Shown: piece after piece, positions 1-64,000 of the stretch
Position numbering within the stretch: the first letter of the stretch is position 1
How the letters are laid out: each line of letters opens with the position of its first letter
NCBI RefSeq assembly: GCF_000514775.1
Contig: NZ_AZWO01000011.1
Location: 1 to 64,000 of the forward strand
Direction of reading: 5' to 3'
Source of the DNA: Salinispora pacifica CNR114
Lineage (GTDB): Bacteria; Actinomycetota; Actinomycetes; Mycobacteriales; Micromonosporaceae
Length of the DNA stretch: 64,000 nt
Notes under the pieces: model-generated
Database searches by the model: none
What the model was told of the DNA's origin: nothing
Seen by the model: the letters and a program-made list of their open reading frames with translations, nothing else
Made by a program: the position numbers and the translations under genes

Positions 1-82
1 CCGAAGGGCCTTTCCGCTCGACTTGCATGTGTTAAGCACGCCGCCAGCGTTCGTCCTGAGCCAGGATCAAACTCTCCAACAA
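1..82 (-). rRNA. rrs: 16S ribosomal RNA, 5' end (partial)
   Basis: The reverse complement carries the universal 5' segment of bacterial 16S rRNA, including the 27F-type block AGAGTTTGATCCTGGCTCAG at 56-75, followed by the conserved GACGAACGCTGGCGGCGTGC and a V1 entry typical of Micromonosporaceae. The mature 5' end is placed near 82 by alignment of that block to E. coli positions 8-27. The rest of the gene, and presumably 23S and 5S, lie beyond the left edge. Recognition is certain; the exact mature end is approximate. Confidence 0.97.
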
Positions 83-196
83 AAACTTGAAGAAAACCCC
101 AGCAACAAAAACAATCTGCTGCCAAATTCAAGCCCAAGCCAACCCACCAAACAGCAGGCCAACCCAGACCAAAACGGCACTGGCTTTCCAAACACC

Positions 197-211
197 CTGT
201 TGAGTTCTCAA
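197..211 (-). promoter_or_regulatory. rrn leader conserved antitermination/processing box
   Basis: On the minus strand the leader contains TTGAGAACTCAACAG, the highly conserved box found upstream of actinobacterial 16S genes and associated with Nus-type antitermination and rRNA processing. It lies about 115 bases upstream of the mature 16S end, inside the roughly 210-base leader. The leader is otherwise U-rich on the transcript, unlike the rest of this GC-rich window. Confidence 0.8.
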
Positions 212-301
212 AGAACAACCACACACCATCAGAACCCCAAACCAGGGCCCCTCAAGAGGCAACCGCTCCAGCCCGCCACTCTCGCGCCAGGCACTTTTAC
301 T

Positions 302-330
302 ACTTTACCCGGTGGTTTCTGCCGTGTCAA
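302..330 (-). promoter_or_regulatory. rRNA operon promoter
   Basis: A near-consensus sigma-70-type promoter reads leftwards: -35 TTGACA (325-330), a 17-base spacer, and -10 TAAAGT (302-307). Transcription would start near 295 and run through the leader into 16S. The perfect -35 and ideal spacing fit a strong, growth-rate-controlled housekeeping promoter. Additional upstream rrn promoters are possible, but none was seen as clearly. Confidence 0.85.
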
Positions 331-709
331 ACCGCTTTGCTGCGATCTGTCGACTTCATCCACTTTTGGGCACCACAACGTCACCGACTGTCCGTCGCCT
401 TCGTCGTGATTTCGGCAGACCGGCCGCTTGCAGTTTCCCGCTAGCGCGCCCGGCTCCTGCCGGCGGCCAACCTTACCCGGTCGGTTTCGCCTCACCAAAT
501 CCGCCTTTCGGCGAGTCTGGGGCACCGCCCAAGCGAACAATCCGGGCCGTGAGGCTCGGTCAGTCCGAGAGGTCGCTTCCTGCGCTCCGGCCGCTCGGGG
601 CGACCGCCCCGTTTCGTCCGTTCCGCGCTGGCAGAGAGAAAGTTACGCGTCCGAGGGAGTTGCCGTCAAATCCGCCGGACGCGTCCCCGGTCACATCATC
701 AGGATCCAG
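331..709. other. intergenic region between tyrS and the rRNA operon
   Basis: No convincing gene was found. The reading frames crossing it are shadows with no start signal or recognisable protein. A short perfect hairpin (CGGGGC/GCCCCG, 596-611) lies between tyrS and the rRNA promoter, without a U-tract, and could end tyrS transcripts. The stretch probably serves as tyrS 3' untranslated region and upstream promoter sequence for the rRNA operon. Confidence 0.5.
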
Positions 710-1996
710 CTATTTTCGCAGCTCAACACCGGCAAAGGAACGCTTCCCCCGACGCAGGACCAGGTAGCGGCCGTGCAACAGGTCCGCCGGGGTGACGACC
801 GCGTCCGTCGAGGACACCCGGTTGTTGTTCAGGTAGGCACCCCCCTCAGCGATCACGCGACGGGCCTCCTTGTTGCTCGGCACCAGACCAGACTCCCTGA
901 GTAGCCCGACCACGTCGGGTAGCTCGTCGAGGTGGACCAGGCCCGCCTCGGTCAGGGCAGCACGCAGCGTCGCGGGTGCGAGTTCCGCCAGCGACCCCCG
1001 CCCAAACAACGCCTGACTCGCGGCGACCACCTGGGCCATCTCCCGCTCGCCGTGTACCAGGGTGGTCAGCTCCTCGGCGAGCGCCCGCTGGGCGACGCGT
1101 GCGGCAGGTCGCTCCGCTGCCTCCTTCTCCAGGGCCTCCAGCTCGGCCCGGGAACGGAAGCTGAAGTAGCGCAGGTAGTGGGCGACGTCGCGATCATCAG
1201 CATTGACCCAGAACTGGTAGAACGCGTACGGACTGGTCAGCTCCGAGTCGAGCCAGATCGCCTCACCCTCGGTCTTGCCGAACTTCGTACCGTCTGACTT
1301 GGTGACCAACGGCGTGGTGAACGCCTCCACCGGACCCGCGCCCCGGCGACGGATGAAGTCGACGCCGGCGGTGATGTTGCCCCACTGGTCGGAGCCGCCG
1401 AACTGCAGCTGACACCCGTGGCGTCGGTGCAGTTCGAAGAAGTCGTTGGCCTGGAGCAGCTGGTAGCTGAACTCGGTGAAGCTGACCCCGCTCTCCAGCC
1501 GGGCCCGCACCACCTCGCGCGCCAGCATCCGGTTCACCGGGAAGTGTTTGCCGACATCCCGCAGGAACTCCACCACCGACATCTCGCCGGTCCAGTCCAG
1601 GTTGTTGACCAGCTGCGCCGCGTTCACACCCTGGTACGACACGAAGGGGGCCAGCTGGTCCCGAATCCGGGCCACCCATCCGGCCACCACCTCGGGCGGG
1701 TTGAGAACCCGCTCGGCGCTCTCCTTCGGGTCACCGATCTGCCCGGTCGCCCCACCTACCAGCAGCAGCGGCCGGTGGCCGGCGAGTTGGAGCCGCCGGG
1801 CGGTGATGACCTGCATGAGGTGACCGACGTGCAGGCTCGACGCGGTCGGGTCAAAGCCCACGTAGAAGGCCGAGCCCGGGCCGTCGAGCAGCGCGCGCAG
1901 CTCGTCGAGGCCGGTGGAGTCCTGGATCAGGCCACGCCACCGCAGGTCGTCGAAGAGTGTGTCCCGCTCTGCCGGCGGGGGGCTGGTGTCGGTCAC
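710..1996 (-). CDS. tyrS: tyrosyl-tRNA synthetase
   Basis: Charges tRNA-Tyr with tyrosine in the cytoplasm. The 428-residue protein has the class I Rossmann fold with the HVGH form of the HIGH motif (residues 56-59), the tyrosine-pocket segment QFGGSDQWGN (about 198-207), the KFGKT version of KMSKS (238-242), and a C-terminal S4 RNA-binding domain (about 360-425). Length matches bacterial TyrS. The start is GTG, supported by GGAG about six bases upstream. It is followed on the same strand by the rRNA operon and is divergent from the thioesterase gene. All catalytic signatures are present. Confidence 0.97.
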   Translation of the reverse strand: MTDTSPPPAERDTLFDDLRWRGLIQDSTGLDELRALLDGPGSAFYVGFDPTASSLHVGHLMQVITARRLQLAGHRPLLLVGGATGQIGDPKESAERVLNPPEVVAGWVARIRDQLAPFVSYQGVNAAQLVNNLDWTGEMSVVEFLRDVGKHFPVNRMLAREVVRARLESGVSFTEFSYQLLQANDFFELHRRHGCQLQFGGSDQWGNITAGVDFIRRRGAGPVEAFTTPLVTKSDGTKFGKTEGEAIWLDSELTSPYAFYQFWVNADDRDVAHYLRYFSFRSRAELEALEKEAAERPAARVAQRALAEELTTLVHGEREMAQVVAASQALFGRGSLAELAPATLRAALTEAGLVHLDELPDVVGLLRESGLVPSNKEARRVIAEGGAYLNNNRVSSTDAVVTPADLLHGRYLVLRRGKRSFAGVELRK

Positions 1997-2071
1997 AGTC
2001 TCCGATTCTCCCCCATGGCCAGCCGGCCCGGCGATCGGGATTACTGGCCCGCTATGCTGGCCGCCCCCGCA

Positions 2072-2482
2072 ATGACGAAGGGCTATGCCGTGGACGAGCC
2101 AGATCTGACCGGCGGCTTCGTGGGCCTGCTGGGGCTGCGCTACGCGGAGGTCAGCGCCGACCGGGTGGTCCTCCGCTGGCAGGTCCGCCCCGAGCTACAC
2201 CAGCCGTACGGCATCCAGCACGGCGGCGTCTACTGCTCGGTGGTCGAGACGGCGGCGAGTGTCGGCGGGGCCACCTGGCTGGGCGACCGGGGGCAGGTCG
2301 TCGGCGTGTCGAACCAGACCGATTTTCTGCGCGCGGTCCGGTCGGGTGAGTTGACCGCCGTGGGTACCCCGGTCCACCGCGGCCGCAGTCAGCAGCTGTG
2401 GCAGGTGGAGATCACCGACAGCGATGACCGGCTGGTGGCACGCGGCCAGGTCCGACTCCAGAACCTGTCCACGACCGGATAA
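2072..2482 (+). CDS. PaaI-type hotdog-fold thioesterase
   Basis: A small hotdog-fold acyl-CoA thioesterase of the PaaI/YdiI class. The core QPYGIQHGGVYCSVVETAAS holds the HGG-(x)n-E/A active-site pattern of the family, and the VEITDSDDRLVARGQVRL strand near the C terminus is typical of the fold. The substrate is unknown and the neighbours do not point to a pathway. Three in-frame starts exist: ATG 2054, ATG 2072 and GTG 2090. The last has GAAGGG at good spacing and may be the real one, which would shorten the protein by six residues. It is transcribed divergently from tyrS. Confidence 0.8.
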   Translation: MTKGYAVDEPDLTGGFVGLLGLRYAEVSADRVVLRWQVRPELHQPYGIQHGGVYCSVVETAASVGGATWLGDRGQVVGVSNQTDFLRAVRSGELTAVGTPVHRGRSQQLWQVEITDSDDRLVARGQVRLQNLSTTG

Positions 2483-2502
2483 CCGCAGCCGGTGGCCGCG
2501 CG

Positions 2503-3126
2503 CTAGGCGGCGGCGGGGAGGTCCAGCACGTACGCGTCGCCCTGCCGGTGGAAGCCGAGCCGGTGATAGTAGGGGGCGACCATGCCGGGCGGGGTGACGA
2601 CCTGCCGGAACCCCTTGTCGGTGAAGAGGCGGCTACGCCGGTACACGAACTCGCCTGGGGTGAAGTCCCGGAAGCGCTGGGTGACATAGTCGAGGTCGAC
2701 CTGGGCCACCCCGCCCGGCTCCGCGTGCGCCAGCACCACCCCGACCACCTCATCGGCCCTGACGACCAGGAACGCAAACCGCTCCCCGCCTCGGTGCCAG
2801 GTGAAACCGGGGTTGAACCGGGCGATGTCGGCGGCGTGTACCCGCAGCGTGTGGGCTAGGAACTGGTCGTCAACGCCCACCTCGACCACCTGGTAGGTCG
2901 CGGCGTCGTGGCGGGTCGTCAGCATGCCGCGCAGGTACCACACATTGATGACGGCCAGCACGACGTTCAGGCCAACCATCGGCCATACCGGGATCGCCGC
3001 GTTGTAGCCGATCAACACGACGCACCCGACCAGGTTCAGGGCACGCAGCCGGAGAATAGCGGTCTGCAGTAGCGACCAGACCAGCACCGCGGAGCCGGCC
3101 CAGCCGATCAGTTCCAGCCAGTTCAC
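2503..3126 (-). CDS. YgjV-like membrane protein with C-terminal acetyltransferase-like domain
   Basis: A 207-residue protein with two parts. Residues 1-70 form two or three hydrophobic segments resembling the YgjV-type inner-membrane family (GWAGSAVLVWSLLQ, LNLVGCVVLIGYN, VGLNVVLAVINVWYL). Residues about 75-207 form a GNAT-like fold, with FAFLVVRADEVVGVVLA as the central strands and APYYHRLGFHRQ as the usual C-terminal motif. The acceptor substrate is unknown. It sits just downstream of a second GNAT gene, 18 bases away on the same strand. The start is GTG. Assignment of the halves is by pattern only. Confidence 0.65.
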   Translation of the reverse strand: MNWLELIGWAGSAVLVWSLLQTAILRLRALNLVGCVVLIGYNAAIPVWPMVGLNVVLAVINVWYLRGMLTTRHDAATYQVVEVGVDDQFLAHTLRVHAADIARFNPGFTWHRGGERFAFLVVRADEVVGVVLAHAEPGGVAQVDLDYVTQRFRDFTPGEFVYRRSRLFTDKGFRQVVTPPGMVAPYYHRLGFHRQGDAYVLDLPAAA

Positions 3127-3144
3127 CTCGGCGAGGGTAGTACC

Positions 3145-3648
3145 TCAGCTCCGCGCGGGTGCGGGGGCGGGGTCGGCGAGCTCCAGGATCCACTCCTGGA
3201 CCTCGACGCCCCGCCCTGGGGCATACCCCTGGTCCTCGCCGGTGACGACGAAGCCGCACTTGCGTAGCACGGCGAGGGAGGCGCGGTTGTCCTTGGCCAC
3301 CCGGGCGTGCACGGGCCGGCGGGGCAGCTCAGCCAGGAGGACGACGAGCGCACCGGTCGCGTACCCCCGGCCCCAGCGACCCGGGTCGATCCAGTAGCTG
3401 ACCTCGGTGCGTCCGTCGGCGGGGAAGGCGACCACGTGGCCTACCACCTCATCACCGACAACCACCGTCCGCGGCACCACCGTCGGGTCGGCGCGGATCC
3501 GCGCCCAGTGCGCGTCGAACGCGGTGCGGTCGGCGGGGTCGGCCGGGCCGAACGCCGCCATCCAGTTGGCCTCGGCATCCTGCTGGTGGGTGAAGAAAAA
3601 CGGAAGATCACTATCGAGTACGGGGCGCAGGCGCAGATCGGTGGGCAT
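3145..3648 (-). CDS. GNAT family N-acetyltransferase (RimJ/RimL-like)
   Basis: A 167-residue GNAT acetyltransferase. The N terminus LRLRPVLDSDLPFFF is typical of the RimJ/RimL type. The segment EVSYWIDPGRWGRGYATGAL carries the acetyl-CoA-binding R/Q-x-x-G-x-G/A pattern, and ARVAKDNRASLAVLRKCGF is the characteristic C-terminal strand-helix signature (N-x-A-S-x-x-V-x-x-K-x-G-F). It probably acetylates a small amine or a protein N terminus; the substrate cannot be read from the sequence. It may be cotranscribed with the downstream YgjV/GNAT gene and is divergent from the first Usp gene. Confidence 0.85.
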   Translation of the reverse strand: MPTDLRLRPVLDSDLPFFFTHQQDAEANWMAAFGPADPADRTAFDAHWARIRADPTVVPRTVVVGDEVVGHVVAFPADGRTEVSYWIDPGRWGRGYATGALVVLLAELPRRPVHARVAKDNRASLAVLRKCGFVVTGEDQGYAPGRGVEVQEWILELADPAPAPARS

Positions 3649-3686
3649 CGCGCGATGGTAGCTCCGTTCGAGGCTGCCGGGGCGAG

Positions 3687-3721
3687 GGGACCAATGGCCC
3701 CGGGCTTGGGCCGACCGCCCC
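3687..3721 (+). promoter_or_regulatory. tandem DosR/DevR-like boxes upstream of the first Usp gene
   Basis: GGGACCAATGGCCC (3687-3700) resembles the DosR/DevR half-site core GGGACTTNNGNCCC, and a weaker copy GGGCCGACCGCCCC (3708-3721) follows 21 bases on, two helical turns. They lie about 65-100 bases upstream of the Usp start. DosR boxes are classically tandem and control Usp genes in mycobacteria. The match is by eye, and GC-rich sequence makes chance resemblance possible. Confidence 0.4.
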
Positions 3722-3783
3722 TGATTGGGCGGTTGCCGGACCGGCAGGCTGAAGGTGAAGCGAGCCGAAGGAGGGCAGACATC

Positions 3784-4668
3784 ATGACGAGAAGCGCCGG
3801 AGCCCCGGTCGTGGTGGGTGTGGACGGTTCCGCCGCCGCGTTGGACGCCGTCCGGGTAGCGGTACGCGAGGCGGAGTACCGGCAGCGCCCGCTCCGGGTG
3901 GTGCACGCCTTCATCTGGCCGTTGACCGGGGCCCCGTTGACCCCGGTTCCCGGCGCCCCGGTCACCGCCGGGCTGCGCAACCAGGCCGAAGAGTACGTGC
4001 GGGAAGCGGTGGAACAGGCCCGCAAGATCTCCCCCGACCTGCGAATCACCGGTGTCGTGGTGGACGGCGCGCCGACCCCGGTGCTGGTCGAGGAGGCGCA
4101 GGAAGCGGTGCTGACGGTGCTCGGCCACCGGGGTCTGGGCGGCTTCGCCGGGCTGCTACTCGGCTCGGTCACCGTGCAGGTCTCCGCCCGCGCGAAGAGC
4201 CCGGTGCTGGTCGTCCGGGGTGAACCGCGCGCGGACGGTCCGGTCGTGGTGGGTGTGGACGGTTCGCCGCTGTCCACCGCGGCGGTCGCCTTCGCCTTCG
4301 AGGAAGCGGCCCGCCGGGACGCACCGCTGCTCGCCCTGCACGCCTGGCTCTTCCCCACCCCGGTCGGACCGGGGGACATCCTGCCCCTGGTCTACGACCT
4401 GGACGCCGTCGAGGGCGAGGAGGAGCGGACCCTCGCCGAGTCGCTCGCCGGCTTCGCCGAACGGTATCCGCAGGTGCAGGTGCGGCACCGGGTCGTCCGT
4501 GGCTCGCCGGCCCGGGTGCTGGTGGAGGCGTCGAAGAGCGCCCAGCTGGTGGTCGTCGGCGCACACGGGCGCGGCGCCCTCGGCGGGCTGCTGCTCGGCT
4601 CGGTCAGCCACGCCGTCCTGCACCACGGGCACAGCCCACTGGCCATCGTCCGGCACCCCGCCGGATAG
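3784..4668 (+). CDS. universal stress protein, tandem UspA domains
   Basis: A 294-residue cytosolic protein made of two UspA domains (about 7-142 and 155-292). Each begins with the VVVGVDGS strand-loop and ends with the ATP-binding G-x2-G-x9-G-S pattern (HRGLGGFAGLLLGSVTV and HGRGALGGLLLGSVSHA). Tandem ATP-binding Usp proteins are common in actinobacteria and are induced by hypoxia, starvation or stress; their molecular targets are mostly unknown. The start is fixed by GGAGG about ten bases upstream of ATG. A second tandem Usp follows on the same strand. Confidence 0.93.
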   Translation: MTRSAGAPVVVGVDGSAAALDAVRVAVREAEYRQRPLRVVHAFIWPLTGAPLTPVPGAPVTAGLRNQAEEYVREAVEQARKISPDLRITGVVVDGAPTPVLVEEAQEAVLTVLGHRGLGGFAGLLLGSVTVQVSARAKSPVLVVRGEPRADGPVVVGVDGSPLSTAAVAFAFEEAARRDAPLLALHAWLFPTPVGPGDILPLVYDLDAVEGEEERTLAESLAGFAERYPQVQVRHRVVRGSPARVLVEASKSAQLVVVGAHGRGALGGLLLGSVSHAVLHHGHSPLAIVRHPAG

Positions 4669-4777
4669 CCGCACCGGCGCGGTGAGCGGCTCCGCACGGG
4701 TGTGGACTGCGCCCTGGTCGCCGCCGTGGTTCCCGCTGACGTCGTTGCCGGTAACCGGGTCAGCCACGCCGGCCCGG

Positions 4778-4791
4778 GGGACAATTGTGCC
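4778..4791 (+). promoter_or_regulatory. DosR/DevR-like half box upstream of the second Usp gene
   Basis: GGGACAATTGTGCC lies 24 bases upstream of the second Usp ATG. It keeps the GGGAC and G-x-x-CC parts of the DosR box and contains the palindrome ACAATTGT. So close to the start, it would act only if the promoter overlaps it. This is a weak call resting mainly on similarity to the site upstream of the neighbouring Usp gene. Confidence 0.3.
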
Positions 4792-4814
4792 GATCGACTC
4801 TGAAAGGGGTGCTG

Positions 4815-5648
4815 ATGAACCGAGCCGTGGTGGTAGGGGTGGATGGCTCACCGTCGAGCCTGGTGGCGGCGGAGCACGCCGCCCGCGCCGCGGTGCGGCG
4901 GTCGCGACCGCTGCACCTGGTGCACGGCTACCTGCACCCGTCCGGGTACGGGGTTCCCATCAACCCGTACGAGTTCGGAGTTCCGGCCCCGAACGACGAA
5001 GCGCAGTCGATGCTGGACCGGGCCGCGACCGAACTGGCCGACCGCTGGCCCGGGCTGACCATCCACGCGCGGCAGGTCGCCGGCGGGCCGGGAGCCACGC
5101 TGATTGAGGAGTCCCGCCGGGCGGAGCTGGTCGTGGTGGGTAGCCGGGGGCACGGCGGCTTCGCCGGGCTGCTACTCGGCGCGGTGGGTTCGCAGGTCGC
5201 GGCGCACGCGCACAGCCCGGTACTGGTGGTCCGGCCCACCGATAGGCCAATTGAGGCGGGCGGACCGGTGCTGGTCGCGGTGGACGGGTCGGAGTCGGCG
5301 GAGGTGGCGGTCGGGCAGTCCGCCGACGAGGCCACCCGGCAGCAGACCGAGCTGGTGCTGGTGCACGTCCACACCCCGGGTGCGACCGACGCCACGGAGG
5401 TGCTGGACACTGCCGTGGCGTCGGTGCGCGGCAGCCATCCGGGGCTGACCGTGACCGCCCGCCAGCTACGGGCGGAGAAGCCGGACCAAGCACTGATCGA
5501 CGCCAGCCGGGACGCTGCCCTGATCGTCGTGGGGACCCGCGGGCGGGGCGGATTCACCGGGATGGTGCTCGGCTCGGTCAGCCAGTCCCTGGTGCAGCAC
5601 GCCCACTGCCCGGTGCTCGTGGCCCATGCGTACGGTCGAGGGCGCTGA
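4815..5648 (+). CDS. universal stress protein, tandem UspA domains
   Basis: A 277-residue protein with two UspA domains (about 1-140 and 148-275), each opening with VVVGVDGS or VLVAVDGS and closing with the nucleotide-binding G-x2-G-x9-G-S/A motif (SRGHGGFAGLLLGAVGS and TRGRGGFTGMVLGSVSQS). It is a paralogue of the preceding gene but diverged enough not to be a recent copy. The start is the ATG after AAAGGGG; the upstream in-frame ATG at 4785 lacks a binding site. It has its own intergenic region of about 145 bases, so separate transcription is likely. It is convergent with the ABC permease pseudogene. Confidence 0.93.
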   Translation: MNRAVVVGVDGSPSSLVAAEHAARAAVRRSRPLHLVHGYLHPSGYGVPINPYEFGVPAPNDEAQSMLDRAATELADRWPGLTIHARQVAGGPGATLIEESRRAELVVVGSRGHGGFAGLLLGAVGSQVAAHAHSPVLVVRPTDRPIEAGGPVLVAVDGSESAEVAVGQSADEATRQQTELVLVHVHTPGATDATEVLDTAVASVRGSHPGLTVTARQLRAEKPDQALIDASRDAALIVVGTRGRGGFTGMVLGSVSQSLVQHAHCPVLVAHAYGRGR

Positions 5649-5659
5649 CCGGTCCGGGC

Positions 5660-6501
5660 TCAGTGGTCCCGACGCTGCGCGACAACCACCGTGAGGATGG
5701 CGGCGAGAACCGCCCAGACCGCATAGACGGTCCATGCGCCGGATGCCGTCCACGGATACGGCTGGCTTCCGAACTCGATATCGGCGATGCGCATCCACGC
5801 GCGGTAGGGCGTCAGGTGACCGAGTACGGCCGTGGCGTACAGCCGTTCGCTGAGGGCGAGCGGCAGGAGCATGAAGGCAAGTACGAAGGTGCTCAGCGTG
5901 CCGAAACTGTGCCGCACAAGAACACCAATGGCCATGGCGACCAACGCCGTCAGCGGCGCCATCAGCACCGAGGCGAGTAGCCGTTCCAGCACACCCGGGT
6001 CGGTGATGGAAAGACCCACGTCCTTGCCGTCAAGGATCGCCTGGGTGACAAAGAAGGAGCCACCGACGACCACGAGGCCGTAGCCCAACGACACCGCTGT
6101 GACGACCGCCAGTTTCGCCGCCATCACCCCGTGCCGTGCCGGCACCGCTACGAAGGTAGCGCGGATCAACCGGTGCCGTACTCGCTGACCACGACGTTCG
6201 CACCGATGGCGCCGATGGACAGCATCAAAGCAATACAGGAGGCGGCGGTGAAGGCATCGAACATCGCGTGCCTGCTGAAGTCCGCGCGAGCGGCGGCTGA
6301 GAAGTTTTCCAGATTCACATAGTCGCCATAGGCTGAATAGCAGTTGAAACCCAAAATCCCGAAGGCGCTCAACAGCAGCGTCGAAGCAGTCGAACGCAAA
6401 GACCAGAGCTTGATCCATTCAGCGGCAAGAAGATCACGGAAGCCTGCCTGAGCCTCCGTTCGTACAGTTTCGGGAGCTGACTCTTCCACCGTCAACTTCA
6501 C
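5660..6501 (-). pseudogene. ABC-2 type transporter permease, frameshifted
   Basis: The membrane partner of the ATPase gene upstream. Translation from GTG (6501) runs through an N-terminal helix and reaches VVSEYGTG, then a TGA at 6166-6168. The natural continuation LIRATFVAVPARHG resumes in another frame and runs to 5660 through several hydrophobic helices (for example AVVTAVSLGYGLVVVGGSFF). Restoring one base near 6168-6175 gives an intact ABC-2 permease of about 280 residues. The first codon overlaps the ATPase stop (GTGA), as expected for a cotranscribed pair. This is either a real inactivating deletion or a base-calling error; no slippery heptamer suggests programmed frameshifting. Confidence 0.8.
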
Positions 6502-7421
6502 TGCGTCGCCCCCGCCCGATATTCGATACTGTCACTCGTCATCCTCATAAACGCCTCCTCCAGGGAGGTCAACCGAGGACTTAGCTCGTGCACTCGTATG
6601 GACTTTGCGAAGGCCAGGTCTCCGATGTCACTGGCGCTCATTCCTTCCACTGACAACAACCCGTCGGCGTGTTGGGCCACACTCGCGCCGGCCTCGGTCA
6701 ACGCCCCGGTCAGCGCACCGAGGTCAGGTGTCCGTACGGACACTGACGACAACGTGCCGCCACGGGCTGCGAACTGGGCCAGCGTCTCGGCCGCGATCAG
6801 CCGGCCACGTCCCACGACGATCAGGTCGGTCGCGATGTGTTCCATCTCCGACATGAGGTGGCTGGAGACGAACACGGTGCGTCCCTCGGCCGCCAAACCC
6901 TGGAAGAGCCCGCGCACCCACTTCACGCCTTCCGGGTCGAGACCGTTTAGCGGCTCGTCAAACAGCAGCACGGGCGGGTCGCCGAGCAGAGCCGCAGCGA
7001 TGCCCAGTCGCTGCTTCATACCCAGTGAATAGGTCTGCACGCGCCGTTGCGCCACTTCCGCCAGGCCTACCTCCGCCAGCACCTGACGCACCCTGGCCTT
7101 GCCGATGCGATTACTCCGGGCCAACGCGGCGAGGTGGTCGTACGCGGTGCGTCCGCCATGAACAGCATGGGCATCCAGCAGGGTGCCGACGTACCGCAGG
7201 CCGCGGGGATGCGCGGCGAAGGGAAGTCCGCCGATGATGGCAGTGCCGCGCGTAGGTGTGCTCAGTCCTACGAGCATGTTCAGGGTGGTGGTCTTACCCG
7301 CGCCGTTGGGTCCGAGGAAGCCGGTCACCCGTCCGGGCAGCACGGTGAAGGTCAGCTCATCTACGGCTACGGTGCCGCCGTAACGCTTCGTCAACTGTCT
7401 CACTTCGATCACGAGGATCAT
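6498..7421 (-). CDS. ABC transporter ATP-binding protein
   Basis: Drives an ABC-2 exporter. The 307-residue protein has Walker A GPNGAGKTTT (about 36-45), the ABC signature YSLGMKQRLGIA, Walker B VLLFDEPLNGLDPEG and the H-loop VFVSSHLMSEM, followed by a C-terminal extension of about 90 residues typical of the drug/lantibiotic-export subfamily (CcmA/BcrA-like). The gene overlaps the permease by four bases. It is divergent from a DesK-type kinase and NarL-type regulator, a frequent arrangement in which the two-component system controls the exporter. With the permease broken, the ATPase may be orphaned. Confidence 0.93.
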   Translation of the reverse strand: MILVIEVRQLTKRYGGTVAVDELTFTVLPGRVTGFLGPNGAGKTTTLNMLVGLSTPTRGTAIIGGLPFAAHPRGLRYVGTLLDAHAVHGGRTAYDHLAALARSNRIGKARVRQVLAEVGLAEVAQRRVQTYSLGMKQRLGIAAALLGDPPVLLFDEPLNGLDPEGVKWVRGLFQGLAAEGRTVFVSSHLMSEMEHIATDLIVVGRGRLIAAETLAQFAARGGTLSSVSVRTPDLGALTGALTEAGASVAQHADGLLSVEGMSASDIGDLAFAKSIRVHELSPRLTSLEEAFMRMTSDSIEYRAGATQ

Positions 7422-7465
7422 CGTCCTGATCAGAGTGTCTCGGCGCGTCCCACCAACGCTGACAC

Positions 7466-7480
7466 TTTGCGATCCGCAAA
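7466..7480. promoter_or_regulatory. perfect inverted repeat in divergent promoter region, candidate operator
   Basis: TTTGCG-ATC-CGCAAA is a perfect 15-base palindrome located 44 bases from the ABC start and 63 bases from the kinase start. It is unusually AT-containing for this region. Its placement between the exporter and the two-component genes suggests a binding site for the adjacent response regulator or another dimeric regulator. This is inference from position and symmetry only. Confidence 0.5.
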
Positions 7481-7543
7481 CATCCTCGGTCGTACAACCG
7501 TAGTCGGATGCGTCCGGTCGGTCCCCCGACTAGATTCGAGCCC

Positions 7544-8740
7544 GTGCACGTGGCGCGGAGTCTCCTCCCCACCAGGTTCCGTTCCGACGAGCTCGGATCG
7601 TTTTGGCTCATCAGCCTCCTGATCTTTACCAGCTGGCTGGTAACGGTCTACCCATGGATCTGGTTCCTGACCGAATCGCCCGATCAGCGCTGGTCGTTGC
7701 TCTTCCCACCGGACGTTCTCTCCCCCACCACAAGCCAGGGGATCCTGCTGATAGCCGCAGCGGCCGCGCTGGCCGGAAGCATCCGGTTACGACAGACGCC
7801 CCGGCTCGCCTTCACGCTCCTGCTCGCGAGCATTGCGATACCCACCCTGGTGTGGCGGCAGCCAGAGATCTGGTCGCCGCAGTTCCTTCCGATCGATATC
7901 GCCCTGGTGGTCCTCACGCTCTACTACCCACGCCGGTTGGCACTGGCCGCGGCCGGCCTGGCCCTACTCGTCCTCACCACCTATCTGACGGCTCGATTGA
8001 CGCTCGGCGGCGAGGGCGGCATTCCATCGGAGCCCGGCGCGGCGCTCTCCGTCTGCACGGCCGTACTTCTCGGCACAGTGATCCGCCAGCGACGAACGCA
8101 GGTCGCAGCCGCACGCGAACGGGCGACCGCCGAGGCGATCAGCGCCGAACGGCTTCGCATCGCCCGCGACCTGCACGACATGGTGGCGCACAGCCTGGGG
8201 GTCATCACCCTGCAGGCAGGCGCGGCGGGCCGGGTCATGCGGACGCAACCGGAAGCGGCCCGAGAAGCAATCGGCAGCATCGAAACGGTCGGCCAAGAGA
8301 CTCTTGCGGGTCTGCGGCGGGTCCTCTCCTCCCTGCGTGAGATCGACCCGGAAGGGGTCCCCTCGCTCTCCGCCCTCGACGAGCTCATCTCCACCACTCG
8401 GGCAGCGGGCATAGACATCGAGCTGCGGCAACAGGGCGAGCCACAGGCCCTGCCGATGGAGGTCGACGCCGCCGCCTACCGGATCGTCCAGGAGGCCATC
8501 GCCAACGTGATTCGCCATGCCGGCACCGATGTCTGCCGAATCCTGATCAGCTTCCGGGAGGCGGAGTTGTTCGTCGAGGTGGTCGACGACGGATCCGGTC
8601 GCGGCCAGCGGCCCGGGAGCGGATTAGGGTTGGTCGGCATGCGGGAGCGAGTCGAGATGCTGCACGGCACGATCACCACTGGTCCACGCCCAGAAGGCGG
8701 CTTCCGGGTGGCAGCCCACCTCCCTCTCCCGGTGGCATGA
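7544..8740 (+). CDS. sensor histidine kinase, DesK/NarX-like (HisKA_3)
   Basis: A 398-residue membrane sensor kinase. Residues 15-185 hold several hydrophobic segments and no large extracellular domain, so it probably senses the membrane or a membrane-bound ligand. The HisKA_3 dimerisation domain has the phosphoacceptor in ARDLHDMVAHSLG (His211). The HATPase domain carries the N box EAIANVIRHA and glycine box GSGLGLVGMRERV. GTG at 7544 is chosen over ATG 7508 because the upstream codons do not look like protein. It overlaps the regulator gene by four bases and is divergent from the ABC exporter genes it probably controls. Confidence 0.9.
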   Translation: MHVARSLLPTRFRSDELGSFWLISLLIFTSWLVTVYPWIWFLTESPDQRWSLLFPPDVLSPTTSQGILLIAAAAALAGSIRLRQTPRLAFTLLLASIAIPTLVWRQPEIWSPQFLPIDIALVVLTLYYPRRLALAAAGLALLVLTTYLTARLTLGGEGGIPSEPGAALSVCTAVLLGTVIRQRRTQVAAARERATAEAISAERLRIARDLHDMVAHSLGVITLQAGAAGRVMRTQPEAAREAIGSIETVGQETLAGLRRVLSSLREIDPEGVPSLSALDELISTTRAAGIDIELRQQGEPQALPMEVDAAAYRIVQEAIANVIRHAGTDVCRILISFREAELFVEVVDDGSGRGQRPGSGLGLVGMRERVEMLHGTITTGPRPEGGFRVAAHLPLPVA

Positions 8741-9393
8741 CGATCGAGGTTCTGGTCGTTGACGACCAGCCGCTCGTCCGGTCGGCGTTGCGCATGTTCA
8801 TCGCGGAAGCTGACGACATCGCGCTCGCCGGCGAGGCCGGTACCGGGGAGGAAGCGGTCCGGCTCACCCGCGAACTGAGACCCGACGTCGTCCTGATGGA
8901 TCTACGGATGCCCGGGATGGGAGGCGTCGAAGCCACGGTTCAGATCGCCCTGGTGGCTCCCGAGACGCACATACTCGTGCTGACCACCTTCGACGAGGAC
9001 GATCATGTGTTCGGGGCGTTGCGGGCCGGTGCCGCCGGATTCCTGGTCAAGGACATGCCGCTGGAGGACATCCTCGACGCCGTCCGCGCCGTCGCACGCG
9101 GCGACGGCCAACTTGCTCCCAGTGTCACCCGCCGCCTGATCAAGCACTTCGTCGACACCCGCGCCGCACCCGCTGCCGCACGCCGGCCACTCCCTCGGCT
9201 CACCGACCGGGAACGGGAGGTACTCACGCTGGTGGGACGAGGGCGGTCCAACTCCGAAATCGCGGACGAACTTGTGCTGAGCCAGGCCACCGTCAAGACC
9301 TACATCACCCGCCTGCTCAGCAAGTTGGCCGCCAGAGATCGGGTCCAACTGGTCATTGCCGCTTACGAAGCCGGCCTGGTCACCGTGACTTGA
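8737..9393 (+). CDS. response regulator, NarL/FixJ family
   Basis: A 218-residue DNA-binding response regulator, partner of the kinase just upstream (ATGA overlap). The receiver domain has the acidic pair VDDQ near residue 10, phosphoacceptor Asp55 in VLMDLRMPGMGG, the conserved Thr in LTTFD and Lys in LVKDM. The C-terminal LuxR-type helix-turn-helix reads LTDREREVLTLVGRGRSN followed by EIADELVLSQATVKTY. By analogy with similar loci it should regulate the divergent ABC genes, perhaps through the palindrome at 7466-7480. Confidence 0.93.
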   Translation: MTIEVLVVDDQPLVRSALRMFIAEADDIALAGEAGTGEEAVRLTRELRPDVVLMDLRMPGMGGVEATVQIALVAPETHILVLTTFDEDDHVFGALRAGAAGFLVKDMPLEDILDAVRAVARGDGQLAPSVTRRLIKHFVDTRAAPAAARRPLPRLTDREREVLTLVGRGRSNSEIADELVLSQATVKTYITRLLSKLAARDRVQLVIAAYEAGLVTVT

Positions 9394-9428
9394 CCAGGGT
9401 CTTCACCAATGCCGTCGGGTGGCTCTCA

Positions 9429-9698
9429 TCAGACCCACGCGAGGAAGCGATGATAGAGGTCGGATGCTCTGTTGACCTGCGAAAGTTGTGCATCCGCCTC
9501 GGCCATCAGTGCGCTCAGGTACACGCGCAGCGCGACCGTGTTGTCGCGGTATTCGATCAGGAGGGCGGCCCGGGCCGACGGGCACGGCCACTCGGCCCGG
9601 CAGGTGTCGCAACCCCACAGGGGACGCATGGGTAGGTGCGGCCGGTCGGCAGCCGGGTCGCCCGGATTCGGGTGTGGGAGTCTCGGCCTGGTCGTCAT
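9429..9698 (-). CDS. small Cys-motif protein of unknown function
   Basis: An 89-residue soluble protein. The middle carries WGCDTCRAEWPCPSARAALL, a C-x2-C-x5-C arrangement that looks like a small metal-binding knuckle, followed by a helical region (YRDNTVALRVYLSALMAEAD) and a C-terminal YHRFLAWV. Similar actinobacterial proteins are sometimes labelled flavin reductase in databases, a name the sequence does not support: there is no flavin- or NAD-binding motif. It is the last gene of a three-gene operon, overlapping the preceding membrane protein by ATGA. Confidence 0.7.
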   Translation of the reverse strand: MTTRPRLPHPNPGDPAADRPHLPMRPLWGCDTCRAEWPCPSARAALLIEYRDNTVALRVYLSALMAEADAQLSQVNRASDLYHRFLAWV

Positions 9699-9892
9699 CG
9701 CAGCACCCGGAGCACGATGGCCGCCACGATGATCAGCAGGATGAGCGCCGCGACCAGTTGGTGCCGGGTGGTGGCGGGTGGCGGGGGCGGGCTCGGCCTG
9801 CACGGCCGCACCCGGTCGCCGTCGGGCAACGGCGGCGTGCCGTACGGGTCGGGGTGGGCGCGCCGGTCGACGGGCGGGTTGTCGTCGGCCAT
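9695..9892 (-). CDS. small tail-anchored-type membrane protein
   Basis: A 65-residue protein with a hydrophilic, proline-rich N terminus (DPYGTPPLPDGDRVRP, then a PSPPPPPATTR linker) and one C-terminal membrane helix (LVAALILLIIVAAIVLRVLR). Its start is fixed by a strong GAGGAGG about six bases upstream. It overlaps both neighbours, so the three small genes are translationally coupled. The single helix and short tail suggest a tethering or membrane-sensing role, but no function can be named. Confidence 0.75.
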   Translation of the reverse strand: MADDNPPVDRRAHPDPYGTPPLPDGDRVRPCRPSPPPPPATTRHQLVAALILLIIVAAIVLRVLR

Positions 9893-10116
9893 CACAGCCT
9901 CCTCAGCCCGGTGAGCACCGCCGCAAGAACATCGACGCCCGGGTACGACGTGTAGTACACCCGCGCACGACCAATGGCACGACCGCCAGTTCCCACTCTC
10001 AGCAGGCGCTCTTGATCCCTTCCTGGCACCGCGGCTCGATGCCCATCGTGGTTGATCGAGTAGGTGTGCGCGATTCCGGTCTTCCCGAGTGGTAGCCGTT
10101 CGGCGTTGGCGGGCAT
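9892..10116 (-). CDS. small hypothetical protein
   Basis: A 74-residue basic protein (LPLGKTGIAHTYSINHDGHR at the N terminus, YYTSYPGVDVLAAVLTGLRR at the C terminus). I do not recognise a family. The start has a good AGGAG eight bases upstream; the longer frame beginning at 10161 lacks one. It is the first gene of the three-gene small-protein operon and is transcribed divergently from the XRE regulator. A 12-bp hairpin lies just upstream. Confidence 0.6.
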   Translation of the reverse strand: MPANAERLPLGKTGIAHTYSINHDGHRAAVPGRDQERLLRVGTGGRAIGRARVYYTSYPGVDVLAAVLTGLRRL

Positions 10117-10147
10117 TGCGGACTCCTGGACGTGAGCGGATGTTGAT

Positions 10148-10184
10148 GGACCGTCCCCCACATCCCTGGCACGGGGGACGGTCC
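10148..10184. repeat. perfect 12-bp inverted repeat in divergent region
   Basis: GGACCGTCCCCC (10148-10159) and GGGGGACGGTCC (10173-10184) form a perfect hairpin with a 13-base loop. It stands between the small-protein operon (starts 10116, minus) and the XRE gene (starts 10323, plus). In that position it is unlikely to be an ordinary gene-end terminator. It could be a 5' leader structure of the small-protein operon or an operator of the XRE protein. Confidence 0.6.
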
Positions 10185-10322
10185 GACAGCGCCTCCGGCG
10201 GGCTCAAACACCTCCACCGGCCTACGCCATCTACAAAGCACCATGCCGGAGGGTTGTGGCGCAGCAACACCGCGTAGCAGTATGTGCTCAGAACATCTGG
10301 GACGAACACAATGGGGTCTGGA

Positions 10323-11069
10323 ATGAACCGTGTCGTACAGATTGCAATGGCCGAGGCGGGCGAAACCGCCGACAGCATCGCTGCTCAGGTTGGCGTTGAC
10401 CCGAAGACCGTTGCCCGGTGGGTGACCCAGGGACGGATACCACAGACGCGACACCGTGCCCAGGTAGCCGAGATCCTCAAGCGGGACGTATTCGATCTCT
10501 GGCCGGACGCCCAGAGACGCAAGGAGCCCGCCTGGTTCCGCCCGTGGACCGAAGTCGAACGAGACGCCGTAGGACTACGGTGGTTTGAGTCGGCGGTACT
10601 GCCTGGGCTGCTACAAACCGAGGAGTACGGCCGCGCTGTCCTCAGCAGCGGCCCCCTGGTCAACGATGTGGAGAATCACATCGGCACCCGACTACAGCGG
10701 CAGGCAGCCGTGTTCGATCGTCCCCGACGGCCGCTGTCCGTCTTCGTGATCGACGAGGCCGCACTCCGCCGTGGCACACGAGACATCATGGAGCCTCAGC
10801 TTGATCACCTCATCATGATGGCTCAACAACCCAACGTCATGGTGCACGTACTACCGCTTGACGCCGGCCTACACCCAGGGCAAGCCGGACCGTTTGTCAT
10901 CGCCACCTCACCGGACGGTGATGATGTCGGCTACGTGGACGACCAGGCCGCGGGCCGCATCACCAAAGACGTTGCGATGCTGTGGGCGGTCTGGGATACC
11001 CTGAGGTCGGTTGCGCTTCCGCGTAGCCAAACCATCGACTTCCTGAAAGCGCGATCATGGCTGACCTGA
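10323..11069 (+). CDS. XRE family regulator with DUF5753 domain
   Basis: A 248-residue regulator. The N-terminal helix-turn-helix (SIAAQVGVDPKTVARWVTQG) is followed by the DUF5753 domain, recognisable from RWFESAVLPGLLQTEEYGRA and from VFVIDEAALRRG, HLIMMAQQPNVMVHVLPLDAG and GPFVIATSPDGDDVGYVDDQ. Such regulators are multicopy in Streptomyces and Micromonosporaceae and are paired with DUF397 proteins (the WhiJ/AbaA-like locus type), affecting development or antibiotic production. It overlaps the DUF397 gene by 13 bases. The start is ATG 10323, with GGGG seven bases upstream; ATG 10311 is an alternative. Confidence 0.9.
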   Translation: MNRVVQIAMAEAGETADSIAAQVGVDPKTVARWVTQGRIPQTRHRAQVAEILKRDVFDLWPDAQRRKEPAWFRPWTEVERDAVGLRWFESAVLPGLLQTEEYGRAVLSSGPLVNDVENHIGTRLQRQAAVFDRPRRPLSVFVIDEAALRRGTRDIMEPQLDHLIMMAQQPNVMVHVLPLDAGLHPGQAGPFVIATSPDGDDVGYVDDQAAGRITKDVAMLWAVWDTLRSVALPRSQTIDFLKARSWLT

Positions 11070-11251
11070 GCAGCGCCCAGTGGCGCAAGAGCACCCGTAG
11101 CAGCTCCAATGGCGGGGCCTGTGTCGAGGTCGCCGACAACCTTTCCGGCATCGTCGGCGTCCGGGACAGCAAGGACCCGACCGGACCGGCGTTGGTGTTC
11201 GGGCCGGCAGCGTGGCGGGCGTTCGTCGCGCAGCTCCCCGAGCAGCACTGA
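11057..11251 (+). CDS. DUF397 domain protein
   Basis: A 64-residue DUF397 protein: it begins MADLSSAQWRKSTRSSSNGG and contains CVEVADN, VRDSKDPTGPALVF and WRAFVAQL, the standard signature order. DUF397 proteins accompany XRE/DUF5753 regulators and are thought to bind or counteract them, giving a two-part switch. The gene overlaps its partner by 13 bases and ends just before a strong terminator. Confidence 0.92.
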   Translation: MADLSSAQWRKSTRSSSNGGACVEVADNLSGIVGVRDSKDPTGPALVFGPAAWRAFVAQLPEQH

Positions 11252-11260
11252 CCCACCTTC

Positions 11261-11302
11261 AGCGCGAAGGCCCGACTCCCCCGCGAGGCGGGCCTTCGCG
11301 CT
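11261..11302. terminator. bidirectional terminator
   Basis: AGCGCGAAGGCCCG (11261-11274) pairs perfectly with CGGGCCTTCGCGCT (11289-11302) around a 14-base loop. It sits between the convergent DUF397 and mpg genes, overlapping the mpg stop by two bases. There is no long U-tract, as is common for actinobacterial terminators. Confidence 0.85.
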
Positions 11303-11930
11303 ATCGGGCGCCGGGGCGAGCGGGCCGGCGTCGGGGTACGTGGCGGCGGTAGGTGCTGACGGTCGGGTTGTCGGCGATCCAGAACCGCCACGGCACGTCG
11401 TGCGCCCCGGTGACGCCGACCCTCGGTCCGGCCGCTACCGCCGCTTCCGGCACTGGTTCGCGGGGTGGACGCAGCCGGATCGGGCCGTCGCCGAGCAGGT
11501 ACTGCCCGTACGCCGACCGGTCGACGTCCAGTGCGACGCAGAGCCGGGCCGGCCCCCGGGCAAGATCGCGGTCGGATCGCGCCGTCTGACGGCGGGACCG
11601 GGCCGGGGCATGGCCGGCGACCACTTCCCCCGCCCGCACCAGCACCGCCGCGGCCTCCCCCTCCGACCCGGTCACCACGTTCAAGGCCCAGTGCATCCCA
11701 TACGTGAAGTAGACGTAGACGTGCCCGGATGGGCCGAACATCGCCGCGTTGCGCGGAGTACGCCCCCGGTGGGCGTGCGAGGCCGGGTCCTGGGCGGTGC
11801 CCGCGTACGCCTCGACCTCGGTGATCCGCACGGTGACCCCGCCCGCGGAAAGACGGGCGCCGAGCAGGCCGCGCGCCGCCGGTACGACCGGTCCGCCGAG
11901 CAGGACGGCTAGTCGCGCGAGATCATCCAC
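11301..11930 (-). CDS. mpg: 3-methyladenine DNA glycosylase (MPG/AAG family)
   Basis: A base-excision repair enzyme that removes alkylated purines. The 209-residue protein has the AAG-family core TEVEAYAGTAQDPASHAHRG, with the catalytic Glu in VEAY, followed by RNAAMFGPSGHVYVYFTYGMHW, which contains the tyrosine intercalation region, and GPARLCVALDV. Length is normal for bacterial MPG. It is divergent from the iron-box-controlled ligase gene, whose operator lies 47 bases from this start, so cross-regulation is possible though not indicated by function. Confidence 0.94.
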   Translation of the reverse strand: MDDLARLAVLLGGPVVPAARGLLGARLSAGGVTVRITEVEAYAGTAQDPASHAHRGRTPRNAAMFGPSGHVYVYFTYGMHWALNVVTGSEGEAAAVLVRAGEVVAGHAPARSRRQTARSDRDLARGPARLCVALDVDRSAYGQYLLGDGPIRLRPPREPVPEAAVAAGPRVGVTGAHDVPWRFWIADNPTVSTYRRHVPRRRPARPGAR

Positions 11931-11976
11931 GGCTGCGACCCTATCCCGGGGTGATGCGGGTCGCCAGAGCTATGGA

Positions 11977-11995
11977 TTAGGTCAGCCTTACCTTA
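11977..11995 (+). promoter_or_regulatory. IdeR/DmdR (DtxR-family) iron box
   Basis: TTAGGTCAGCCTTACCTTA matches 15 of 19 positions of the iron-box consensus TTAGGTTAGGCTAACCTAA, with symmetric TTAGGT and ACCTTA arms. It overlaps a plausible -10 (TAGAGT, 11994-11999), so the iron-loaded repressor would block the promoter. The expected transcription start falls at about 12006-12008, on the GTG start codon, implying a leaderless mRNA. Confidence 0.8.
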
Positions 11996-12007
11996 GAGTC
12001 GTTGCTC

Positions 12008-14536
12008 GTGACTTCCGCATCCGCCCTGTTCCCGGCCGTGCAGGTGCCGTTCGTCCGCGACCTGGCAACGCATGGCGAGCGCACCGCGATCGTTACCCGG
12101 GACGGGGAGATCTCGTACACCGACCTCGCCGCCCGGGTCGCGCGAACCGCCGAGCAACTCGGCGTGGGGCGACGGCTCGTGCTGGTCGTCGGCGCGAACA
12201 CGGTCGACTCGCTGGTGGCCTACCTGGCCGCGATGCACGCCGGGCACCCCGTCCTGTTGGTGCCCGAGGACCGGGCCTCGGCACTCGCCGGCCTGATCGA
12301 GGCGTACGACCCAGACGTGCTGGTCGGCGGCGCCGAAGAGGGCTGGCGGATCGAGCACCGCCGCGCCACCTCCCGGCACGATCTGCACCCCGACCTGGCC
12401 CTGCTGCTCTCCACCTCCGGGTCGACCGGCTCCCCGAAGCTGGTCCGGCTCTCCCACACCAACCTGCAGGCCAATGCGGAGGCGATCGGCGAGTACCTGG
12501 GTATCCGCGACACCGACCGGGCGGCCACCAGCCTGCCACTGCACTACTGCTACGGCCTGTCGGTGGTCAACAGCCACCTGGCCCGAGGCGCCGCGCTGGT
12601 GTTGACCGACCTGTCGGTCGCCGACACCTGCTTCTGGGAGCTGTTCCGGGATGCCCGGGCCACCACCCTCGCCGGAGTGCCGTACACCTTCGACCTGTTG
12701 GACCGGGTCGGCTTCGCCGCCATGGACCTGCCGCACCTGCGTTACGTCACCCAGGCCGGTGGTCGACTCGCACCGGAGCGGGTACGTCACTACGCCGAGC
12801 TGGGTCGGGGTGCGGGCTGGGACTTCTTCGTCATGTACGGGCAGACCGAGGCGACCGCGCGGATGGCATACCTCCCGCCGGACCTCGCCTTGGACCACCC
12901 GTCGGCGATCGGGGTGCCGGTGCCCGGCGGCGACTTCCGGCTCGCCCCGGTCGCCGACCATCCGGACCCGGAGGTCGGCGAGCTGGTCTACGCCGGCCCG
13001 AACGTCATGCTCGGCTACGCCCACTCTCCCGCCGATCTGGCGCTGGGTCGCACCGTCGACGAGTTGTACACCGGGGACCTGGCTCGGCGTACCGCAGCCG
13101 GAGTGTGGGAGATCGTCGGCCGCCGCAGCCAGTTCGCCAAGATTCTCGGGCTACGGGTTGACCCGCAGCAGATCGAGGCGCTGCTGTCCGCGCACGATGT
13201 CACCGCCAGCTGCGTCGGCGGTGACGACGAACTGATCGTGGCGACCGTCGGCGCCGAAGACCCACGCCGGGTGCGCCGCCTGGTCGCCGGGGAGGTGGGG
13301 CTGCCGCCTCGGGCCGTGCGGGTGCTCCCCCTGGCCGAGTTGCCCCGGCTCGCCTCCGGCAAACCCGACCTGGCGACGCTGCGTGGGCTCGCCGCCGAGA
13401 GCTCGCCACCACTGGCGGCGCCGGCCGGCGACCTCTGCACGCTGTATGCGGAGGTGCTCGACCGCACCGACGTCACGCCGGATCGCAGCTTCGTCGACCT
13501 CGGCGGGGACTCCCTGTCATACGTCGAGATGTCGGTGCGGTTGGAGCGGGAGCTGGGTGACCTGCCGGCGAACTGGCACACCCTGCCGATCGCGGACCTG
13601 CGCCGATCCACCGCAGCTCCCGGACACGCTCCCCGGCCACGCCGGCGGCGTTCGCTGGAGACCAGTGTGGCGCTGCGGGCGGCGGCGATCGTGCTGATCG
13701 TCGGCTCCCACATCCCGATGTTCACCATCACCGGTGGGGCACACCTCCTGCTCGCGGTGGCCGGCTTCAACTTCGCCCGGTTCCAGCTCACCACCGCCGG
13801 GCGGGGAGAGCGACTGCGGCAGATCGGCGTCAGCCTGCTGCGCATCGTGCTGCCCACGATGGCGTGGATCGGTGCGGTGATGCTGGTCGACGACCAGTAC
13901 CGACTGAGCACCCTACTGCTGGTCAACAGCATTCTGCGGCCCGATGACGCCACACACGGCTGGCACTTCTGGTTTATCGAGGCGGTGGTCTACCTCCTGG
14001 TGGCGCTGGCCACGCTCCTCGGCCTGCGCCGGGTCGACCGCTGGGAGCGGCGGTACCCGTTCGCGCTTCCGCTGGGGCTGACCGCGGTCGCGCTGCTCGG
14101 CCGGTACGACGTCTTCGGCCTCGACGCGGCCCACGACCTGCCGGCGGCGCTCGTGGCCGGCTGGCTGTTCACGCTCGGCTGGGCGACGGCCCGAGCCGAC
14201 GGGGTACGGCAGCGGCTGTTGGTCACGCTCGTCGCGGTGGCCACCGTGCCGGGCTTCTTCGGGGAGCCGGCCCGCGAGGCCCTGATCGTAGCCGGCTTCG
14301 CGTTACTGACCTGGCTGCCGACCGTGCCCAGCCTGGGCGTGCTGAACAAGGTGGCCGGGGTGCTCGCCGGTAGCTCGCTCTACATCTACGTGACCCACTG
14401 GCAGGTCTACCCGCACCTGCGGGAGCTGCCGTTGGTCGCCCTCACCGCGTCGCTCGCGCTCGGCATCGCGTACGCCGCGCTGGTCGGCCGCGTCTGGCGT
14501 TGGGCTACCGCCCGCCGTCCGGCCCGGCTGCGCTGA
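12008..14536 (+). CDS. adenylation-carrier protein-acyltransferase fusion protein
   Basis: An 842-residue three-part enzyme. Residues about 15-465 are an ANL-type adenylation domain with A3 STSGSTGSPK (135-144), A5 MYGQTEATARM, A7 LYTGDLARR, A8 GRRSQFAKILGLRVDP and the catalytic-Lys motif RLASGKPD. Residues about 475-535 are an acyl/peptidyl carrier domain with the phosphopantetheine serine in DLGGDSLSY (Ser502). Residues about 545-840 are a multi-helix acyltransferase-3 membrane domain opening LRAAAIVLIVGSH. It would activate an acid, load it on the carrier and transfer it at the membrane. The substrate is unknown. The iron box suggests expression under iron starvation. The gene stands alone between mpg and a strong terminator. 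GTG 12008 is preferred to TTG 12002. Confidence 0.85.
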   Translation: MTSASALFPAVQVPFVRDLATHGERTAIVTRDGEISYTDLAARVARTAEQLGVGRRLVLVVGANTVDSLVAYLAAMHAGHPVLLVPEDRASALAGLIEAYDPDVLVGGAEEGWRIEHRRATSRHDLHPDLALLLSTSGSTGSPKLVRLSHTNLQANAEAIGEYLGIRDTDRAATSLPLHYCYGLSVVNSHLARGAALVLTDLSVADTCFWELFRDARATTLAGVPYTFDLLDRVGFAAMDLPHLRYVTQAGGRLAPERVRHYAELGRGAGWDFFVMYGQTEATARMAYLPPDLALDHPSAIGVPVPGGDFRLAPVADHPDPEVGELVYAGPNVMLGYAHSPADLALGRTVDELYTGDLARRTAAGVWEIVGRRSQFAKILGLRVDPQQIEALLSAHDVTASCVGGDDELIVATVGAEDPRRVRRLVAGEVGLPPRAVRVLPLAELPRLASGKPDLATLRGLAAESSPPLAAPAGDLCTLYAEVLDRTDVTPDRSFVDLGGDSLSYVEMSVRLERELGDLPANWHTLPIADLRRSTAAPGHAPRPRRRRSLETSVALRAAAIVLIVGSHIPMFTITGGAHLLLAVAGFNFARFQLTTAGRGERLRQIGVSLLRIVLPTMAWIGAVMLVDDQYRLSTLLLVNSILRPDDATHGWHFWFIEAVVYLLVALATLLGLRRVDRWERRYPFALPLGLTAVALLGRYDVFGLDAAHDLPAALVAGWLFTLGWATARADGVRQRLLVTLVAVATVPGFFGEPAREALIVAGFALLTWLPTVPSLGVLNKVAGVLAGSSLYIYVTHWQVYPHLRELPLVALTASLALGIAYAALVGRVWRWATARRPARLR

Positions 14537-14542
14537 CGCTGC

Positions 14543-14586
14543 TCGACGGGCGGGGCGGTCCGCTTCGCGGACGCCCCGCCCGTCGA
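14543..14586. terminator. strong bidirectional terminator
   Basis: TCGACGGGCGGGGC (14543-14556) pairs with GCCCCGCCCGTCGA (14573-14586), and an inner GTCCGC/GCGGAC helix closes on a small loop, giving about 20 paired bases with one bulge. It separates the ligase fusion from the convergent argH end. Confidence 0.88.
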
Positions 14587-14607
14587 TGAACTGGTCAGGT
14601 GAACCGG

Positions 14608-16071
14608 TCAGCGGGGAACGACCTGCTCGGCGGCCCACTCCCGCCAGCCGGCGAGCTGGTCGGCGGCGGCGGCGAGCTGCTCGGCGACCGGACCCGGGCC
14701 GGTGGAGCCCGGGGTGGTGCGGGCGGCGAGCGCGCTCCGGACCGACAGCACGTCCCGCACCGACGGGTCAAGGTGCTCGCTGACCGCGGCGAGGTCGTCG
14801 TCGGAGACCTCGTCGAGCGCGCAGTCCCGGGCCACGCAGAGCGCCACCAGCCGGCCGGTGATCTCGTGCGCCTCGCGGAACGGTACCCCGCGGCGGACCA
14901 GCCAGTCGGCCACCTCGGTGGCGAGCGAGAAGCCCTCCGGCGCGGCGGCGACCAGCCGGTCGGCCCGTACCGTCATCGTGGAGACCATCCCCGCGAGGGC
15001 CGGCAGGAGCAGCTCCAGCGTGTCCACCGCGTCGAAGGCGGGCTCCTTGTCCTCCTGCATGTCCCGGTCGTAGGTCATCGGCAGGCCCTTGAGCATGGTG
15101 AGCACACCCACCAGGCCCCCGACGAGCCGGCCGGACTTGCCTCGGGCCAACTCGGCAATGTCCGCGTTCTTCTTCTGCGGCATGATCGACGATCCGGTGG
15201 CGAAGGCGTCATCCAGCTCCACCCAACCGAACTCCGGCGACGTCCACAGCACCACCTCCTCCCCGAGGCGGGACAGGTGCACGCCGATCAGCGCGGTGGT
15301 GAAGAGGAACTCGGCGACGAAGTCCCGGTCGGCGACGGCGTCCATCGAGTTGGCGAAGGACGTGCGGAAGCCCAGCTCCCGGGCGACCGCCACCGGGTCC
15401 AGCGGCAGGCCGGAGCCGGCGAGCGCACCGGCGCCGAGCGGACTGATCGCGGTGCGGTGGTCCCAGTCGCGCAGCCGCTGTAGGTCGCGCAGCAGCGGCT
15501 GCACATGGGCGAGTAGCCAGTGCCCGAAGGTGACCGGCTGGGCGGGCTGCAGGTGGGTCATGCCCGGCGTCGCGGTGTCCACGTGCCGCCCGGCCTGCTC
15601 GACCAACGCCTCAGCCAGCTCGACCAAGCGAGCGGCCACGCCCCGGGCGTGGTCACGCAGGTAGAGCCGCAGGTCCGTGGCGACCTGGTCGTTGCGGGAA
15701 CGGCCGGCGCGCAGCTTGCCGCCGAGCCGGCCGAGCCGCTCCAGCAGCCCCCGCTCCAGGGCCGTGTGCACGTCCTCGTCTTCCACGGTGGGCCGGAACG
15801 TGCCGGCGGCGCAGGCGGCCTCCAGGTCGTCCAGGGCCGCCAGGATCTGCCCCAGCTCCTCGGCGTCCAGCAGACCGGCGCCGGCCAGGACCCGGGCGTG
15901 TGCCCGGGACCCCGCGAGGTCGTAGGGGGCGAGCCGCCAGTCGAACTGCACGCTCACCGACAGCCGGGCGAGTGCCTCGGCCGGGCCGCCGGCGAAGCGG
16001 GCTCCCCACAGACTGGTCCGGTTGGTGGCTGCGCTGTTCTCGGTCAGGCTCTCGTCGTCCACCCCGCCCAT
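14608..16071 (-). CDS. argH: argininosuccinate lyase
   Basis: Last step of arginine synthesis: splits argininosuccinate into arginine and fumarate. The 487-residue protein has the fumarase/aspartase superfamily signature GSSIMPQKKNAD, which holds the catalytic serine loop, plus GRSRNDQVATDLRLYLRDHA and GMTHLQPAQPVTFGHW. It is the final gene of the argCJBDFRGH operon, starting 11 bases after argG. ATG 16071 is the likely start; the reading frame extends further upstream, but that part overlaps argG and does not resemble the family. Confidence 0.97.
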   Translation of the reverse strand: MGGVDDESLTENSAATNRTSLWGARFAGGPAEALARLSVSVQFDWRLAPYDLAGSRAHARVLAGAGLLDAEELGQILAALDDLEAACAAGTFRPTVEDEDVHTALERGLLERLGRLGGKLRAGRSRNDQVATDLRLYLRDHARGVAARLVELAEALVEQAGRHVDTATPGMTHLQPAQPVTFGHWLLAHVQPLLRDLQRLRDWDHRTAISPLGAGALAGSGLPLDPVAVARELGFRTSFANSMDAVADRDFVAEFLFTTALIGVHLSRLGEEVVLWTSPEFGWVELDDAFATGSSIMPQKKNADIAELARGKSGRLVGGLVGVLTMLKGLPMTYDRDMQEDKEPAFDAVDTLELLLPALAGMVSTMTVRADRLVAAAPEGFSLATEVADWLVRRGVPFREAHEITGRLVALCVARDCALDEVSDDDLAAVSEHLDPSVRDVLSVRSALAARTTPGSTGPGPVAEQLAAAADQLAGWREWAAEQVVPR

Positions 16072-16082
16072 TGTGGCAGCGC

Positions 16083-17287
16083 TCACCGCGCCCCACCCAG
16101 CCGGGCGTCCCGCTCCGCCGACATCTTGCTGGGCAGGCCCCACAGCTGCACAAACCCCTTGGCCAGGGACTGGTCGAAGGTGTCACCGGTGTCGTAGGTG
16201 GCCATGCCGAAGTCGTACAGGCTGGCCTCGGACCGCCGACCGGTGGCGGTCACCCGGCCACCGTGCAGGGTGAGCCGTACCTCGCCGGTGACGTGCTGCT
16301 GCGAGTCGTCGACGAAGGCGTCCAGCGCGTCCTTCAGCGGGGAGAACCACAGGCCGTCGTAGACCAGCTCGCCCCAGCGCTGGTCCACGCTCCGCTTGAA
16401 CCGGGCCAGGTCGCGCTCGACGGTGACCGCCTCCAACTCCTGGTGTGCGGTGATCAGCGCGATCGCGCCCGGCGCCTCGTACACCTCGCGGCTCTTGATC
16501 CCGACGAGCCGGTCCTCGACCATGTCCAGCCGGCCGATGCCCTGCGCGCCGGCACGCCGGTTCAGCTCCACGATCGCCTGGTACGGGGTGACCGTCTCCC
16601 CGTCGATCGCGACCGGGTTGCCGGCGTCGAAGGTGATGACGACCTCGTCCGCGTCCCGCGGCTGGGTCGGGTCGGCGGTGTAGGAGTACAGGTCCTCGAT
16701 CGGCGGGTTCCAGATGTCCTCCAGGAAGCCGGTCTCGACGGCCCGGCCCCACAGGTTCTGGTCGATCGAGTAGGGCGACTTCGCCGTCACGTCGATCGGC
16801 AGCCCCTTCTCCTCGGCGAACGCGATCGCCTTGTCCCGGGTCCAGGCGTAGTCCCGAGCCGGCGCGACGATCCGCAGATCCGGGGCGAGCGCCCCCAGGC
16901 CGACCTCGAAGCGAACCTGGTCGTTGCCCTTGCCGGTGCAGCCGTGCGACACGATGGTGCCGCCGTGCTTGCGGGCGGCGGCCACCAGGTGCTTGACGAT
17001 CAGCGGCCGGGACAGGGCGGAGACCAGCGGGTACCGGTCCATGTAGAGGGCGTTGGCCCGGACGGCGGGCAGGCAGTACTCGGCAGCGAACTCGTCGCGC
17101 GCGTCGACCAGCTCGGATTCCACGGCCCCGCAGTCGAGCGCCCGCTGCCGGATCGCCTCCAGGTCCTCACCGCCCTGCCCGACGTCGACCGCCACGGCGA
17201 TCACTTCGGCGCCGGTCTGCTCGGCCAGGTACGGGATCGCGACGGAGGTGTCCAACCCTCCGGAGTACGCCAGAACGACCCGCTCAG

Positions 17288-17291
<4 letters not shown>
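16083..17291 (-). CDS. argG: argininosuccinate synthase
   Basis: Condenses citrulline and aspartate using ATP. The 402-residue protein begins with the N-type ATP pyrophosphatase motif [15 protein letters not shown] and contains [13 protein letters not shown] and the C-terminal [15 protein letters not shown] region. The start overlaps the argR stop (ATGA), so the repressor gene is embedded in the operon it controls and is translationally coupled to argG. Confidence 0.98.
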
Positions 17292-20077
<2,786 letters not shown>

Positions 20078-20081
<4 letters not shown>

Positions 20082-20965
20082 CCGGGAATCACCATGGTTC
20101 CGAAGCCTTCCGAGGTAAAGATCTCCAGCAGGGTCGAGTGCGCGACCCGCCCGTCCACCACGTGCGCGGCGGGCACGCCCCCGCGCACCGCCCGCAGGCA
20201 CGCCTCCATCTTGGGAACCATCCCCGACTCCAGGGACGGCAGCAGCTTCGCCAGCTCGTTCGCGGTGACCTCACCGACCAGGCTGGACCGGTCCGGCCAG
20301 TTGGCGTACAGGCCCGGCACATCGGTCAGGACGACCAGCTTGCGCGCCCGCAGCGCGATCGCCAACGCCGCCGCGGCGGTGTCCGCGTTGAGGTTGTGCG
20401 GCACGCCGTCCGCATCCGGGGCCACCGTCGAGAGCACCGGGATCCGACCGGCCTCGAGCAGGTCGGTCACCGCCGAGATGTCCGCCGACTCCACATCGCC
20501 GACCTGGCCGACGTCGACCGGCAGCCCATTGACGTACGCCGGGCGTCGGACCGCGGTGAACAGACCCGCGTCCTCGCCGGAGAGCCCCACCGCGAACGGA
20601 CCGTGCGCGTTGATCAGCCCGACCAGTTCCCGGCCGACCTGACCCAGGAGCACCATCCGGACCACGTCCATCACCTCTGGCGTGGTGACCCGCAGCCCGC
20701 CCCGGAACTCACTCTCGATGCCGAGGCGGTCCAGCATCGCCGAGATCTGCGGCCCGCCGCCGTGCACCACGACCGGCTTCAGGCCGGCGTGGCGGAGAAA
20801 GACCATGTCCGCGGCGAACGCCCGCCGCAGCTCCGGATCGGCCATGGCGTTGCCGCCGTACTTGACCACGACGGTCGAGCCCGCGAAGCGGGCCAGCCAC
20901 GGCAACGCCTCGATCAGGGTGGCGGCCTTGGCCTGGGCGCCGGTGAGATCCGCGGTGACGCTCAT
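20078..20965 (-). CDS. argB: acetylglutamate kinase
   Basis: Phosphorylates N-acetylglutamate, normally the arginine-inhibited committed step. The 295-residue amino-acid kinase has [11 protein letters not shown] near residue 31, the substrate loop [25 protein letters not shown] and the nucleotide-binding [12 protein letters not shown]. The N-terminal helix preceding the first strand fits the arginine-sensitive hexameric class. It starts 58 bases after argJ and overlaps argD by four bases. Confidence 0.97.
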
Positions 20966-21023
20966 GCCCGAACCTGCCTTCCGTCTCCGGTCGCGGTGCC
21001 GCGCCGCGCGGCGATCCTCGTGC

Positions 21024-22196
21024 TCACGACGAGTACGCCGAGTTCTCGTGGACGTACCCGTGGGACAGGTCGTTGGTCCAGATCGTCGCCGCGGCGGCGC
21101 CCGCCCCCAGGTCGATGCAGATCGTCACGTCCATACCCCCGAGGTCGACCTTGGACCGGTCCTCGGCGGCGGCGCCGCCCCGGCACACCCACACCCCGTT
21201 CACGGCCACATCGACCCGCTCCGGCTCGAACGCCGCCGCGGTGGTGCCGACGGCGGCGAGGATGCGCCCCCAGTTCGGGTCGTTGCCGAACAGCGCGGTT
21301 TTGACCAGGTTGTTCCGGGCCACGCTCCGGCCCACCTCGACCGCGTCATCCTCGCTCGCCGCGCCGACCACATCGATCGTGATCTGCTTGGTGGCGCCCT
21401 CGGCGTCGGCGACGAGTTGCTGCGCGAGGTCGTGGGCGACGGCGGTGACCACGGCGGTCAGCTCGGCCTCGGTGGGCGCGACGCCGCTCGCACCGCTGGC
21501 CAGCAGCAGCACCGTGTCGTTGGTGGACATGCACCCGTCCGAGTCGACCCGGTCGAAGGTGAGCCGGCAGGCGGCCCGCAACGCCGCGTCCAGGGTCTCC
21601 GGGTCGGCGACCGCGTCGGTGGTGAGCACGCTGAGCATCGTGGCCATCGCCGGTGCGAGCATGCCCGCGCCCTTGGCCATCCCACCGACGGTGAAGCCCG
21701 CGCCGTGCCCGACCGCGTTCTTCGGCCGGGAGTCGGTGGTCATGATGGCCTCGGCGGCGGCCGGTCCGCCGTCCTGACTCAACGCCTCGACCGCCGTACC
21801 CACCCCGGGCAGGAGCCGGTCCATGGGCAGCCGCTCGCCGATCAGGCCGGTGGAGCAGACGGCCACCTCGCCCGCGCCGAGGTCCAACCCGGGGGCGACG
21901 GCGGTCAGTACCGCCGCGGTGTGCTCCGCGGTGGCGTGGGTGTCCTGGAAGCCACCGGGGCCGGTGCAGGCGTTGGCGCCGCCCGAGTTGAGGATCGCGG
22001 CGCGCACCAGACCGCCCTGGACGACCTGCTGGGTCCAGAGCACCGGCGCGGCCTTCACCCGGTTGGCGGTGAAGACACCGGCTGCCCCGGCGTGCGGGCC
22101 GTCGTTGACGACCAGGGCGACATCGGCCGTCCCGCCCTCCTTGAGCCCGGCGGGCACCCCGGCCGCCCGGAATCCACGGGGAGTGGTGACGCTCAC
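21024..22196 (-). CDS. argJ: glutamate N-acetyltransferase / amino-acid acetyltransferase
   Basis: Recycles the acetyl group between ornithine and glutamate, and may also make acetylglutamate. The 390-residue precursor has [20 protein letters not shown]; the Thr in MATML is the autoprocessing nucleophile that splits the chain into two subunits. [19 protein letters not shown] and the C-terminal [15 protein letters not shown] are also typical. The GTG start overlaps the argC stop (GTGA). argE and argA are not in this cluster, consistent with the cyclic pathway. Confidence 0.97.
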
Positions 22197-23194
22197 GGGG
22201 TAACCCCCCAGACGGACAGGCCGGTGGCCTCCGGCAGGCCGAGCATGATGTTGGCGTTCTGCACCGCCTGGCCGGCCGCGCCCCGACCGAGGTTGTCCAG
22301 GCCGCTGACCACGATCATCCGTCCGGCGTCGACGTCGACGGTCGCCTGCAGGTGGCAGGAGTTGGAGCCGAGGGTCGCGGCGGTGTGTGGCCACCGCCCC
22401 TCGGGCAGCACGTGCACGAAGGGCGCACCCGCGTACGCCTCGGCGAGCACCGCCTGCGGGTCGACCTCGCGTACGGGCACGGCGGTGACGGTCGCGAGGA
22501 TCCCCCGTGGCATCGGTGCCAACACCGGGGTGAACGACAGGCTGGTCGCCCCGGTCGCCTGCTTGATCTCCGGAACGTGCTGGTGCGCACCGACCCGGTA
22601 CGGCGACAGATCCCCCATGACCTCGCTGGCCAGCAGGTGCGCCTTGGTGGCGCGGCCGGCGCCCGCGGTCCCGGAGGCGGCCACCACCACCACGTCGGCG
22701 GGCTGGGCCGCGCCGGCGGCGATCAGCGGGGCGAGCGCCAGGATGATGGCGTTGGCGTAACAGCCGGGGTTGGCCACCCGGGTCGCGGCGGCGATCCGCT
22801 CGCGCTGACCCGGTAGCTCGGGCAGACCGTAGGTCCACTGCCCGGCGTGGGTGCCGCCGTAGTAGTTGGCCCAGGCGTACGGGTCGGCCAGCCGGTGATC
22901 GGCACCGAGGTCAACCACGCGCACCTCCGGCGGCAGCTGCGCGGCCAGCGCTGCCGACTCGCCGTGCGGCAGCGCCAGGAAGACCAGGTCGGCATCGGCC
23001 AGGGCCGCCGGGTCGGTCTTGGCCAGCACCAGATCCAGCCCGGTCAGCTGCGGGTGCACGGTGTCCAGCCGGTGTCCGGCCTGGCTGTGCGCGGTGGCGG
23101 CGACCAGGTCGAACTCCGGGTGCCCGGCGATCAGGCGCAGCAGTTCACCCCCGGCGTAGCCGCTCGCCCCAGCGACCGCAACTCGGATCCCCAT
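22193..23194 (-). CDS. argC: N-acetyl-gamma-glutamyl-phosphate reductase
   Basis: NADPH-dependent reduction of acetylglutamyl phosphate. The 333-residue protein opens with the dinucleotide fold VAVAGASGYAGGELLRL and has the catalytic cysteine in VANPGCYANAIIL and the late segment GAAGQAVQNANIMLGLPE. It is the first gene of the arginine operon. A GGAGG-type site (ACGGAGGTAGG) precedes the ATG, and an ARG box lies about 45 bases upstream. Confidence 0.98.
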   Translation of the reverse strand: MGIRVAVAGASGYAGGELLRLIAGHPEFDLVAATAHSQAGHRLDTVHPQLTGLDLVLAKTDPAALADADLVFLALPHGESAALAAQLPPEVRVVDLGADHRLADPYAWANYYGGTHAGQWTYGLPELPGQRERIAAATRVANPGCYANAIILALAPLIAAGAAQPADVVVVAASGTAGAGRATKAHLLASEVMGDLSPYRVGAHQHVPEIKQATGATSLSFTPVLAPMPRGILATVTAVPVREVDPQAVLAEAYAGAPFVHVLPEGRWPHTAATLGSNSCHLQATVDVDAGRMIVVSGLDNLGRGAAGQAVQNANIMLGLPEATGLSVWGVTP

Positions 23195-23236
23195 ACCTAC
23201 CTCCGTATGACAATGCAGGAAAGGTTAGCAGTGACC

Positions 23237-23262
23237 GCATGATCATACAAAGCAATGCATGG
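23237..23262 (-). promoter_or_regulatory. ARG box (ArgR operator) of argC
   Basis: On the minus strand the sequence CCATGCATTGCTTTGTATGA, followed by TCATGC, resembles the Streptomyces ARG box CCATGCATGCCCATTGCATA, with AT-rich 18-base palindromic character in an otherwise GC-rich region. A -10-like TATGAT (23242-23247) lies within it, so ArgR would occlude RNA polymerase. The operator controls argC-J-B-D-F-R-G-H. Confidence 0.7.
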
Positions 23263-23302
23263 TGATGAGACCGTGTTCTGGATCACCAGCCGCCACCCAC
23301 GG

Positions 23303-23337
23303 AAGGGCCCGCGTCGCGTGTCGCGACGCGGGCCCTT
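23303..23337. terminator. terminator after pheT
   Basis: AAGGGCCCGCGTCGCG and its exact complement (23322-23337) form a perfect 16-bp stem with a 3-base loop. It lies 43 bases beyond the pheT stop and upstream of the argC promoter, insulating the arginine operon. No U-tract follows. Confidence 0.88.
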
Positions 23338-23379
23338 CGACGGAAAACCCCAAACGGCGGGAAGAGGCGAGGTCTGCCC

Positions 23380-25965
23380 TCACACGCCGCGGAGAGTAGC
23401 GCCGAAGCGCTCCGCGACACAGGCAACCGCCGCGTCCCGCGCCGCGACCGCCTCCTCCACCGTCAGCGTCCGGTCCGGCGCCCGGAAGGTCAGCTTGTAC
23501 GCCAACGACCGACGACCCGCGCCGAGCTGCTCACCGACGTACACGTCGAAGAGCCGAACCGACTCCAACAGCGCACCGGCCCCCGCCACCAGCGCCCCCT
23601 GCACCTCGGCCACCGGCACGTCGACATCGACCACCAGCGCCACGTCGATCAGGGCGGGCGGGAAAGACGAGAGCACCGGGGCCTGCCGCACCGGGGCCGC
23701 CGGAACCGCGTCCAGGTCCAACTCCATCGCGGCGGTACGGCGCGGCAACTCCAGCCCGGCGATCACCGCCGGATGCAGCTCTCCCGCGTACCCGACAGCC
23801 ACGCCATCCACCACCAGCTGCGCACAGCGCCCCGGGTGCCAGGGGGCATGCTCCACCGCCCGTACGGCCACCCGGTCGGCGGGAATGCCGGCGGCGGCGA
23901 GCACCGACCGAGCCGCCTCGACCGCGTCCGCCCAGCCAGCCGGGCGCCCCTCGCCCCACCAGCCACCCGGCTCGACCTCGCCGGCGAGCACCACGGCGAC
24001 GTGCCGAGGCTGCTCCGGCAACACCGCGTCGGCGGCGGCGAACTCCGCGTCCGACGGCCGGTGCTCCACTCCCATCGCCGGCGGAGAGCCGGCCTCCGCC
24101 CGCGGGTGGAAGACCGTGCCGATCTCGTACAGCGCGAGGTCCCGCTGGCCTCGGCCCAGGTTCCGTCGGAGCACCCCGAGCAGCGGGCCGAGCAGCGTCG
24201 TCCGCAGTGCCGGCTCCTCCTCCGACAGCGGGTTGGCCAGCCGCACTGCCCGCCGCCGGGCATCATCGGCCGGCAGGCCCAGCTGGTCAGCCAGCTCGAC
24301 TGCCACAAACGGCGCGGAGAGCACCTCCACGTACCCCTGGTCGGCGAGCATCCTGGCCACCGCCCGCCGACGCCGCTGCTGCCAGGTCAGGCCCCGACCG
24401 ACGGGGGCCGCCGGCAGCACCGCCGGCACCCGGTCGTAGCCGTCGAGGCGAACCACCTCCTCGACCAGGTCGGCCGGGTCGGTCAGGTCGGGTCGCCAGG
24501 TCGGCGGGGTAACCAGGAACGACACCGCGCCACCAGCGGCGACGCCCACCGCACCCGGATCCGCGGCGAGCCGATCCGGGCCGCCAACGACCGTGCAGCC
24601 AACCTCGGTGAGCAGGGCAGCCACCCGCTCCGGCGAATAAGTCACCCCGACCCGTCGAGATGGCAGATCCGCCGGCAGGACCACCGGGGTCGGCGCCGAC
24701 ACCTGATCGATATCGAGGATCTCCGCACCGGCCGCGCCGCCGCCGTGCTCCACCAGCAGCCGCACCGCCCGGTCGACGGCGACCAACGGCAGGGCCGGGT
24801 CAACGCCCCGCTCCCACCGCTTGGCCGCCGCGCTGAACAGCCGGTGCCGGCGGGCCGTGCGCCCCACCATCACCGGATCCCAGTGGGCGGCCTCGAACAA
24901 CACGTTGCCGGTCTCCGCGACCACCTCGCTGCTCTCCCCACCCATCACGGCGGCGAGCGAGATCGGGACACCGGCGTCGGCGCCAGCAGCCGAGATCGGA
25001 TTCGGCAACCCGGCATCAGAGATCACCATGTCCTCGGCGACCAGTGTGCGCGCCACCCCGTCCAGGGTGGTCAACCGCTCCCCCGCCACCGCCCGGCGGA
25101 CCACCAGCGGGCCGGTGATCCGGTCGGCGTCGAAGGCGTGCATCGGCTGGCCCAGCTCGAGCATCACGTAGTTGGTGATGTCGACCGGCAGCGAGAGGCT
25201 GCGGATACCGGCGGTGGTGAGCCGCTGGACCATCCAGGCCGGCGACGGCGCGGCCGGGTTGACACCGCGGACCATCCGCGCCGCGAACCGGTCACAGCCG
25301 ACCGGATCCCGCACCTCCACCGGGTACGCGGGGGCTTCGGTGCCGGCCGGGGCGGACGCGATACCCGGGTCCCGAAACGGCACCCCGAAGGCGTGCGACA
25401 ACTCCCGGGCGATCCCCCGCACCGACATCTGGTAACCCCGGTCCGGGGTCAGCTCCACCTCGACCACCACATCGTCGAGGCCCACCACGGGGCGGGCGTC
25501 GTCACCCGGCTTGGCGGGGCTGGAGTCGGGCAGCACGATGATGCCGGCGTGGTCGTCGCCCAGGCCCAGCTCCTTCACCGAGCAGATCATGCCCTTGGAG
25601 TTGCGCCCATACGTCCGGCGCGCCCCGATGGCGAAGTCACCGGGCAGCACCCCACCGGGGAGGATCACCACCACCCGGTCGCCGACCGCGAAGTTACGCG
25701 CCCCGCAGACGATCTCCTGCAACTCGCCGGTGCCGTTGGCGTCCCCCACGTCCACCCGACAGAAGCGAATCGGCTTCTTGAAACCGGTCAGCTCCTCAAT
25801 CTCCCGCACCTCGCCGACGACCAGCGGCCCGGTGACCGTACCGGCCAGGTCCACGACGGACTCCACCTCGATACCGAGGCCGACCAGGGACTGCTCAAGG
25901 TCGGCCGGGGTCAGGTGCGCCGGCAGGTCAACGTACTCACGCAGCCAACTGACAGAAACTCGCAT
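23380..25965 (-). CDS. pheT: phenylalanyl-tRNA synthetase beta subunit
   Basis: The 861-residue beta chain of the alpha2-beta2 enzyme that charges tRNA-Phe. In order: an N-terminal EMAP-like tRNA-binding domain (about 40-150, with FCRVDVGDANG and IVCGARNF), the B3/B4 editing domain (about 215-380, with FAARMVRGVNP), the B5 domain (about 400-490), the catalytic-like core and a C-terminal ferredoxin-fold anticodon-binding domain (SSFPPALIDVALVVD onward). It begins 36 bases after pheS and is clearly cotranscribed with it. Confidence 0.97.
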   Translation of the reverse strand: MRVSVSWLREYVDLPAHLTPADLEQSLVGLGIEVESVVDLAGTVTGPLVVGEVREIEELTGFKKPIRFCRVDVGDANGTGELQEIVCGARNFAVGDRVVVILPGGVLPGDFAIGARRTYGRNSKGMICSVKELGLGDDHAGIIVLPDSSPAKPGDDARPVVGLDDVVVEVELTPDRGYQMSVRGIARELSHAFGVPFRDPGIASAPAGTEAPAYPVEVRDPVGCDRFAARMVRGVNPAAPSPAWMVQRLTTAGIRSLSLPVDITNYVMLELGQPMHAFDADRITGPLVVRRAVAGERLTTLDGVARTLVAEDMVISDAGLPNPISAAGADAGVPISLAAVMGGESSEVVAETGNVLFEAAHWDPVMVGRTARRHRLFSAAAKRWERGVDPALPLVAVDRAVRLLVEHGGGAAGAEILDIDQVSAPTPVVLPADLPSRRVGVTYSPERVAALLTEVGCTVVGGPDRLAADPGAVGVAAGGAVSFLVTPPTWRPDLTDPADLVEEVVRLDGYDRVPAVLPAAPVGRGLTWQQRRRRAVARMLADQGYVEVLSAPFVAVELADQLGLPADDARRRAVRLANPLSEEEPALRTTLLGPLLGVLRRNLGRGQRDLALYEIGTVFHPRAEAGSPPAMGVEHRPSDAEFAAADAVLPEQPRHVAVVLAGEVEPGGWWGEGRPAGWADAVEAARSVLAAAGIPADRVAVRAVEHAPWHPGRCAQLVVDGVAVGYAGELHPAVIAGLELPRRTAAMELDLDAVPAAPVRQAPVLSSFPPALIDVALVVDVDVPVAEVQGALVAGAGALLESVRLFDVYVGEQLGAGRRSLAYKLTFRAPDRTLTVEEAVAARDAAVACVAERFGATLRGV

Positions 25966-26001
25966 GACTCAGATCACCGTCTCCGTAACTCGTGCCCGCG
26001 C

Positions 26002-27213
<1,212 letters not shown>

Positions 27214-27235
27214 CTAAACGAACGCCGTTGCGCGT

Positions 27236-28216
27236 TCACGGGCGGCCGCTCTCCTTCGCTGCCTCGATCGTGGTGCCGGCCTCAACAGCGGCTACTTCCT
27301 CGACCGCTGCTACCTCCTCGACCGCGGGTCTGGCCGCAACCGCGGTTGTGGCCTCGACCGGGCGCGGGGACGACGGCCGGCGCTGCGCTCTCGCTGAAGC
27401 GTACAGGCACACCGCCGCCGCGGCAGCCAGGTTAAGGCTCTCCGCCCGCCCATGCAGTGGTACCCGGACCCGGGCCGCGGCGGCCGCGGTCAACCCGGCG
27501 GGCAAGCCGTGCGCCTCGGAGCCGAAGACCCAGGCGGTGGGGGCGGCCAACCGGCCGGCATCAACCAGGTCGTCCAGGTCGTCCGCGCCGTACCCGGTGG
27601 TGGCCAACACGGCGAGCCCGGCGGCCCGCAGGTCGGCGATCACCTGCAGCGGATCGGGCGCCCGCACCACGTCCACGTGGAACAGGCTGCCCGCCGACGC
27701 TCGCACCACCTTGCCGTTGTAGGGGTCGACAGCCGTACCGGCGAAGACCACCGTCTGGGCTCCGGCCGCATCGGCGGTACGCAGGACCGTGCCGGCGTTG
27801 CCCGGATCGCGGATGTCGGCGAGGACGGTGACCAGCCGCGGCGCACGCGCGAGAGCGGTGGCCAGCGGTAGGTCGAGATGTTGACAGACGGCGATCAGGC
27901 CCTGGGGAGCGACCGTCTCGGCGAGCCCGGCGAGTGCCGCGTCGGTCACCTCGGAGACGGGTAGGTCAGCAGCGGCGGCCTGCGCGGCCAGGTCCCGGTA
28001 CCGGTCCAGGGCGGCCGGCGTACCGAAGAGTTCCAGGACCGTGCCCGACCGAGCCAGGGCCTCGCGGACCGCCTGTGGCCCCTCGGCCAGGAACCGACCG
28101 GTGGCCTCGCGGTCCCGGCGGCGGTGCAGCCGACGGGCCGCCACGATCCGTGGGGTGCGGGGGGTGAGTGGTCCGGAGACGGCGTCGAGGCGCCTCCCGT
28201 GCGATGGTGACTGCAT
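27236..28216 (-). CDS. TrmH/SpoU-family RNA 2'-O-methyltransferase
   Basis: A SAM-dependent ribose methyltransferase acting on rRNA or tRNA. The N-terminal substrate-binding domain (about 20-110, RFLAEGPQAVREAL) is followed by the SPOUT knot with motifs VLADIRDPGNAGTVLRTADA, VVRASAGSLFHVDV, WVFGSEAHGLP and VPLHGRAESLNLAAAAAV. The family core ends near residue 285. The last 40 residues form a low-complexity tail with a repeated VEEVAA unit. It is downstream of rplT, a common actinobacterial order (rplT-tsnR-like-pheST). The exact RNA target is not assignable. Confidence 0.9.
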   Translation of the reverse strand: MQSPSHGRRLDAVSGPLTPRTPRIVAARRLHRRRDREATGRFLAEGPQAVREALARSGTVLELFGTPAALDRYRDLAAQAAAADLPVSEVTDAALAGLAETVAPQGLIAVCQHLDLPLATALARAPRLVTVLADIRDPGNAGTVLRTADAAGAQTVVFAGTAVDPYNGKVVRASAGSLFHVDVVRAPDPLQVIADLRAAGLAVLATTGYGADDLDDLVDAGRLAAPTAWVFGSEAHGLPAGLTAAAAARVRVPLHGRAESLNLAAAAAVCLYASARAQRRPSSPRPVEATTAVAARPAVEEVAAVEEVAAVEAGTTIEAAKESGRP

Positions 28217-28245
28217 GGGAGACGCCTCGCGCTGCCGTGGGTGGA

Positions 28246-28638
28246 TCAGGCGGCCTGGGCGCCGGCCCCGCCGGTGCCCTGCTCCGCGACGGCCGCACGG
28301 GCCTTCTCGACGATCGCCGCGAAGGCGGCGGCGTCGTTGACGGCCAGGTCGGCCAGGATCTTCCGGTCGACCTCGATGCCGGCCAGCCTGAGGCCCTGGA
28401 TCAGTCGGTTGTAGGTGAGCCCGTTGGCGCGGGCACCCGCGTTGATCCGCTGGATCCACAGCTGCCGGAAGTCGCCCTTGCGGTCACGACGGTCCCGGTA
28501 GGAGTACTGCATCGAGTGCAGCATCTGCTCCTTGGCCTTGCGGTACAGCCGGGAGCGCTGACCGCGGTAGCCACTCGCGGTCGCCAGCAGGGTACGGCGC
28601 TTCTTCTGGGCGTTCACAGCCCGCTTGACGCGTGCCAT
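28246..28638 (-). CDS. rplT: 50S ribosomal protein L20
   Basis: A primary-binding 23S rRNA protein needed for early 50S assembly. It is 130 residues long, beginning [19 protein letters not shown], with [20 protein letters not shown] and [15 protein letters not shown] as the conserved blocks. The C-terminal [11 protein letters not shown] tail is longer than in E. coli, as often in actinobacteria. It is the third gene of infC-rpmI-rplT. Confidence 0.98.
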
Positions 28639-28671
28639 CTCAGCTCCTTCGTTGGTTCAGGGTGGCGCGCG

Positions 28672-28866
28672 TCAGCGGCCGAGCAGCTTCTTGATGCGCT
28701 TGACATCCGGCTTGGCCACCTCGACCAGCCCGGTCAGCCGGCGGGTACGGGTGGAGGACTTCTTCTCCAGGTTGTGGCGCAGGCCGGCCTGCTGCTTCAC
28801 GATCTTGCCTTTGCCGGTCACCCGGACGCGCTTGCCCATCCCGGTGTGGCTTTTCATCTTCGGCAT
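28672..28866 (-). CDS. rpmI: 50S ribosomal protein L35
   Basis: A 64-residue basic protein, [20 protein letters not shown] onward, ending KRIKKLLGR, matching the L35 family over its full length. It lies 20 bases after infC and 33 bases before rplT. Confidence 0.98.
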
Positions 28867-28886
28867 GTGGAACGTCTTCTCCCCTG

Positions 28887-29519
28887 CTACTCGCCGGCGG
28901 TTCCGGCGGGTCCGGCCGCCTCGGCCGGCGGTGCTGCCGCGGCGGCACCGGACTCCCGCTCGCCCCGCGGCAGCGTGCCACCGCGGGCCGCGGTGGCGGC
29001 AGCCTTGGTGGCGCGGTGCGGTGCGAGCACCATGATCATGTTTCGGCCGTCCTGCTTCGGCGCGGCCTCGACGTACCCCAGCTCCGAGATCTCGGACTCG
29101 AGCCGACGCAGGAGCCGGTAGCCCAGCTCCGGGCGGCTCTGCTCGCGACCCCGGAACATGATCGTCACCTTGACCTTGTCGCCGGCCTTGAGGAACCGCA
29201 CCACGTGACCCTTCTTGGTCTCGTAGTCATGCGGATCGATCTTCGGCCGAAGCTTCATTTCCTTGATGACGGTCTGCTGCTGATTACGCCGCGCTTCGCG
29301 CGCCTTCAGTGCGCTCTCATACTTGAACTTGCCGAAGTCCATGAGCTTGCACACCGGCGGGCGCGCCATTGGCGCAACCTCGACCAGGTCCAGGTCGACG
29401 TCCGCGGCCAGCTGAAGGGCGCGCTCCAGCGGGACGATGCCCACCTGCTCACCCTCGGGACCGACCAGTCGGACCTCACGTGCCCGGATCTGCTCGTTCA
29501 CGCGTGGTTCGACGCTGAT
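28887..29519 (-). CDS. infC: translation initiation factor IF-3
   Basis: Binds the 30S subunit and checks start-codon pairing. The N domain ([20 protein letters not shown]) and C domain ([38 protein letters not shown]) are intact, with an alanine-rich C-terminal tail of about 35 residues. I start it at ATC (29517-29519), which gives the usual N terminus [11 protein letters not shown] and has GAGGAGG four bases upstream. The first canonical codon, GTG at 29499-29501, has no binding site. No ATG, GTG or TTG occurs upstream in frame. AUU-type starts are classic for infC and permit autoregulation. Confidence 0.93.
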
Positions 29520-29594
29520 GGGGCCTCCTCGAGTCGAGTCTTCTGCATTGCCGACCCGACGGCTCCCGGGTGGGAACCGACACGGAAAGCAGAA

Positions 29595-29616
29595 GGCCCC
29601 GACAGCTGCCGGGGCC
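29595..29616 (-). terminator. attenuator-like hairpin in the infC leader
   Basis: In the leader about 75 bases upstream of the infC start, GGCCCCG and CGGGGCC form a 7-bp hairpin with a CAGCTG-containing loop. On the transcript it is followed by UUCUGCUUU, a partly U-rich tail. It resembles an intrinsic attenuator or leader structure rather than a gene-end terminator, as nothing is encoded just upstream on this strand. Confidence 0.5.
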
Positions 29617-29839
29617 CGCTCGACCGGTCGGCACGACCATATAGTCGCGCATCCGACACCGAGGCGTGCTCAGAATCGGAGACCGGACCCGGCCGCCGCG
29701 CGGCGACTCAGGTGGGAGCAGGCGCTCCGCTTTCGAAGCCAGCCGCGAAGGCAGCTGGCCTGGTCGTTTCCCATAGCCTACACCCCGCGCCTGGTCCACC
29801 CCAAACCGGGCATCAACCCCGCGCCACGGTCCGGCGGGG
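29617..29839. other. intergenic region upstream of infC
   Basis: No gene was seen. A -10-like TATATG on the minus strand (29638-29643) is the best promoter candidate for infC, but a matching -35 is not evident. The remainder up to the PH-domain gene shows no structured element I could support. Confidence 0.4.
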
Positions 29840-30319
29840 TCAGTGGCCGGCGGGGTCAGTGGCGGCTGCGCCCCCAGCCAGCCGGGCCTGATGCAGCCGG
29901 CGCAGCCGGCGGACCGCGTCCACGGCCAACTCCTTGTCGGCAGCCTGAAGAGCAAGCATCGGCACCAGGTCGTCATCGTGCAGCTCAAGGCTGGCCCAGG
30001 GCGCCCCGCGGTCGAACCGGACACCACGAACAAGCTCCCAGGGCAGCTCGTACGAGCCGATCACGTTCTGCACCCGGACCCGCTGCGCGTCGGCCTCCAC
30101 CCGCGGCCGGGTGAAGAGCAGGAAGGCAAGCGCGCCGAGCACGCCGAGGCCGACCATGCCGAGTTGGTCGCCTCGCTGAAACGAGCCATAGCCACTGCCG
30201 GTCGCCCCGTGCAGCGACGTCGCCAACACCGTGAACAGCAACACCAGGGCAATCGCCGAGGCCCAGCAGACCACCCGGATGCGCCGGGGCCGGATCCGGA
30301 ACGCTTCGGTTTCGCTCAC
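29840..30319 (-). CDS. PH domain-containing membrane protein
   Basis: A 159-residue protein with two membrane helices (VVCWASAIALVLLFTVLA and LGMVGLGVLGALAFLLF) followed by a bacterial pleckstrin-homology-like domain (VEADAQRVRVQNVIGSYELP, WELVRGVRFDRGAPWASLEL, then the HDDDLVPMLALQAADK segment). Such proteins often lie beside hisG in actinobacteria; their role is unknown. The start is GTG. It is on the same strand as hisG, separated by about 145 bases of GC-rich, weakly repetitive sequence. Confidence 0.8.
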   Translation of the reverse strand: MSETEAFRIRPRRIRVVCWASAIALVLLFTVLATSLHGATGSGYGSFQRGDQLGMVGLGVLGALAFLLFTRPRVEADAQRVRVQNVIGSYELPWELVRGVRFDRGAPWASLELHDDDLVPMLALQAADKELAVDAVRRLRRLHQARLAGGAAATDPAGH

Positions 30320-30463
30320 CGCGCCAGTCTGCCACCCCCGCCCGGGCGGCCCGCGCCCGGCACGCAGCCGGGCACGGCGAGGCGCGGGCCGAGGCGACGG
30401 CCCGGCCGGGGACGGAAGTCCCGGCTCCGTGCTCCCGGCCCGGCTCCGTATCCCCGGCCCGGC

Positions 30464-31309
30464 TCAGAGACGGCAGGCCTGGATGTTCGTGACCAGGATC
30501 GCGCGGGCACCGACCTGGTACAACTCGTCCATGACCCGGTGCACATCGTCACGGAGCACCATCGCCTGCACCGCCACCCAGCCCTCCCGGTGCAGCCGGG
30601 AGACGGTTGGCGACTCGATGCCCGGAGTCAACGAACTGGCCCGAGCCAACAGGTCGGCCGGAACGTCGTACGTCAGCATCACGTAACGCCGGGCGACGAG
30701 CACGCTCTGCAGACGGCGGAGCAGCAGCTCACACTGCGGGTGGGGCGGCGCGGCAGAGCGGCAGACCAGGACGGCGGACGAGCGCAGTAGCGGCTCACCG
30801 AAGACCACCAGGCCGGCCTGACGCAGCGTGGCACCGGTCTCCACCACATCGGCGACCACGTCGGCGAGGCCCAGCCGGATGGCGTTCTCCACCGCGCCGT
30901 CCAGGCGGATCACGTCGGCCTTGACGCCCAGCTCGGCGAGGTGCCGCTCCACCAGGCCGGGGTATGCGGTAGCGACCCGACGTCCGTCCAGGTCCTGCGC
31001 CGAGGCGATGTCCTCGGGCCGAGCGGCGAACCGGAAGGTGGCCTGGCCGAAGGCCAGGTCGACCACCTCGGTGGCGGGCGCGCCGGAGTCGACCAGGAGG
31101 TCCCGGCCGGTGATGCCGACATCCAGGTCCCCGGAGCCGACGTAGGTAGCGATGTCCTTCGGACGCAGATAGAAGAACTCAATGTCGTTCGAATCGTCCC
31201 GGCAGACCAGGTCCTTCGGGTCGGTTCGCTGGCGGTAGCCCGCCTCGCGCAGCATCTGAGCGGCCTTCTCGGCCAAGGTCCCCTTGTTGGGTACCGCGAC
31301 TCGCAGCAT
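30464..31309 (-). CDS. hisG: ATP phosphoribosyltransferase (long form)
   Basis: First step of histidine synthesis: ATP plus PRPP gives phosphoribosyl-ATP. The 281-residue length and the C-terminal regulatory domain (QSVLVARRYVMLTYDVP onward, ending VTNIQACRL) identify the long, histidine-inhibited HisG class. The catalytic part includes VAVPNKGTLAEKA, GITGRDLLVDSG and the PRPP-loop region DVVADVVETGATLRQ. It lies 47 bases after hisE; the remaining his genes are elsewhere. Confidence 0.97.
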   Translation of the reverse strand: MLRVAVPNKGTLAEKAAQMLREAGYRQRTDPKDLVCRDDSNDIEFFYLRPKDIATYVGSGDLDVGITGRDLLVDSGAPATEVVDLAFGQATFRFAARPEDIASAQDLDGRRVATAYPGLVERHLAELGVKADVIRLDGAVENAIRLGLADVVADVVETGATLRQAGLVVFGEPLLRSSAVLVCRSAAPPHPQCELLLRRLQSVLVARRYVMLTYDVPADLLARASSLTPGIESPTVSRLHREGWVAVQAMVLRDDVHRVMDELYQVGARAILVTNIQACRL

Positions 31310-31356
31310 GACGGAATGCTCCTTGTCGGAAAGCGGAAGGGTCGGCACGGGAGACA

Positions 31357-31620
31357 TCACAGATGTCGGTAGACGTCCTCAAGATCGAGGCCAGTGGCGA
31401 GCATCAACACCTGCACCTGGTAGAGCAGCTGGGAGATCTCCTCGGCGGTCCGCTCGGGCCCCTCGTGCTCGGCTGCCATCCAGGACTCGGCCGCCTCCTC
31501 GACGACCTTCTTGCCGACGAAGTGCACCCCCTTGTCCAGGGCCGCGACGGTCCCCGATCCGGGGGTGCCGGCCGCGGCCTTGGCCTGCAGCTCGGCAAAC
31601 AACTCCTCGAACGTCTTCAC
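31357..31620 (-). CDS. hisE: phosphoribosyl-ATP pyrophosphatase
   Basis: An 87-residue all-helical MazG-like hydrolase for the second histidine step. It has [17 protein letters not shown] at the N terminus, then [20 protein letters not shown] with the metal-binding E-E-x-x-E, and [13 protein letters not shown]. The start is GTG 31620, the only start that gives the family N terminus. It precedes hisG in the same orientation. Confidence 0.96.
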
Positions 31621-31691
31621 AGGCTCAATTCTTGCAACCCGCCGGCAACCGCGGCTCCACCGGGATCGGAGTGTCCCACGATGCCGAAACC

Positions 31692-32189
31692 TCAGGCGCC
31701 GAAGCCCACCCGCGGGGTGACGCCAGCCAGGCCCCGAACCGCGAGCGCCGCGTCGAGGACCGCGATGGTCGTCGCCCATCCCTTGTCCTCCGCCGAGCCG
31801 GGCAGGCCAGCCCGGTCCCGAGCCTGCTCGATCGTCTCCACGGTCAGCACACCGTGCCCCACCGGCTTCCCCTCATCCAGGGCGATCCGGGTAAGCCCAT
31901 CGGTAACCGACCGACAGACGTAGTCGAAGTGAGCGGTGGCCCCCCGGACCACCACCCCGAGCGCCACCACCGCGTCGCAGCGCCGGGCGAGCGCCTGCGC
32001 CACCACGGGTAGCTCTACCGAGCCGGCCACCCGGGCCGCCGTGGCACCGGCGCCACACGCTTCGGCGGCGGCGACCGCCCGGTCGAGCATGTGATCGGTG
32101 AGCTCGCTGTGCCACCGGGCGGCGACCACCCCGACGGTCAAACCCGCGGCAGCAACAGCATCGATGCCCGGTTCCCCGAAGCCCGCCAT
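31692..32189 (-). CDS. ribH: 6,7-dimethyl-8-ribityllumazine synthase
   Basis: The penultimate riboflavin step. The 165-residue protein has [48 protein letters not shown] with the catalytic His, and [15 protein letters not shown]. It is the last gene of the riboflavin operon, starting 2 bases after the ribBA stop with GGAG upstream. Confidence 0.98.
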
Positions 32190-32191
32190 CC

Positions 32192-33454
32192 CTATGCTCC
32201 AATCCCATCACCGACGATGGTACGACCCGTCGGCGCCTCAACAACCTCGTCGAACTCCAGCAGATGTCCCATCCGGTCCCGCTTGGTTCGCAGGTAGTCC
32301 ACGTTCTCGGGGTGCGGACGGACCGGCAGGTCCAGGCGGCCGGTGACGGTCAGGCCGTACCCCTCCAGGCCGGCCCGCTTGGCCGGATTGTTGGTCAACA
32401 GCCGCATCGACCGCACCCCCAGGTCGTAGAGGATCTGCGCGCCGGTGCCGTAGTCCCGCGCGTCCGCCGGCAGGCCGAGCTCCAAATTCGCGTCAACGGT
32501 GTCCCGGCCCAGGTCCTGCAACTGGTACGCCTGGAGTTTGTGCAACAGCCCGATGCCGCGCCCCTCATGGCCGCGGAGGTAGAGCACGACTCCGCGGCCT
32601 TCCTGGGCGACCCGTTCCAGGGCAGCGTCCAGTTGCGGGCCACAGTCGCAGCGCAACGAGCCGAAGACGTCACCGGTGAGGCACTCGGAGTGCACCCGTA
32701 CCAGCACGTCCCGACCGTCGCCGAGATCACCCAGCACCAGGGCGACGTGCTCGGCCGAGTCGTAGTCGCCGCAGTACCCCAGCGCCCGGAAGACCCCGTG
32801 CCGGGTGGGGAGCCGCGCCTCGGCGACCAGCTCGACCTGCTTCTCCGTCCGCCGGCGATACGCGATCAGGTCCGCGATGGTGACCAGGAGTAGCGAGTGC
32901 TCGGCGCAGAACCGCTCCAGGTCCGGGCCCCGCATCATGGTGCCGTCGTCGTTGACCAGCTCGCAGAGGACGCCCACGGGGCGTAGCCCGGCCAACCGGG
33001 TGAGGTCGGTCGCGGCCTCGGTGTGACCGGGCCGGCGCAGCACACCCCCCTCGCGGGCCCGCAGCGGAACCACGTGACCGGGCCGGGCCAGATCCTCCGG
33101 CCTGGTGCCGGGGTCGGCGAGCAGCCGGATCGTGTGCGCCCGGTCGGCGGCGGAGATGCCGGTACTCACGCCCTCCCGGGCATCCACGGTCACCGTGTAG
33201 GCGGTGCCGCGCCGGTCCTGATTGGTGTGGTGCATCGGCGGCAGGTCCAGCCGGTCACACTCACCCTCGGTCAATGCCACACAGATGTAGCCGGAGGTGT
33301 AGCGGACCATGAAGGCGACCAGCTCGGGCGTGGCCAGCTCGGCCGCGAAGATCAGATCGCCCTCGTTCTCCCGGTTGGCGTCGTCGACCACGACGACGGG
33401 CCGACCGGCGTTGATCTCCGCCATCGCTCGTTCGATCCTGGCAAAAGTGGTCAC
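32192..33454 (-). CDS. ribBA: bifunctional DHBP synthase / GTP cyclohydrolase II
   Basis: A 420-residue fusion supplying both riboflavin precursors. Residues 1-205 are 3,4-dihydroxy-2-butanone-4-phosphate synthase ([41 protein letters not shown]). Residues 210-420 are GTP cyclohydrolase II ([20 protein letters not shown] with the zinc cysteines, [20 protein letters not shown]). The GTG start overlaps the ribM stop. All active-site motifs of both halves are present, so the fusion appears fully functional. Confidence 0.98.
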
Positions 33455-34152
33455 GCCGCAGCCTCCGCATAGCTCGATGGAATCGGCACGAGGTCGGTAC
33501 GAGCAGCACGCGACGTCCGCCACCAGGCGGCGAGTCCCCAGACGCAGAACGCGCCGTAGACGAGGTACATGGCCGCCGAGGGATAGAACCCGCCGCGCAG
33601 CAACAGTGGCAGTCCGACCACGTCGACGGCGATCCAGATCAGCCAGAAGTCCACATATCCACGGGCCATGCCGTACGTGGCGAGCAGGCTGCCGGTCAGG
33701 ATCCAGGCATCCGGCAGCGGCCCCCACGAGCCCAGGGCGGCGAGGACCGGGTAGCTGACGGCGGTCCCGACGACGGCAGCCACCAGCAGTCCGAGCCGCT
33801 CCCGTCCGGTGGCCCAGCGGGGCTCCACCGCGGCGGCGGAACCGGCACCGCCCCGGCGGCGATTCCGTGACCAGCGCCACCAGCCGTAGAGGCCGAGCCC
33901 GAAGAAGAAGACCTGCCGGCCGGCCTGGCCGTAGAGGTCGTGTGCCTGTGGGGTGGCGAACGCTCCGCCGAGGAAGACGGTGAACAGCAGCGCGTTACCG
34001 ATCATGCCGACCGGCCAGGCCCACACCACCCGGCGCAGGCCGAACATCGCGGCGGCCAGGCCGAAGACGTTGCCGACGATCTCGCGGACCAGCACCGGCG
34101 AGCCGGCGAGACTCACCTGCGCTTCCAGCAGCCAGCCGAGCGGCCCCATCAC
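33451..34152 (-). CDS. ribM: PnuC-family transporter, probable riboflavin importer RibM
   Basis: A 233-residue membrane protein with six or seven hydrophobic segments. It has the PnuC-family features of a W-x-x-R/N-rich core: [33 protein letters not shown] and [15 protein letters not shown]. PnuC itself imports nicotinamide riboside, but homologues encoded inside actinobacterial rib operons (RibM/PnuX) carry riboflavin. Its position between ribE and ribBA under an FMN riboswitch supports that role. It overlaps ribE and ribBA by GTGA-type junctions; GTG 34152 or ATG 34149 may be used. Confidence 0.85.
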
Positions 34153-34850
34153 GCCGCCCCGCCCACTGGCGCGGCACCGGGCCGGTCAACAGCGACGGGC
34201 CGGTCAACAGCGACGGATTGGTCGTCAGCGGCGGACTGGTCGGCCGGCCCGGCCAACTGGCCCCCGCCGAGCAACCGCTCGACATATTTGGCCAGGACGT
34301 CAACCTCGAGGTTGACCGCGTCGCCGACGCTCCGAGAGCCCAGCGTCGTCAGCCGCAGGGTGGTGGGGATCAGGCCCACCTCGAACCAGTCGGGTCCGAC
34401 ACCCGCCACGGTCAGGGACACCCCGTCAACGGTGATCGACCCCTTCGTCACCACATAGCGAGCCAGGTCAGTGGGGAGGCGGAAGCGGACCGTCTCCCAC
34501 CGCGCGGCCGGTTCCCGGGCCAGCAGCTCGCCAACACCGTTGACATGCCCCTGAACCAGGTGGCCGCCGAGGCGGCTGCCGAGGACGGCGGCCCGCTCCA
34601 GGTTCACCCGGTCACCGACGCGCAGCATCCCGAGTGCGGAGCGCCGCAAGGTCTCGCCCATCACATCGGCGGTGAAGGTACCGCCGGCGAGTTCCACCAC
34701 GGTCAGGCAGACTCCGTTGACCGCGATGGAGTCACCGGGCCGGGCGTCGGCGACGACCAACGGGCCGTTGATGGTGACCACCGCGGAATCCTCCGCGCTC
34801 TCCGCGATGCGGATGACCTCACCGAGTTCCTCGACGATGCCGGTGAACAT
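34149..34850 (-). CDS. ribE: riboflavin synthase, alpha subunit
   Basis: Dismutates lumazine to riboflavin. The 233-residue protein has two tandem lumazine-binding barrels, each with the family motif: MFTGIVEELG and SIAVNGVCLTVVEL in the first, GHVNGVGEL and SITVDGVSLTVAGV in the second. The last 35 residues are a repetitive Asp/Val/Pro tail (VAVDRP repeated) beyond the enzyme core. It begins one base after ribD. Confidence 0.97.
   Translation of the reverse strand: MFTGIVEELGEVIRIAESAEDSAVVTINGPLVVADARPGDSIAVNGVCLTVVELAGGTFTADVMGETLRRSALGMLRVGDRVNLERAAVLGSRLGGHLVQGHVNGVGELLAREPAARWETVRFRLPTDLARYVVTKGSITVDGVSLTVAGVGPDWFEVGLIPTTLRLTTLGSRSVGDAVNLEVDVLAKYVERLLGGGQLAGPADQSAADDQSVAVDRPVAVDRPGAAPVGGAA
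34179..34214. repeat. 18-bp in-frame tandem duplication in the ribE tail
   Basis: The 18-base unit GGGCCGGTCAACAGCGAC occurs twice in direct succession (34179-34196, 34197-34214). Being a multiple of three, it adds a repeated VAVDRP element to the C-terminal tail of riboflavin synthase. It looks like a recent slippage event in dispensable sequence. Confidence 0.85.
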
Positions 34851-34851
34851 G

Positions 34852-35913
34852 TCAGCCCTCCCTCTTCCGGGGCAGTGCGGTGATCCGCAGGTCGGGACCG
34901 ACCTGGGTAACGTCCACGACCTCACAGTCGATGGCATCGGTGATCGTGGTCACCCCCGCGTCCGCCAACGCGGTAGGGCCGGCACCGAGCAACCGGGGCG
35001 CGACGTAGCCAACGATCTTGTCGACCAACCCGGCGGCGAGGAAGGCACCGGCCAGCCGCGGCCCTCCCTCCAGCAGCGCGGCGCGCACCCCGCGCTGGTG
35101 GAGCGCGGCGAGCAGCGCCGACAGATCGACTCGGCCCACCGAATCGGTACCAACCTCCTCGGCGGTGGCGATCCAGGTGGACGCGGCGTCGTCGCGGACC
35201 CGCGCTCCGGCCGGGGTCCGGCCCGCCGAGTCCACCACCACCCGCAGCGGCTGCCGGATGGCGAGGCTGCCGTCGCGCAGGTTCCGAACGGTCAGGCGCG
35301 GGTCGTCGGCGAGGACCGTGCCCACCCCGGCGAGAACGGCGTCCACCGTGCCGCGCAGCGCGTGCACATCCATCCGGGCCGCCTCGGAAGTGATCCACAT
35401 GCTGGTGCCGTCGGCTGCGGCGGACCGCCCGTCCAGCGTCGCCGCGTACTTCCAGACGAGGTACGGCCAGCCCCGACGCGTTGAGGTCAGCCACGCGGTG
35501 TTGCCCGCCTCCGCCTCAACGGCGCGTACGCCCAGGTCGACCCGGACCCCGGCGGCCCGCAGCGTGGCGGCGCCACCGGAGGCAGCCTGGTTCGGGTCGG
35601 GTACGGCGATCACCACCCGGGCAACGCCCGCCTGCACCAGCGCGGTGCTGCACGGGCCCGTACGGCCGGTGTGATCGCAGGGTTCCAGCGTGACCACCGC
35701 GGTGCCGCCCCGCGCCCGCTCCCCCGCGTGGGCGAGCGCGACGATCTCGGCGTGCGGCCCACCGGCGTACGCGTGGAAGCCCTCACCGACGACCTGACCG
35801 CCCGGGTCGAGCAGCACGCAGCCGACGACCGGGTTGGGGCTGGTGGTGCCGAGGCCGCGTGCGGCAAGTTCAACTGCGCGACGCATCGCCTCGTCCACGG
35901 AGACGCCGGCCAT
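34852..35913 (-). CDS. ribD: bifunctional pyrimidine deaminase/reductase
   Basis: The 353-residue enzyme carrying out the second and third riboflavin steps. Residues 1-145 are the zinc deaminase (PHAEIVAL with the catalytic H-A-E, then TLEPCDHTGRTGPCS supplying the zinc cysteines). Residues 150-350 are the NADPH reductase (YLVWKYAATLDGRSAAADG, WITSEAARMDVHALRG, ALLEGGPRLAGAFL). It is first in the operon ribD-E-M-BA-H. A GGGAGGG site precedes the ATG and abuts a hairpin that could hide it. Confidence 0.97.
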   Translation of the reverse strand: MAGVSVDEAMRRAVELAARGLGTTSPNPVVGCVLLDPGGQVVGEGFHAYAGGPHAEIVALAHAGERARGGTAVVTLEPCDHTGRTGPCSTALVQAGVARVVIAVPDPNQAASGGAATLRAAGVRVDLGVRAVEAEAGNTAWLTSTRRGWPYLVWKYAATLDGRSAAADGTSMWITSEAARMDVHALRGTVDAVLAGVGTVLADDPRLTVRNLRDGSLAIRQPLRVVVDSAGRTPAGARVRDDAASTWIATAEEVGTDSVGRVDLSALLAALHQRGVRAALLEGGPRLAGAFLAAGLVDKIVGYVAPRLLGAGPTALADAGVTTITDAIDCEVVDVTQVGPDLRITALPRKREG

Positions 35914-35924
35914 GCCTTGCCCTC

Positions 35925-35950
35925 CCGCCCGCCGATCGGTGCGCGGGCGG
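35925..35950 (-). promoter_or_regulatory. hairpin next to the ribD ribosome-binding site
   Basis: On the transcript CCGCCCGC pairs with GCGGGCGG across 10 bases, and the 3' arm runs directly into the Shine-Dalgarno GGGAGGG. It could act as the riboswitch output by limiting ribosome access. Alternative pairings in this GC-rich 165-base platform are numerous, so the assignment is tentative. Confidence 0.45.
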
Positions 35951-36078
35951 CGATGGGAGCGGCGGCATCGGGCCGCGGGCGTGCGGTGGCGGAGATCCGG
36001 CAACGGCACAGCCGCCCCGGGAGGGCCGCACGGCACGCCGAGACCGGCGGCCGGGCAGGGCCCGTCCGTCCCGCGCGC

Positions 36079-36240
36079 TGTCTCCCATCCGGACTGTCTG
36101 GACGCGGGCAGGCCCGCACCCAACCGTCGGCCCCGGATTTTCACCAGGTCCACCGGGCGGACGAACCGCTCCCGGGTCGCGGGCTTACCACAGCCAGGCC
36201 GTGGATCACCGCCGGTTCGGAATTACACCGAGTCCCGCCA
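36079..36240 (-). ncRNA. FMN riboswitch (RFN element)
   Basis: The minus strand carries the RFN hallmarks in order: GACTCGGTGTAATTCCGAAC, then CCGGCGGT, a variable hairpin, GTGGTAAGCCCGCGA, GGTGGACCTGGTGAAAATCC, GGGGCCGACGGT, and finally CCGGATGGGAGACAG. It lies 165 bases upstream of ribD and senses FMN to shut down the riboflavin operon. A -35-like TTGACC at 36282-36287 marks a possible promoter just upstream. Between riboswitch and ribD no gene is present. Confidence 0.97.
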
Positions 36241-36304
36241 GCGCGTGGTGGGTACCACCCGAAGTCTTACACGCTCTGGGGGGTCAACGGCTACCCCCAG
36301 CGCG

Positions 36305-37285
36305 CTACTTCACAGAACGATGACTCGAATCCGACACTCCGCGACGCCGGTCCACCGCCACGTACGACCCCGGCTGGCTCTTGGCCACCGACTTCATCTC
36401 GGAGGCGATCGTCATCGCCGCCAGTGGATTCGTGAGCCGTTTGTCGGCATCCGAGACCGAGACGCCGATCGAGAGGGTGACCAGCGCGGCGCGGCGTAGG
36501 TTGCCCCGCCGATCCTTGAGCTCCACGTAGCCGCGAGCCGCGTCGGGCGGGTCGTACAGCGCGTCGGCCGCCTGCTCGAAGTCCGCGGAGACCTGCGAGG
36601 TCAGCTGCCGGACCTGGTCCGGGGTGCTGACAAAGATGAAGTCGTCACCGCCGACGTGGCCCAGGAAGGCCGGTGGGAGCCCCACCGAGACGACCGCCTG
36701 GTGCAGGCTGCGGGCCAACGCGGAGATGAAGTCGTCGCCACGGACGAACCCGTAGACGTCGTTGACACTCTTGAAACGGTCAATGTCGATGTAGCCGACC
36801 GCGTAGTCGGCCCCGACCCGGATCCGGTCGGCGATCTCCCGCCGGATCCGGCTGTTGCCGGGTAGCCCGGTCAGCGGCGAGACCTCGCGGAACTCCTTGT
36901 TCCGGCGCAGCGTGGAGCTGACCCGGGCCACCAACTCGGCAGTATCGAAGGGCTTGACCAGGTAGTCGTCGGCACCGGCGCTGAGGCCGTGCACCTTGTC
37001 CACGGTCATCCCCTTGGCGGTCAGCATGATCACCGGGAGGGCGGCGGTCATCGGGTTGGCCCGAAGCCGTCGGGTCAGCTCCATCCCGTCCATCCGGGGC
37101 ATCATCAGATCGACCACGGCCAGGTCGGGGCGGTGCCGCGCGATCACCTCAAGCGCCGCCTGGCCGTCCCCGGCATGGATCACCTCATAGCCGTGCAACC
37201 GCAGGTTGAACTCGACGAACCGGGCGATGTCCTCGTCGTCGTCAACGACCAGAATGACGTCCTGGCGATCCCCTTCGGGCTCCAC
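36305..37285 (-). CDS. response regulator with GGDEF domain
   Basis: A 326-residue protein. The receiver domain (about 8-125) has VVDDDEDIARF, phosphoacceptor Asp in AVVDLMMPRMDG, and MLTAKG and VKPFD. The GGDEF domain (about 140-305) has YIDIDRFKSVNDVYGFVRGD and the active-loop GGDDF instead of GGDEF or GGEEF. No R-x-x-D inhibitory site precedes the loop. It may be a diguanylate cyclase producing c-di-GMP, or a degenerate binding protein. No kinase gene is adjacent. The gene begins 1 base after rpe and is probably cotranscribed with it. The start is GTG. Confidence 0.88.
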   Translation of the reverse strand: MEPEGDRQDVILVVDDDEDIARFVEFNLRLHGYEVIHAGDGQAALEVIARHRPDLAVVDLMMPRMDGMELTRRLRANPMTAALPVIMLTAKGMTVDKVHGLSAGADDYLVKPFDTAELVARVSSTLRRNKEFREVSPLTGLPGNSRIRREIADRIRVGADYAVGYIDIDRFKSVNDVYGFVRGDDFISALARSLHQAVVSVGLPPAFLGHVGGDDFIFVSTPDQVRQLTSQVSADFEQAADALYDPPDAARGYVELKDRRGNLRRAALVTLSIGVSVSDADKRLTNPLAAMTIASEMKSVAKSQPGSYVAVDRRRGVSDSSHRSVK

Positions 37286-37286
37286 G

Positions 37287-37967
37287 TCAGGCCCGGGGCG
37301 CCGCGCACTGGGCCAGGGACCGCAGCCGGCGTACGGCCTCGGCCGGGTCATCGGCGCCGAAGACGGCGGTGCCGGCGACGAAGGCGTCCGCGCCCGCCTC
37401 GGCGGCCTCGGCGATGGTGTCCACGGCGATCCCACCGTCGACCTCGATGCGCAGCTCCAGGTGACCAGCGTTGACGTGTCGACGGGCGGTGCGCACCTTG
37501 TCCAACAGGTTCGGAATGAACCGCTGCCCACCGAACCCCGCCTTGATCGTCATGATCAACAAGGTGTCGAAGCTGGGCAGCAGGTCCAGGTACGGTTCGA
37601 TCGGGGTGTCCCGGTCGATCGCCAACCCCGCCTTCGCACCGGCCGAACGGAGCTCCTTGGCCAGCGCGACCGGGTCGGCACAGGCCTCGGCGTGAAACGT
37701 CACGTTGTACGCCCCGGCGTCGGCGTAGCCGGGCGCCCACCGCCGCGGATCCTCGATCATGAGGTGCACGTCAAAGGGAAGCCGGGTGGCGGCCCGCAGG
37801 CTCTGCACGACCGGCAACCCGATCGTCAGATTCGGCACGAAGTGGTTGTCCATGACATCCACGTGCACCCAGTCGGCGGTGTCTTCGATGGCACGGACCT
37901 CGTCGGCGAGGCGGGCGAAGTCGGCGGCCAGAATGCTCGGCGCGACGATTGGCAGCGGTACGGTCAC
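37287..37967 (-). CDS. rpe: ribulose-phosphate 3-epimerase
   Basis: Interconverts ribulose-5-phosphate and xylulose-5-phosphate in the pentose phosphate pathway. The 226-residue TIM barrel has [31 protein letters not shown] with metal ligands, [22 protein letters not shown] (the usual V-x-P-G-F-G-G-Q variant) and [12 protein letters not shown]. The start is GTG 37967; upstream sequence in frame does not resemble the family. Confidence 0.97.
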
Positions 37968-38241
37968 GAGGCCAGTGTACGAACGCAGCCTCCCATCGCC
38001 ACCGGTGCGGCCCCGCCGAGCCGCTCGGGCGCATCCCGCGGCTACCCGACGGGAACTGACCATTGCGGACCGGGACGCCGGGCGGCGCCGTCGCTCCACA
38101 GCGGTCGTCGGCGGGCGAGCCGGCGGGCAGCCACGCCTACCGAGTCGCTGACGGCACACGGAACCGGTTTGCCACGTGCCGTAAGCTGCCGCACCGTGGC
38201 GTGTTCGGACGCCATACCTACCGCGCCCGGGAGGACGCCGG

Positions 38242-39120
38242 ATGAAACGAGTCACGCTGTCCGCCACGGTGGTGGCCCTGACGCTCGTCGGATGTGCTGC
38301 CGCGCCGCCGGGAACCGACGGAGATCTGGTTGACGACTGGGCCCCCCTCGCCGCCGCGACGGGTTTCACGCCCGAGGCGGGCACCTGCCACCCCACCGTA
38401 TCCGAGGTCGGCTACCGCAGCGCGTACGCGCCGACTCCCTGCGACCAGCCGCACACGTCGGAGACCCTGTACGTCGGCACGCTGACCGGGGCCGACGCGA
38501 CGGGTTCCCGGCCACCGGAAACCGACTCGTCCGCGATGCGGACCGCCTACGCCACCTGTGAGCGGGAGGTAAACGAGGCACTGGGTGCCGACTGGCGCAG
38601 TGGACGGATCGGCCTCTCCGTCATCCGCCCGTCGCGAGCTGGATGGGAGGGGGGCTTCCGCTGGTTCCGCTGCGACGTGAGCGAGTACGAGGGCCTGAAC
38701 GAACCGAGCGTGGTCTCCCGCACCGCCAGCCTGGTTGGAGCACTCAAGGGCGACTCCCCGCTTCGGCACACCTGCTTCAAGCCGACCCTGAGCGACGACC
38801 GGGTCGAGGCGATGACACCGGTGGCGTGCACCGAGAAACACCGCGCCGAGTTCGTCGGCGTCTGGACCGCACCGGAGACCGACTACGCCGAGTTCCAACG
38901 CAACGAGGACCGGACCGGCGAGAGCTGCTACAAGCTGATTGCCGAGTACGCCGAGGTGCCCCGCAGCGACGTGGAGTACCGCACCGGCTACATCCTCTAC
39001 GCCCCGCTGGAGGAGGAGTGGCTCACCGGCAACCGGGGGGTGCAGTGTTTTCTCTACGTCAGCGGCCGGAGCCTGACCCGGTCGATGAAGGACGCGGGCA
39101 AGGCCGGCCTGCCGCGGTAG
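38242..39120 (+). CDS. septum formation family lipoprotein
   Basis: A secreted lipoprotein of 292 residues. A short signal peptide ends in the lipobox TLVGC (Cys18). The mature part has paired repeats with conserved cysteines ([20 protein letters not shown] and [20 protein letters not shown]), characteristic of the actinobacterial septum-formation domain, which often binds or organises cell-envelope components. Its precise role is unknown. It is monocistronic, with a strong terminator after it, and divergent from rpe. Confidence 0.82.
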
Positions 39121-39162
39121 TGCGGGCCGCATCCGGGACGGTTGACCACCCGGGCTGCCTGA

Positions 39163-39209
39163 GCCGGGGGTGGTCACGCCGCGCATCACGCGGACTGACC
39201 ACCCCCGGC
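39163..39209. terminator. terminator after the septum-formation lipoprotein
   Basis: GCCGGGGGTGGTCA (39163-39176) pairs perfectly with TGACCACCCCCGGC (39196-39209), and the loop can fold further (CCGCG/CGCGG). It lies between convergent genes and probably serves both. Confidence 0.88.
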
Positions 39210-39251
39210 GGGTCGGCGGAACGCGGCCGACCGAACGGCACGGGACCAGAC

Positions 39252-39301
39252 CAACCCCGGCGCAGCACCGCAAGGGTCAACCCCGGCGCAGCACCGCAAG
39301 G
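39252..39301. repeat. 24-bp direct repeat spanning the rsmB 3' end
   Basis: The 24-base unit beginning CAACCCCGGCGCAGCACCGC and ending AAGG occurs at 39252-39275 and 39278-39301, period 26. The second copy encodes the last residues of RsmB; the first lies immediately downstream of the stop. It looks like a tandem duplication of the gene end that left the stop codon in place. Confidence 0.85.
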
Positions 39302-40806
39302 AACATGGCGTCGGTGCCGTGCCGGTGCGGCCACAGCTGTACCGTCGGCCCGTCGCCGAGCCCCGGCATTCCCGTCGGCAACAGCGGACGGGCGTCAACG
39401 AAGTCGACCGGCACCCCCGCGCGGCGCGCCGCCTCGGTAACCGTCACGTGTGTCTCGACGACGTGCGGCGAACAGGTCACGTATGCCACCAGGCCACCCG
39501 GGCGGACCGCCCGCAGCCCCGCGCTGAGCAGTTCCCGCTGCAACCGGGTCAGCGCCGGCAGGTCCGACGGCTGCCGGCGCCAGCGTGACTCGGGTCGCCG
39601 ACGCAGCGAGCCCAGACCGGTGCAGGGTGCGTCCACCAGCGCCCGGTCGAAGTGCCCCTCCGCGAGCTTCGGCGTCGCGCCGACGGTGCGACCATCCGTG
39701 TTGAGCACGGTCACCGGCAGGTCGCGGGTGGCCTGCTGGACAAGACGGGCCCGGTGCTCGGACACCTCCACCGCGGTCAGGCGCGCGCCACGCTGGGCGG
39801 CGATGGCGCCAAGCAGGCCGGACTTGCCCCCCGGCCCCGCGCACAGGTCGAGCCAGCGACCGTCCGGGCCGTCCAGCGGCGCCACCGTGAGAGCCTCGGC
39901 CACCAGTTGGGAGCCCTCGTCCTGGACATGGGCCCGCCCCTCGATGAGCGCCGGCAGGTCGCCGGGGGCGCCCCCACCGGAGTAGACCGCGGATGGGGAG
40001 AAGGCGCCCGGGGCACCGCCGACCTCGTCGGCCAGGGCCACCGGGTCGGCCAGCCCCGGGCGGGCACAGAGGTGCACCGGCGGGCGCTCGTTGTCCTCGA
40101 TGAGCAACCGGGTGGTCTCACCAAGGTCGCCGCCGAGCGCCTCGGCGAACGCCCGCACAATCCACTGCGGATGGCTGTACGCGAGTGCCAGGTGCCCGAT
40201 CGGGTCGGTCTCCAGCGGCGGGGCGAGCCGGGCCACCCAAGCGTCGACATCCCGGCTGGCGACCTCTCGGAGCACCGCGTTGGCGAACCCGGTCGCCCCC
40301 GGCCCAACCGAGCGGACCAGGTCAACCGTTGCCGAGACAGCGGCGTGGGCGGGTACCCGGGTATGGAGCAGTTGGTACGCGCCGAGCCGCAACGCGTCCC
40401 GAACCGGCGGATCGATGCGGGCCACATCCCGACCGGCGGCCTCGGTGAGGATCGCGTCGAGGGTGCCGAGCCGGCGCAGCGTCCCATACGTCAGCTCGGT
40501 GGCGAAGGCGGCGTCCCGGCCGACCAGATCCGCGTCGCGCAGAATCGCCGGGAGCACAAGGTTGGCGTACGCGTCATCCCGGTTGACCGCGGCGACCGCC
40601 TGATAGGCGGCGTGCCGGGGTAGGTCAGCGGCGCTCCGGCCGGTGGGGCGCCCGCGCCCGCCGGCCGTCGGCCGCTGGCCGCCACGGCCCCGCCGCTCCG
40701 GGCGGCGCTCGAATCCGACACCAGCACGACCACGGTCGGCGGCGGGACGACCGGCCCGGAAACCACCGGCCCGGTCCACGTCCTGGCCGTCTACCGGGCC
40801 CGTCAT
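39277..40806 (-). CDS. rsmB: 16S rRNA m5C967 methyltransferase
   Basis: The 509-residue RsmB/Sun methyltransferase. A basic low-complexity N terminus (1-60) is followed by a NusB-like RNA-binding domain (about 65-200) and the Rossmann methyltransferase with SAM motif [19 protein letters not shown] and the two catalytic cysteines in [15 protein letters not shown] and [12 protein letters not shown]. It overlaps fmt by ATGA, in the order def-fmt-rsmB common in bacteria. Confidence 0.95.
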
Positions 40807-41729
40807 GCGAGGACCTCCCCAGCGCTCACCCGAACACCGCGCGCCCAGTCACTCGCCGGCATGGCCTTCTTGCCCGCCGCCCGGATCTCACTGAGCGCAA
40901 CCGGGGTGGTGGCGGTGCCGGCAAGCACCCGGGACTTCTCCACCAACAGCTCACCCGGCTTCAGTTCGGGGCCATCCGCGACGAGGGTGACCGGGCCGAG
41001 CTTGACCCGCTCGCCGCGGAAAGTCGTCCACGGGCCGGGAGCCGGGGAGCAGGCGCGGACGCGCCGGTCCACGGCGAAGGCGGGGTCACCCCAGCGCACC
41101 CGGGCATCCGCCACGGTGAGCTTCGGCGCCAGGCTCACCCCGTCGTTCGGTTGCGGCTGCGCCCGTGCGCAGCCCTCCTCGATCGCGTCCAGCACCGCGA
41201 TCAGCAGCTCCGCGCCGGAGTGCGCCAGCCGCTCCAGCAGGTCGCCCGAGGTGTCGGCCGGCCGAACCTCGTCGGTGACGGTGCCGTACACCGGGCCCGT
41301 GTCCAGGCCCTCCTCAAGCTGGAAGACGCTGGCACCGGTCACCTCGTCGCCGTGCAACAGGGCGTGCTGCACGGGAGCCGCGCCGCGCCAGGCGGGCAAC
41401 AGGGAGAAGTGCAGGTTGACCCAGCCATGCCGCGGAATCTCCAGGGCAGCCGGCGGGACCAGCGCACCGTACGCGACGACGGGCACACAGTCCGGTGCCA
41501 GGGTACGCAGCCGGTCGAGGAACTCCGGCTCCCGCGGCCGGGCCGGGGTGAGGACCTCGATGCCGTGCTCGTCGGCCCAGGCGCCCACCGGGGAACGGGA
41601 CAGGCCCCGGCCCCGGCCCGCCGGAGCATCCGGGCGAGTGAGCACCGCGACCAGTTCATGGCGGGAGGCGGCCACCGCGGCGAGGGTGGGGACGGCGACG
41701 GCCGGCGTACCGGCGAAGATCACGCGCAT
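40803..41729 (-). CDS. fmt: methionyl-tRNA formyltransferase
   Basis: Formylates initiator tRNA. The 308-residue protein begins [19 protein letters not shown], has the formyl-THF signature [20 protein letters not shown] with the catalytic N/H and D residues, and the C-terminal OB-fold tRNA-binding domain (about 205-308). It lies seven bases after def and overlaps rsmB by four. Confidence 0.98.
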
Positions 41730-41736
41730 CGGCCGG

Positions 41737-42294
41737 TCACCGCCCGAGGCCGAACGGGTTGGCGGCGTGCGGGCTGAGCTTCACCGTCGGCGGGGCCGCC
41801 GGGTCGTACCACTCGGCCCGGCGGATCTCCTTCATCGCCGCCTTGCGACCGGCCGGGTCGAGCCGGTCGATGAACAACACCCCATCCAGGTGGTCGGTCT
41901 CGTGCTGCACGCAGCGCGACATCAGACCGGTACCGACGATCTGCACCGGATCGCCGTACCCGTTGAAGCCCTTGGCGACCACGTTCTGCCGGCGCTTCGT
42001 GTCGAAGTACAGACCCGGCAGCGACAGGCAGCCTTCCGGGCCGTCCTGCTCCTCGGCGTCGGGGAACTCCAACACCGGGTTGACCAGGTGACCGACCACG
42101 TCGTCCACGTCGAAGGCGAACACCCGCAGGCCCACGCCGAGCTGCGGCGCGGCCAGACCGGCGCCGTTCTGCTCACGCATCGTGTCGATCAGGTCAGCGA
42201 CAAGCTTGCGCAGTTCGACATCGAAGTCGACCACCGGGTCAGCCGGCGTGCGCAGCACCGGGTCGCCGAAGAGGCGGATGGGCTGGACGGTCAC
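41737..42294 (-). CDS. def: peptide deformylase
   Basis: Removes the formyl group from nascent proteins. The 185-residue metalloenzyme has all three motifs: [19 protein letters not shown] (metal Cys) and [11 protein letters not shown] (two metal His and catalytic Glu). The start is GTG 42294, with AAGGAG about ten bases upstream. It is the first gene of def-fmt-rsmB. Confidence 0.98.
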
Positions 42295-42341
42295 GCGGAT
42301 TGGCTCCTTCGTGGGCTTGGCAACGGGCGTGCCGTACCAGT

Positions 42342-43607
42342 CTACGGAGTGCCCAGAGCGACCCCGGCCGGCGTACCGGGATCAGCGGGTACGGCACCGA
42401 CGGTCACCGGAAGCGTCTCGTAGCCACGCAGGGTCAGCCGGTGCCGCCGAGTGGGTTCGCCGGCCAGCGCGAGCTCGGGCAGCCGGCGCAGCAACAGTGG
42501 AAAGGCGACCTGGGCCTCCAGCCGGGCCAGCCCGGCGCCGAGGCAGTAGTGCGCGCCGGCGCCGAAGGACAGCGGGGGCGACTGGGCCCGCCGCGGGTCG
42601 AAGCGAGCCGGATCAGTAAAACGCGCCGGGTCGCGGTTGGCCGCGCCGAGCAGAACCAGCAGCCAACTCCCCGCGGGCAGCTCAACCCCGGCGAGGGATA
42701 CCGACTCGCGGACCGTACGGCTGGTCAACTGCACGGGGGAGTCGTACCGCAGAAACTCCTCCACGTAGCCGGGTGCGAGCTCGGGCTGACCGCGCAGGGC
42801 AGTCGCCGAGTCGGGGTGGGTCAGGAGCACGACCAGCCCGTTGCCGAGCAGGTTCGTGGTGGTCTCGAAGCCCGCGACCAACAGCAACACGAGGTTGGCC
42901 AACAGCTCCTCGCCGGACAGCCGGTCACCGTCGGCGTCGTGCGCCTGCACCAGGGCGGTGGTCAGGTCGTCGGCCGGGGCTCGGCGGCGCTGGGCGATCA
43001 GCTCGGTGAAGTAGTCACGCAGCTCACTGGCGCCGGCGTCGGCGATGGCCAACTCCTGCGGGGTGATCTCCGGCTCCAGGACACCGGTCAGATCACTGGC
43101 CCAGTGCCGAAACCGAGCCCAGTCGGCCGCCGGCACCCCGAGCAGGGCGCAGATCACCGTGACCGGCAACGGGTAGGCAAAGCTACCCATGAAATCCACC
43201 GCAGCACCGCCCCGACCGGCCCGGATCATCTCGTCGACCAGGCCGTCGGCCTGGGCGGCCACCACCTCGCGGAGGGCGGCGACCCGGCGCGGAGTGAACA
43301 CGCCCGCGGCCAGGCGGCGCATGCGGCTGTGGTCCGGTGGATTGGCCCGGATCATCGACCGGGAGATCGAGATCATCGCTGGGCTGTCCTGCCAATGCGG
43401 GAAGACACCGTCGCGTTCTTCGTCGTCCATCACCTCAAACCGAGGGTTCCGCAACACCGTGTCGGCCTCGGTGTACCCGGTGACCACGAAGAAACCGGCC
43501 GCCGTCGAAACCACCGGTCCGTGCGCGCGCAGCCGCTCGTACGTGGGATAGGGGTCGAGTCGGCCCGGCGGAGATGTCAGCAGTGCGACCGCCTCAGATG
43601 CATCCAT
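42342..43607 (-). CDS. cytochrome P450
   Basis: A soluble class I bacterial P450 of 421 residues. It has the oxygen-activating I-helix AGFETTTN, K-helix E-x-x-R in EEFLRY and heme-ligand loop FGAGAHYCLGAG (Cys355). No ferredoxin or reductase gene is nearby, so electrons must come from elsewhere. The substrate is unknown, and no biosynthetic cluster surrounds it. It is upstream of def on the same strand, with only 47 bases between them. Confidence 0.95.
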   Translation of the reverse strand: MDASEAVALLTSPPGRLDPYPTYERLRAHGPVVSTAAGFFVVTGYTEADTVLRNPRFEVMDDEERDGVFPHWQDSPAMISISRSMIRANPPDHSRMRRLAAGVFTPRRVAALREVVAAQADGLVDEMIRAGRGGAAVDFMGSFAYPLPVTVICALLGVPAADWARFRHWASDLTGVLEPEITPQELAIADAGASELRDYFTELIAQRRRAPADDLTTALVQAHDADGDRLSGEELLANLVLLLVAGFETTTNLLGNGLVVLLTHPDSATALRGQPELAPGYVEEFLRYDSPVQLTSRTVRESVSLAGVELPAGSWLLVLLGAANRDPARFTDPARFDPRRAQSPPLSFGAGAHYCLGAGLARLEAQVAFPLLLRRLPELALAGEPTRRHRLTLRGYETLPVTVGAVPADPGTPAGVALGTP

Positions 43608-43764
43608 TCGCCACCTCCGATATTAGGGGTCAGGTGGCCCATCATGCACGCTCAGTCGGCAGACCGTAACCCCCTGCGCCGGGAGGATGACGGGGAGGGC
43701 GGCGTGGCGGCCAGGCGTCGACGGCCAGATGCGGCCCTGCGGCGCCGACGGACGAGCGTGGTGC

Positions 43765-44748
43765 TCAGGCGCCGACGCCGGGTTCCCCCGCCAAGACCGT
43801 ACCGCCGCCCAACAGAGCCGGTTCGGGCAGCGGCAGATCGATGCCATGCGCGGCCGACCAGTCGTGGATCATGCTGGGCCGGACCTGGGCGGCGAAGTAG
43901 TCGATCGCGCTCATCCCACCGACGACGGGCTCGTCAACCTCGGCGGCGAGCCGGGCGGGCACCAGCTGGCACCCGTCCCGCAACGCGGCACTGAGTCGAC
44001 GGTGCCCGTCCACAACGAAGAAGTGCTCCCCCGTGTAACCAATCCGCAGCGGCTCCAGCGGCTCGTCGCCAGCTGCGGCGACATCGTCGGCGGGTGCGGC
44101 GTCCCACCGGCCGCGGAGGGTGACGATGTCCTCGGTCGGGTACACCCGGGCCGGGTCGAGCAGCAGCAACGGCGGAGCCTCCCGCAGCACCTCGGGGCAG
44201 AGCCGCCCTTCGTACGCGGCGACGATGTGCTCGATCACCTCCGCGGCGCCGGCCCGGGTGGTGTCACAGATCAGGTCGTAGTTGCGCAGCTGGGCCTTGT
44301 CCACGCCATAGCGGATGATGAACCGGTTCCGCTCACTCTCGCTGCGCTCCAGGAGCCGGGCCTTCGCCTCCTCCAGGGAGGTGTACTGCTCAGCCGGGCC
44401 GGATGGACGCAGCAGCACTCGCCGGGCAGCCTCCCCGGGCTCGGTGATCATGTGCACCTTGAGCGCGTCGGTGAAGAAGTGCCAGGCGAGCCGCGAGTCC
44501 ATCACCAGGCACTCACCGGAGGCCGCGATATCCCGTTGAAGTTGGTCGACATAGCCGTCCACGGCCTGATCCAGCTCGGCATGCAGGTTGAGCTGGAGGG
44601 CGGTCATCTGCCGCTCCTGGGCCATCTGCCGGTAGAGATCACCCACGCTGACCCGACGCATGCCGAGGCGCTCGGCGATCTCCACGGAGACGGTGCTCTT
44701 GCCACTGCCGAGGTCGCCGTTGAAGACAATCGATTGAGGAACGATCAC
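43765..44748 (-). CDS. cytidylate kinase-like P-loop domain fused to ParB-like domain
   Basis: A 327-residue protein. Residues 5-185 are a nucleoside-monophosphate-kinase-like P-loop domain: Walker A NGDLGSGKSTV (Lys17), VMDSRLAWHFF near 82-92, and an arginine-rich lid-like helix (ARLLERSESERNRFIIRYGV). Residues about 195-265 resemble the ParB/sulfiredoxin-like fold, with LDPARVYPTEDI, then HFFVVDGHRRLSAALRDG (247-255 core), like the ParB GERR helix. The two halves suggest a CTP/ATP-dependent kinase with a recognition module. Substrate and role are unknown. It stands alone between P450 and priA. Confidence 0.7.
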   Translation of the reverse strand: MIVPQSIVFNGDLGSGKSTVSVEIAERLGMRRVSVGDLYRQMAQERQMTALQLNLHAELDQAVDGYVDQLQRDIAASGECLVMDSRLAWHFFTDALKVHMITEPGEAARRVLLRPSGPAEQYTSLEEAKARLLERSESERNRFIIRYGVDKAQLRNYDLICDTTRAGAAEVIEHIVAAYEGRLCPEVLREAPPLLLLDPARVYPTEDIVTLRGRWDAAPADDVAAAGDEPLEPLRIGYTGEHFFVVDGHRRLSAALRDGCQLVPARLAAEVDEPVVGGMSAIDYFAAQVRPSMIHDWSAAHGIDLPLPEPALLGGGTVLAGEPGVGA

Positions 44749-45004
44749 GACTGGTCCACCTATGATTGCGGGCTGTTAACACTCGCCGGCACCGCGCCAC
44801 CCGACGCGCTCCGTCGCCATCGCCGCCGAACCGGCCCCAGCTCCGGCCGGGCGCATCGGACGACACACCATGACCTGAGCCTTCATCCGGCCCGACATGA
44901 GGGGCGATGCTATCACCCGGATCCGCCCCCATCCCCACACAGCGTGTCCGTCGCGACAACTTCAGTAACTCTTGGTAGCTGCCAGCCTCCGTTGAGTCGC
45001 TAGG

Positions 45005-46927
45005 TCAGAAGAGGGTCAGCGGATCGATCTGGAGCCGGAGTGGATCAGCAGCCTTACGGGCGGTGCGCACCCCGGCCGCCGAGTGCAGGGCGGCGGCCAG
45101 GGCCGCGGCCCGGGCACGGGGAACCCGGACCAGCATCCGTTCCCGGTCGCCGTCGGCGGGCACCGGCCCCAACAACTCCGCCTCCACCGGTAGCCGGGAC
45201 TCGTCGAGCAGCTCGGCGACGGCGGCCGGCGGCCCGGTGACGCTCGCCATCCGCACCGCCGGTGGAAAGCCGAGCTCCCGGCGTTCGGCGAGTTCGCGGG
45301 CCGCGAACCAGCCAGCGTCCCAGCGGAGCAGTGCCTGCACCGGGACGAGCGCACCGTCGGCGACCACCACCACCCGACCGCCGTCCGACCCGGGGCGGGC
45401 CAGGGCGGCGGCGGCGAGCCAACGCCGCAGCGCCTCCTCCCCCGCCCGCAGATCGGCCCGGGTCAGCAGAGCCCACGAGTCCAGCAGCAGCACCGCCCCG
45501 TAACCACCATCGGCTACCGGCTCGGCACCCGGGGTGGTGATGACCAGCCCGGCGCCACCGGGGACGGTCGCGAGGACCTCCTCCCGCCCGGAGGTGCGCA
45601 CCGGCACACCGGGGAAGGCCCGGCCCAGCTCCTCGGCCGTCCGTCGGGCGCCGGTGACCGAGGCGCGTAGCCGCCGTCCCTGGCACTCCGGGCAGGCGTA
45701 CGCGGCGGCGACGCGGGCACACCAGCGGCAGACCGGCGCGCCCCGCGCCGAGGGAAGCGCGAGCGGCCCGGCGCAGTGCGGGCAGCGCGCCGGAGCCCGG
45801 CAGGTGGCGCACGCCACCGCCGGCAGGTAGCCGCGACGGGGCACCTGGACGAGGACCGGCGCGTCGGCGGAGAGGGCAGCGCGCGCCACGGTCCAGGCCA
45901 GGCTGGGCAGCCGGGCGGTAGCCGCACCCGGGTCCCGGGCCAGCTGGGGGTCGTCGCCGGTGGGGGCGATCGCCGGCATCCGCGCCCGGACGGCGGCGCG
46001 GGCAGCCGTGACCTCGCGGGCCCACCCGGTCTCCACGAGCAGCTGCGCCTCGGCGGTTCGGGCATAACCGCCGATCAGGGCAGCGGTGCCAGCCAGCTGG
46101 GCGCGGGTCAGCAACACCTCGCGGGCGTGCGGGTAGGGGGCACGGGGCTCGGCGTGCAGGTCGTCACCGTCATCCCAGATGGCGACGAGGCCGAGTCGGG
46201 GCACCGGCGCGAACATGGCGGCCCGGGTGCCGATCACCACCGGCACCTGGCCCCGCCGGGCGGCGAGGAAGGCCCGATACCGGCGGGCCGGACCGAGCGC
46301 GGCGGTCAGTTGGACGTGCCGGCCGGGGCCGAGCACGGCGGTCAGCGCCGAGTCGAGCCGGTCAAGGTCCCGGGCGTCGGCGACGACCACGACCGCGCTC
46401 CGACCACCGGCGACGGTCGCCGCGACCGCCTCGGCGTAACGGGTGGGCCACTCCTCCCCCGGCAGCGCAGACCAGACCGCGCGGGGGGCACGGCCGTCGA
46501 CGAGGGCTCGCAGGAGGGCGGGGCCAGCCGGGTAGCCCGACCAACCAATCGGATCAACCGGCCCGGTTCCCGCATCCGGCACGGGCGGACCGGCCGCGGG
46601 AGGCGGTTGCGGCTCCTTCTCGACCCGGGCGTGCCGGGGCGGAACAGCGAGGCGAAGCACGTCGGCGAGGCTGCCGGCGTACCGGTCGGCGACGGCGCGG
46701 GCCAGGCGGGCGATCTCCGGAGCGAGGGCCGGCTCCGGGGAGACGACCTTCTCCAGGTACGCGAGCCGGGGGTGGGCGGATTCGCTCACCCGCTCCAACA
46801 GCCAGCCGTTGACGAGCTGACCGGCGAAGCGGACCTTCACCCGGGTGCCGGGAGCAGCGTCGCCATCGAGAGCCTCGGGCACCAGGTAGTCGAAGGGCCG
46901 ATCGAGGTGGGCCAGGGGAAGGTCCAC
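45005..46927 (-). CDS. priA: primosomal protein PriA, helicase-degenerate actinobacterial type
   Basis: A replication-restart DNA-binding protein. The 640-residue chain has the PriA N-terminal 3'-DNA-binding domain (DLPLAHLDRPFDYLVPEAL) and the zinc cluster (VACATCRAPARCPHC, then VCRWCARVAAAYACPEC). The usual Walker A is replaced by WSALPGEEWPTRYAEAV and the DEAH box by AIWDDGDDLH, so ATP-driven unwinding is unlikely, as in other actinobacterial PriA. The start is uncertain: family-like residues PVARVCV continue upstream of GTG 46927, but no canonical in-frame start codon exists there. It follows metK. Confidence 0.92.
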   Translation of the reverse strand: MDLPLAHLDRPFDYLVPEALDGDAAPGTRVKVRFAGQLVNGWLLERVSESAHPRLAYLEKVVSPEPALAPEIARLARAVADRYAGSLADVLRLAVPPRHARVEKEPQPPPAAGPPVPDAGTGPVDPIGWSGYPAGPALLRALVDGRAPRAVWSALPGEEWPTRYAEAVAATVAGGRSAVVVVADARDLDRLDSALTAVLGPGRHVQLTAALGPARRYRAFLAARRGQVPVVIGTRAAMFAPVPRLGLVAIWDDGDDLHAEPRAPYPHAREVLLTRAQLAGTAALIGGYARTAEAQLLVETGWAREVTAARAAVRARMPAIAPTGDDPQLARDPGAATARLPSLAWTVARAALSADAPVLVQVPRRGYLPAVACATCRAPARCPHCAGPLALPSARGAPVCRWCARVAAAYACPECQGRRLRASVTGARRTAEELGRAFPGVPVRTSGREEVLATVPGGAGLVITTPGAEPVADGGYGAVLLLDSWALLTRADLRAGEEALRRWLAAAALARPGSDGGRVVVVADGALVPVQALLRWDAGWFAARELAERRELGFPPAVRMASVTGPPAAVAELLDESRLPVEAELLGPVPADGDRERMLVRVPRARAAALAAALHSAAGVRTARKAADPLRLQIDPLTLF

Positions 46928-46986
46928 GCAGACACGAGCGACCGGCGACCCGTTGGCAGGCCGCCGGTCGCTACGCGGGGTACTAC

Positions 46987-48186
46987 TCAGCCGCCCGCCA
47001 CCGACTTGAGATCAGTGGCGCGATCGGTGCTCTCCCAGGTGAAGTCGGGAAGCTCTCGACCGAAGTGTCCGTACGCCGCGGTCTGCGAGTAGATCGGCCG
47101 CATCAACTTCAGGTCCCGGATGATCGCCGCCGGCCGAAGGTCGAACACCTCCGTCACCGCCTTCTCGATCCGCTCCACCGGCACCGTCTCCGTGCCGAAC
47201 GTCTCCAGGAACAGGCTCACCGGCTGCGCCTTGCCGATGGCGTACGCCACCTGCGCCTCGCACCGCTCCGCCAGCCCGGCCGCCACCACGTTCTTGGCCA
47301 CCCACCGCATCGCGTACGCCGCCGAGCGGTCCACCTTGGACGGGTCCTTGCCGGAGAACGCTCCGCCGCCGTGCCGCGCGTACCCGCCGTAGGTGTCCAC
47401 GATGATCTTCCGACCGGTCAGACCCGCGTCTCCCATCGGGCCACCAACCTCGAACCGGCCCGTCGGATTCACCAGCAGCCGGTAGTCTTCGATGTCCAGC
47501 CCCAGCCCGAGACTCTCCACCTCCGGCGCGATCACGTGCTCCCGGATGTCCGGCGTCAGCAGCGACTCCAGCGACACATCGGCCGCGTGCTGCGACGACA
47601 CCAGCACGGTGTTCAGCCGCACCGGCCGCATTCCCTCGTACTCCACCGTCACCTGCGTCTTACCATCCGGACGCAGGTACGGCACCACACCTTCGCGCCG
47701 CACCTGTGCCAGGCGGCGGGACAGCCGATGCGCCAACGCGATCGGAAGCGGCATCAACTCTGGGGTCTCCGAGCAGGCGAACCCGAACATCATCCCCTGG
47801 TCGCCAGCGCCCTGCGCGTCCAACACGTGCTCGGATGCGCCGGTACGCAGCTCAATCGCGTTGTCGACCCCCTGGGCGATATCTGCCGACTGCGACCCGA
47901 TCGACACACTTACTCCGCAGGACGCCCCGTCGAAACCCTTTCGCGACGAGTCGTAACCAATGTTCAAAATCGTCCGACGCACGATCGACGGGATGTCGGC
48001 GTAGGCCTTCGTGGTTACCTCGCCCGCAACATGCACCTGACCGGTTGTGATCAGCGTCTCCACTGCAACCCGGCTACGCGGGTCCTCTGCCAGCAACGCA
48101 TCGAGGATCCCGTCACTGATCTGGTCAGCAATCTTGTCAGGGTGACCTTCGGTTACCGATTCGGAAGTGAAGAGGCGGCGTGTCAC
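46987..48186 (-). CDS. metK: S-adenosylmethionine synthetase
   Basis: Makes SAM from methionine and ATP. The 399-residue protein has [38 protein letters not shown], and [19 protein letters not shown] with the P-loop-like signature. Length and motifs are standard. It lies between coaBC and priA on the same strand. I saw no SAM riboswitch in the 85-base gap upstream. Confidence 0.98.
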
Positions 48187-48272
48187 GGCACTCCTAAGTC
48201 AGGGAAACTCGTTCCGCGGCAGTTTAGTCACTCGCGCCGGGTACCGGATCCCCCTATCGCGCACTGATCCAG

Positions 48273-49484
48273 CTATCCGGGACAGCCGGTCAGCCGGGAG
48301 ACGATGAGGTCCCAGACACCGTCTGCGAGGTCTTCCTTGGACTGCTCGGGCATCCGGCTGACCGATCCGTCCGCGCCGATGACGGTCGCCGCGTTGGTGT
48401 CGGCGCCAAAAACCTGGTCCGGGCCGACCTCGTTGATGACGATGAGGTCCGCCCGCTTACGGGCGAGCTTGGCTCGACCGTTGGCCTCGGCGTCACTGGT
48501 CTCCGCGGCGAAGACCACCAGCACCTGCTCCGGGCGACGACGCTTCCCGAGCTCGGCGGCGATGTCCGGGTTCGCGACGAGCTCAATGGTGGGCGCGCTG
48601 CCGTCGTCCGACTTCTTGATTTTGCCAGTCGCGTACGTCGTCGGCCGGAAATCGGCGGGAGCCGCCGCCAGCACCACCGCGTCCGCGCGGTCGGCAGCCG
48701 TCAGCGTGGCTTCGCGCAGCTCGGCGGTCGTACTGACCCGCACCAGGTCCACGCCGGCCGGATCGGGCAGCGCGACGTTGGCGGAGACCAGGGTGACCCG
48801 GGCTCCTCGCGCCACCGCGGCGCGGGCGAACGCGTACCCCTGCTTGCCGGAGGAGCGATTACCGAGAAACCGGACCGGATCCAGCGGCTCCCGGGTGCCC
48901 CCGGCGGTGACCAGCACGTGCTTCCCGGTGAGGTCCGCCGTCGCGGCGGCGCCGCGAGCGAGAACGCGTCGAGCCACGGCGAAGAGCTCCGCCGGGTCCG
49001 GTAGCCGCCCTTTGCCGGTGTCCGCTCCGGTGAGCCGGCCGACCGCCGGCTCCACGACCCGCACCCCGCGGGAGCGCAGCGTCGCCACGTTGGCCACCGT
49101 CGCCGGATGTTCCCACATCTCGGTATGCATCGCCGGCGCCAGGACCACCGGGCAGCGAGCCGTCAGCAGAGTGTTGGTGAGCAGGTCATCCGCGAGCCCA
49201 TGCGCGGCCCGGGCAAGCAGGTCGGTGGTGGCCGGAGCCACCACGACCAGGTCCGCCTGCTGACCCAACCGCACGTGCGGCACCTCGTGCACGTCGGACC
49301 AGACGTCGTCGGCGACTGGTTGACCGGAGAGCGCCGACCAGGTCGCGGCCCCGACGAAATGGAGCGCCGACGCGGTCGGCACGACCCGGACCTGGTGGCC
49401 GGACTCGGTGAAGAGCCGCAGCAACTCGCAGGCCTTGTAGGCGGCGATCCCGCCACCGACCCCGAGGATAATCCGGGGGGACAT
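48273..49484 (-). CDS. coaBC: phosphopantothenoylcysteine decarboxylase/synthetase
   Basis: The 403-residue bifunctional enzyme of coenzyme A synthesis. The N-terminal flavoprotein decarboxylase (1-185) has GVGGGIAAYKACELLRL, VVAPATTDLLARAAHGLADD and VLAPAMHTEMW. The C-terminal synthetase (190-400) has VLVTAGGTREPLDPVRFLGN, VLAAAPADFRP and the K-x-K-K-x-like IKKSDDG. It starts 13 bases after rpoZ, a common actinobacterial order. Confidence 0.97.
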   Translation of the reverse strand: MSPRIILGVGGGIAAYKACELLRLFTESGHQVRVVPTASALHFVGAATWSALSGQPVADDVWSDVHEVPHVRLGQQADLVVVAPATTDLLARAAHGLADDLLTNTLLTARCPVVLAPAMHTEMWEHPATVANVATLRSRGVRVVEPAVGRLTGADTGKGRLPDPAELFAVARRVLARGAAATADLTGKHVLVTAGGTREPLDPVRFLGNRSSGKQGYAFARAAVARGARVTLVSANVALPDPAGVDLVRVSTTAELREATLTAADRADAVVLAAAPADFRPTTYATGKIKKSDDGSAPTIELVANPDIAAELGKRRRPEQVLVVFAAETSDAEANGRAKLARKRADLIVINEVGPDQVFGADTNAATVIGADGSVSRMPEQSKEDLADGVWDLIVSRLTGCPG

Positions 49485-49497
49485 CGCTGGGTACGCG

Positions 49498-49764
49498 TTA
49501 CGGCTGGTCGGTGGGCTCAGCGGTGAGCAGACCCGCGTTGATCTCCCGCATGGCGATCGAGAGCGGCTTCTCCTGCGGGGTCGTCTCGACCAGCGGGCCG
49601 ACGTACTCCAGCAGGCCCTCGCCGAGCTGGCTGTAGTAGGCGTTGACCTGACGGGCCCGCTTGGCGGCGAAGATGACCAGCGCGTACTTCGAGGTGGTCT
49701 TCTCAAGGAGCTCGTCGATCGGCGGGTTGGTGATGCCTTCGGGGTTGGTGGCGATGGATCCCAC
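49498..49764 (-). CDS. rpoZ: RNA polymerase omega subunit
   Basis: An 88-residue omega subunit that helps fold and assemble the beta-prime chain. It has [20 protein letters not shown] and [18 protein letters not shown], the family core. The start is GTG. It is placed between the gmk homologue and coaBC as in most actinobacteria. Confidence 0.97.
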
Positions 49765-49807
49765 GTGTTGACCTCTGCGTCTGTGACACCGCTCGCGGTG
49801 CTGGCGG

Positions 49808-50341
49808 TCAACCGCGCACGCGCGGTCGCGCCGGAGCTTTGAATGACGAACCGAACAATCCTACCAGCTCGTCCACGACCTGCACGGTCCGGCCATGCAC
49901 GATCGTATGCGCGAAATGCGGCTCGGTGACCGGATCGGCCACGTAGCCGGGTGGGTGCAGCAGAACGAGCTGGGCCGTCGGCAACACGGCCCGCAGCCGC
50001 AGCGCCCCGGCCAGGTCCATCGGGAGCAGAGCCGGCGCCCCAGCGGCCAGTCGGGACCGCAGGGGTTGCCCCGCCGTACCGCGCCGGTATCGGCCGATCT
50101 GGCTCCATTCCAGCAGATCGCCGGCGGCCAGCAGCCGGTCGAACTCGGCCGGGTCGAGGAAGACGCGATCGACCCCGGCCACCTCGCCATCCCGCCGGGG
50201 GCGGGTGGTCACCGGCACCGGCGTCCACACAGTAGGCAGACGCGCCCGGACCAACCCAGCGACACCATCCCGACCGGAACCCGACGGTCCGGTCAGGATG
50301 GTGAGCCGGGCCGCCGGGCGCGCCTCACCATCCGTGCTCAC
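49808..50341 (-). CDS. guanylate kinase homologue, degenerate
   Basis: It occupies the canonical gmk position but is only 177 residues and looks catalytically impaired. The P-loop reads [10 protein letters not shown]: the invariant lysine is Arg24 and the following Ser/Thr is Asp. The GMP-binding part is partly kept ([27 protein letters not shown]), but the tyrosine of GVxY is Arg. The lid segment with catalytic arginines that normally follows the LVxLxPPS strand is missing; the sequence runs from [13 protein letters not shown] directly to the C-terminal helix. It may bind GMP or GTP without turnover. A functional Gmk should exist elsewhere. Confidence 0.8.
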
Positions 50342-50367
50342 TGCTCGTTTCTACACGGCCGCCGACC

Positions 50368-50685
50368 TCAGTTGGCAGCGAACTCCCCAAGCAGGGCCTT
50401 GCGCTGCTGCTCGCCGAGGCCACGCAGGCGCCGGCTATCGGCGATCTTGAGCTTCTCCATGATCTGGGTCGCCCGGATCTTGCCGATTCCCGGCATCGCC
50501 TGCAGGACAGCGGATACCTTCAGCTTGCCGACGACATCGTCGGACTCGGCCCGCTCGAGAACGGCTCCGAGCGTTGTCTTGCCCTGCTTGAGCTGCTCCT
50601 TCAGCTCAGCACGGGCCTTGCGGATCTCCGCGGCCTTCTCCAGCGCTGCTGCGCGCTGCTCAGGGGTCAGTGACGGGAGCGGCAC
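50368..50685 (-). CDS. mihF: actinobacterial integration host factor
   Basis: A 105-residue nucleoid-associated protein of the mIHF/sIHF type, unrelated to E. coli IHF. It has a long basic N-terminal helix (RAAALEKAAEIRKARAELKE) and the helix-two-turn-helix DNA-binding region VSAVLQAMPGIGKIRATQIM. It is abundant and shapes DNA in actinobacteria. The start is GTG. It lies between pyrF and the gmk homologue, with 177 bases upstream that could hold its own promoter. Confidence 0.97.
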   Translation of the reverse strand: MPLPSLTPEQRAAALEKAAEIRKARAELKEQLKQGKTTLGAVLERAESDDVVGKLKVSAVLQAMPGIGKIRATQIMEKLKIADSRRLRGLGEQQRKALLGEFAAN

Positions 50686-50862
50686 CAGTTCTCCTCAGGT
50701 CCCTATCGCGACGGGCGAACGCACCGCCGCACTGTGAAACGTGGTGTCGCTGCGAACCAGGGAGGCCCAAGGTTCCCAGCGCGGGGAAAACTAGCGGTCA
50801 ACGGCGCATTCGGCAACGTGGGCACGCGAAGATCGGCGGAAAGTGACCGAGCCGTCAGTCAG

Positions 50863-51699
50863 CTACGAACCGGTCAAAGCCGCTCGACAGTCAGCCAGGA
50901 CCCGGTCCGCGGCGTCCCGAAGAGCCGCCGGATCGGGCCCCGCGGCCAGCACCTCACGGGAGGATGTGGGCAGTACGGCGGACAGGCTGGAGCCGAAGAC
51001 CACCCGGAGGTCAGCGGCGCTGGCGCCCTGCGCTCCCAGCCCCGGAGCGAGCAGCGGACCGTTGACCGCGGTGAGATCGTGACCCGTCTCACCGATGGTC
51101 GCCCCCACCACCAACCCCACGCTGCCCAGTGGTTGCGCACCCGCGTTGAGCTGGGAAATCTCGTCGATGACCAGCTGTGCGACGGTCCGCCCGTCGGCGG
51201 TGCGAGCCCGCTGCACCGCGGCGCCCTCGGGATTGGAGGTCAGCGCCAGCACGAAGACTCCGCCACCCTGCGCGGCGGCCAGCTCGAACATCGGGGCGAG
51301 CGCGCCAACCCCGAGATACGGGCTCACCGTCACCGCGTCGACATGCAGTGGGCTCGATGGATCAAGGTACGCGGAGGCGTACGCGGAGACCGTCGAGCCA
51401 ATGTCGCCACGCTTGACGTCAAGGAGGACGAGCGAACCAGCCGCCCGCAACTGTCGGATAGTTGACTCTAGGACCGCCAGGCCCCGAGACCCGAACCGCT
51501 CGAAGAAGGCCGACTGCGGCTTGACCACCGCGACCCGGTCACCCAACGCCTCCACGACCGTGCCCGCGAACCGCTCCAGACCGCGAACATCGTCATCGAG
51601 GCCCCACCGTGCGAGCAGACCCGGGTGCGGGTCGATGCCCACGCAGAGCGGACCCCGCTCGCCAACCGCCCGGTGCAACCGGGCGCCGAAGCTCTCCAT
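50863..51699 (-). CDS. pyrF: orotidine 5'-phosphate decarboxylase
   Basis: Last step of UMP synthesis. The 278-residue protein belongs to the long actinobacterial PyrF type: LCVGIDPHPGLLARWG, VVKPQSAFFERFG, LLDVKRGDIGST (the catalytic D-x-K-x-x-D) and LAPGLGAQGASAADL. ATG 51699 has GGAGG nine bases upstream. It is separated from bioA by 187 bases of repetitive sequence. Confidence 0.97.
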   Translation of the reverse strand: MESFGARLHRAVGERGPLCVGIDPHPGLLARWGLDDDVRGLERFAGTVVEALGDRVAVVKPQSAFFERFGSRGLAVLESTIRQLRAAGSLVLLDVKRGDIGSTVSAYASAYLDPSSPLHVDAVTVSPYLGVGALAPMFELAAAQGGGVFVLALTSNPEGAAVQRARTADGRTVAQLVIDEISQLNAGAQPLGSVGLVVGATIGETGHDLTAVNGPLLAPGLGAQGASAADLRVVFGSSLSAVLPTSSREVLAAGPDPAALRDAADRVLADCRAALTGS

Positions 51700-51761
51700 C
51701 GCAGACCTCCTCTCGCGTGCCACGCACGCGTCGTCTCAGCGGGCGGCTGATGCCGCCCGCA

Positions 51762-51847
51762 CCCGGGCGGGCTCCGCACCGCCCACCCCACCCGGCGGGC
51801 TCCGCACGGCCCACCCACCCGGCGGGCTTCCGCCGCACGCCCACCCA
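51762..51847. repeat. three imperfect GC-rich tandem repeats
   Basis: Three units of 27-30 bases (51762-51790, 51791-51817, 51818-51847) share CCCGGCGGGCTCCGCACSGC followed by CCACCCA. They lie between pyrF and bioA and encode nothing recognisable. The stretch may be a slippage-prone spacer, or it may fold on the transcript. Confidence 0.7.
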
Positions 51848-51886
51848 CCCGCCGCCCCGGCCCCACTCGCCGCCGCAGCCGGCGGA

Positions 51887-53161
51887 TCAGCCCGCCCGAG
51901 CCGCGGCGGCGATCCCCGCGGTGATCCGGGCCAGATCGGCATCCGCGGTGACGTACGGGGGCATGGTGTAGATCAGATCCCGGAACGGTCGCAGCCAGAC
52001 GCCGGCGGCCACCGCCGCCGTGGTCGCCGCCGGCAGGTCCACCTCATGGTCGAGCTGCACCACACCGATCGCGCCCAGCACCCGGACGTCGGCGACGCCC
52101 GGCTGCGCCCGTAGCGGCTCCAGGCCGGCCCGCAAACCACTCTCGATCCGCGCCACCTGCGCCGGCCAGTCCTCGGCCCGCAGCAGGCCGAGCGAGGCGT
52201 TCGCCACCGCGCAGGCGAGCGGATTACCCATGAAGGTCGGACCATGCGCGAGTACACCGGCGGCCGAGATCCCACGGGCGATCTCCGCGGTGCAGAGCGC
52301 GGCAGCCAGGGTGAGGTACCCCCCGGTGAGCGCCTTGCCCACACAGAGCACGTCCGGCGTCACGCCGGCGTGCTCTGCGGCGAACATCGCCCCGGTCCGA
52401 CCAAAACCGGTAGCGATCTCGTCAAAGATGAGCAGAACCCCGTGGGCACGGGTGACCTCCCGCAGCACCTGTAGGTAGCGCGGGTGGTGGAACCGCATGC
52501 CACCGGTCCCCTGGACGACCGGCTCGACGATGACCGCGGCCAGTTCGTGGGCGTGCCGGGCGACCGCGTCCGCCAGGACCGCCTCGTACGCCGGATCCGG
52601 CGGTGCGGTGAACCCCGCTGGCGGCACCGGCGCGAAGACCTGCCGGGGCAGCACCTCCCCCCAGAGGTGGTGCATGCCCCCCTCCGGGTCACAGACACTC
52701 ATCGGGTGGAACGTGTCGCCGTGGTAGCCGCCCCGCCAGGTACCCAGCCGACGGCGTTCCGGCCGGCCGGTGGCCCGCTGGAACTGCAGGCACATCTTGA
52801 CGGCAACCTCGACACTCACCGAGCCGGAGTCGGCCAGGAAGACGTGCTCCAACCCCTCCGGCGCCAGCTCGACGAGGGTGCGGGCCAGGGTGACGGCCGG
52901 CTCGTGGGTGAGCCCGCCAAACATCACGTGGCTCATCCGGCCCAGCTGATCGGTCACCGCCGCGTCCAGCACCGGGTGCCGGTAGCCGTGGATCGCCGAC
53001 CACCACGACGCCATCCCGTCAACCAGCTCCCGCCCATCAGCCAGCCGCAGCCGCACCCCGGCCGCGCTCTCCACGACGCGCGGCGGCATGGCCGGCGGCA
53101 GCGCCTCGTACGGATGCCACACGTGCGCCGCGTCTGCGGCACTGATCTCCTCCGGGGTCAA
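51887..53161 (-). CDS. bioA: adenosylmethionine-8-amino-7-oxononanoate aminotransferase
   Basis: Biotin-pathway aminotransferase using SAM as amino donor. The 424-residue class III PLP enzyme begins with the BioA-type [20 protein letters not shown]. It has [65 protein letters not shown] and the PLP lysine in [15 protein letters not shown]. The W-x-x-Y/W motifs distinguish it from ArgD. TTG is the start, with GAGGAGG eight bases upstream. Its location inside the pyrimidine cluster, away from other bio genes, is unusual. Confidence 0.95.
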
Positions 53162-53276
53162 CGACGTCGCCTCCTCACCAGCCGGTCACCGTGTCAACCG
53201 GCCCTCGGGTCCCAGTAGCCCGGCGCACCACCGGCGGGCGGTCCGCAGTCACCGGGCGCGTACCACCCGCACGGTG

Positions 53277-54293
53277 TCACGGCGTGCGGGCCGCCGCCGC
53301 GGCGGCCCGTACCAAGGCCGGCCCCCGGTAGATGAAGCCGGTGTAGAGCTGCACCAACGAGGCGCCCGCGTCGAACATGCGCTCGGCGTCGTCCGGAGTG
53401 AGAATGCCGCCGACGCCGACGATCGGCAGCCGGCCGCCGGTCTCGGCGTGCACGAAGGAGACCACCTCCCGGGCCCGCTGCGCCAACGGGCGGCCGGAGA
53501 GCCCACCCGCCTCGGCGCCGCCGGCCTGATCGGCGGGGGCGAGGCCGTCGCGGGAGAGCGTGGTGTTCGTGGCGATCACGCCCGCCGCGCCCCGCGCCAG
53601 GCAGACCTCCAGCAGCTCCGCGATTGCCGAATCCGGAAGGTCTGGGGCAATCTTCACCAGCACCGGCTTCTCGCCGACCAGAGCGGCCAACAGGGCATCC
53701 AGATGTGCCCGGTCCTGCAGCGCACGCAGCCCCGGCGTGTTCGGCGAGGAGACGTTGACCGCGAAGTAGTCGCCGTACCCGCGCAGGGCCTGGTACGACG
53801 CCTGGTAGTCCGCGACCGCCTCCTCGAGCGGGGTGACCTTGGACTTGCCGAGGGAGATGCCCAGCGGCACCCCGAGTGGGCGGGGCAGCGCCGCCAACCG
53901 CGCCGCGAGCGCGTCGGCGCCGGCGTTGTTGAAGCCCATCCGGTTCACCACCGCCCGGCTCTCGGGAAGCCGAAACAGCCGCGGCCGCGGGTTGCCCGGC
54001 TGCGGGTGCGCGGTGACCGTACCCACCTCGACGAAACCGAAGCCCAACGCCGGCCAGGCCGGCAGCGCCACCCCGTTCTTGTCCATCCCGGCGGCCAACC
54101 CGACCGGGTTCGGGAAGCGCAGCCCGAACACCGTTCGGGGAGCCGAGACGCCGTACCGGGCCCGGAGCACGGCCAGCGCCACGGGCACCCGAGCCAGGCC
54201 GGCCAGCCGCCGTACCGTGAACTCGTGCGCCGTCTCCGCGTCCCCGCCCCCCAGCCGGAACAGCCGTGGCCGCACCACCCGTTCGAAGATCAC
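53277..54293 (-). CDS. pyrD: dihydroorotate dehydrogenase (quinone), class 2
   Basis: Membrane-associated flavoenzyme passing electrons to quinone. The 338-residue length and N-terminal extension ([20 protein letters not shown]) mark class 2. FMN-binding and catalytic segments are [41 protein letters not shown] with the catalytic Ser, and [18 protein letters not shown] 54293 has GGAGG upstream. It follows carB by 43 bases. Confidence 0.97.
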
Positions 54294-54336
54294 CCCATCC
54301 TCCCCGGCCGGGTGAGCGACCTCGGGCCGCTCGGGC

Positions 54337-57300
54337 TCACCGGGCGCTTCGCAGCGAGGCGTGCAGCGCCTGCAGCGGACGGACCACCATGTCACCACGG
54401 ATCCGGGCCTCGACCGCCATCACCGCGGCGGCGGCGCCGGGGACGGTGGTGATGCAGGGGATGTCCGCCGTCACGGCGGCACTGCGGATCTCGTAGCCAT
54501 CGGAGCGGGCGCTCGCTCCCGAACCCTGCGGGGTGTTCACCACGAGCACCACCTCGCCGGACCGGATGAGCGAGACCGCGTCCGCGCTCTCCCCCGACTC
54601 GTAGTGCTTGCGGATCTGCTCGCAGGCGACGCCGTGCCGGCGCAGCACCTCAGCGGTGCCGGTGGTGGCGATCAGCTGGAAGCCCAGGTCGGCCAGGCGC
54701 TTGATCGGGAAGATCATGCCCCGCTTGTCCCGGTTGGCGACCGACACGAAGATCTTCCCGCTGGTGGGCAACGAGCCGTAGGTTGCCGACTGCGACTTGG
54801 CGAAGGCGTACCCGAATGCGGTGTCGATGCCCATCACCTCACCGGTGGACTTCATCTCCGGTCCGAGTAGCGAATCGATCCCCTTCCCGGTCGGGGTGCG
54901 GAACCGCTTGAACGGGAGCACCGCCTCCTTGACCGCGATCGGCGCATTCGCGGGGAGGGTGCCGCCGTCGCCGTCGGCGGGGAGCAGGCCCTCGGCGCGC
55001 AGCTCGGCGATGGTGGCACCGAGCGCGATCCGAGCCGCCGCCTTGGCCAACGGCACCGCGGTGGCCTTGGACACGAACGGCACGGTCCGGGACGCACGCG
55101 GGTTGGCCTCAAGCACCCAGAGCTGGTCGTCCTTGAGGGCGTACTGCACGTTGAGCAGGCCCCGTACGCCGATGCCCCGGGCGATCTCCTCGGTGTACCG
55201 ACGGACCTCGGCGACGTGGGAACCGGCCAGGGTGATCGGCGGCAACGCGCAGGAGGAGTCGCCGGAGTGGATCCCGGCCTCCTCGATGTGCTCCATCACC
55301 CCGCCGAGGTAGACCTCGCCGGCGGCGTCGCAGAGCGCGTCCACGTCGATCTCGATCGCGTCATCGAGGAACCGGTCCACCAGCACCGGATGATTCGGGG
55401 AGATGTCGGTGGCCCGGCCGATGTAGTCACGCAGCGTGGCGTCGTCGTAGACAATCTCCATGCCCCGACCACCGAGCACGTACGAGGGCCGGACCAGCAC
55501 CGGATAGCCGATCTCGGCGGCGATCGTCTTCGCCTCGTCGTACGAGATGGCGGTGCCGTGTGCCGGCGCCCGCAACCCGGCACGGGCCAGCAGCGCGCCG
55601 AACGCCCCCCGCTCCTCGGCGAGGTGGATCGACTCCGGGGAGGTACCGACGACCGGCACCCCGGCGTCCTTGAGTCGCTGCGCCAGCCCCAACGGGGTCT
55701 GGCCACCAAGCTGTACGACCACCCCAACCACCCCGGGGCCTCCGGCCGCCCGGCCGGAGGAGTCCTCGGCGTGCCACACCTCGAGGACGTCCTCGAAGGT
55801 CAGCGGCTCGAAGTAGAGCCGGTTCGCGGTGTCGTAGTCGGTGGAGACGGTCTCCGGGTTGCAGTTGACCATAACCGTCTCGTATCCGACGTCCCGCAAC
55901 GCCATGACGGCGTGCACGCAGGAGTAGTCGAACTCGATGCCCTGCCCGATCCGGTTCGGCCCCGAGCCGAGGATCAGCACCTTGGGCCGGTCCGACCCGA
56001 CCACCTCGGTCTCCGCGTCGTAGGTGGAGTAGTGGTAGGGCGTCGTCGCTTCGAACTCCGCCGCGCAGGTGTCCACGGTCTTGTACACCGGCCGGACACC
56101 CAACCGGTGCCGCAGCGTCCGAACCCCGTCCTCGGCGGCCAGCTCCGGGCGCAACGCGGCGAGCTGGCGGTCGGAGAGCCCCGCCCGCTTGGCCCGGCGC
56201 AGCAGGTCGTCATCGAGCACCGGGGCGTTCACGATCTCGGCCCGCAACTCCACCAGGCCGGCGATCTGGTCCAGGAACCACGGGTCGATCCCACCGGATG
56301 CCGCCGACACCTCGGCGATCGAGGCGCCGAGCCGCAGCGCCCGTTCCACCGTGTAGAGCCGCCCGTCGTGCGGCACCCGCAGCGCCGCGAGGGTGTCCTC
56401 CCGGGTGGCACCCGCCGGGTCGGGCGCGGTCCAGAAGCCGGCCGCCTTCGTCTCCATCGAGCGCATCGCCTTGTTCAGCGCCTCGGTGAAGTTGCGGCCC
56501 AGGCTCATCGCCTCACCGACCGACTTCATGGTGGTGGTCAGCTCCGGGTCGGCGCCGGGGAACTTCTCGAACGCGAAGCGCGGAATCTTGACCACCACGT
56601 AGTCCAACGTCGGCTCGAAGGCGGCCGGCGTCTTCAGCGTGATGTCGTTCGGGATCTCGTCGAGGGTGTAGCCGATGGCCAGCCTCGCGGCGATCTTCGC
56701 GATCGGGAAGCCGGTCGCCTTCGAGGCGAGCGCCGACGAGCGGGAGACCCGGGGGTTCATCTCGATCACGACGATCCGGCCGTCGGCCGGGTTCACCGCG
56801 AACTGGATGTTGCAGCCCCCGGTGTCCACCCCGACCTCGCGCAGCACCGCGATACCGAGGTCCCGCAGGCGCTGGTACTCCCGGTCGGTGAGGGTCATCG
56901 CCGGCGCCACGGTGACGCTGTCGCCGGTGTGCACGCCCATCGGGTCAACGTTCTCGATCGAGCAGACCACCACGACGTTGTCGTTCCGGTCGCGCATCAG
57001 CTCGAGCTCGTACTCCTTCCAGCCGAGCACGCTCTCCTCGATGAGTACCTCGTGCACCGGGCTGGCGGCCAGGCCGGCACCGGCGATGCGTTCCAGGTCC
57101 GCCTCGGTGTGGGCCATGCCGGAGCCGAGGCCACCCATCGTGAACGACGGCCGGATCACCGCCGGCAGGCCCAGCTCGGCGACGGTCTCGCGGACCTCGT
57201 CCATCGAGTGGCAGACCCGGGACCGCGGCACCAGCGTGGCCGGGTCCTCGACGCCGATCCGGACCCCCGCCCTGGCGACGACATCCTTGAACAGCTGCCG

Positions 57301-57684
57301 ATCCTCGCCGCGGCGGATCGAGTCGATGTTCGCGCCGATCAACTCGACGCCGTACTTCTCCAGTACCCCGGCCTCGTGCAGCGCGACCGCCGTGTTCAGC
57401 GCGGTCTGGCCACCCAGGGTGGGCAGCACCGCATCCGGCCGTTCCTTGGCGATGACCAGTTCGACGAACTCCGGGGTGATCGGCTCGACGTACGTGGCGT
57501 CGGCGAACTCCGGGTCCGTCATGATCGTCGCTGGGTTCGAGTTGACCAGGCTGACCCGGATCCCCTCGCTGCGTAGCACCCGGCACGCCTGGGTGCCGGA
57601 GTAGTCGAACTCGCAGGCCTGCCCGATCACGATCGGCCCAGAGCCGATCACCAGGACGTGTTTGAGGTCGGTCCGCTTAGGCAT
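54337..57684 (-). CDS. carB: carbamoyl-phosphate synthase large subunit
   Basis: The 1115-residue synthetase for carbamoyl phosphate, shared by the pyrimidine and arginine pathways. Two homologous ATP-grasp halves are present ([20 protein letters not shown] opens the first, [20 protein letters not shown] the second), with the C-terminal MGS-like regulatory domain ([20 protein letters not shown]) that binds allosteric effectors. It overlaps carA by eight bases. Confidence 0.98.
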
Positions 57685-58846
57685 TCGCGCGCCCCCCGCT
57701 GTGGTTGCGACCCTCGATGAGCTCGGCGAAGCGGTCGAACAGGTAGTCCGCGTCGTGCGGACCGGCCGCCGCCTCCGGGTGGTACTGAACGGTGAAGGCG
57801 GGCACGTCGCGCGCCCGCAGCCCCTCGACCACGTTGTCGTTGAGGCAGACGTGCGAGACCTCGATCCCGCCGAACTCGGACTCGATCACCCGGTCCGGCA
57901 CGACGGCCCCCGGCTCGGCACCGGGGAACGCGACGGCGAAACCGTGGTTGTGGCTGGTCACCTCGACCTTGCCGGTTGCCCGGTCGAGCACCGGCTGGTT
58001 GATCCCGCGGTGGCCGTAACCGAGCTTGTACGTGCCGAATCCCAGTGCCCGACCGAGGATCTGGCTGCCGAAGCAGATGCCGAAGAGCGGCACACCGCTG
58101 GCGAGCACCGCGCGCGCCAGGGCCACCGGCCCGTCGGCGGTCGCCGGGTCACCGGGGCCGGGCGAGAGGAAGATCGCGTCCGCGCCGGTGGCCCGCATCT
58201 CGTCGATACCCGAGTGCGCCGGCAGGACATGGGTGGTGACACCCCGTGCCGCGAGCCGCCGGGGCACGTTTCGCTTGATGCCGAGGTCCAGGGCGGCGAC
58301 GGTGAACCGGTGCTCCCCCTGCGCCTCGACCACGTACGGCTGCGGGGTGGTCACCTCGGCGGAGAGGTCCGCGCCGACCATCGGGGGGGCCTGCCGGACC
58401 CGGGCCAGCAGCGCCTGCGGGTCGGTCTCGACGCTGGAGACCCCGACCCGCATCGCGCCCCGCTCCCGCAGGTGCCGGGTGAGCGCCCGGGTGTCCACAC
58501 CGCTGATGCCGACCACCCCCTCGGCGGCGAGCCGGTCCTCCAGGCCGCCGGTGGCTCGCCAGTTCGAGCCGATCCGGGCGGGGTCACGGACCACGTACCC
58601 GGCGACCCAGATCCGGCCGGACTCGTCATCCTCGCCGTTGACCCCGGTGTTGCCGATGTGCGGCGCGGTCTGCACCACCACCTGCCGGTGGTAGGACGGG
58701 TCGGTGAGCGTCTCCTGGTAGCCGGTCATCCCGGTGTTGAAAACCGCTTCGCCAAAGGTCTCCCCGACGCTGCCGTACGCCTCACCGTGGAACGTGCGCC
58801 CGTCCTCCAGGACGAGGATCGCCGATCGCCGCCTCACGCCACGCAC
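57677..58846 (-). CDS. carA: carbamoyl-phosphate synthase small subunit
   Basis: The glutaminase subunit (389 residues) feeding ammonia to CarB. The N-terminal domain ([20 protein letters not shown]) is followed by the class I amidotransferase with nucleophile Cys in [12 protein letters not shown] and the His-Glu pair in [13 protein letters not shown]. The start is GTG 58846; GTG 58837 is an alternative. It lies between pyrC and carB. Confidence 0.97.
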
Positions 58847-58895
58847 CCCGCACTCCGGGCCACGCGGTACTGCCCCACCGCACTCCGTACTCGAA

Positions 58896-60173
58896 TCACT
58901 TCACTGCCTTTCCGTCCAGAACCGTCGCCTCGCCGCGCAGGAAGGTCGCCACGATGCGACCCGGCAGCGTCATGCGGGCGTACGGGGTGTTGCGGCTGCG
59001 GCTGGCCAACTCGGTCGGCTCGATGACGCGACGCGCCGCCGGATCCACCAGAGTCAGGTTCGCCGGTGCCCCCGGCGCCGGGTCGTGGCCGTGTTCGGTG
59101 AGGCCAGCGATCCGAGCGGGGGTGCGGGACATCCGCTCGGCGATGAGGTCCCACCGCGGGCCGAGCACGTCCAGCGTGATGGAGAGCGCCGTCTCCAGGC
59201 CGAGCATTCCCGGCCGGGCATACGCCCACTCGCACTCCTTGTCCTCCACGGCGTGCGGGGCGTGGTCGGTGGCGACGATGTCCACCACCCCCTCGGCCAA
59301 CGCGGTGCGCAGCGCGGCGACATCGGCGGCCGTCCGCAGCGGCGGATTGACCTTGTAGACCGGGTCGTAGGTGACGGCCTTTTCGTCGGTCAACAACAGG
59401 TGGTGCGGGGTGACCTCGGCGGTGACCTGAACGCCGCGGGCCTTGGCCTGCCGCAGCACGTCGACGCTGCCGGCGGTGGAGACGTGGCAGATGTGCAGGC
59501 GGCTCCCCACGTGCTCGGCGAGCAGCACGTCCCGGGCGATGATCGCCTCCTCGGCGACCGCCGGCCAGCCCGTCAGGCCGAGCCGGGTGGAGATCTCCCC
59601 CTCGTGCATCTGGGCGCCCTCGGTGAGCCGCGGCTCCTCGGCGTGCTGGGCGACGATGCCGTCGAACGCCTTCACGTACTCCAGGGCCCGGCGCATCAAC
59701 CGCGGGTCGGCGACGCAGTGTCCGTCGTCGGAGAAGATCCGGACCCGGGCGGCGGAGTCGGCCATCGCGCCCAACTCGGCCAGACGCTCGCCGGCCAGCC
59801 CGACGGTGACCGCCCCGATCGGCTGCACGTCCACCAGCCCGGCCTCCCGGCCCAGCCGCCAGACCTGCTCGACCACCCCGGCGGTGTCGGCGACCGGGGA
59901 GGTGTTCGCCATCGCGCAGACCGCCGTGTAGCCGCCGAGCGCCGCGGCCCGGGAGCCGGTCTCGACGGTCTCGGCGTCTTCCCGGCCGGGCTCGCGCAGA
60001 TGGGTGTGCAGGTCCACCAGGCCGGGCAGCGCAACCAGGCCGGTGCCGTCAACCGTGACCGCGCCGGGGGCCGTCAGCCCCACGCCGGTCTCGGCCACGA
60101 CGCCCTCGCGGATCAGCAGGTCGGTCGGCGTGGCGCCGAGGACGCTCACATTGGTGATCAGATAGGCGGTCAC
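58896..60173 (-). CDS. pyrC: dihydroorotase
   Basis: Cyclises carbamoyl aspartate. The 425-residue class I dihydroorotase has the metal motif [16 protein letters not shown], metal-His segments [10 protein letters not shown] and [10 protein letters not shown], and the catalytic Asp in [12 protein letters not shown]. The GTG start overlaps the pyrB stop (GTGA). Confidence 0.97.
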
Positions 60174-61096
60174 CGGTTGTTCCCTCCGAGCAGCAGGTAG
60201 AGGACGGCCATCCGGACGGAGACGCCGTTGGCGACCTGTTCGACAATGGTGGAGCGGGGCGAGTCGGCCACCTCCGAGGTGATCTCCATGCCCCGATTCA
60301 TCGGGCCGGGGTGCATCACGATCGCGTGCTCCGGCAGCCGCCGCATCCGCGAGCCGTCCAGGCCGTAACGGCGGGCGTACTCACGGGCGGAGGGAAAGTA
60401 GGAGTCGTTCATGCGTTCCCGCTGCACGCGCAGCATCATGACCACGTCCGACTGCGGCAGCACCGAGTCCAGGTCGTAGCAGACGGCGGCGCCGGGCGCG
60501 AGGGCCGCGGCGATGTCCACCGGGATCAGCGGGGGTGGGCCGACCAGGGTGACCTTGGCGCCGAGGGTGGAGAGCAGCAGGACGTTGGAGCGCGCCACCC
60601 GGCTGTGCAGCACGTCACCGACCACCGCCACCGACAGACCGGCGAGCCGACCCAGCCGGGAACGCATCGTGTACGCGTCGAGTAGCGCCTGGGTGGGGTG
60701 CTCGTGCGTCCCGTCGCCGGCGTTGACGACCGAGCCGTCAACCCAGTCGGCCAGCTGGTACGGGGCGCCGGAGGCGGGGTGCCGGACGACGACGGCGTCC
60801 GCGCCCATCGCCTGGAGGGTGAGCGCGGTGTCCTTGAGGCTCTCGCCCTTGGCGACGCTGGACCCCTTGACCGAAAAGTTGATCACGTCGGCACTGAGCC
60901 GCTTGGCGGCGGCCTCGAAGGAGATCCGGGTCCGGGTGGAGTCCTCGTAGAAGAGGTTCACCACGGTCCGGCCGCGCAGCGCTGGCAGCTTCTTGACCTC
61001 CCGCCCGGCCACGGTCGCCATCTCGGCGGCGGTGTCCAGGATCTCAAGGGCGGTGCCAGCGTCCAGGTCGGCGCAGGAGAGCAGGTGACGGATCAT
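60170..61096 (-). CDS. pyrB: aspartate carbamoyltransferase catalytic subunit
   Basis: Commits carbamoyl phosphate to pyrimidine synthesis. The 308-residue protein has the carbamoyl-phosphate loop [43 protein letters not shown] and [13 protein letters not shown]. No pyrI regulatory gene is present, as usual outside enterics. It begins 58 bases after pyrR and overlaps pyrC. Confidence 0.98.
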
Positions 61097-61154
61097 GCGC
61101 CGAGCTCCCTTCCGGCCGCGACCAACGGGCGGCGCGGCACCGCGCACCGCGGGC

Positions 61155-61736
61155 TCACCGGTCACCGCCGTAGAGCCGGACCTCGTCCACGCCGTCGGGC
61201 TCGGCCAGGGTGACCCGGACACTCTCCGCGAGGGCGGTCGGGATGTTCTTACCCACGTAGTCGGCCCTGATGGGCAGTTCCCGGTGGCCGCGATCGACCA
61301 GGACGGCGAGTTGGACCGAGGCTGGCCGGCCGACGTCGTTCAGGGCGTCGAGTGCCGCCCGCACGGTCCGGCCGGAGAAGAGGACATCGTCGACGAGGAC
61401 GACCCGCCGGCCGTCGATGCCGCCGGCGGGAACGTCGGTGGGGCCGACGGCGCGGGTGCCGTGCTGACGCAGATCGTCCCGGTAGAGGGTGATGTCGAGC
61501 ACGCCGACCGGGACATCCACCCCCTCGAAGGCGCTGATCCGGGCGGCGAGCCGCCGGGCGAGCGGTACGCCCCGGGTGGGGATTCCGAGCAAGACGGTCT
61601 GTCGGGCGCCCTGGGTCTTCTCAAGGATCTGGTGGGCGATGCGGTCCACCACGCGCTGCACGTCGGCGCTGGTGAGTATCACCTTCACCGAGGGTTGTCG
61701 GGTGGTCGGTGAGTGGGCAGCCGGTGGGTACGCCAC
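61155..61736 (-). CDS. pyrR: pyrimidine operon regulator / uracil phosphoribosyltransferase
   Basis: The 193-residue PyrR binds pyr mRNA in response to UMP and has UPRT activity. It has VLTSADVQ-like [36 protein letters not shown] and the PRPP loop [16 protein letters not shown] 61736 has GGAGG seven bases upstream and gives the common N terminus AYPPAA. It heads the pyr operon. In actinobacteria PyrR is thought to repress translation at the leader; the short leader here shows no clear terminator. Confidence 0.97.
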
Positions 61737-61938
61737 GGCGGACCTCCTTCCCCGCCTCACGGGACGGGTCGTTAAAGGATGTCGGAGTGACCGGCGCGGA
61801 CCGCGAACGGACCGGACCGGGGCTTCGGGCAACGTTACCAGTGGTCACCGTCTCGACCGTCGCCGGCCGAGGGCCCGGCGACAGAACGGCAAAACCGGGA
61901 CAACTCACCCAGGATGAACCGGGAATGTCCACGACCAC

Positions 61939-61980
61939 TTGACCGGCTGTCCCAATCCCCGTACCGTCACGCTCCGTAGC
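61939..61980 (+). promoter_or_regulatory. bldD promoter with BldD-like operator
   Basis: TTGACC (61939-61944), 17 bases, TACCGT (61962-61967) form a plausible promoter. GTCACGCTCCGTAGC (61966-61980) agrees with 7 of 9 defined positions of the BldD consensus nTnACnCwGnGTnAn and overlaps the -10 end and start site. This placement fits the known autorepression of bldD in Streptomyces. Confidence 0.6.
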
Positions 61981-62020
61981 GATCGACGGGAGAACCCCGA
62001 GCAGCACTGGGAGTGTCCGA

Positions 62021-62509
62021 ATGCCCTCTGAGTACGCCAAGTCGCTGGGCGCCCGCCTGCGCTCCATTCGCCAGCAGCAGGGCCTGTCCCTGCAGGGCGT
62101 AGAGGAAAAGTCCAACGGACGGTGGAAGGCCGTCGTGGTTGGCTCGTACGAACGCGGCGACCGAGCCGTCACCGTGTCCCGCCTCGCCGAGCTGGCCGAC
62201 TTCTACCGTGTTCCCGTCTCCGAGCTGCTGCCCGACGGCAGTGGCGTCCGCCACGAGCCCACCAGCAAGATCGTGCTGGACCTCGAGCGGCTCTACGACG
62301 AGGCCTCGGAGGACCTCGCCTACGTCGCCCGGTACGCCCGCGCGATCCAGCAGCAGCGCGGCGACTACAACGGCCGGGTGCTGTCGATCCGCGCCGACGA
62401 CCTGCGCGCCCTGGCGATCGTCTACGACGCCTCGCCGTCTGGCCTGATCGAGCGGCTGAACGAGCACGGCGTCCTCGTCGCCGACCCGCGGGCGTTCTTC
62501 GCCTCCTGA
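62021..62509 (+). CDS. bldD: developmental regulator BldD, c-di-GMP responsive
   Basis: A master repressor of sporulation genes, 162 residues. The N-terminal XRE helix-turn-helix (SLGARLRSIRQQQGLSLQGV, then AVVVGSYERGDRAVTVSRLA) binds DNA. The C-terminal domain has the c-di-GMP signature RGD-x8-RxxD exactly: RGD at 113-115 and RADD at 124-127. c-di-GMP would thus lock it as a DNA-binding dimer. GGGAG precedes the ATG. It is transcribed divergently from pyrR and ends at a perfect terminator. Confidence 0.98.
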   Translation: MPSEYAKSLGARLRSIRQQQGLSLQGVEEKSNGRWKAVVVGSYERGDRAVTVSRLAELADFYRVPVSELLPDGSGVRHEPTSKIVLDLERLYDEASEDLAYVARYARAIQQQRGDYNGRVLSIRADDLRALAIVYDASPSGLIERLNEHGVLVADPRAFFAS

Positions 62510-62522
62510 GTAGCGCCACCCG

Positions 62523-62556
62523 AAAAGGGCCCGTGCCGGTCGGCACGGGCCCTTTT
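62523..62556. terminator. bidirectional intrinsic terminator
   Basis: AAAAGGGCCCGTGCC and its exact complement (62542-62556) form a 15-bp stem with a 4-base loop. The A-run and T-run at the ends serve both directions, between convergent bldD and nusB. Confidence 0.95.
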
Positions 62557-62614
62557 GCCTATCCGGTCGCGCTCGCGGCCAGCTCGCTTTCGAGCCAGCG
62601 CCCCGGGGCGGCGG

Positions 62615-63049
62615 CTACCGGGTAGCGTACTCCGCGATCCGGCCGAGAATGCCGTTGAGGAACCGCGGTGAATCGTCGGTCGACATCTGCCGGGCCAGCT
62701 CCACCGCCTCGCTGATCGCCACCGCGTCGTCGATCTCGTCCACGTAGAGCAGCTCGTAGACCGCGATCCGGGCGAGGTTCCGATCAACGGTCGGCATCCG
62801 GTCCAGCGTCCACCCCTCGGCGTAGCTGGCGATCAGCTCGTCAACCCGGTCCAGGTGGGCAGCGACCCCCTCAACCAAGCTAACCGCGTATCCCAGATGC
62901 TCCGGTCGGGGCTTCTCGATCCGCTCCACGTAGCCGGCGAGAACCTCAACCGGTGGACGGCCCCGCAGGTCCGCCTCGAAGAGCACGTCCAGCGCCCGTT
63001 TGCGCGCCTTGCGACGCGCCGGCATCTGCTGCTTGGGCCCCTCGGCCAT
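62615..63049 (-). CDS. nusB: transcription antitermination factor NusB
   Basis: The 144-residue NusB binds boxA RNA with S10 during rRNA antitermination. It has ARRKARKRALDVLFEADLRG at the N terminus, LDRMPTVDRNLARIAVYELL and VAISEAVELARQMSTDDSPR, ending FLNGILGRIAE. It overlaps the efp stop by one base. Its site of action would include the rrn leader box at 197-211. Confidence 0.97.
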   Translation of the reverse strand: MAEGPKQQMPARRKARKRALDVLFEADLRGRPPVEVLAGYVERIEKPRPEHLGYAVSLVEGVAAHLDRVDELIASYAEGWTLDRMPTVDRNLARIAVYELLYVDEIDDAVAISEAVELARQMSTDDSPRFLNGILGRIAEYATR

Positions 63050-63606
63050 CAGGCACGGCCGAGGTAACGGCCGTCGCGGGTGTCGACCTTGATCTTCTCG
63101 CCGGTGGTGATGAAGAGCGGCACCTGCACGGTCGCGCCGGTCTCGACCGTGGCCGGCTTGCTGCCGCCGGTCGAACGGTCTCCCTGGAGCCCCGGCTCGG
63201 TGTATGTGATCTCGAGCACCACACTGGTCGGCAGCTCCACGTAGAGCGGCACCCCCTCGTGGGTGGCGACCGTCGCCTCGGCCTCGGGGAGCAGGTAGTT
63301 CGCAGCCTCGCCGACCGTGTCACCGAGCACATTGATCTGGTCGAACGTCTCCAGGTCCATGAAGACGAAGTCCTCGCCGTCGGCGTACAGGTACTGCATC
63401 GTACGCTTGTCAACGGTCGCGGTCTCGACCTTGGTGCCCGCATTGAAGGTCTTGTCGACCACCTTGCCGGAGAGCACGTTCTTCAGCGTGGTACGCACGA
63501 ACGCACCACCCTTTCCGGGCTTGACGTGCTGGAACTCGACGACGGCCCAGAGCTCACCGTCGAGGTTGAGTACCATGCCGTTTTTCAGGTCGTTGGTGGT
63601 GGCCAT
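63049..63606 (-). CDS. efp: elongation factor P
   Basis: Relieves ribosome stalling at polyproline. The 185-residue, three-barrel protein has the conserved loop [17 protein letters not shown], with tip Lys32, the residue modified in some bacteria. It also has the C-terminal signature [12 protein letters not shown]. It is upstream of nusB in the order aroQ-efp-nusB typical of actinobacteria. Confidence 0.98.
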
Positions 63607-63702
63607 TTCCTGCCTTGATCATAAGGTGGCGGACAGACCCGGCAAGTCTACTAGGCCGTGTTTGGGCAGGCTCGCCCGAGCAGGCCGCGGCCCCACCGGC
63701 GA

Positions 63703-64000
63703 TCAGCGGGCCTGGGCCGCCAGGTGGTGCAGAGCCAGGCGGTAGCCGTCCACGCCCAGCCCACAGATCACCCCGGTCGCCACCGCCGAGACCACCGAGT
63801 GGTGCCGGAACGCCTCCCGGGCATGAATGTTGGAGAGGTGCACCTCGACCAACGGGGCGCGCAGCAGGGCGCAGGCGTCCCGCACCGCGATCGAGTAGTG
63901 CGACCAGGCGGCGGGATTGAGCACCACGCAAGCGCCCAGGTCAGCAGCCTCGTGCAGCCAGCCGAGCAGCTCGTGCTCGGCGTCGGTCTGCCGGACGACC
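63703..64000 (-). CDS. aroQ: 3-dehydroquinate dehydratase type II (partial, 5' end beyond window)
   Basis: C-terminal two thirds of the type II shikimate-pathway dehydratase. Visible are the segment [20 protein letters not shown], then [18 protein letters not shown] (substrate-binding Asn), [19 protein letters not shown] (catalytic His region) and [14 protein letters not shown]. The start codon and N-terminal active-site loop lie past position 64000. It sits 96 bases upstream of efp. Confidence 0.95.

What the first reader, a model, noticed from the sequence alone, without database searches (positions are those of the whole stretch)
49808..50341. Guanylate kinase at the canonical locus appears catalytically dead
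The P-loop lysine is Arg24, the next Ser/Thr is Asp, and the lid with catalytic arginines is missing, while parts of the GMP pocket remain. Gmk is essential, so another gene must supply the activity, and this copy may have become a GMP/GTP- or (p)ppGpp-binding regulator. It still sits between mihF and rpoZ, where the true gmk normally lies.
Basis: partly seen in the sequence, partly recalled or inferred. Interest (0 to 1): 0.62.

Follow-up and report, generated by a model that had tools for sequence, protein, structure and literature searches.

The report
Dead guanylate kinase, replaced by neighbour
A marine actinomycete and nearly two hundred sequenced relatives have let the normally essential enzyme that makes GDP from GMP decay or vanish, and almost all of them carry another kinase gene, here only 5 kb away, that probably does the job instead.

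Summary
The gmk gene at 49808-50341(-) encodes a lidless Gmk with a broken P-loop, between mihF and rpoZ, and it is the only Gmk-family match in the genome. The Asp after the P-loop Lys is ancestral, not a sign of death.

The likely replacement is in the window: a 327-aa CMP-kinase-like protein with an extra C-terminal domain at 43765-44748(-). I censused all 354 held genomes of the family. Of 187 without intact Gmk, 185 carry this kinase; in the two exceptions the contig ends inside priA, just before the expected place. Of 165 with intact Gmk, 23 carry it. On a six-protein tree Gmk was lost about six times, always with the kinase present. Canonical Cmk is full-length in 30 of 30 genomes tested; PPK2 is absent from this genome. 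In 389 actinomycete genomes outside the family no single-piece degenerate Gmk was seen.

A regulatory role for the dead copy is not supported: three GMP contacts are lost, dN/dS is about 0.47, and it is broken or gone in some relatives. The kinase's GMP activity is inferred, not assayed.

The parts
49808..50341 (-). gmk* : lidless, P-loop-broken guanylate kinase remnant (177 aa)
   Evidence: only PF00625 match in the genome
43765..44748 (-). proposed replacement GMP kinase: archaeal-type CMP-kinase-like P-loop kinase domain (about residues 1-180) plus a C-terminal domain (about 190-310) with a motif that looks ParB-like by eye; 327 aa
50368..50685 (-). mihF (actinobacterial IHF), upstream flank
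49498..49764 (-). rpoZ (RNA polymerase omega), downstream flank
49858..49863 (-). TAGGAT inside the 3' end of gmk*, a possible -10 element of rpoZ; similar sequence stands before rpoZ where gmk is broken (G610, G713) or gone (Dactylosporangium L059)
   Evidence: read by eye; the sigma-70 scan found nothing
45005..46927 (-). priA, between metK and the proposed GMP kinase
46987..48186 (-). metK
48273..49484 (-). dfp/coaBC (used in the species tree; start read by eye)
50863..51699 (-). pyrF (used in the species tree and as dN/dS comparator; listed ORF starts at 51723)

Best explanation
Non-orthologous displacement of an essential enzyme. The ancestral gmk at the mihF-gmk-rpoZ locus has lost its P-loop lysine, its lid and several GMP contacts and no longer phosphorylates GMP. 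GMP to GDP conversion is now done by a different P-loop NMP kinase, a 327-aa archaeal-CMP-kinase-like protein with a C-terminal extension, encoded just downstream of priA in the same window. Shown: the degeneracy, the absence of any other Gmk-family match, and the co-occurrence of Gmk loss with this kinase across the family, with repeated losses in separate lineages and different insertion sites. Inferred: that the kinase's substrate is GMP, that it is essential here, and that its acquisition freed gmk to decay. The remnant ORF persists because decay is slow, perhaps helped by rpoZ promoter sequence in its tail.
For: Census of all 354 held genomes of the family: 185 of 187 without intact Gmk have the kinase, against 23 (plus one 34-aa remnant) of 165 with intact Gmk (Fisher p 1e-70, not corrected for ancestry). 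Two genomes were set aside: G057 (split gmk) and G063 (77% complete). In both exceptions, G638 and G670, the contig ends inside priA on the side where the kinase is expected. The six-protein tree of 43 genomes gives six losses, all kinase-positive; the intact relatives grouped beside four of them (G001, G047, G054, G099) lack it; hypergeometric P 0.003 on a sample that deliberately included intact kinase-positive genera. In genus g11 only 1 of 22 genomes (G085) has a damaged Gmk and only that one has the kinase; in g23 the same holds for 1 of 3 (G023). The kinase sits at different places: after priA; between pyrD and pyrF in G023; about 12 kb from gmk in G085 and 16-21 kb in Asanoa (genus g18); far away in Dactylosporangium. 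Apart from the kinase no gene family occurs in more than two of 18 loci compared, so a hitch-hiking second gene is unlikely. NGDLGSGK and several arginines are invariant in 26 of 26 aligned kinases. Canonical Cmk is full-length in 30 of 30. PPK2, another possible GMP phosphorylator, is absent from this genome and from G032, G120 and G036. Class control: 386 of 389 non-family genomes have PF00625.
Against: No assay; substrate specificity cannot be read from the sequence, and the nearest named models are CMP kinases (TIGR02173, below its cut-off). 23 genomes with intact Gmk also carry the kinase, so it has some use besides replacement. G057 has a split gmk and no kinase. Another gene with the same distribution was not searched for exhaustively: only PF00625, PF03976, PF13671 (18 genomes) and PF02224 were profiled. 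Two of the six losses rest on groupings with support 0.87 and 0.91.
Confidence: 0.82

Rival explanations
1. The lidless Gmk still works as a slow GMP kinase, and the second kinase does something else.
For: The ORF covers over 80% of the window protein in 62 of 62 named loci where it was found, AF2 keeps a confident core fold (pLDDT 85), and R39, E70 and D101 remain.
Against: P-loop Lys lost in 59 of 62, lid absent in 62 of 62, S35/Y51/Y79 mostly replaced; only fragments in G610 and G713 and none found in Dactylosporangium, so it cannot be the essential activity there; the kinase distribution would be a coincidence.
Confidence: 0.05
2. gmk* was repurposed as a nucleotide-binding regulator or partner.
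For: A PF00625 match is kept in 156 of 160 g1 genomes; dN/dS about 0.47 is below 1; TTR, LLEW and D101 are conserved.
Against: Much weaker constraint than the comparison genes; three GMP contacts lost; four of 160 g1 genomes have no PF00625 match, and the two inspected are broken; tail conservation may reflect rpoZ promoter DNA.
Confidence: 0.12
3. The GMP kinase is some other, untested gene that tracks the same lineages; the Cmk-like kinase is only a fellow traveller.
For: Only four families were profiled; this genome has six other AAA_33 matches that were not followed.
Against: Single-genome switches (G085, G023) coincide with this one gene, at different sites and without shared neighbours beyond two loci.
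Confidence: 0.1
4. A normal Gmk exists on sequence missing from the assembly.
For: The window's genome is in 99 contigs.
Against: Single-contig relatives (for example G003, G082, G010, G032, G064) show the same absence.
Confidence: 0.01

Closest known systems
Guanylate kinase Gmk (Pfam PF00625, NCBIfam TIGR03263)
   Same: gmk* is its ortholog at the same locus; the replacement is inferred to do the same reaction.
   Different: gmk* lacks P-loop Lys, lid and several GMP contacts; the replacement has no PF00625 match.
Archaeal-type (d)CMP kinase (TIGR02173) and Cytidylate_kin2/AAA_18 (PF13189, PF13238)
   Same: Kinase domain of the replacement: 80.4 bits to TIGR02173; PF13189 and PF13238 match 26 of 26; best structural neighbours 3hdt and 3fdi (Z 14.7, 14.5), then CMP kinases (Z 12-13).
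   Different: Below the TIGR02173 cut-off (102.1); carries a C-terminal domain of about 130 aa; canonical Cmk is also present; inferred substrate GMP.
Viperin-associated kinases (PADLOC pVip-kinase PDLC02905, VakA PDLC02911)
   Same: Kinase domain matches PDLC02905 in 26 of 26 (best 2e-27); a full-length homolog on a Parabacteroides plasmid lies directly before a radical SAM gene with a partial pVip match (1.9e-18) and near hpt.
   Different: No viperin directly beside it in the window; the model's kinase part probably matches archaeal-type Cmk relatives in general; that radical SAM protein has relatives in 284 plasmid records, so it is not shown to be a viperin.
PPK2 polyphosphate kinases (PF03976)
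   Same: Class II/III members can phosphorylate NMPs including GMP (recalled).
   Different: Different family, absent in this genome.

Membership tests
Guanylate kinase (gmk*) | Homology over Pfam cut-off | tested here: met
   46.6 vs 25.2 bits, profile 2-123 of 182
Guanylate kinase (gmk*) | Equivalog score of a working Gmk (TIGR03263) | tested here: not met
   82.5 vs 160.45 bits
Guanylate kinase (gmk*) | P-loop lysine | tested here: not met
   Arg24; K in 30 of 30 intact homologs, in 3 of 62 degenerate loci
Guanylate kinase (gmk*) | Lid with catalytic arginines | tested here: not met
   gap in 62 of 62 loci and in the window
Guanylate kinase (gmk*) | GMP-contact residues S35, R39, R42, Y51, E70, Y79, T81, D101 (recalled) | tested here: not met
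   R39, R42, E70, T81, D101 kept; S35, Y51, Y79 replaced in the window
Guanylate kinase (gmk*) | GMP kinase activity | not testable with these tools
   needs an assay
Archaeal-type CMP kinase TIGR02173 (43765-44748) | Equivalog cut-off | tested here: not met
   80.4 vs 102.1 bits
Cytidylate kinase-like family PF13189 / AAA_18 PF13238 (43765-44748) | Pfam cut-off | tested here: met
   39.5 vs 28 and 60.2 vs 29.4 bits
Viperin-associated kinase (PADLOC) | Kinase profile match | tested here: met
   PDLC02905 8e-22, residues 6-180 on model 4-173 of 474
Viperin-associated kinase (PADLOC) | Fused to or directly beside a viperin | tested here: not met
   327 aa without a radical SAM match; flanked by priA and a P450-like ORF
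ParB-like domain (C-terminus) | ParB_N profile match | tested here: inconclusive
   1 of 26 members at E 0.025; motif read by eye
GMP kinase replacing Gmk (43765-44748) | Phylogenetic complementarity with Gmk loss | tested here: met
   185 of 187 vs 23 of 165; six losses on the tree
GMP kinase replacing Gmk (43765-44748) | GMP as substrate | not testable with these tools
   needs an assay or complementation

The most novel reading that the evidence does not exclude
A mobile kinase from nucleotide-analog or antiviral (viperin-type) gene neighbourhoods spread through Micromonosporaceae, first beside Gmk as a bypass under attack on guanine nucleotides (guanosine-analog antibiotics activated by Gmk, phages or alarmone inhibition), and then became the sole essential GMP kinase in about six lineages, with its C-terminal domain as a new regulatory input.
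Probability: 0.15. Interest if true: 0.9.

Novelty: new variant of a known kind. Interest (0 to 1): 0.74.

Why it matters
Gmk is treated as a near-universal, essential enzyme. Here whole genera of antibiotic producers (Salinispora, Micromonospora, Plantactinospora, Asanoa, Dactylosporangium) appear to live without it, using a kinase that profile libraries place nearest CMP kinases. If right, it defines a second family of bacterial GMP kinases, corrects metabolic models and annotations of these producers, predicts that their 'guanylate kinase' would fail assays, and offers a repeated natural experiment (about six replacements) in essential-gene displacement. It also makes resistance to Gmk-activated guanosine analogs testable.

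Tried and rejected
PPK2 as the replacement: absent from G000, G032, G120 and G036 (and from four intact-Gmk genomes; 23 of 31 have it). Loss of canonical Cmk as the reason for the kinase: rejected, Cmk full-length in 30 of 30. A viral source: no match in phages, none confirmed in viral contigs. A wide actinomycete distribution: the class sample (393 genomes) gave strong matches only in the four g1 genomes; the other 49 matches were weak, and in the 26 loci taken from them the readable hits were Cmk-, Adk- or ParB-motif-like. The viperin link was downgraded after the Parabacteroides radical SAM gene proved to have many relatives. Promoter scan in the gmk* tail: nothing. ParB domain: 1 of 26, weak; an actinomycete protein sharing that motif had no NCBIfam match. 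PDB sequence searches gave only partial, mostly P-loop-level matches for the kinase. PHROGs gave only weak kinase matches for the kinase.

Literature: full-text searches for guanylate kinase with Micromonospora, Salinispora, gene displacement, non-orthologous/GMP kinase, Streptomyces plus essential, related genera, archaeal GMP kinase, ppGpp-insensitive, and for viperin kinases showed no report of this replacement among the listings I saw; lists were capped, and the library holds open-licence papers only. Passages read: PMC9239236, PMC2876114, PMC10248530, PMC10732462; every other paper was seen as a listing only.

Full report
THE OBSERVATION. The ORF at 49808-50341(-) is real and lies between mihF and rpoZ. 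It scores as a Gmk relative only over profile positions 2-123 (46.6 bits) and far below the Gmk equivalog cut-off. Aligned with intact homologs from the same family, it has Arg at the P-loop Lys, a deletion of the lid (about 25 codons), and a tail that still aligns. The Asp after the Lys is ancestral: intact family members read GKDS or GKGS (19 and 11 of 30). Recalled GMP contacts: R39, R42, E70, T81 and D101 kept; S35, Y51, Y79 lost. AF2 predicts a confident lidless core (pLDDT 85).

IS THERE ANOTHER GMK? None found. PF00625 finds only this copy in the genome. In 150 sampled and then all 354 held genomes of the family, the whole genus g1 (160 of 160) lacks an intact Gmk: 156 give a degenerate match (best E 3e-17) and 4 none. 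The same is true of 27 genomes elsewhere in the family: g32 (7, Plantactinospora), g18 (6, Asanoa), g10 (3), G020, G036, G023, G085 and g44 (7, Dactylosporangium, no match at all). Intact copies score E 3e-38 or better; the best damaged single-piece copy (G085) scores 4e-32. In six of seven Dactylosporangium loci mihF is followed by rpoZ with no gmk hit between; the seventh stretch ends first.

FINDING THE REPLACEMENT. PPK2 was tested first and is absent here. A scan for AAA_33 kinases in 18 genomes showed a weak match inside the window at 44500-44730(-), with counterparts near gmk in G020, G036 and G082. It is a 327-aa ORF at 43765-44748(-), directly after priA. Its first 180 residues are an archaeal-CMP-kinase-like P-loop kinase (PF13238, PF13189; TIGR02173 at 80.4 bits, cut-off 102.1). 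AF2 gives pLDDT 82.8, with nearest folds 3hdt/3fdi (Z 14.7/14.5) and CMP kinases (Z about 12-13). The last 130 residues form a second domain with a VDGHRRLSAAL motif that looks ParB-like by eye; Pfam supports this in only 1 of 26 members, weakly.

COMPLEMENTARITY. In all 354 genomes the kinase is present in 185 of 187 genomes without intact Gmk and in 23 of 165 with intact Gmk (15 of them in genus g29); a 34-residue remnant is in G027. Set aside before counting: G057 (gmk in two overlapping pieces, kinase absent: a sequencing error or unexplained) and G063 (77% complete, mihF near a contig end, neither gene found). The two exceptions are G638 (800 contigs), where priA runs off the start of its contig, and G670 (87% complete), where the 5,321-base contig ends at base 111-codon depth of priA; in both the kinase would lie beyond the end. 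Fisher p is 1e-70 but ignores shared ancestry.

INDEPENDENT EVENTS. A tree of six neighbouring proteins from 43 genomes (FastTree, midpoint root; pyrD usable in 37) gives six Gmk losses, all kinase-positive: genus g1; the g32/g10/g20/g36 clade; Asanoa (G088); G023; Dactylosporangium; G085. Intact kinase-negative relatives group beside four of them: G099 with G085 (support 1.0), G054 with G023 (1.0), G047 with G088 (0.87), G001 with g1 (0.91). The last two supports are moderate, so 4 to 6 is the safe range. With each loss counted once, P is 0.003 (6 of 6 among 35 units, 15 kinase-positive); the sample held 9 of the 23 intact kinase-positive genomes, from 6 of their 7 genera, which makes the test conservative. 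The kinase tree puts G023, Asanoa and Dactylosporangium kinases together (0.84), unlike the species tree, and places G085 weakly (0.48) among kinases of intact-Gmk genomes, which suggests horizontal spread. Insertion sites differ, and apart from the kinase no family occurs in more than two of 18 loci.

CONTROLS. Canonical Cmk is full-length in 30 of 30 genomes tested, 19 without and 11 with intact Gmk. Among 389 actinomycete genomes outside the family, 386 have PF00625; three have none (G154, G186, G350), and three have a weak best match with a second match, as if split (G218, G296, G425; rows not shown); none has a single weak match. In that class sample strong kinase matches occurred only in the four g1 genomes. 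Full-length two-domain homologs exist on Rhodococcus and Parabacteroides plasmids.

FATE OF THE OLD GENE. Median dN/dS (NG86, up to 400 random pairs) in Micromonospora/Salinispora is 0.47 for gmk* (58 sequences), against 0.26 kinase (71), 0.16 pyrF (57), 0.08 metK, 0.04 mihF and 0.00 rpoZ (58 each). The ORF covers over 80% of the window protein in 62 of 62 named loci where it was found, out of 80. The P-loop Lys survives only in the three Plantactinospora loci. In G610 and G713 only gmk fragments remain. By eye, the retained 3' end carries GGTAGGATTG, resembling a -10 element of rpoZ, with GGTAAGGTTG in Dactylosporangium L059; a sigma-70 scan did not support it. Slow decay with some residual constraint fits better than a conserved regulator.

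WHY. Unknown. Guanosine-analog prodrugs are activated by Gmk, and resistance in E. coli maps to gsk and gmk (PMC9239236, passages). Bacterial viperins can make ddhGTP (PMC10732462, passages). The kinase domain matches the PADLOC viperin-kinase model in 26 of 26 members, but it matches the archaeal CMP kinase model about as well, so this stays a lead.

VERDICT. Dead Gmk: very likely. Replacement by the window's own Cmk-like kinase: likely (0.82), shown by comparison and not by biochemistry.

Noticed in passing
L002-L031 (30 intact Gmks): Even intact Gmks of this family lack Ser/Thr directly after the P-loop Lys (GKD 19, GKG 11; Ser follows one place later in 30 of 30), an unusual Walker A.
   Followed up: partly
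L050 (G057, gmk 1472-2076): gmk is in two overlapping frames in a single-contig genome that lacks the kinase; a sequencing error or a true puzzle.
   Followed up: partly
L142 (G019) 6562-8376(-): In a genome with both intact Gmk and the kinase, a TetM/EF-G-like GTPase ORF lies near the kinase (named by eye from its start).
   Followed up: no
G136:C12:340286-340576: A weak second PF00625 match (29 bits) lies about 320 bases from the kinase gene in a genome with intact Gmk.
   Followed up: no
L231 8998-12622: Parabacteroides plasmid run of genes: two-domain kinase, radical SAM, dehydrogenase, hpt; could be a modified-nucleoside pathway.
   Followed up: partly
L100-L149 kinases: The kinase is 305-332 aa in the Gmk-less genomes read but 230-303 aa in the ten intact-Gmk genomes read, because the C-terminal domain is shorter there.
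   Followed up: partly
window 42342-43607(-): P450-like ORF (421 aa, named by eye) next to the kinase, on the same strand.
   Followed up: no
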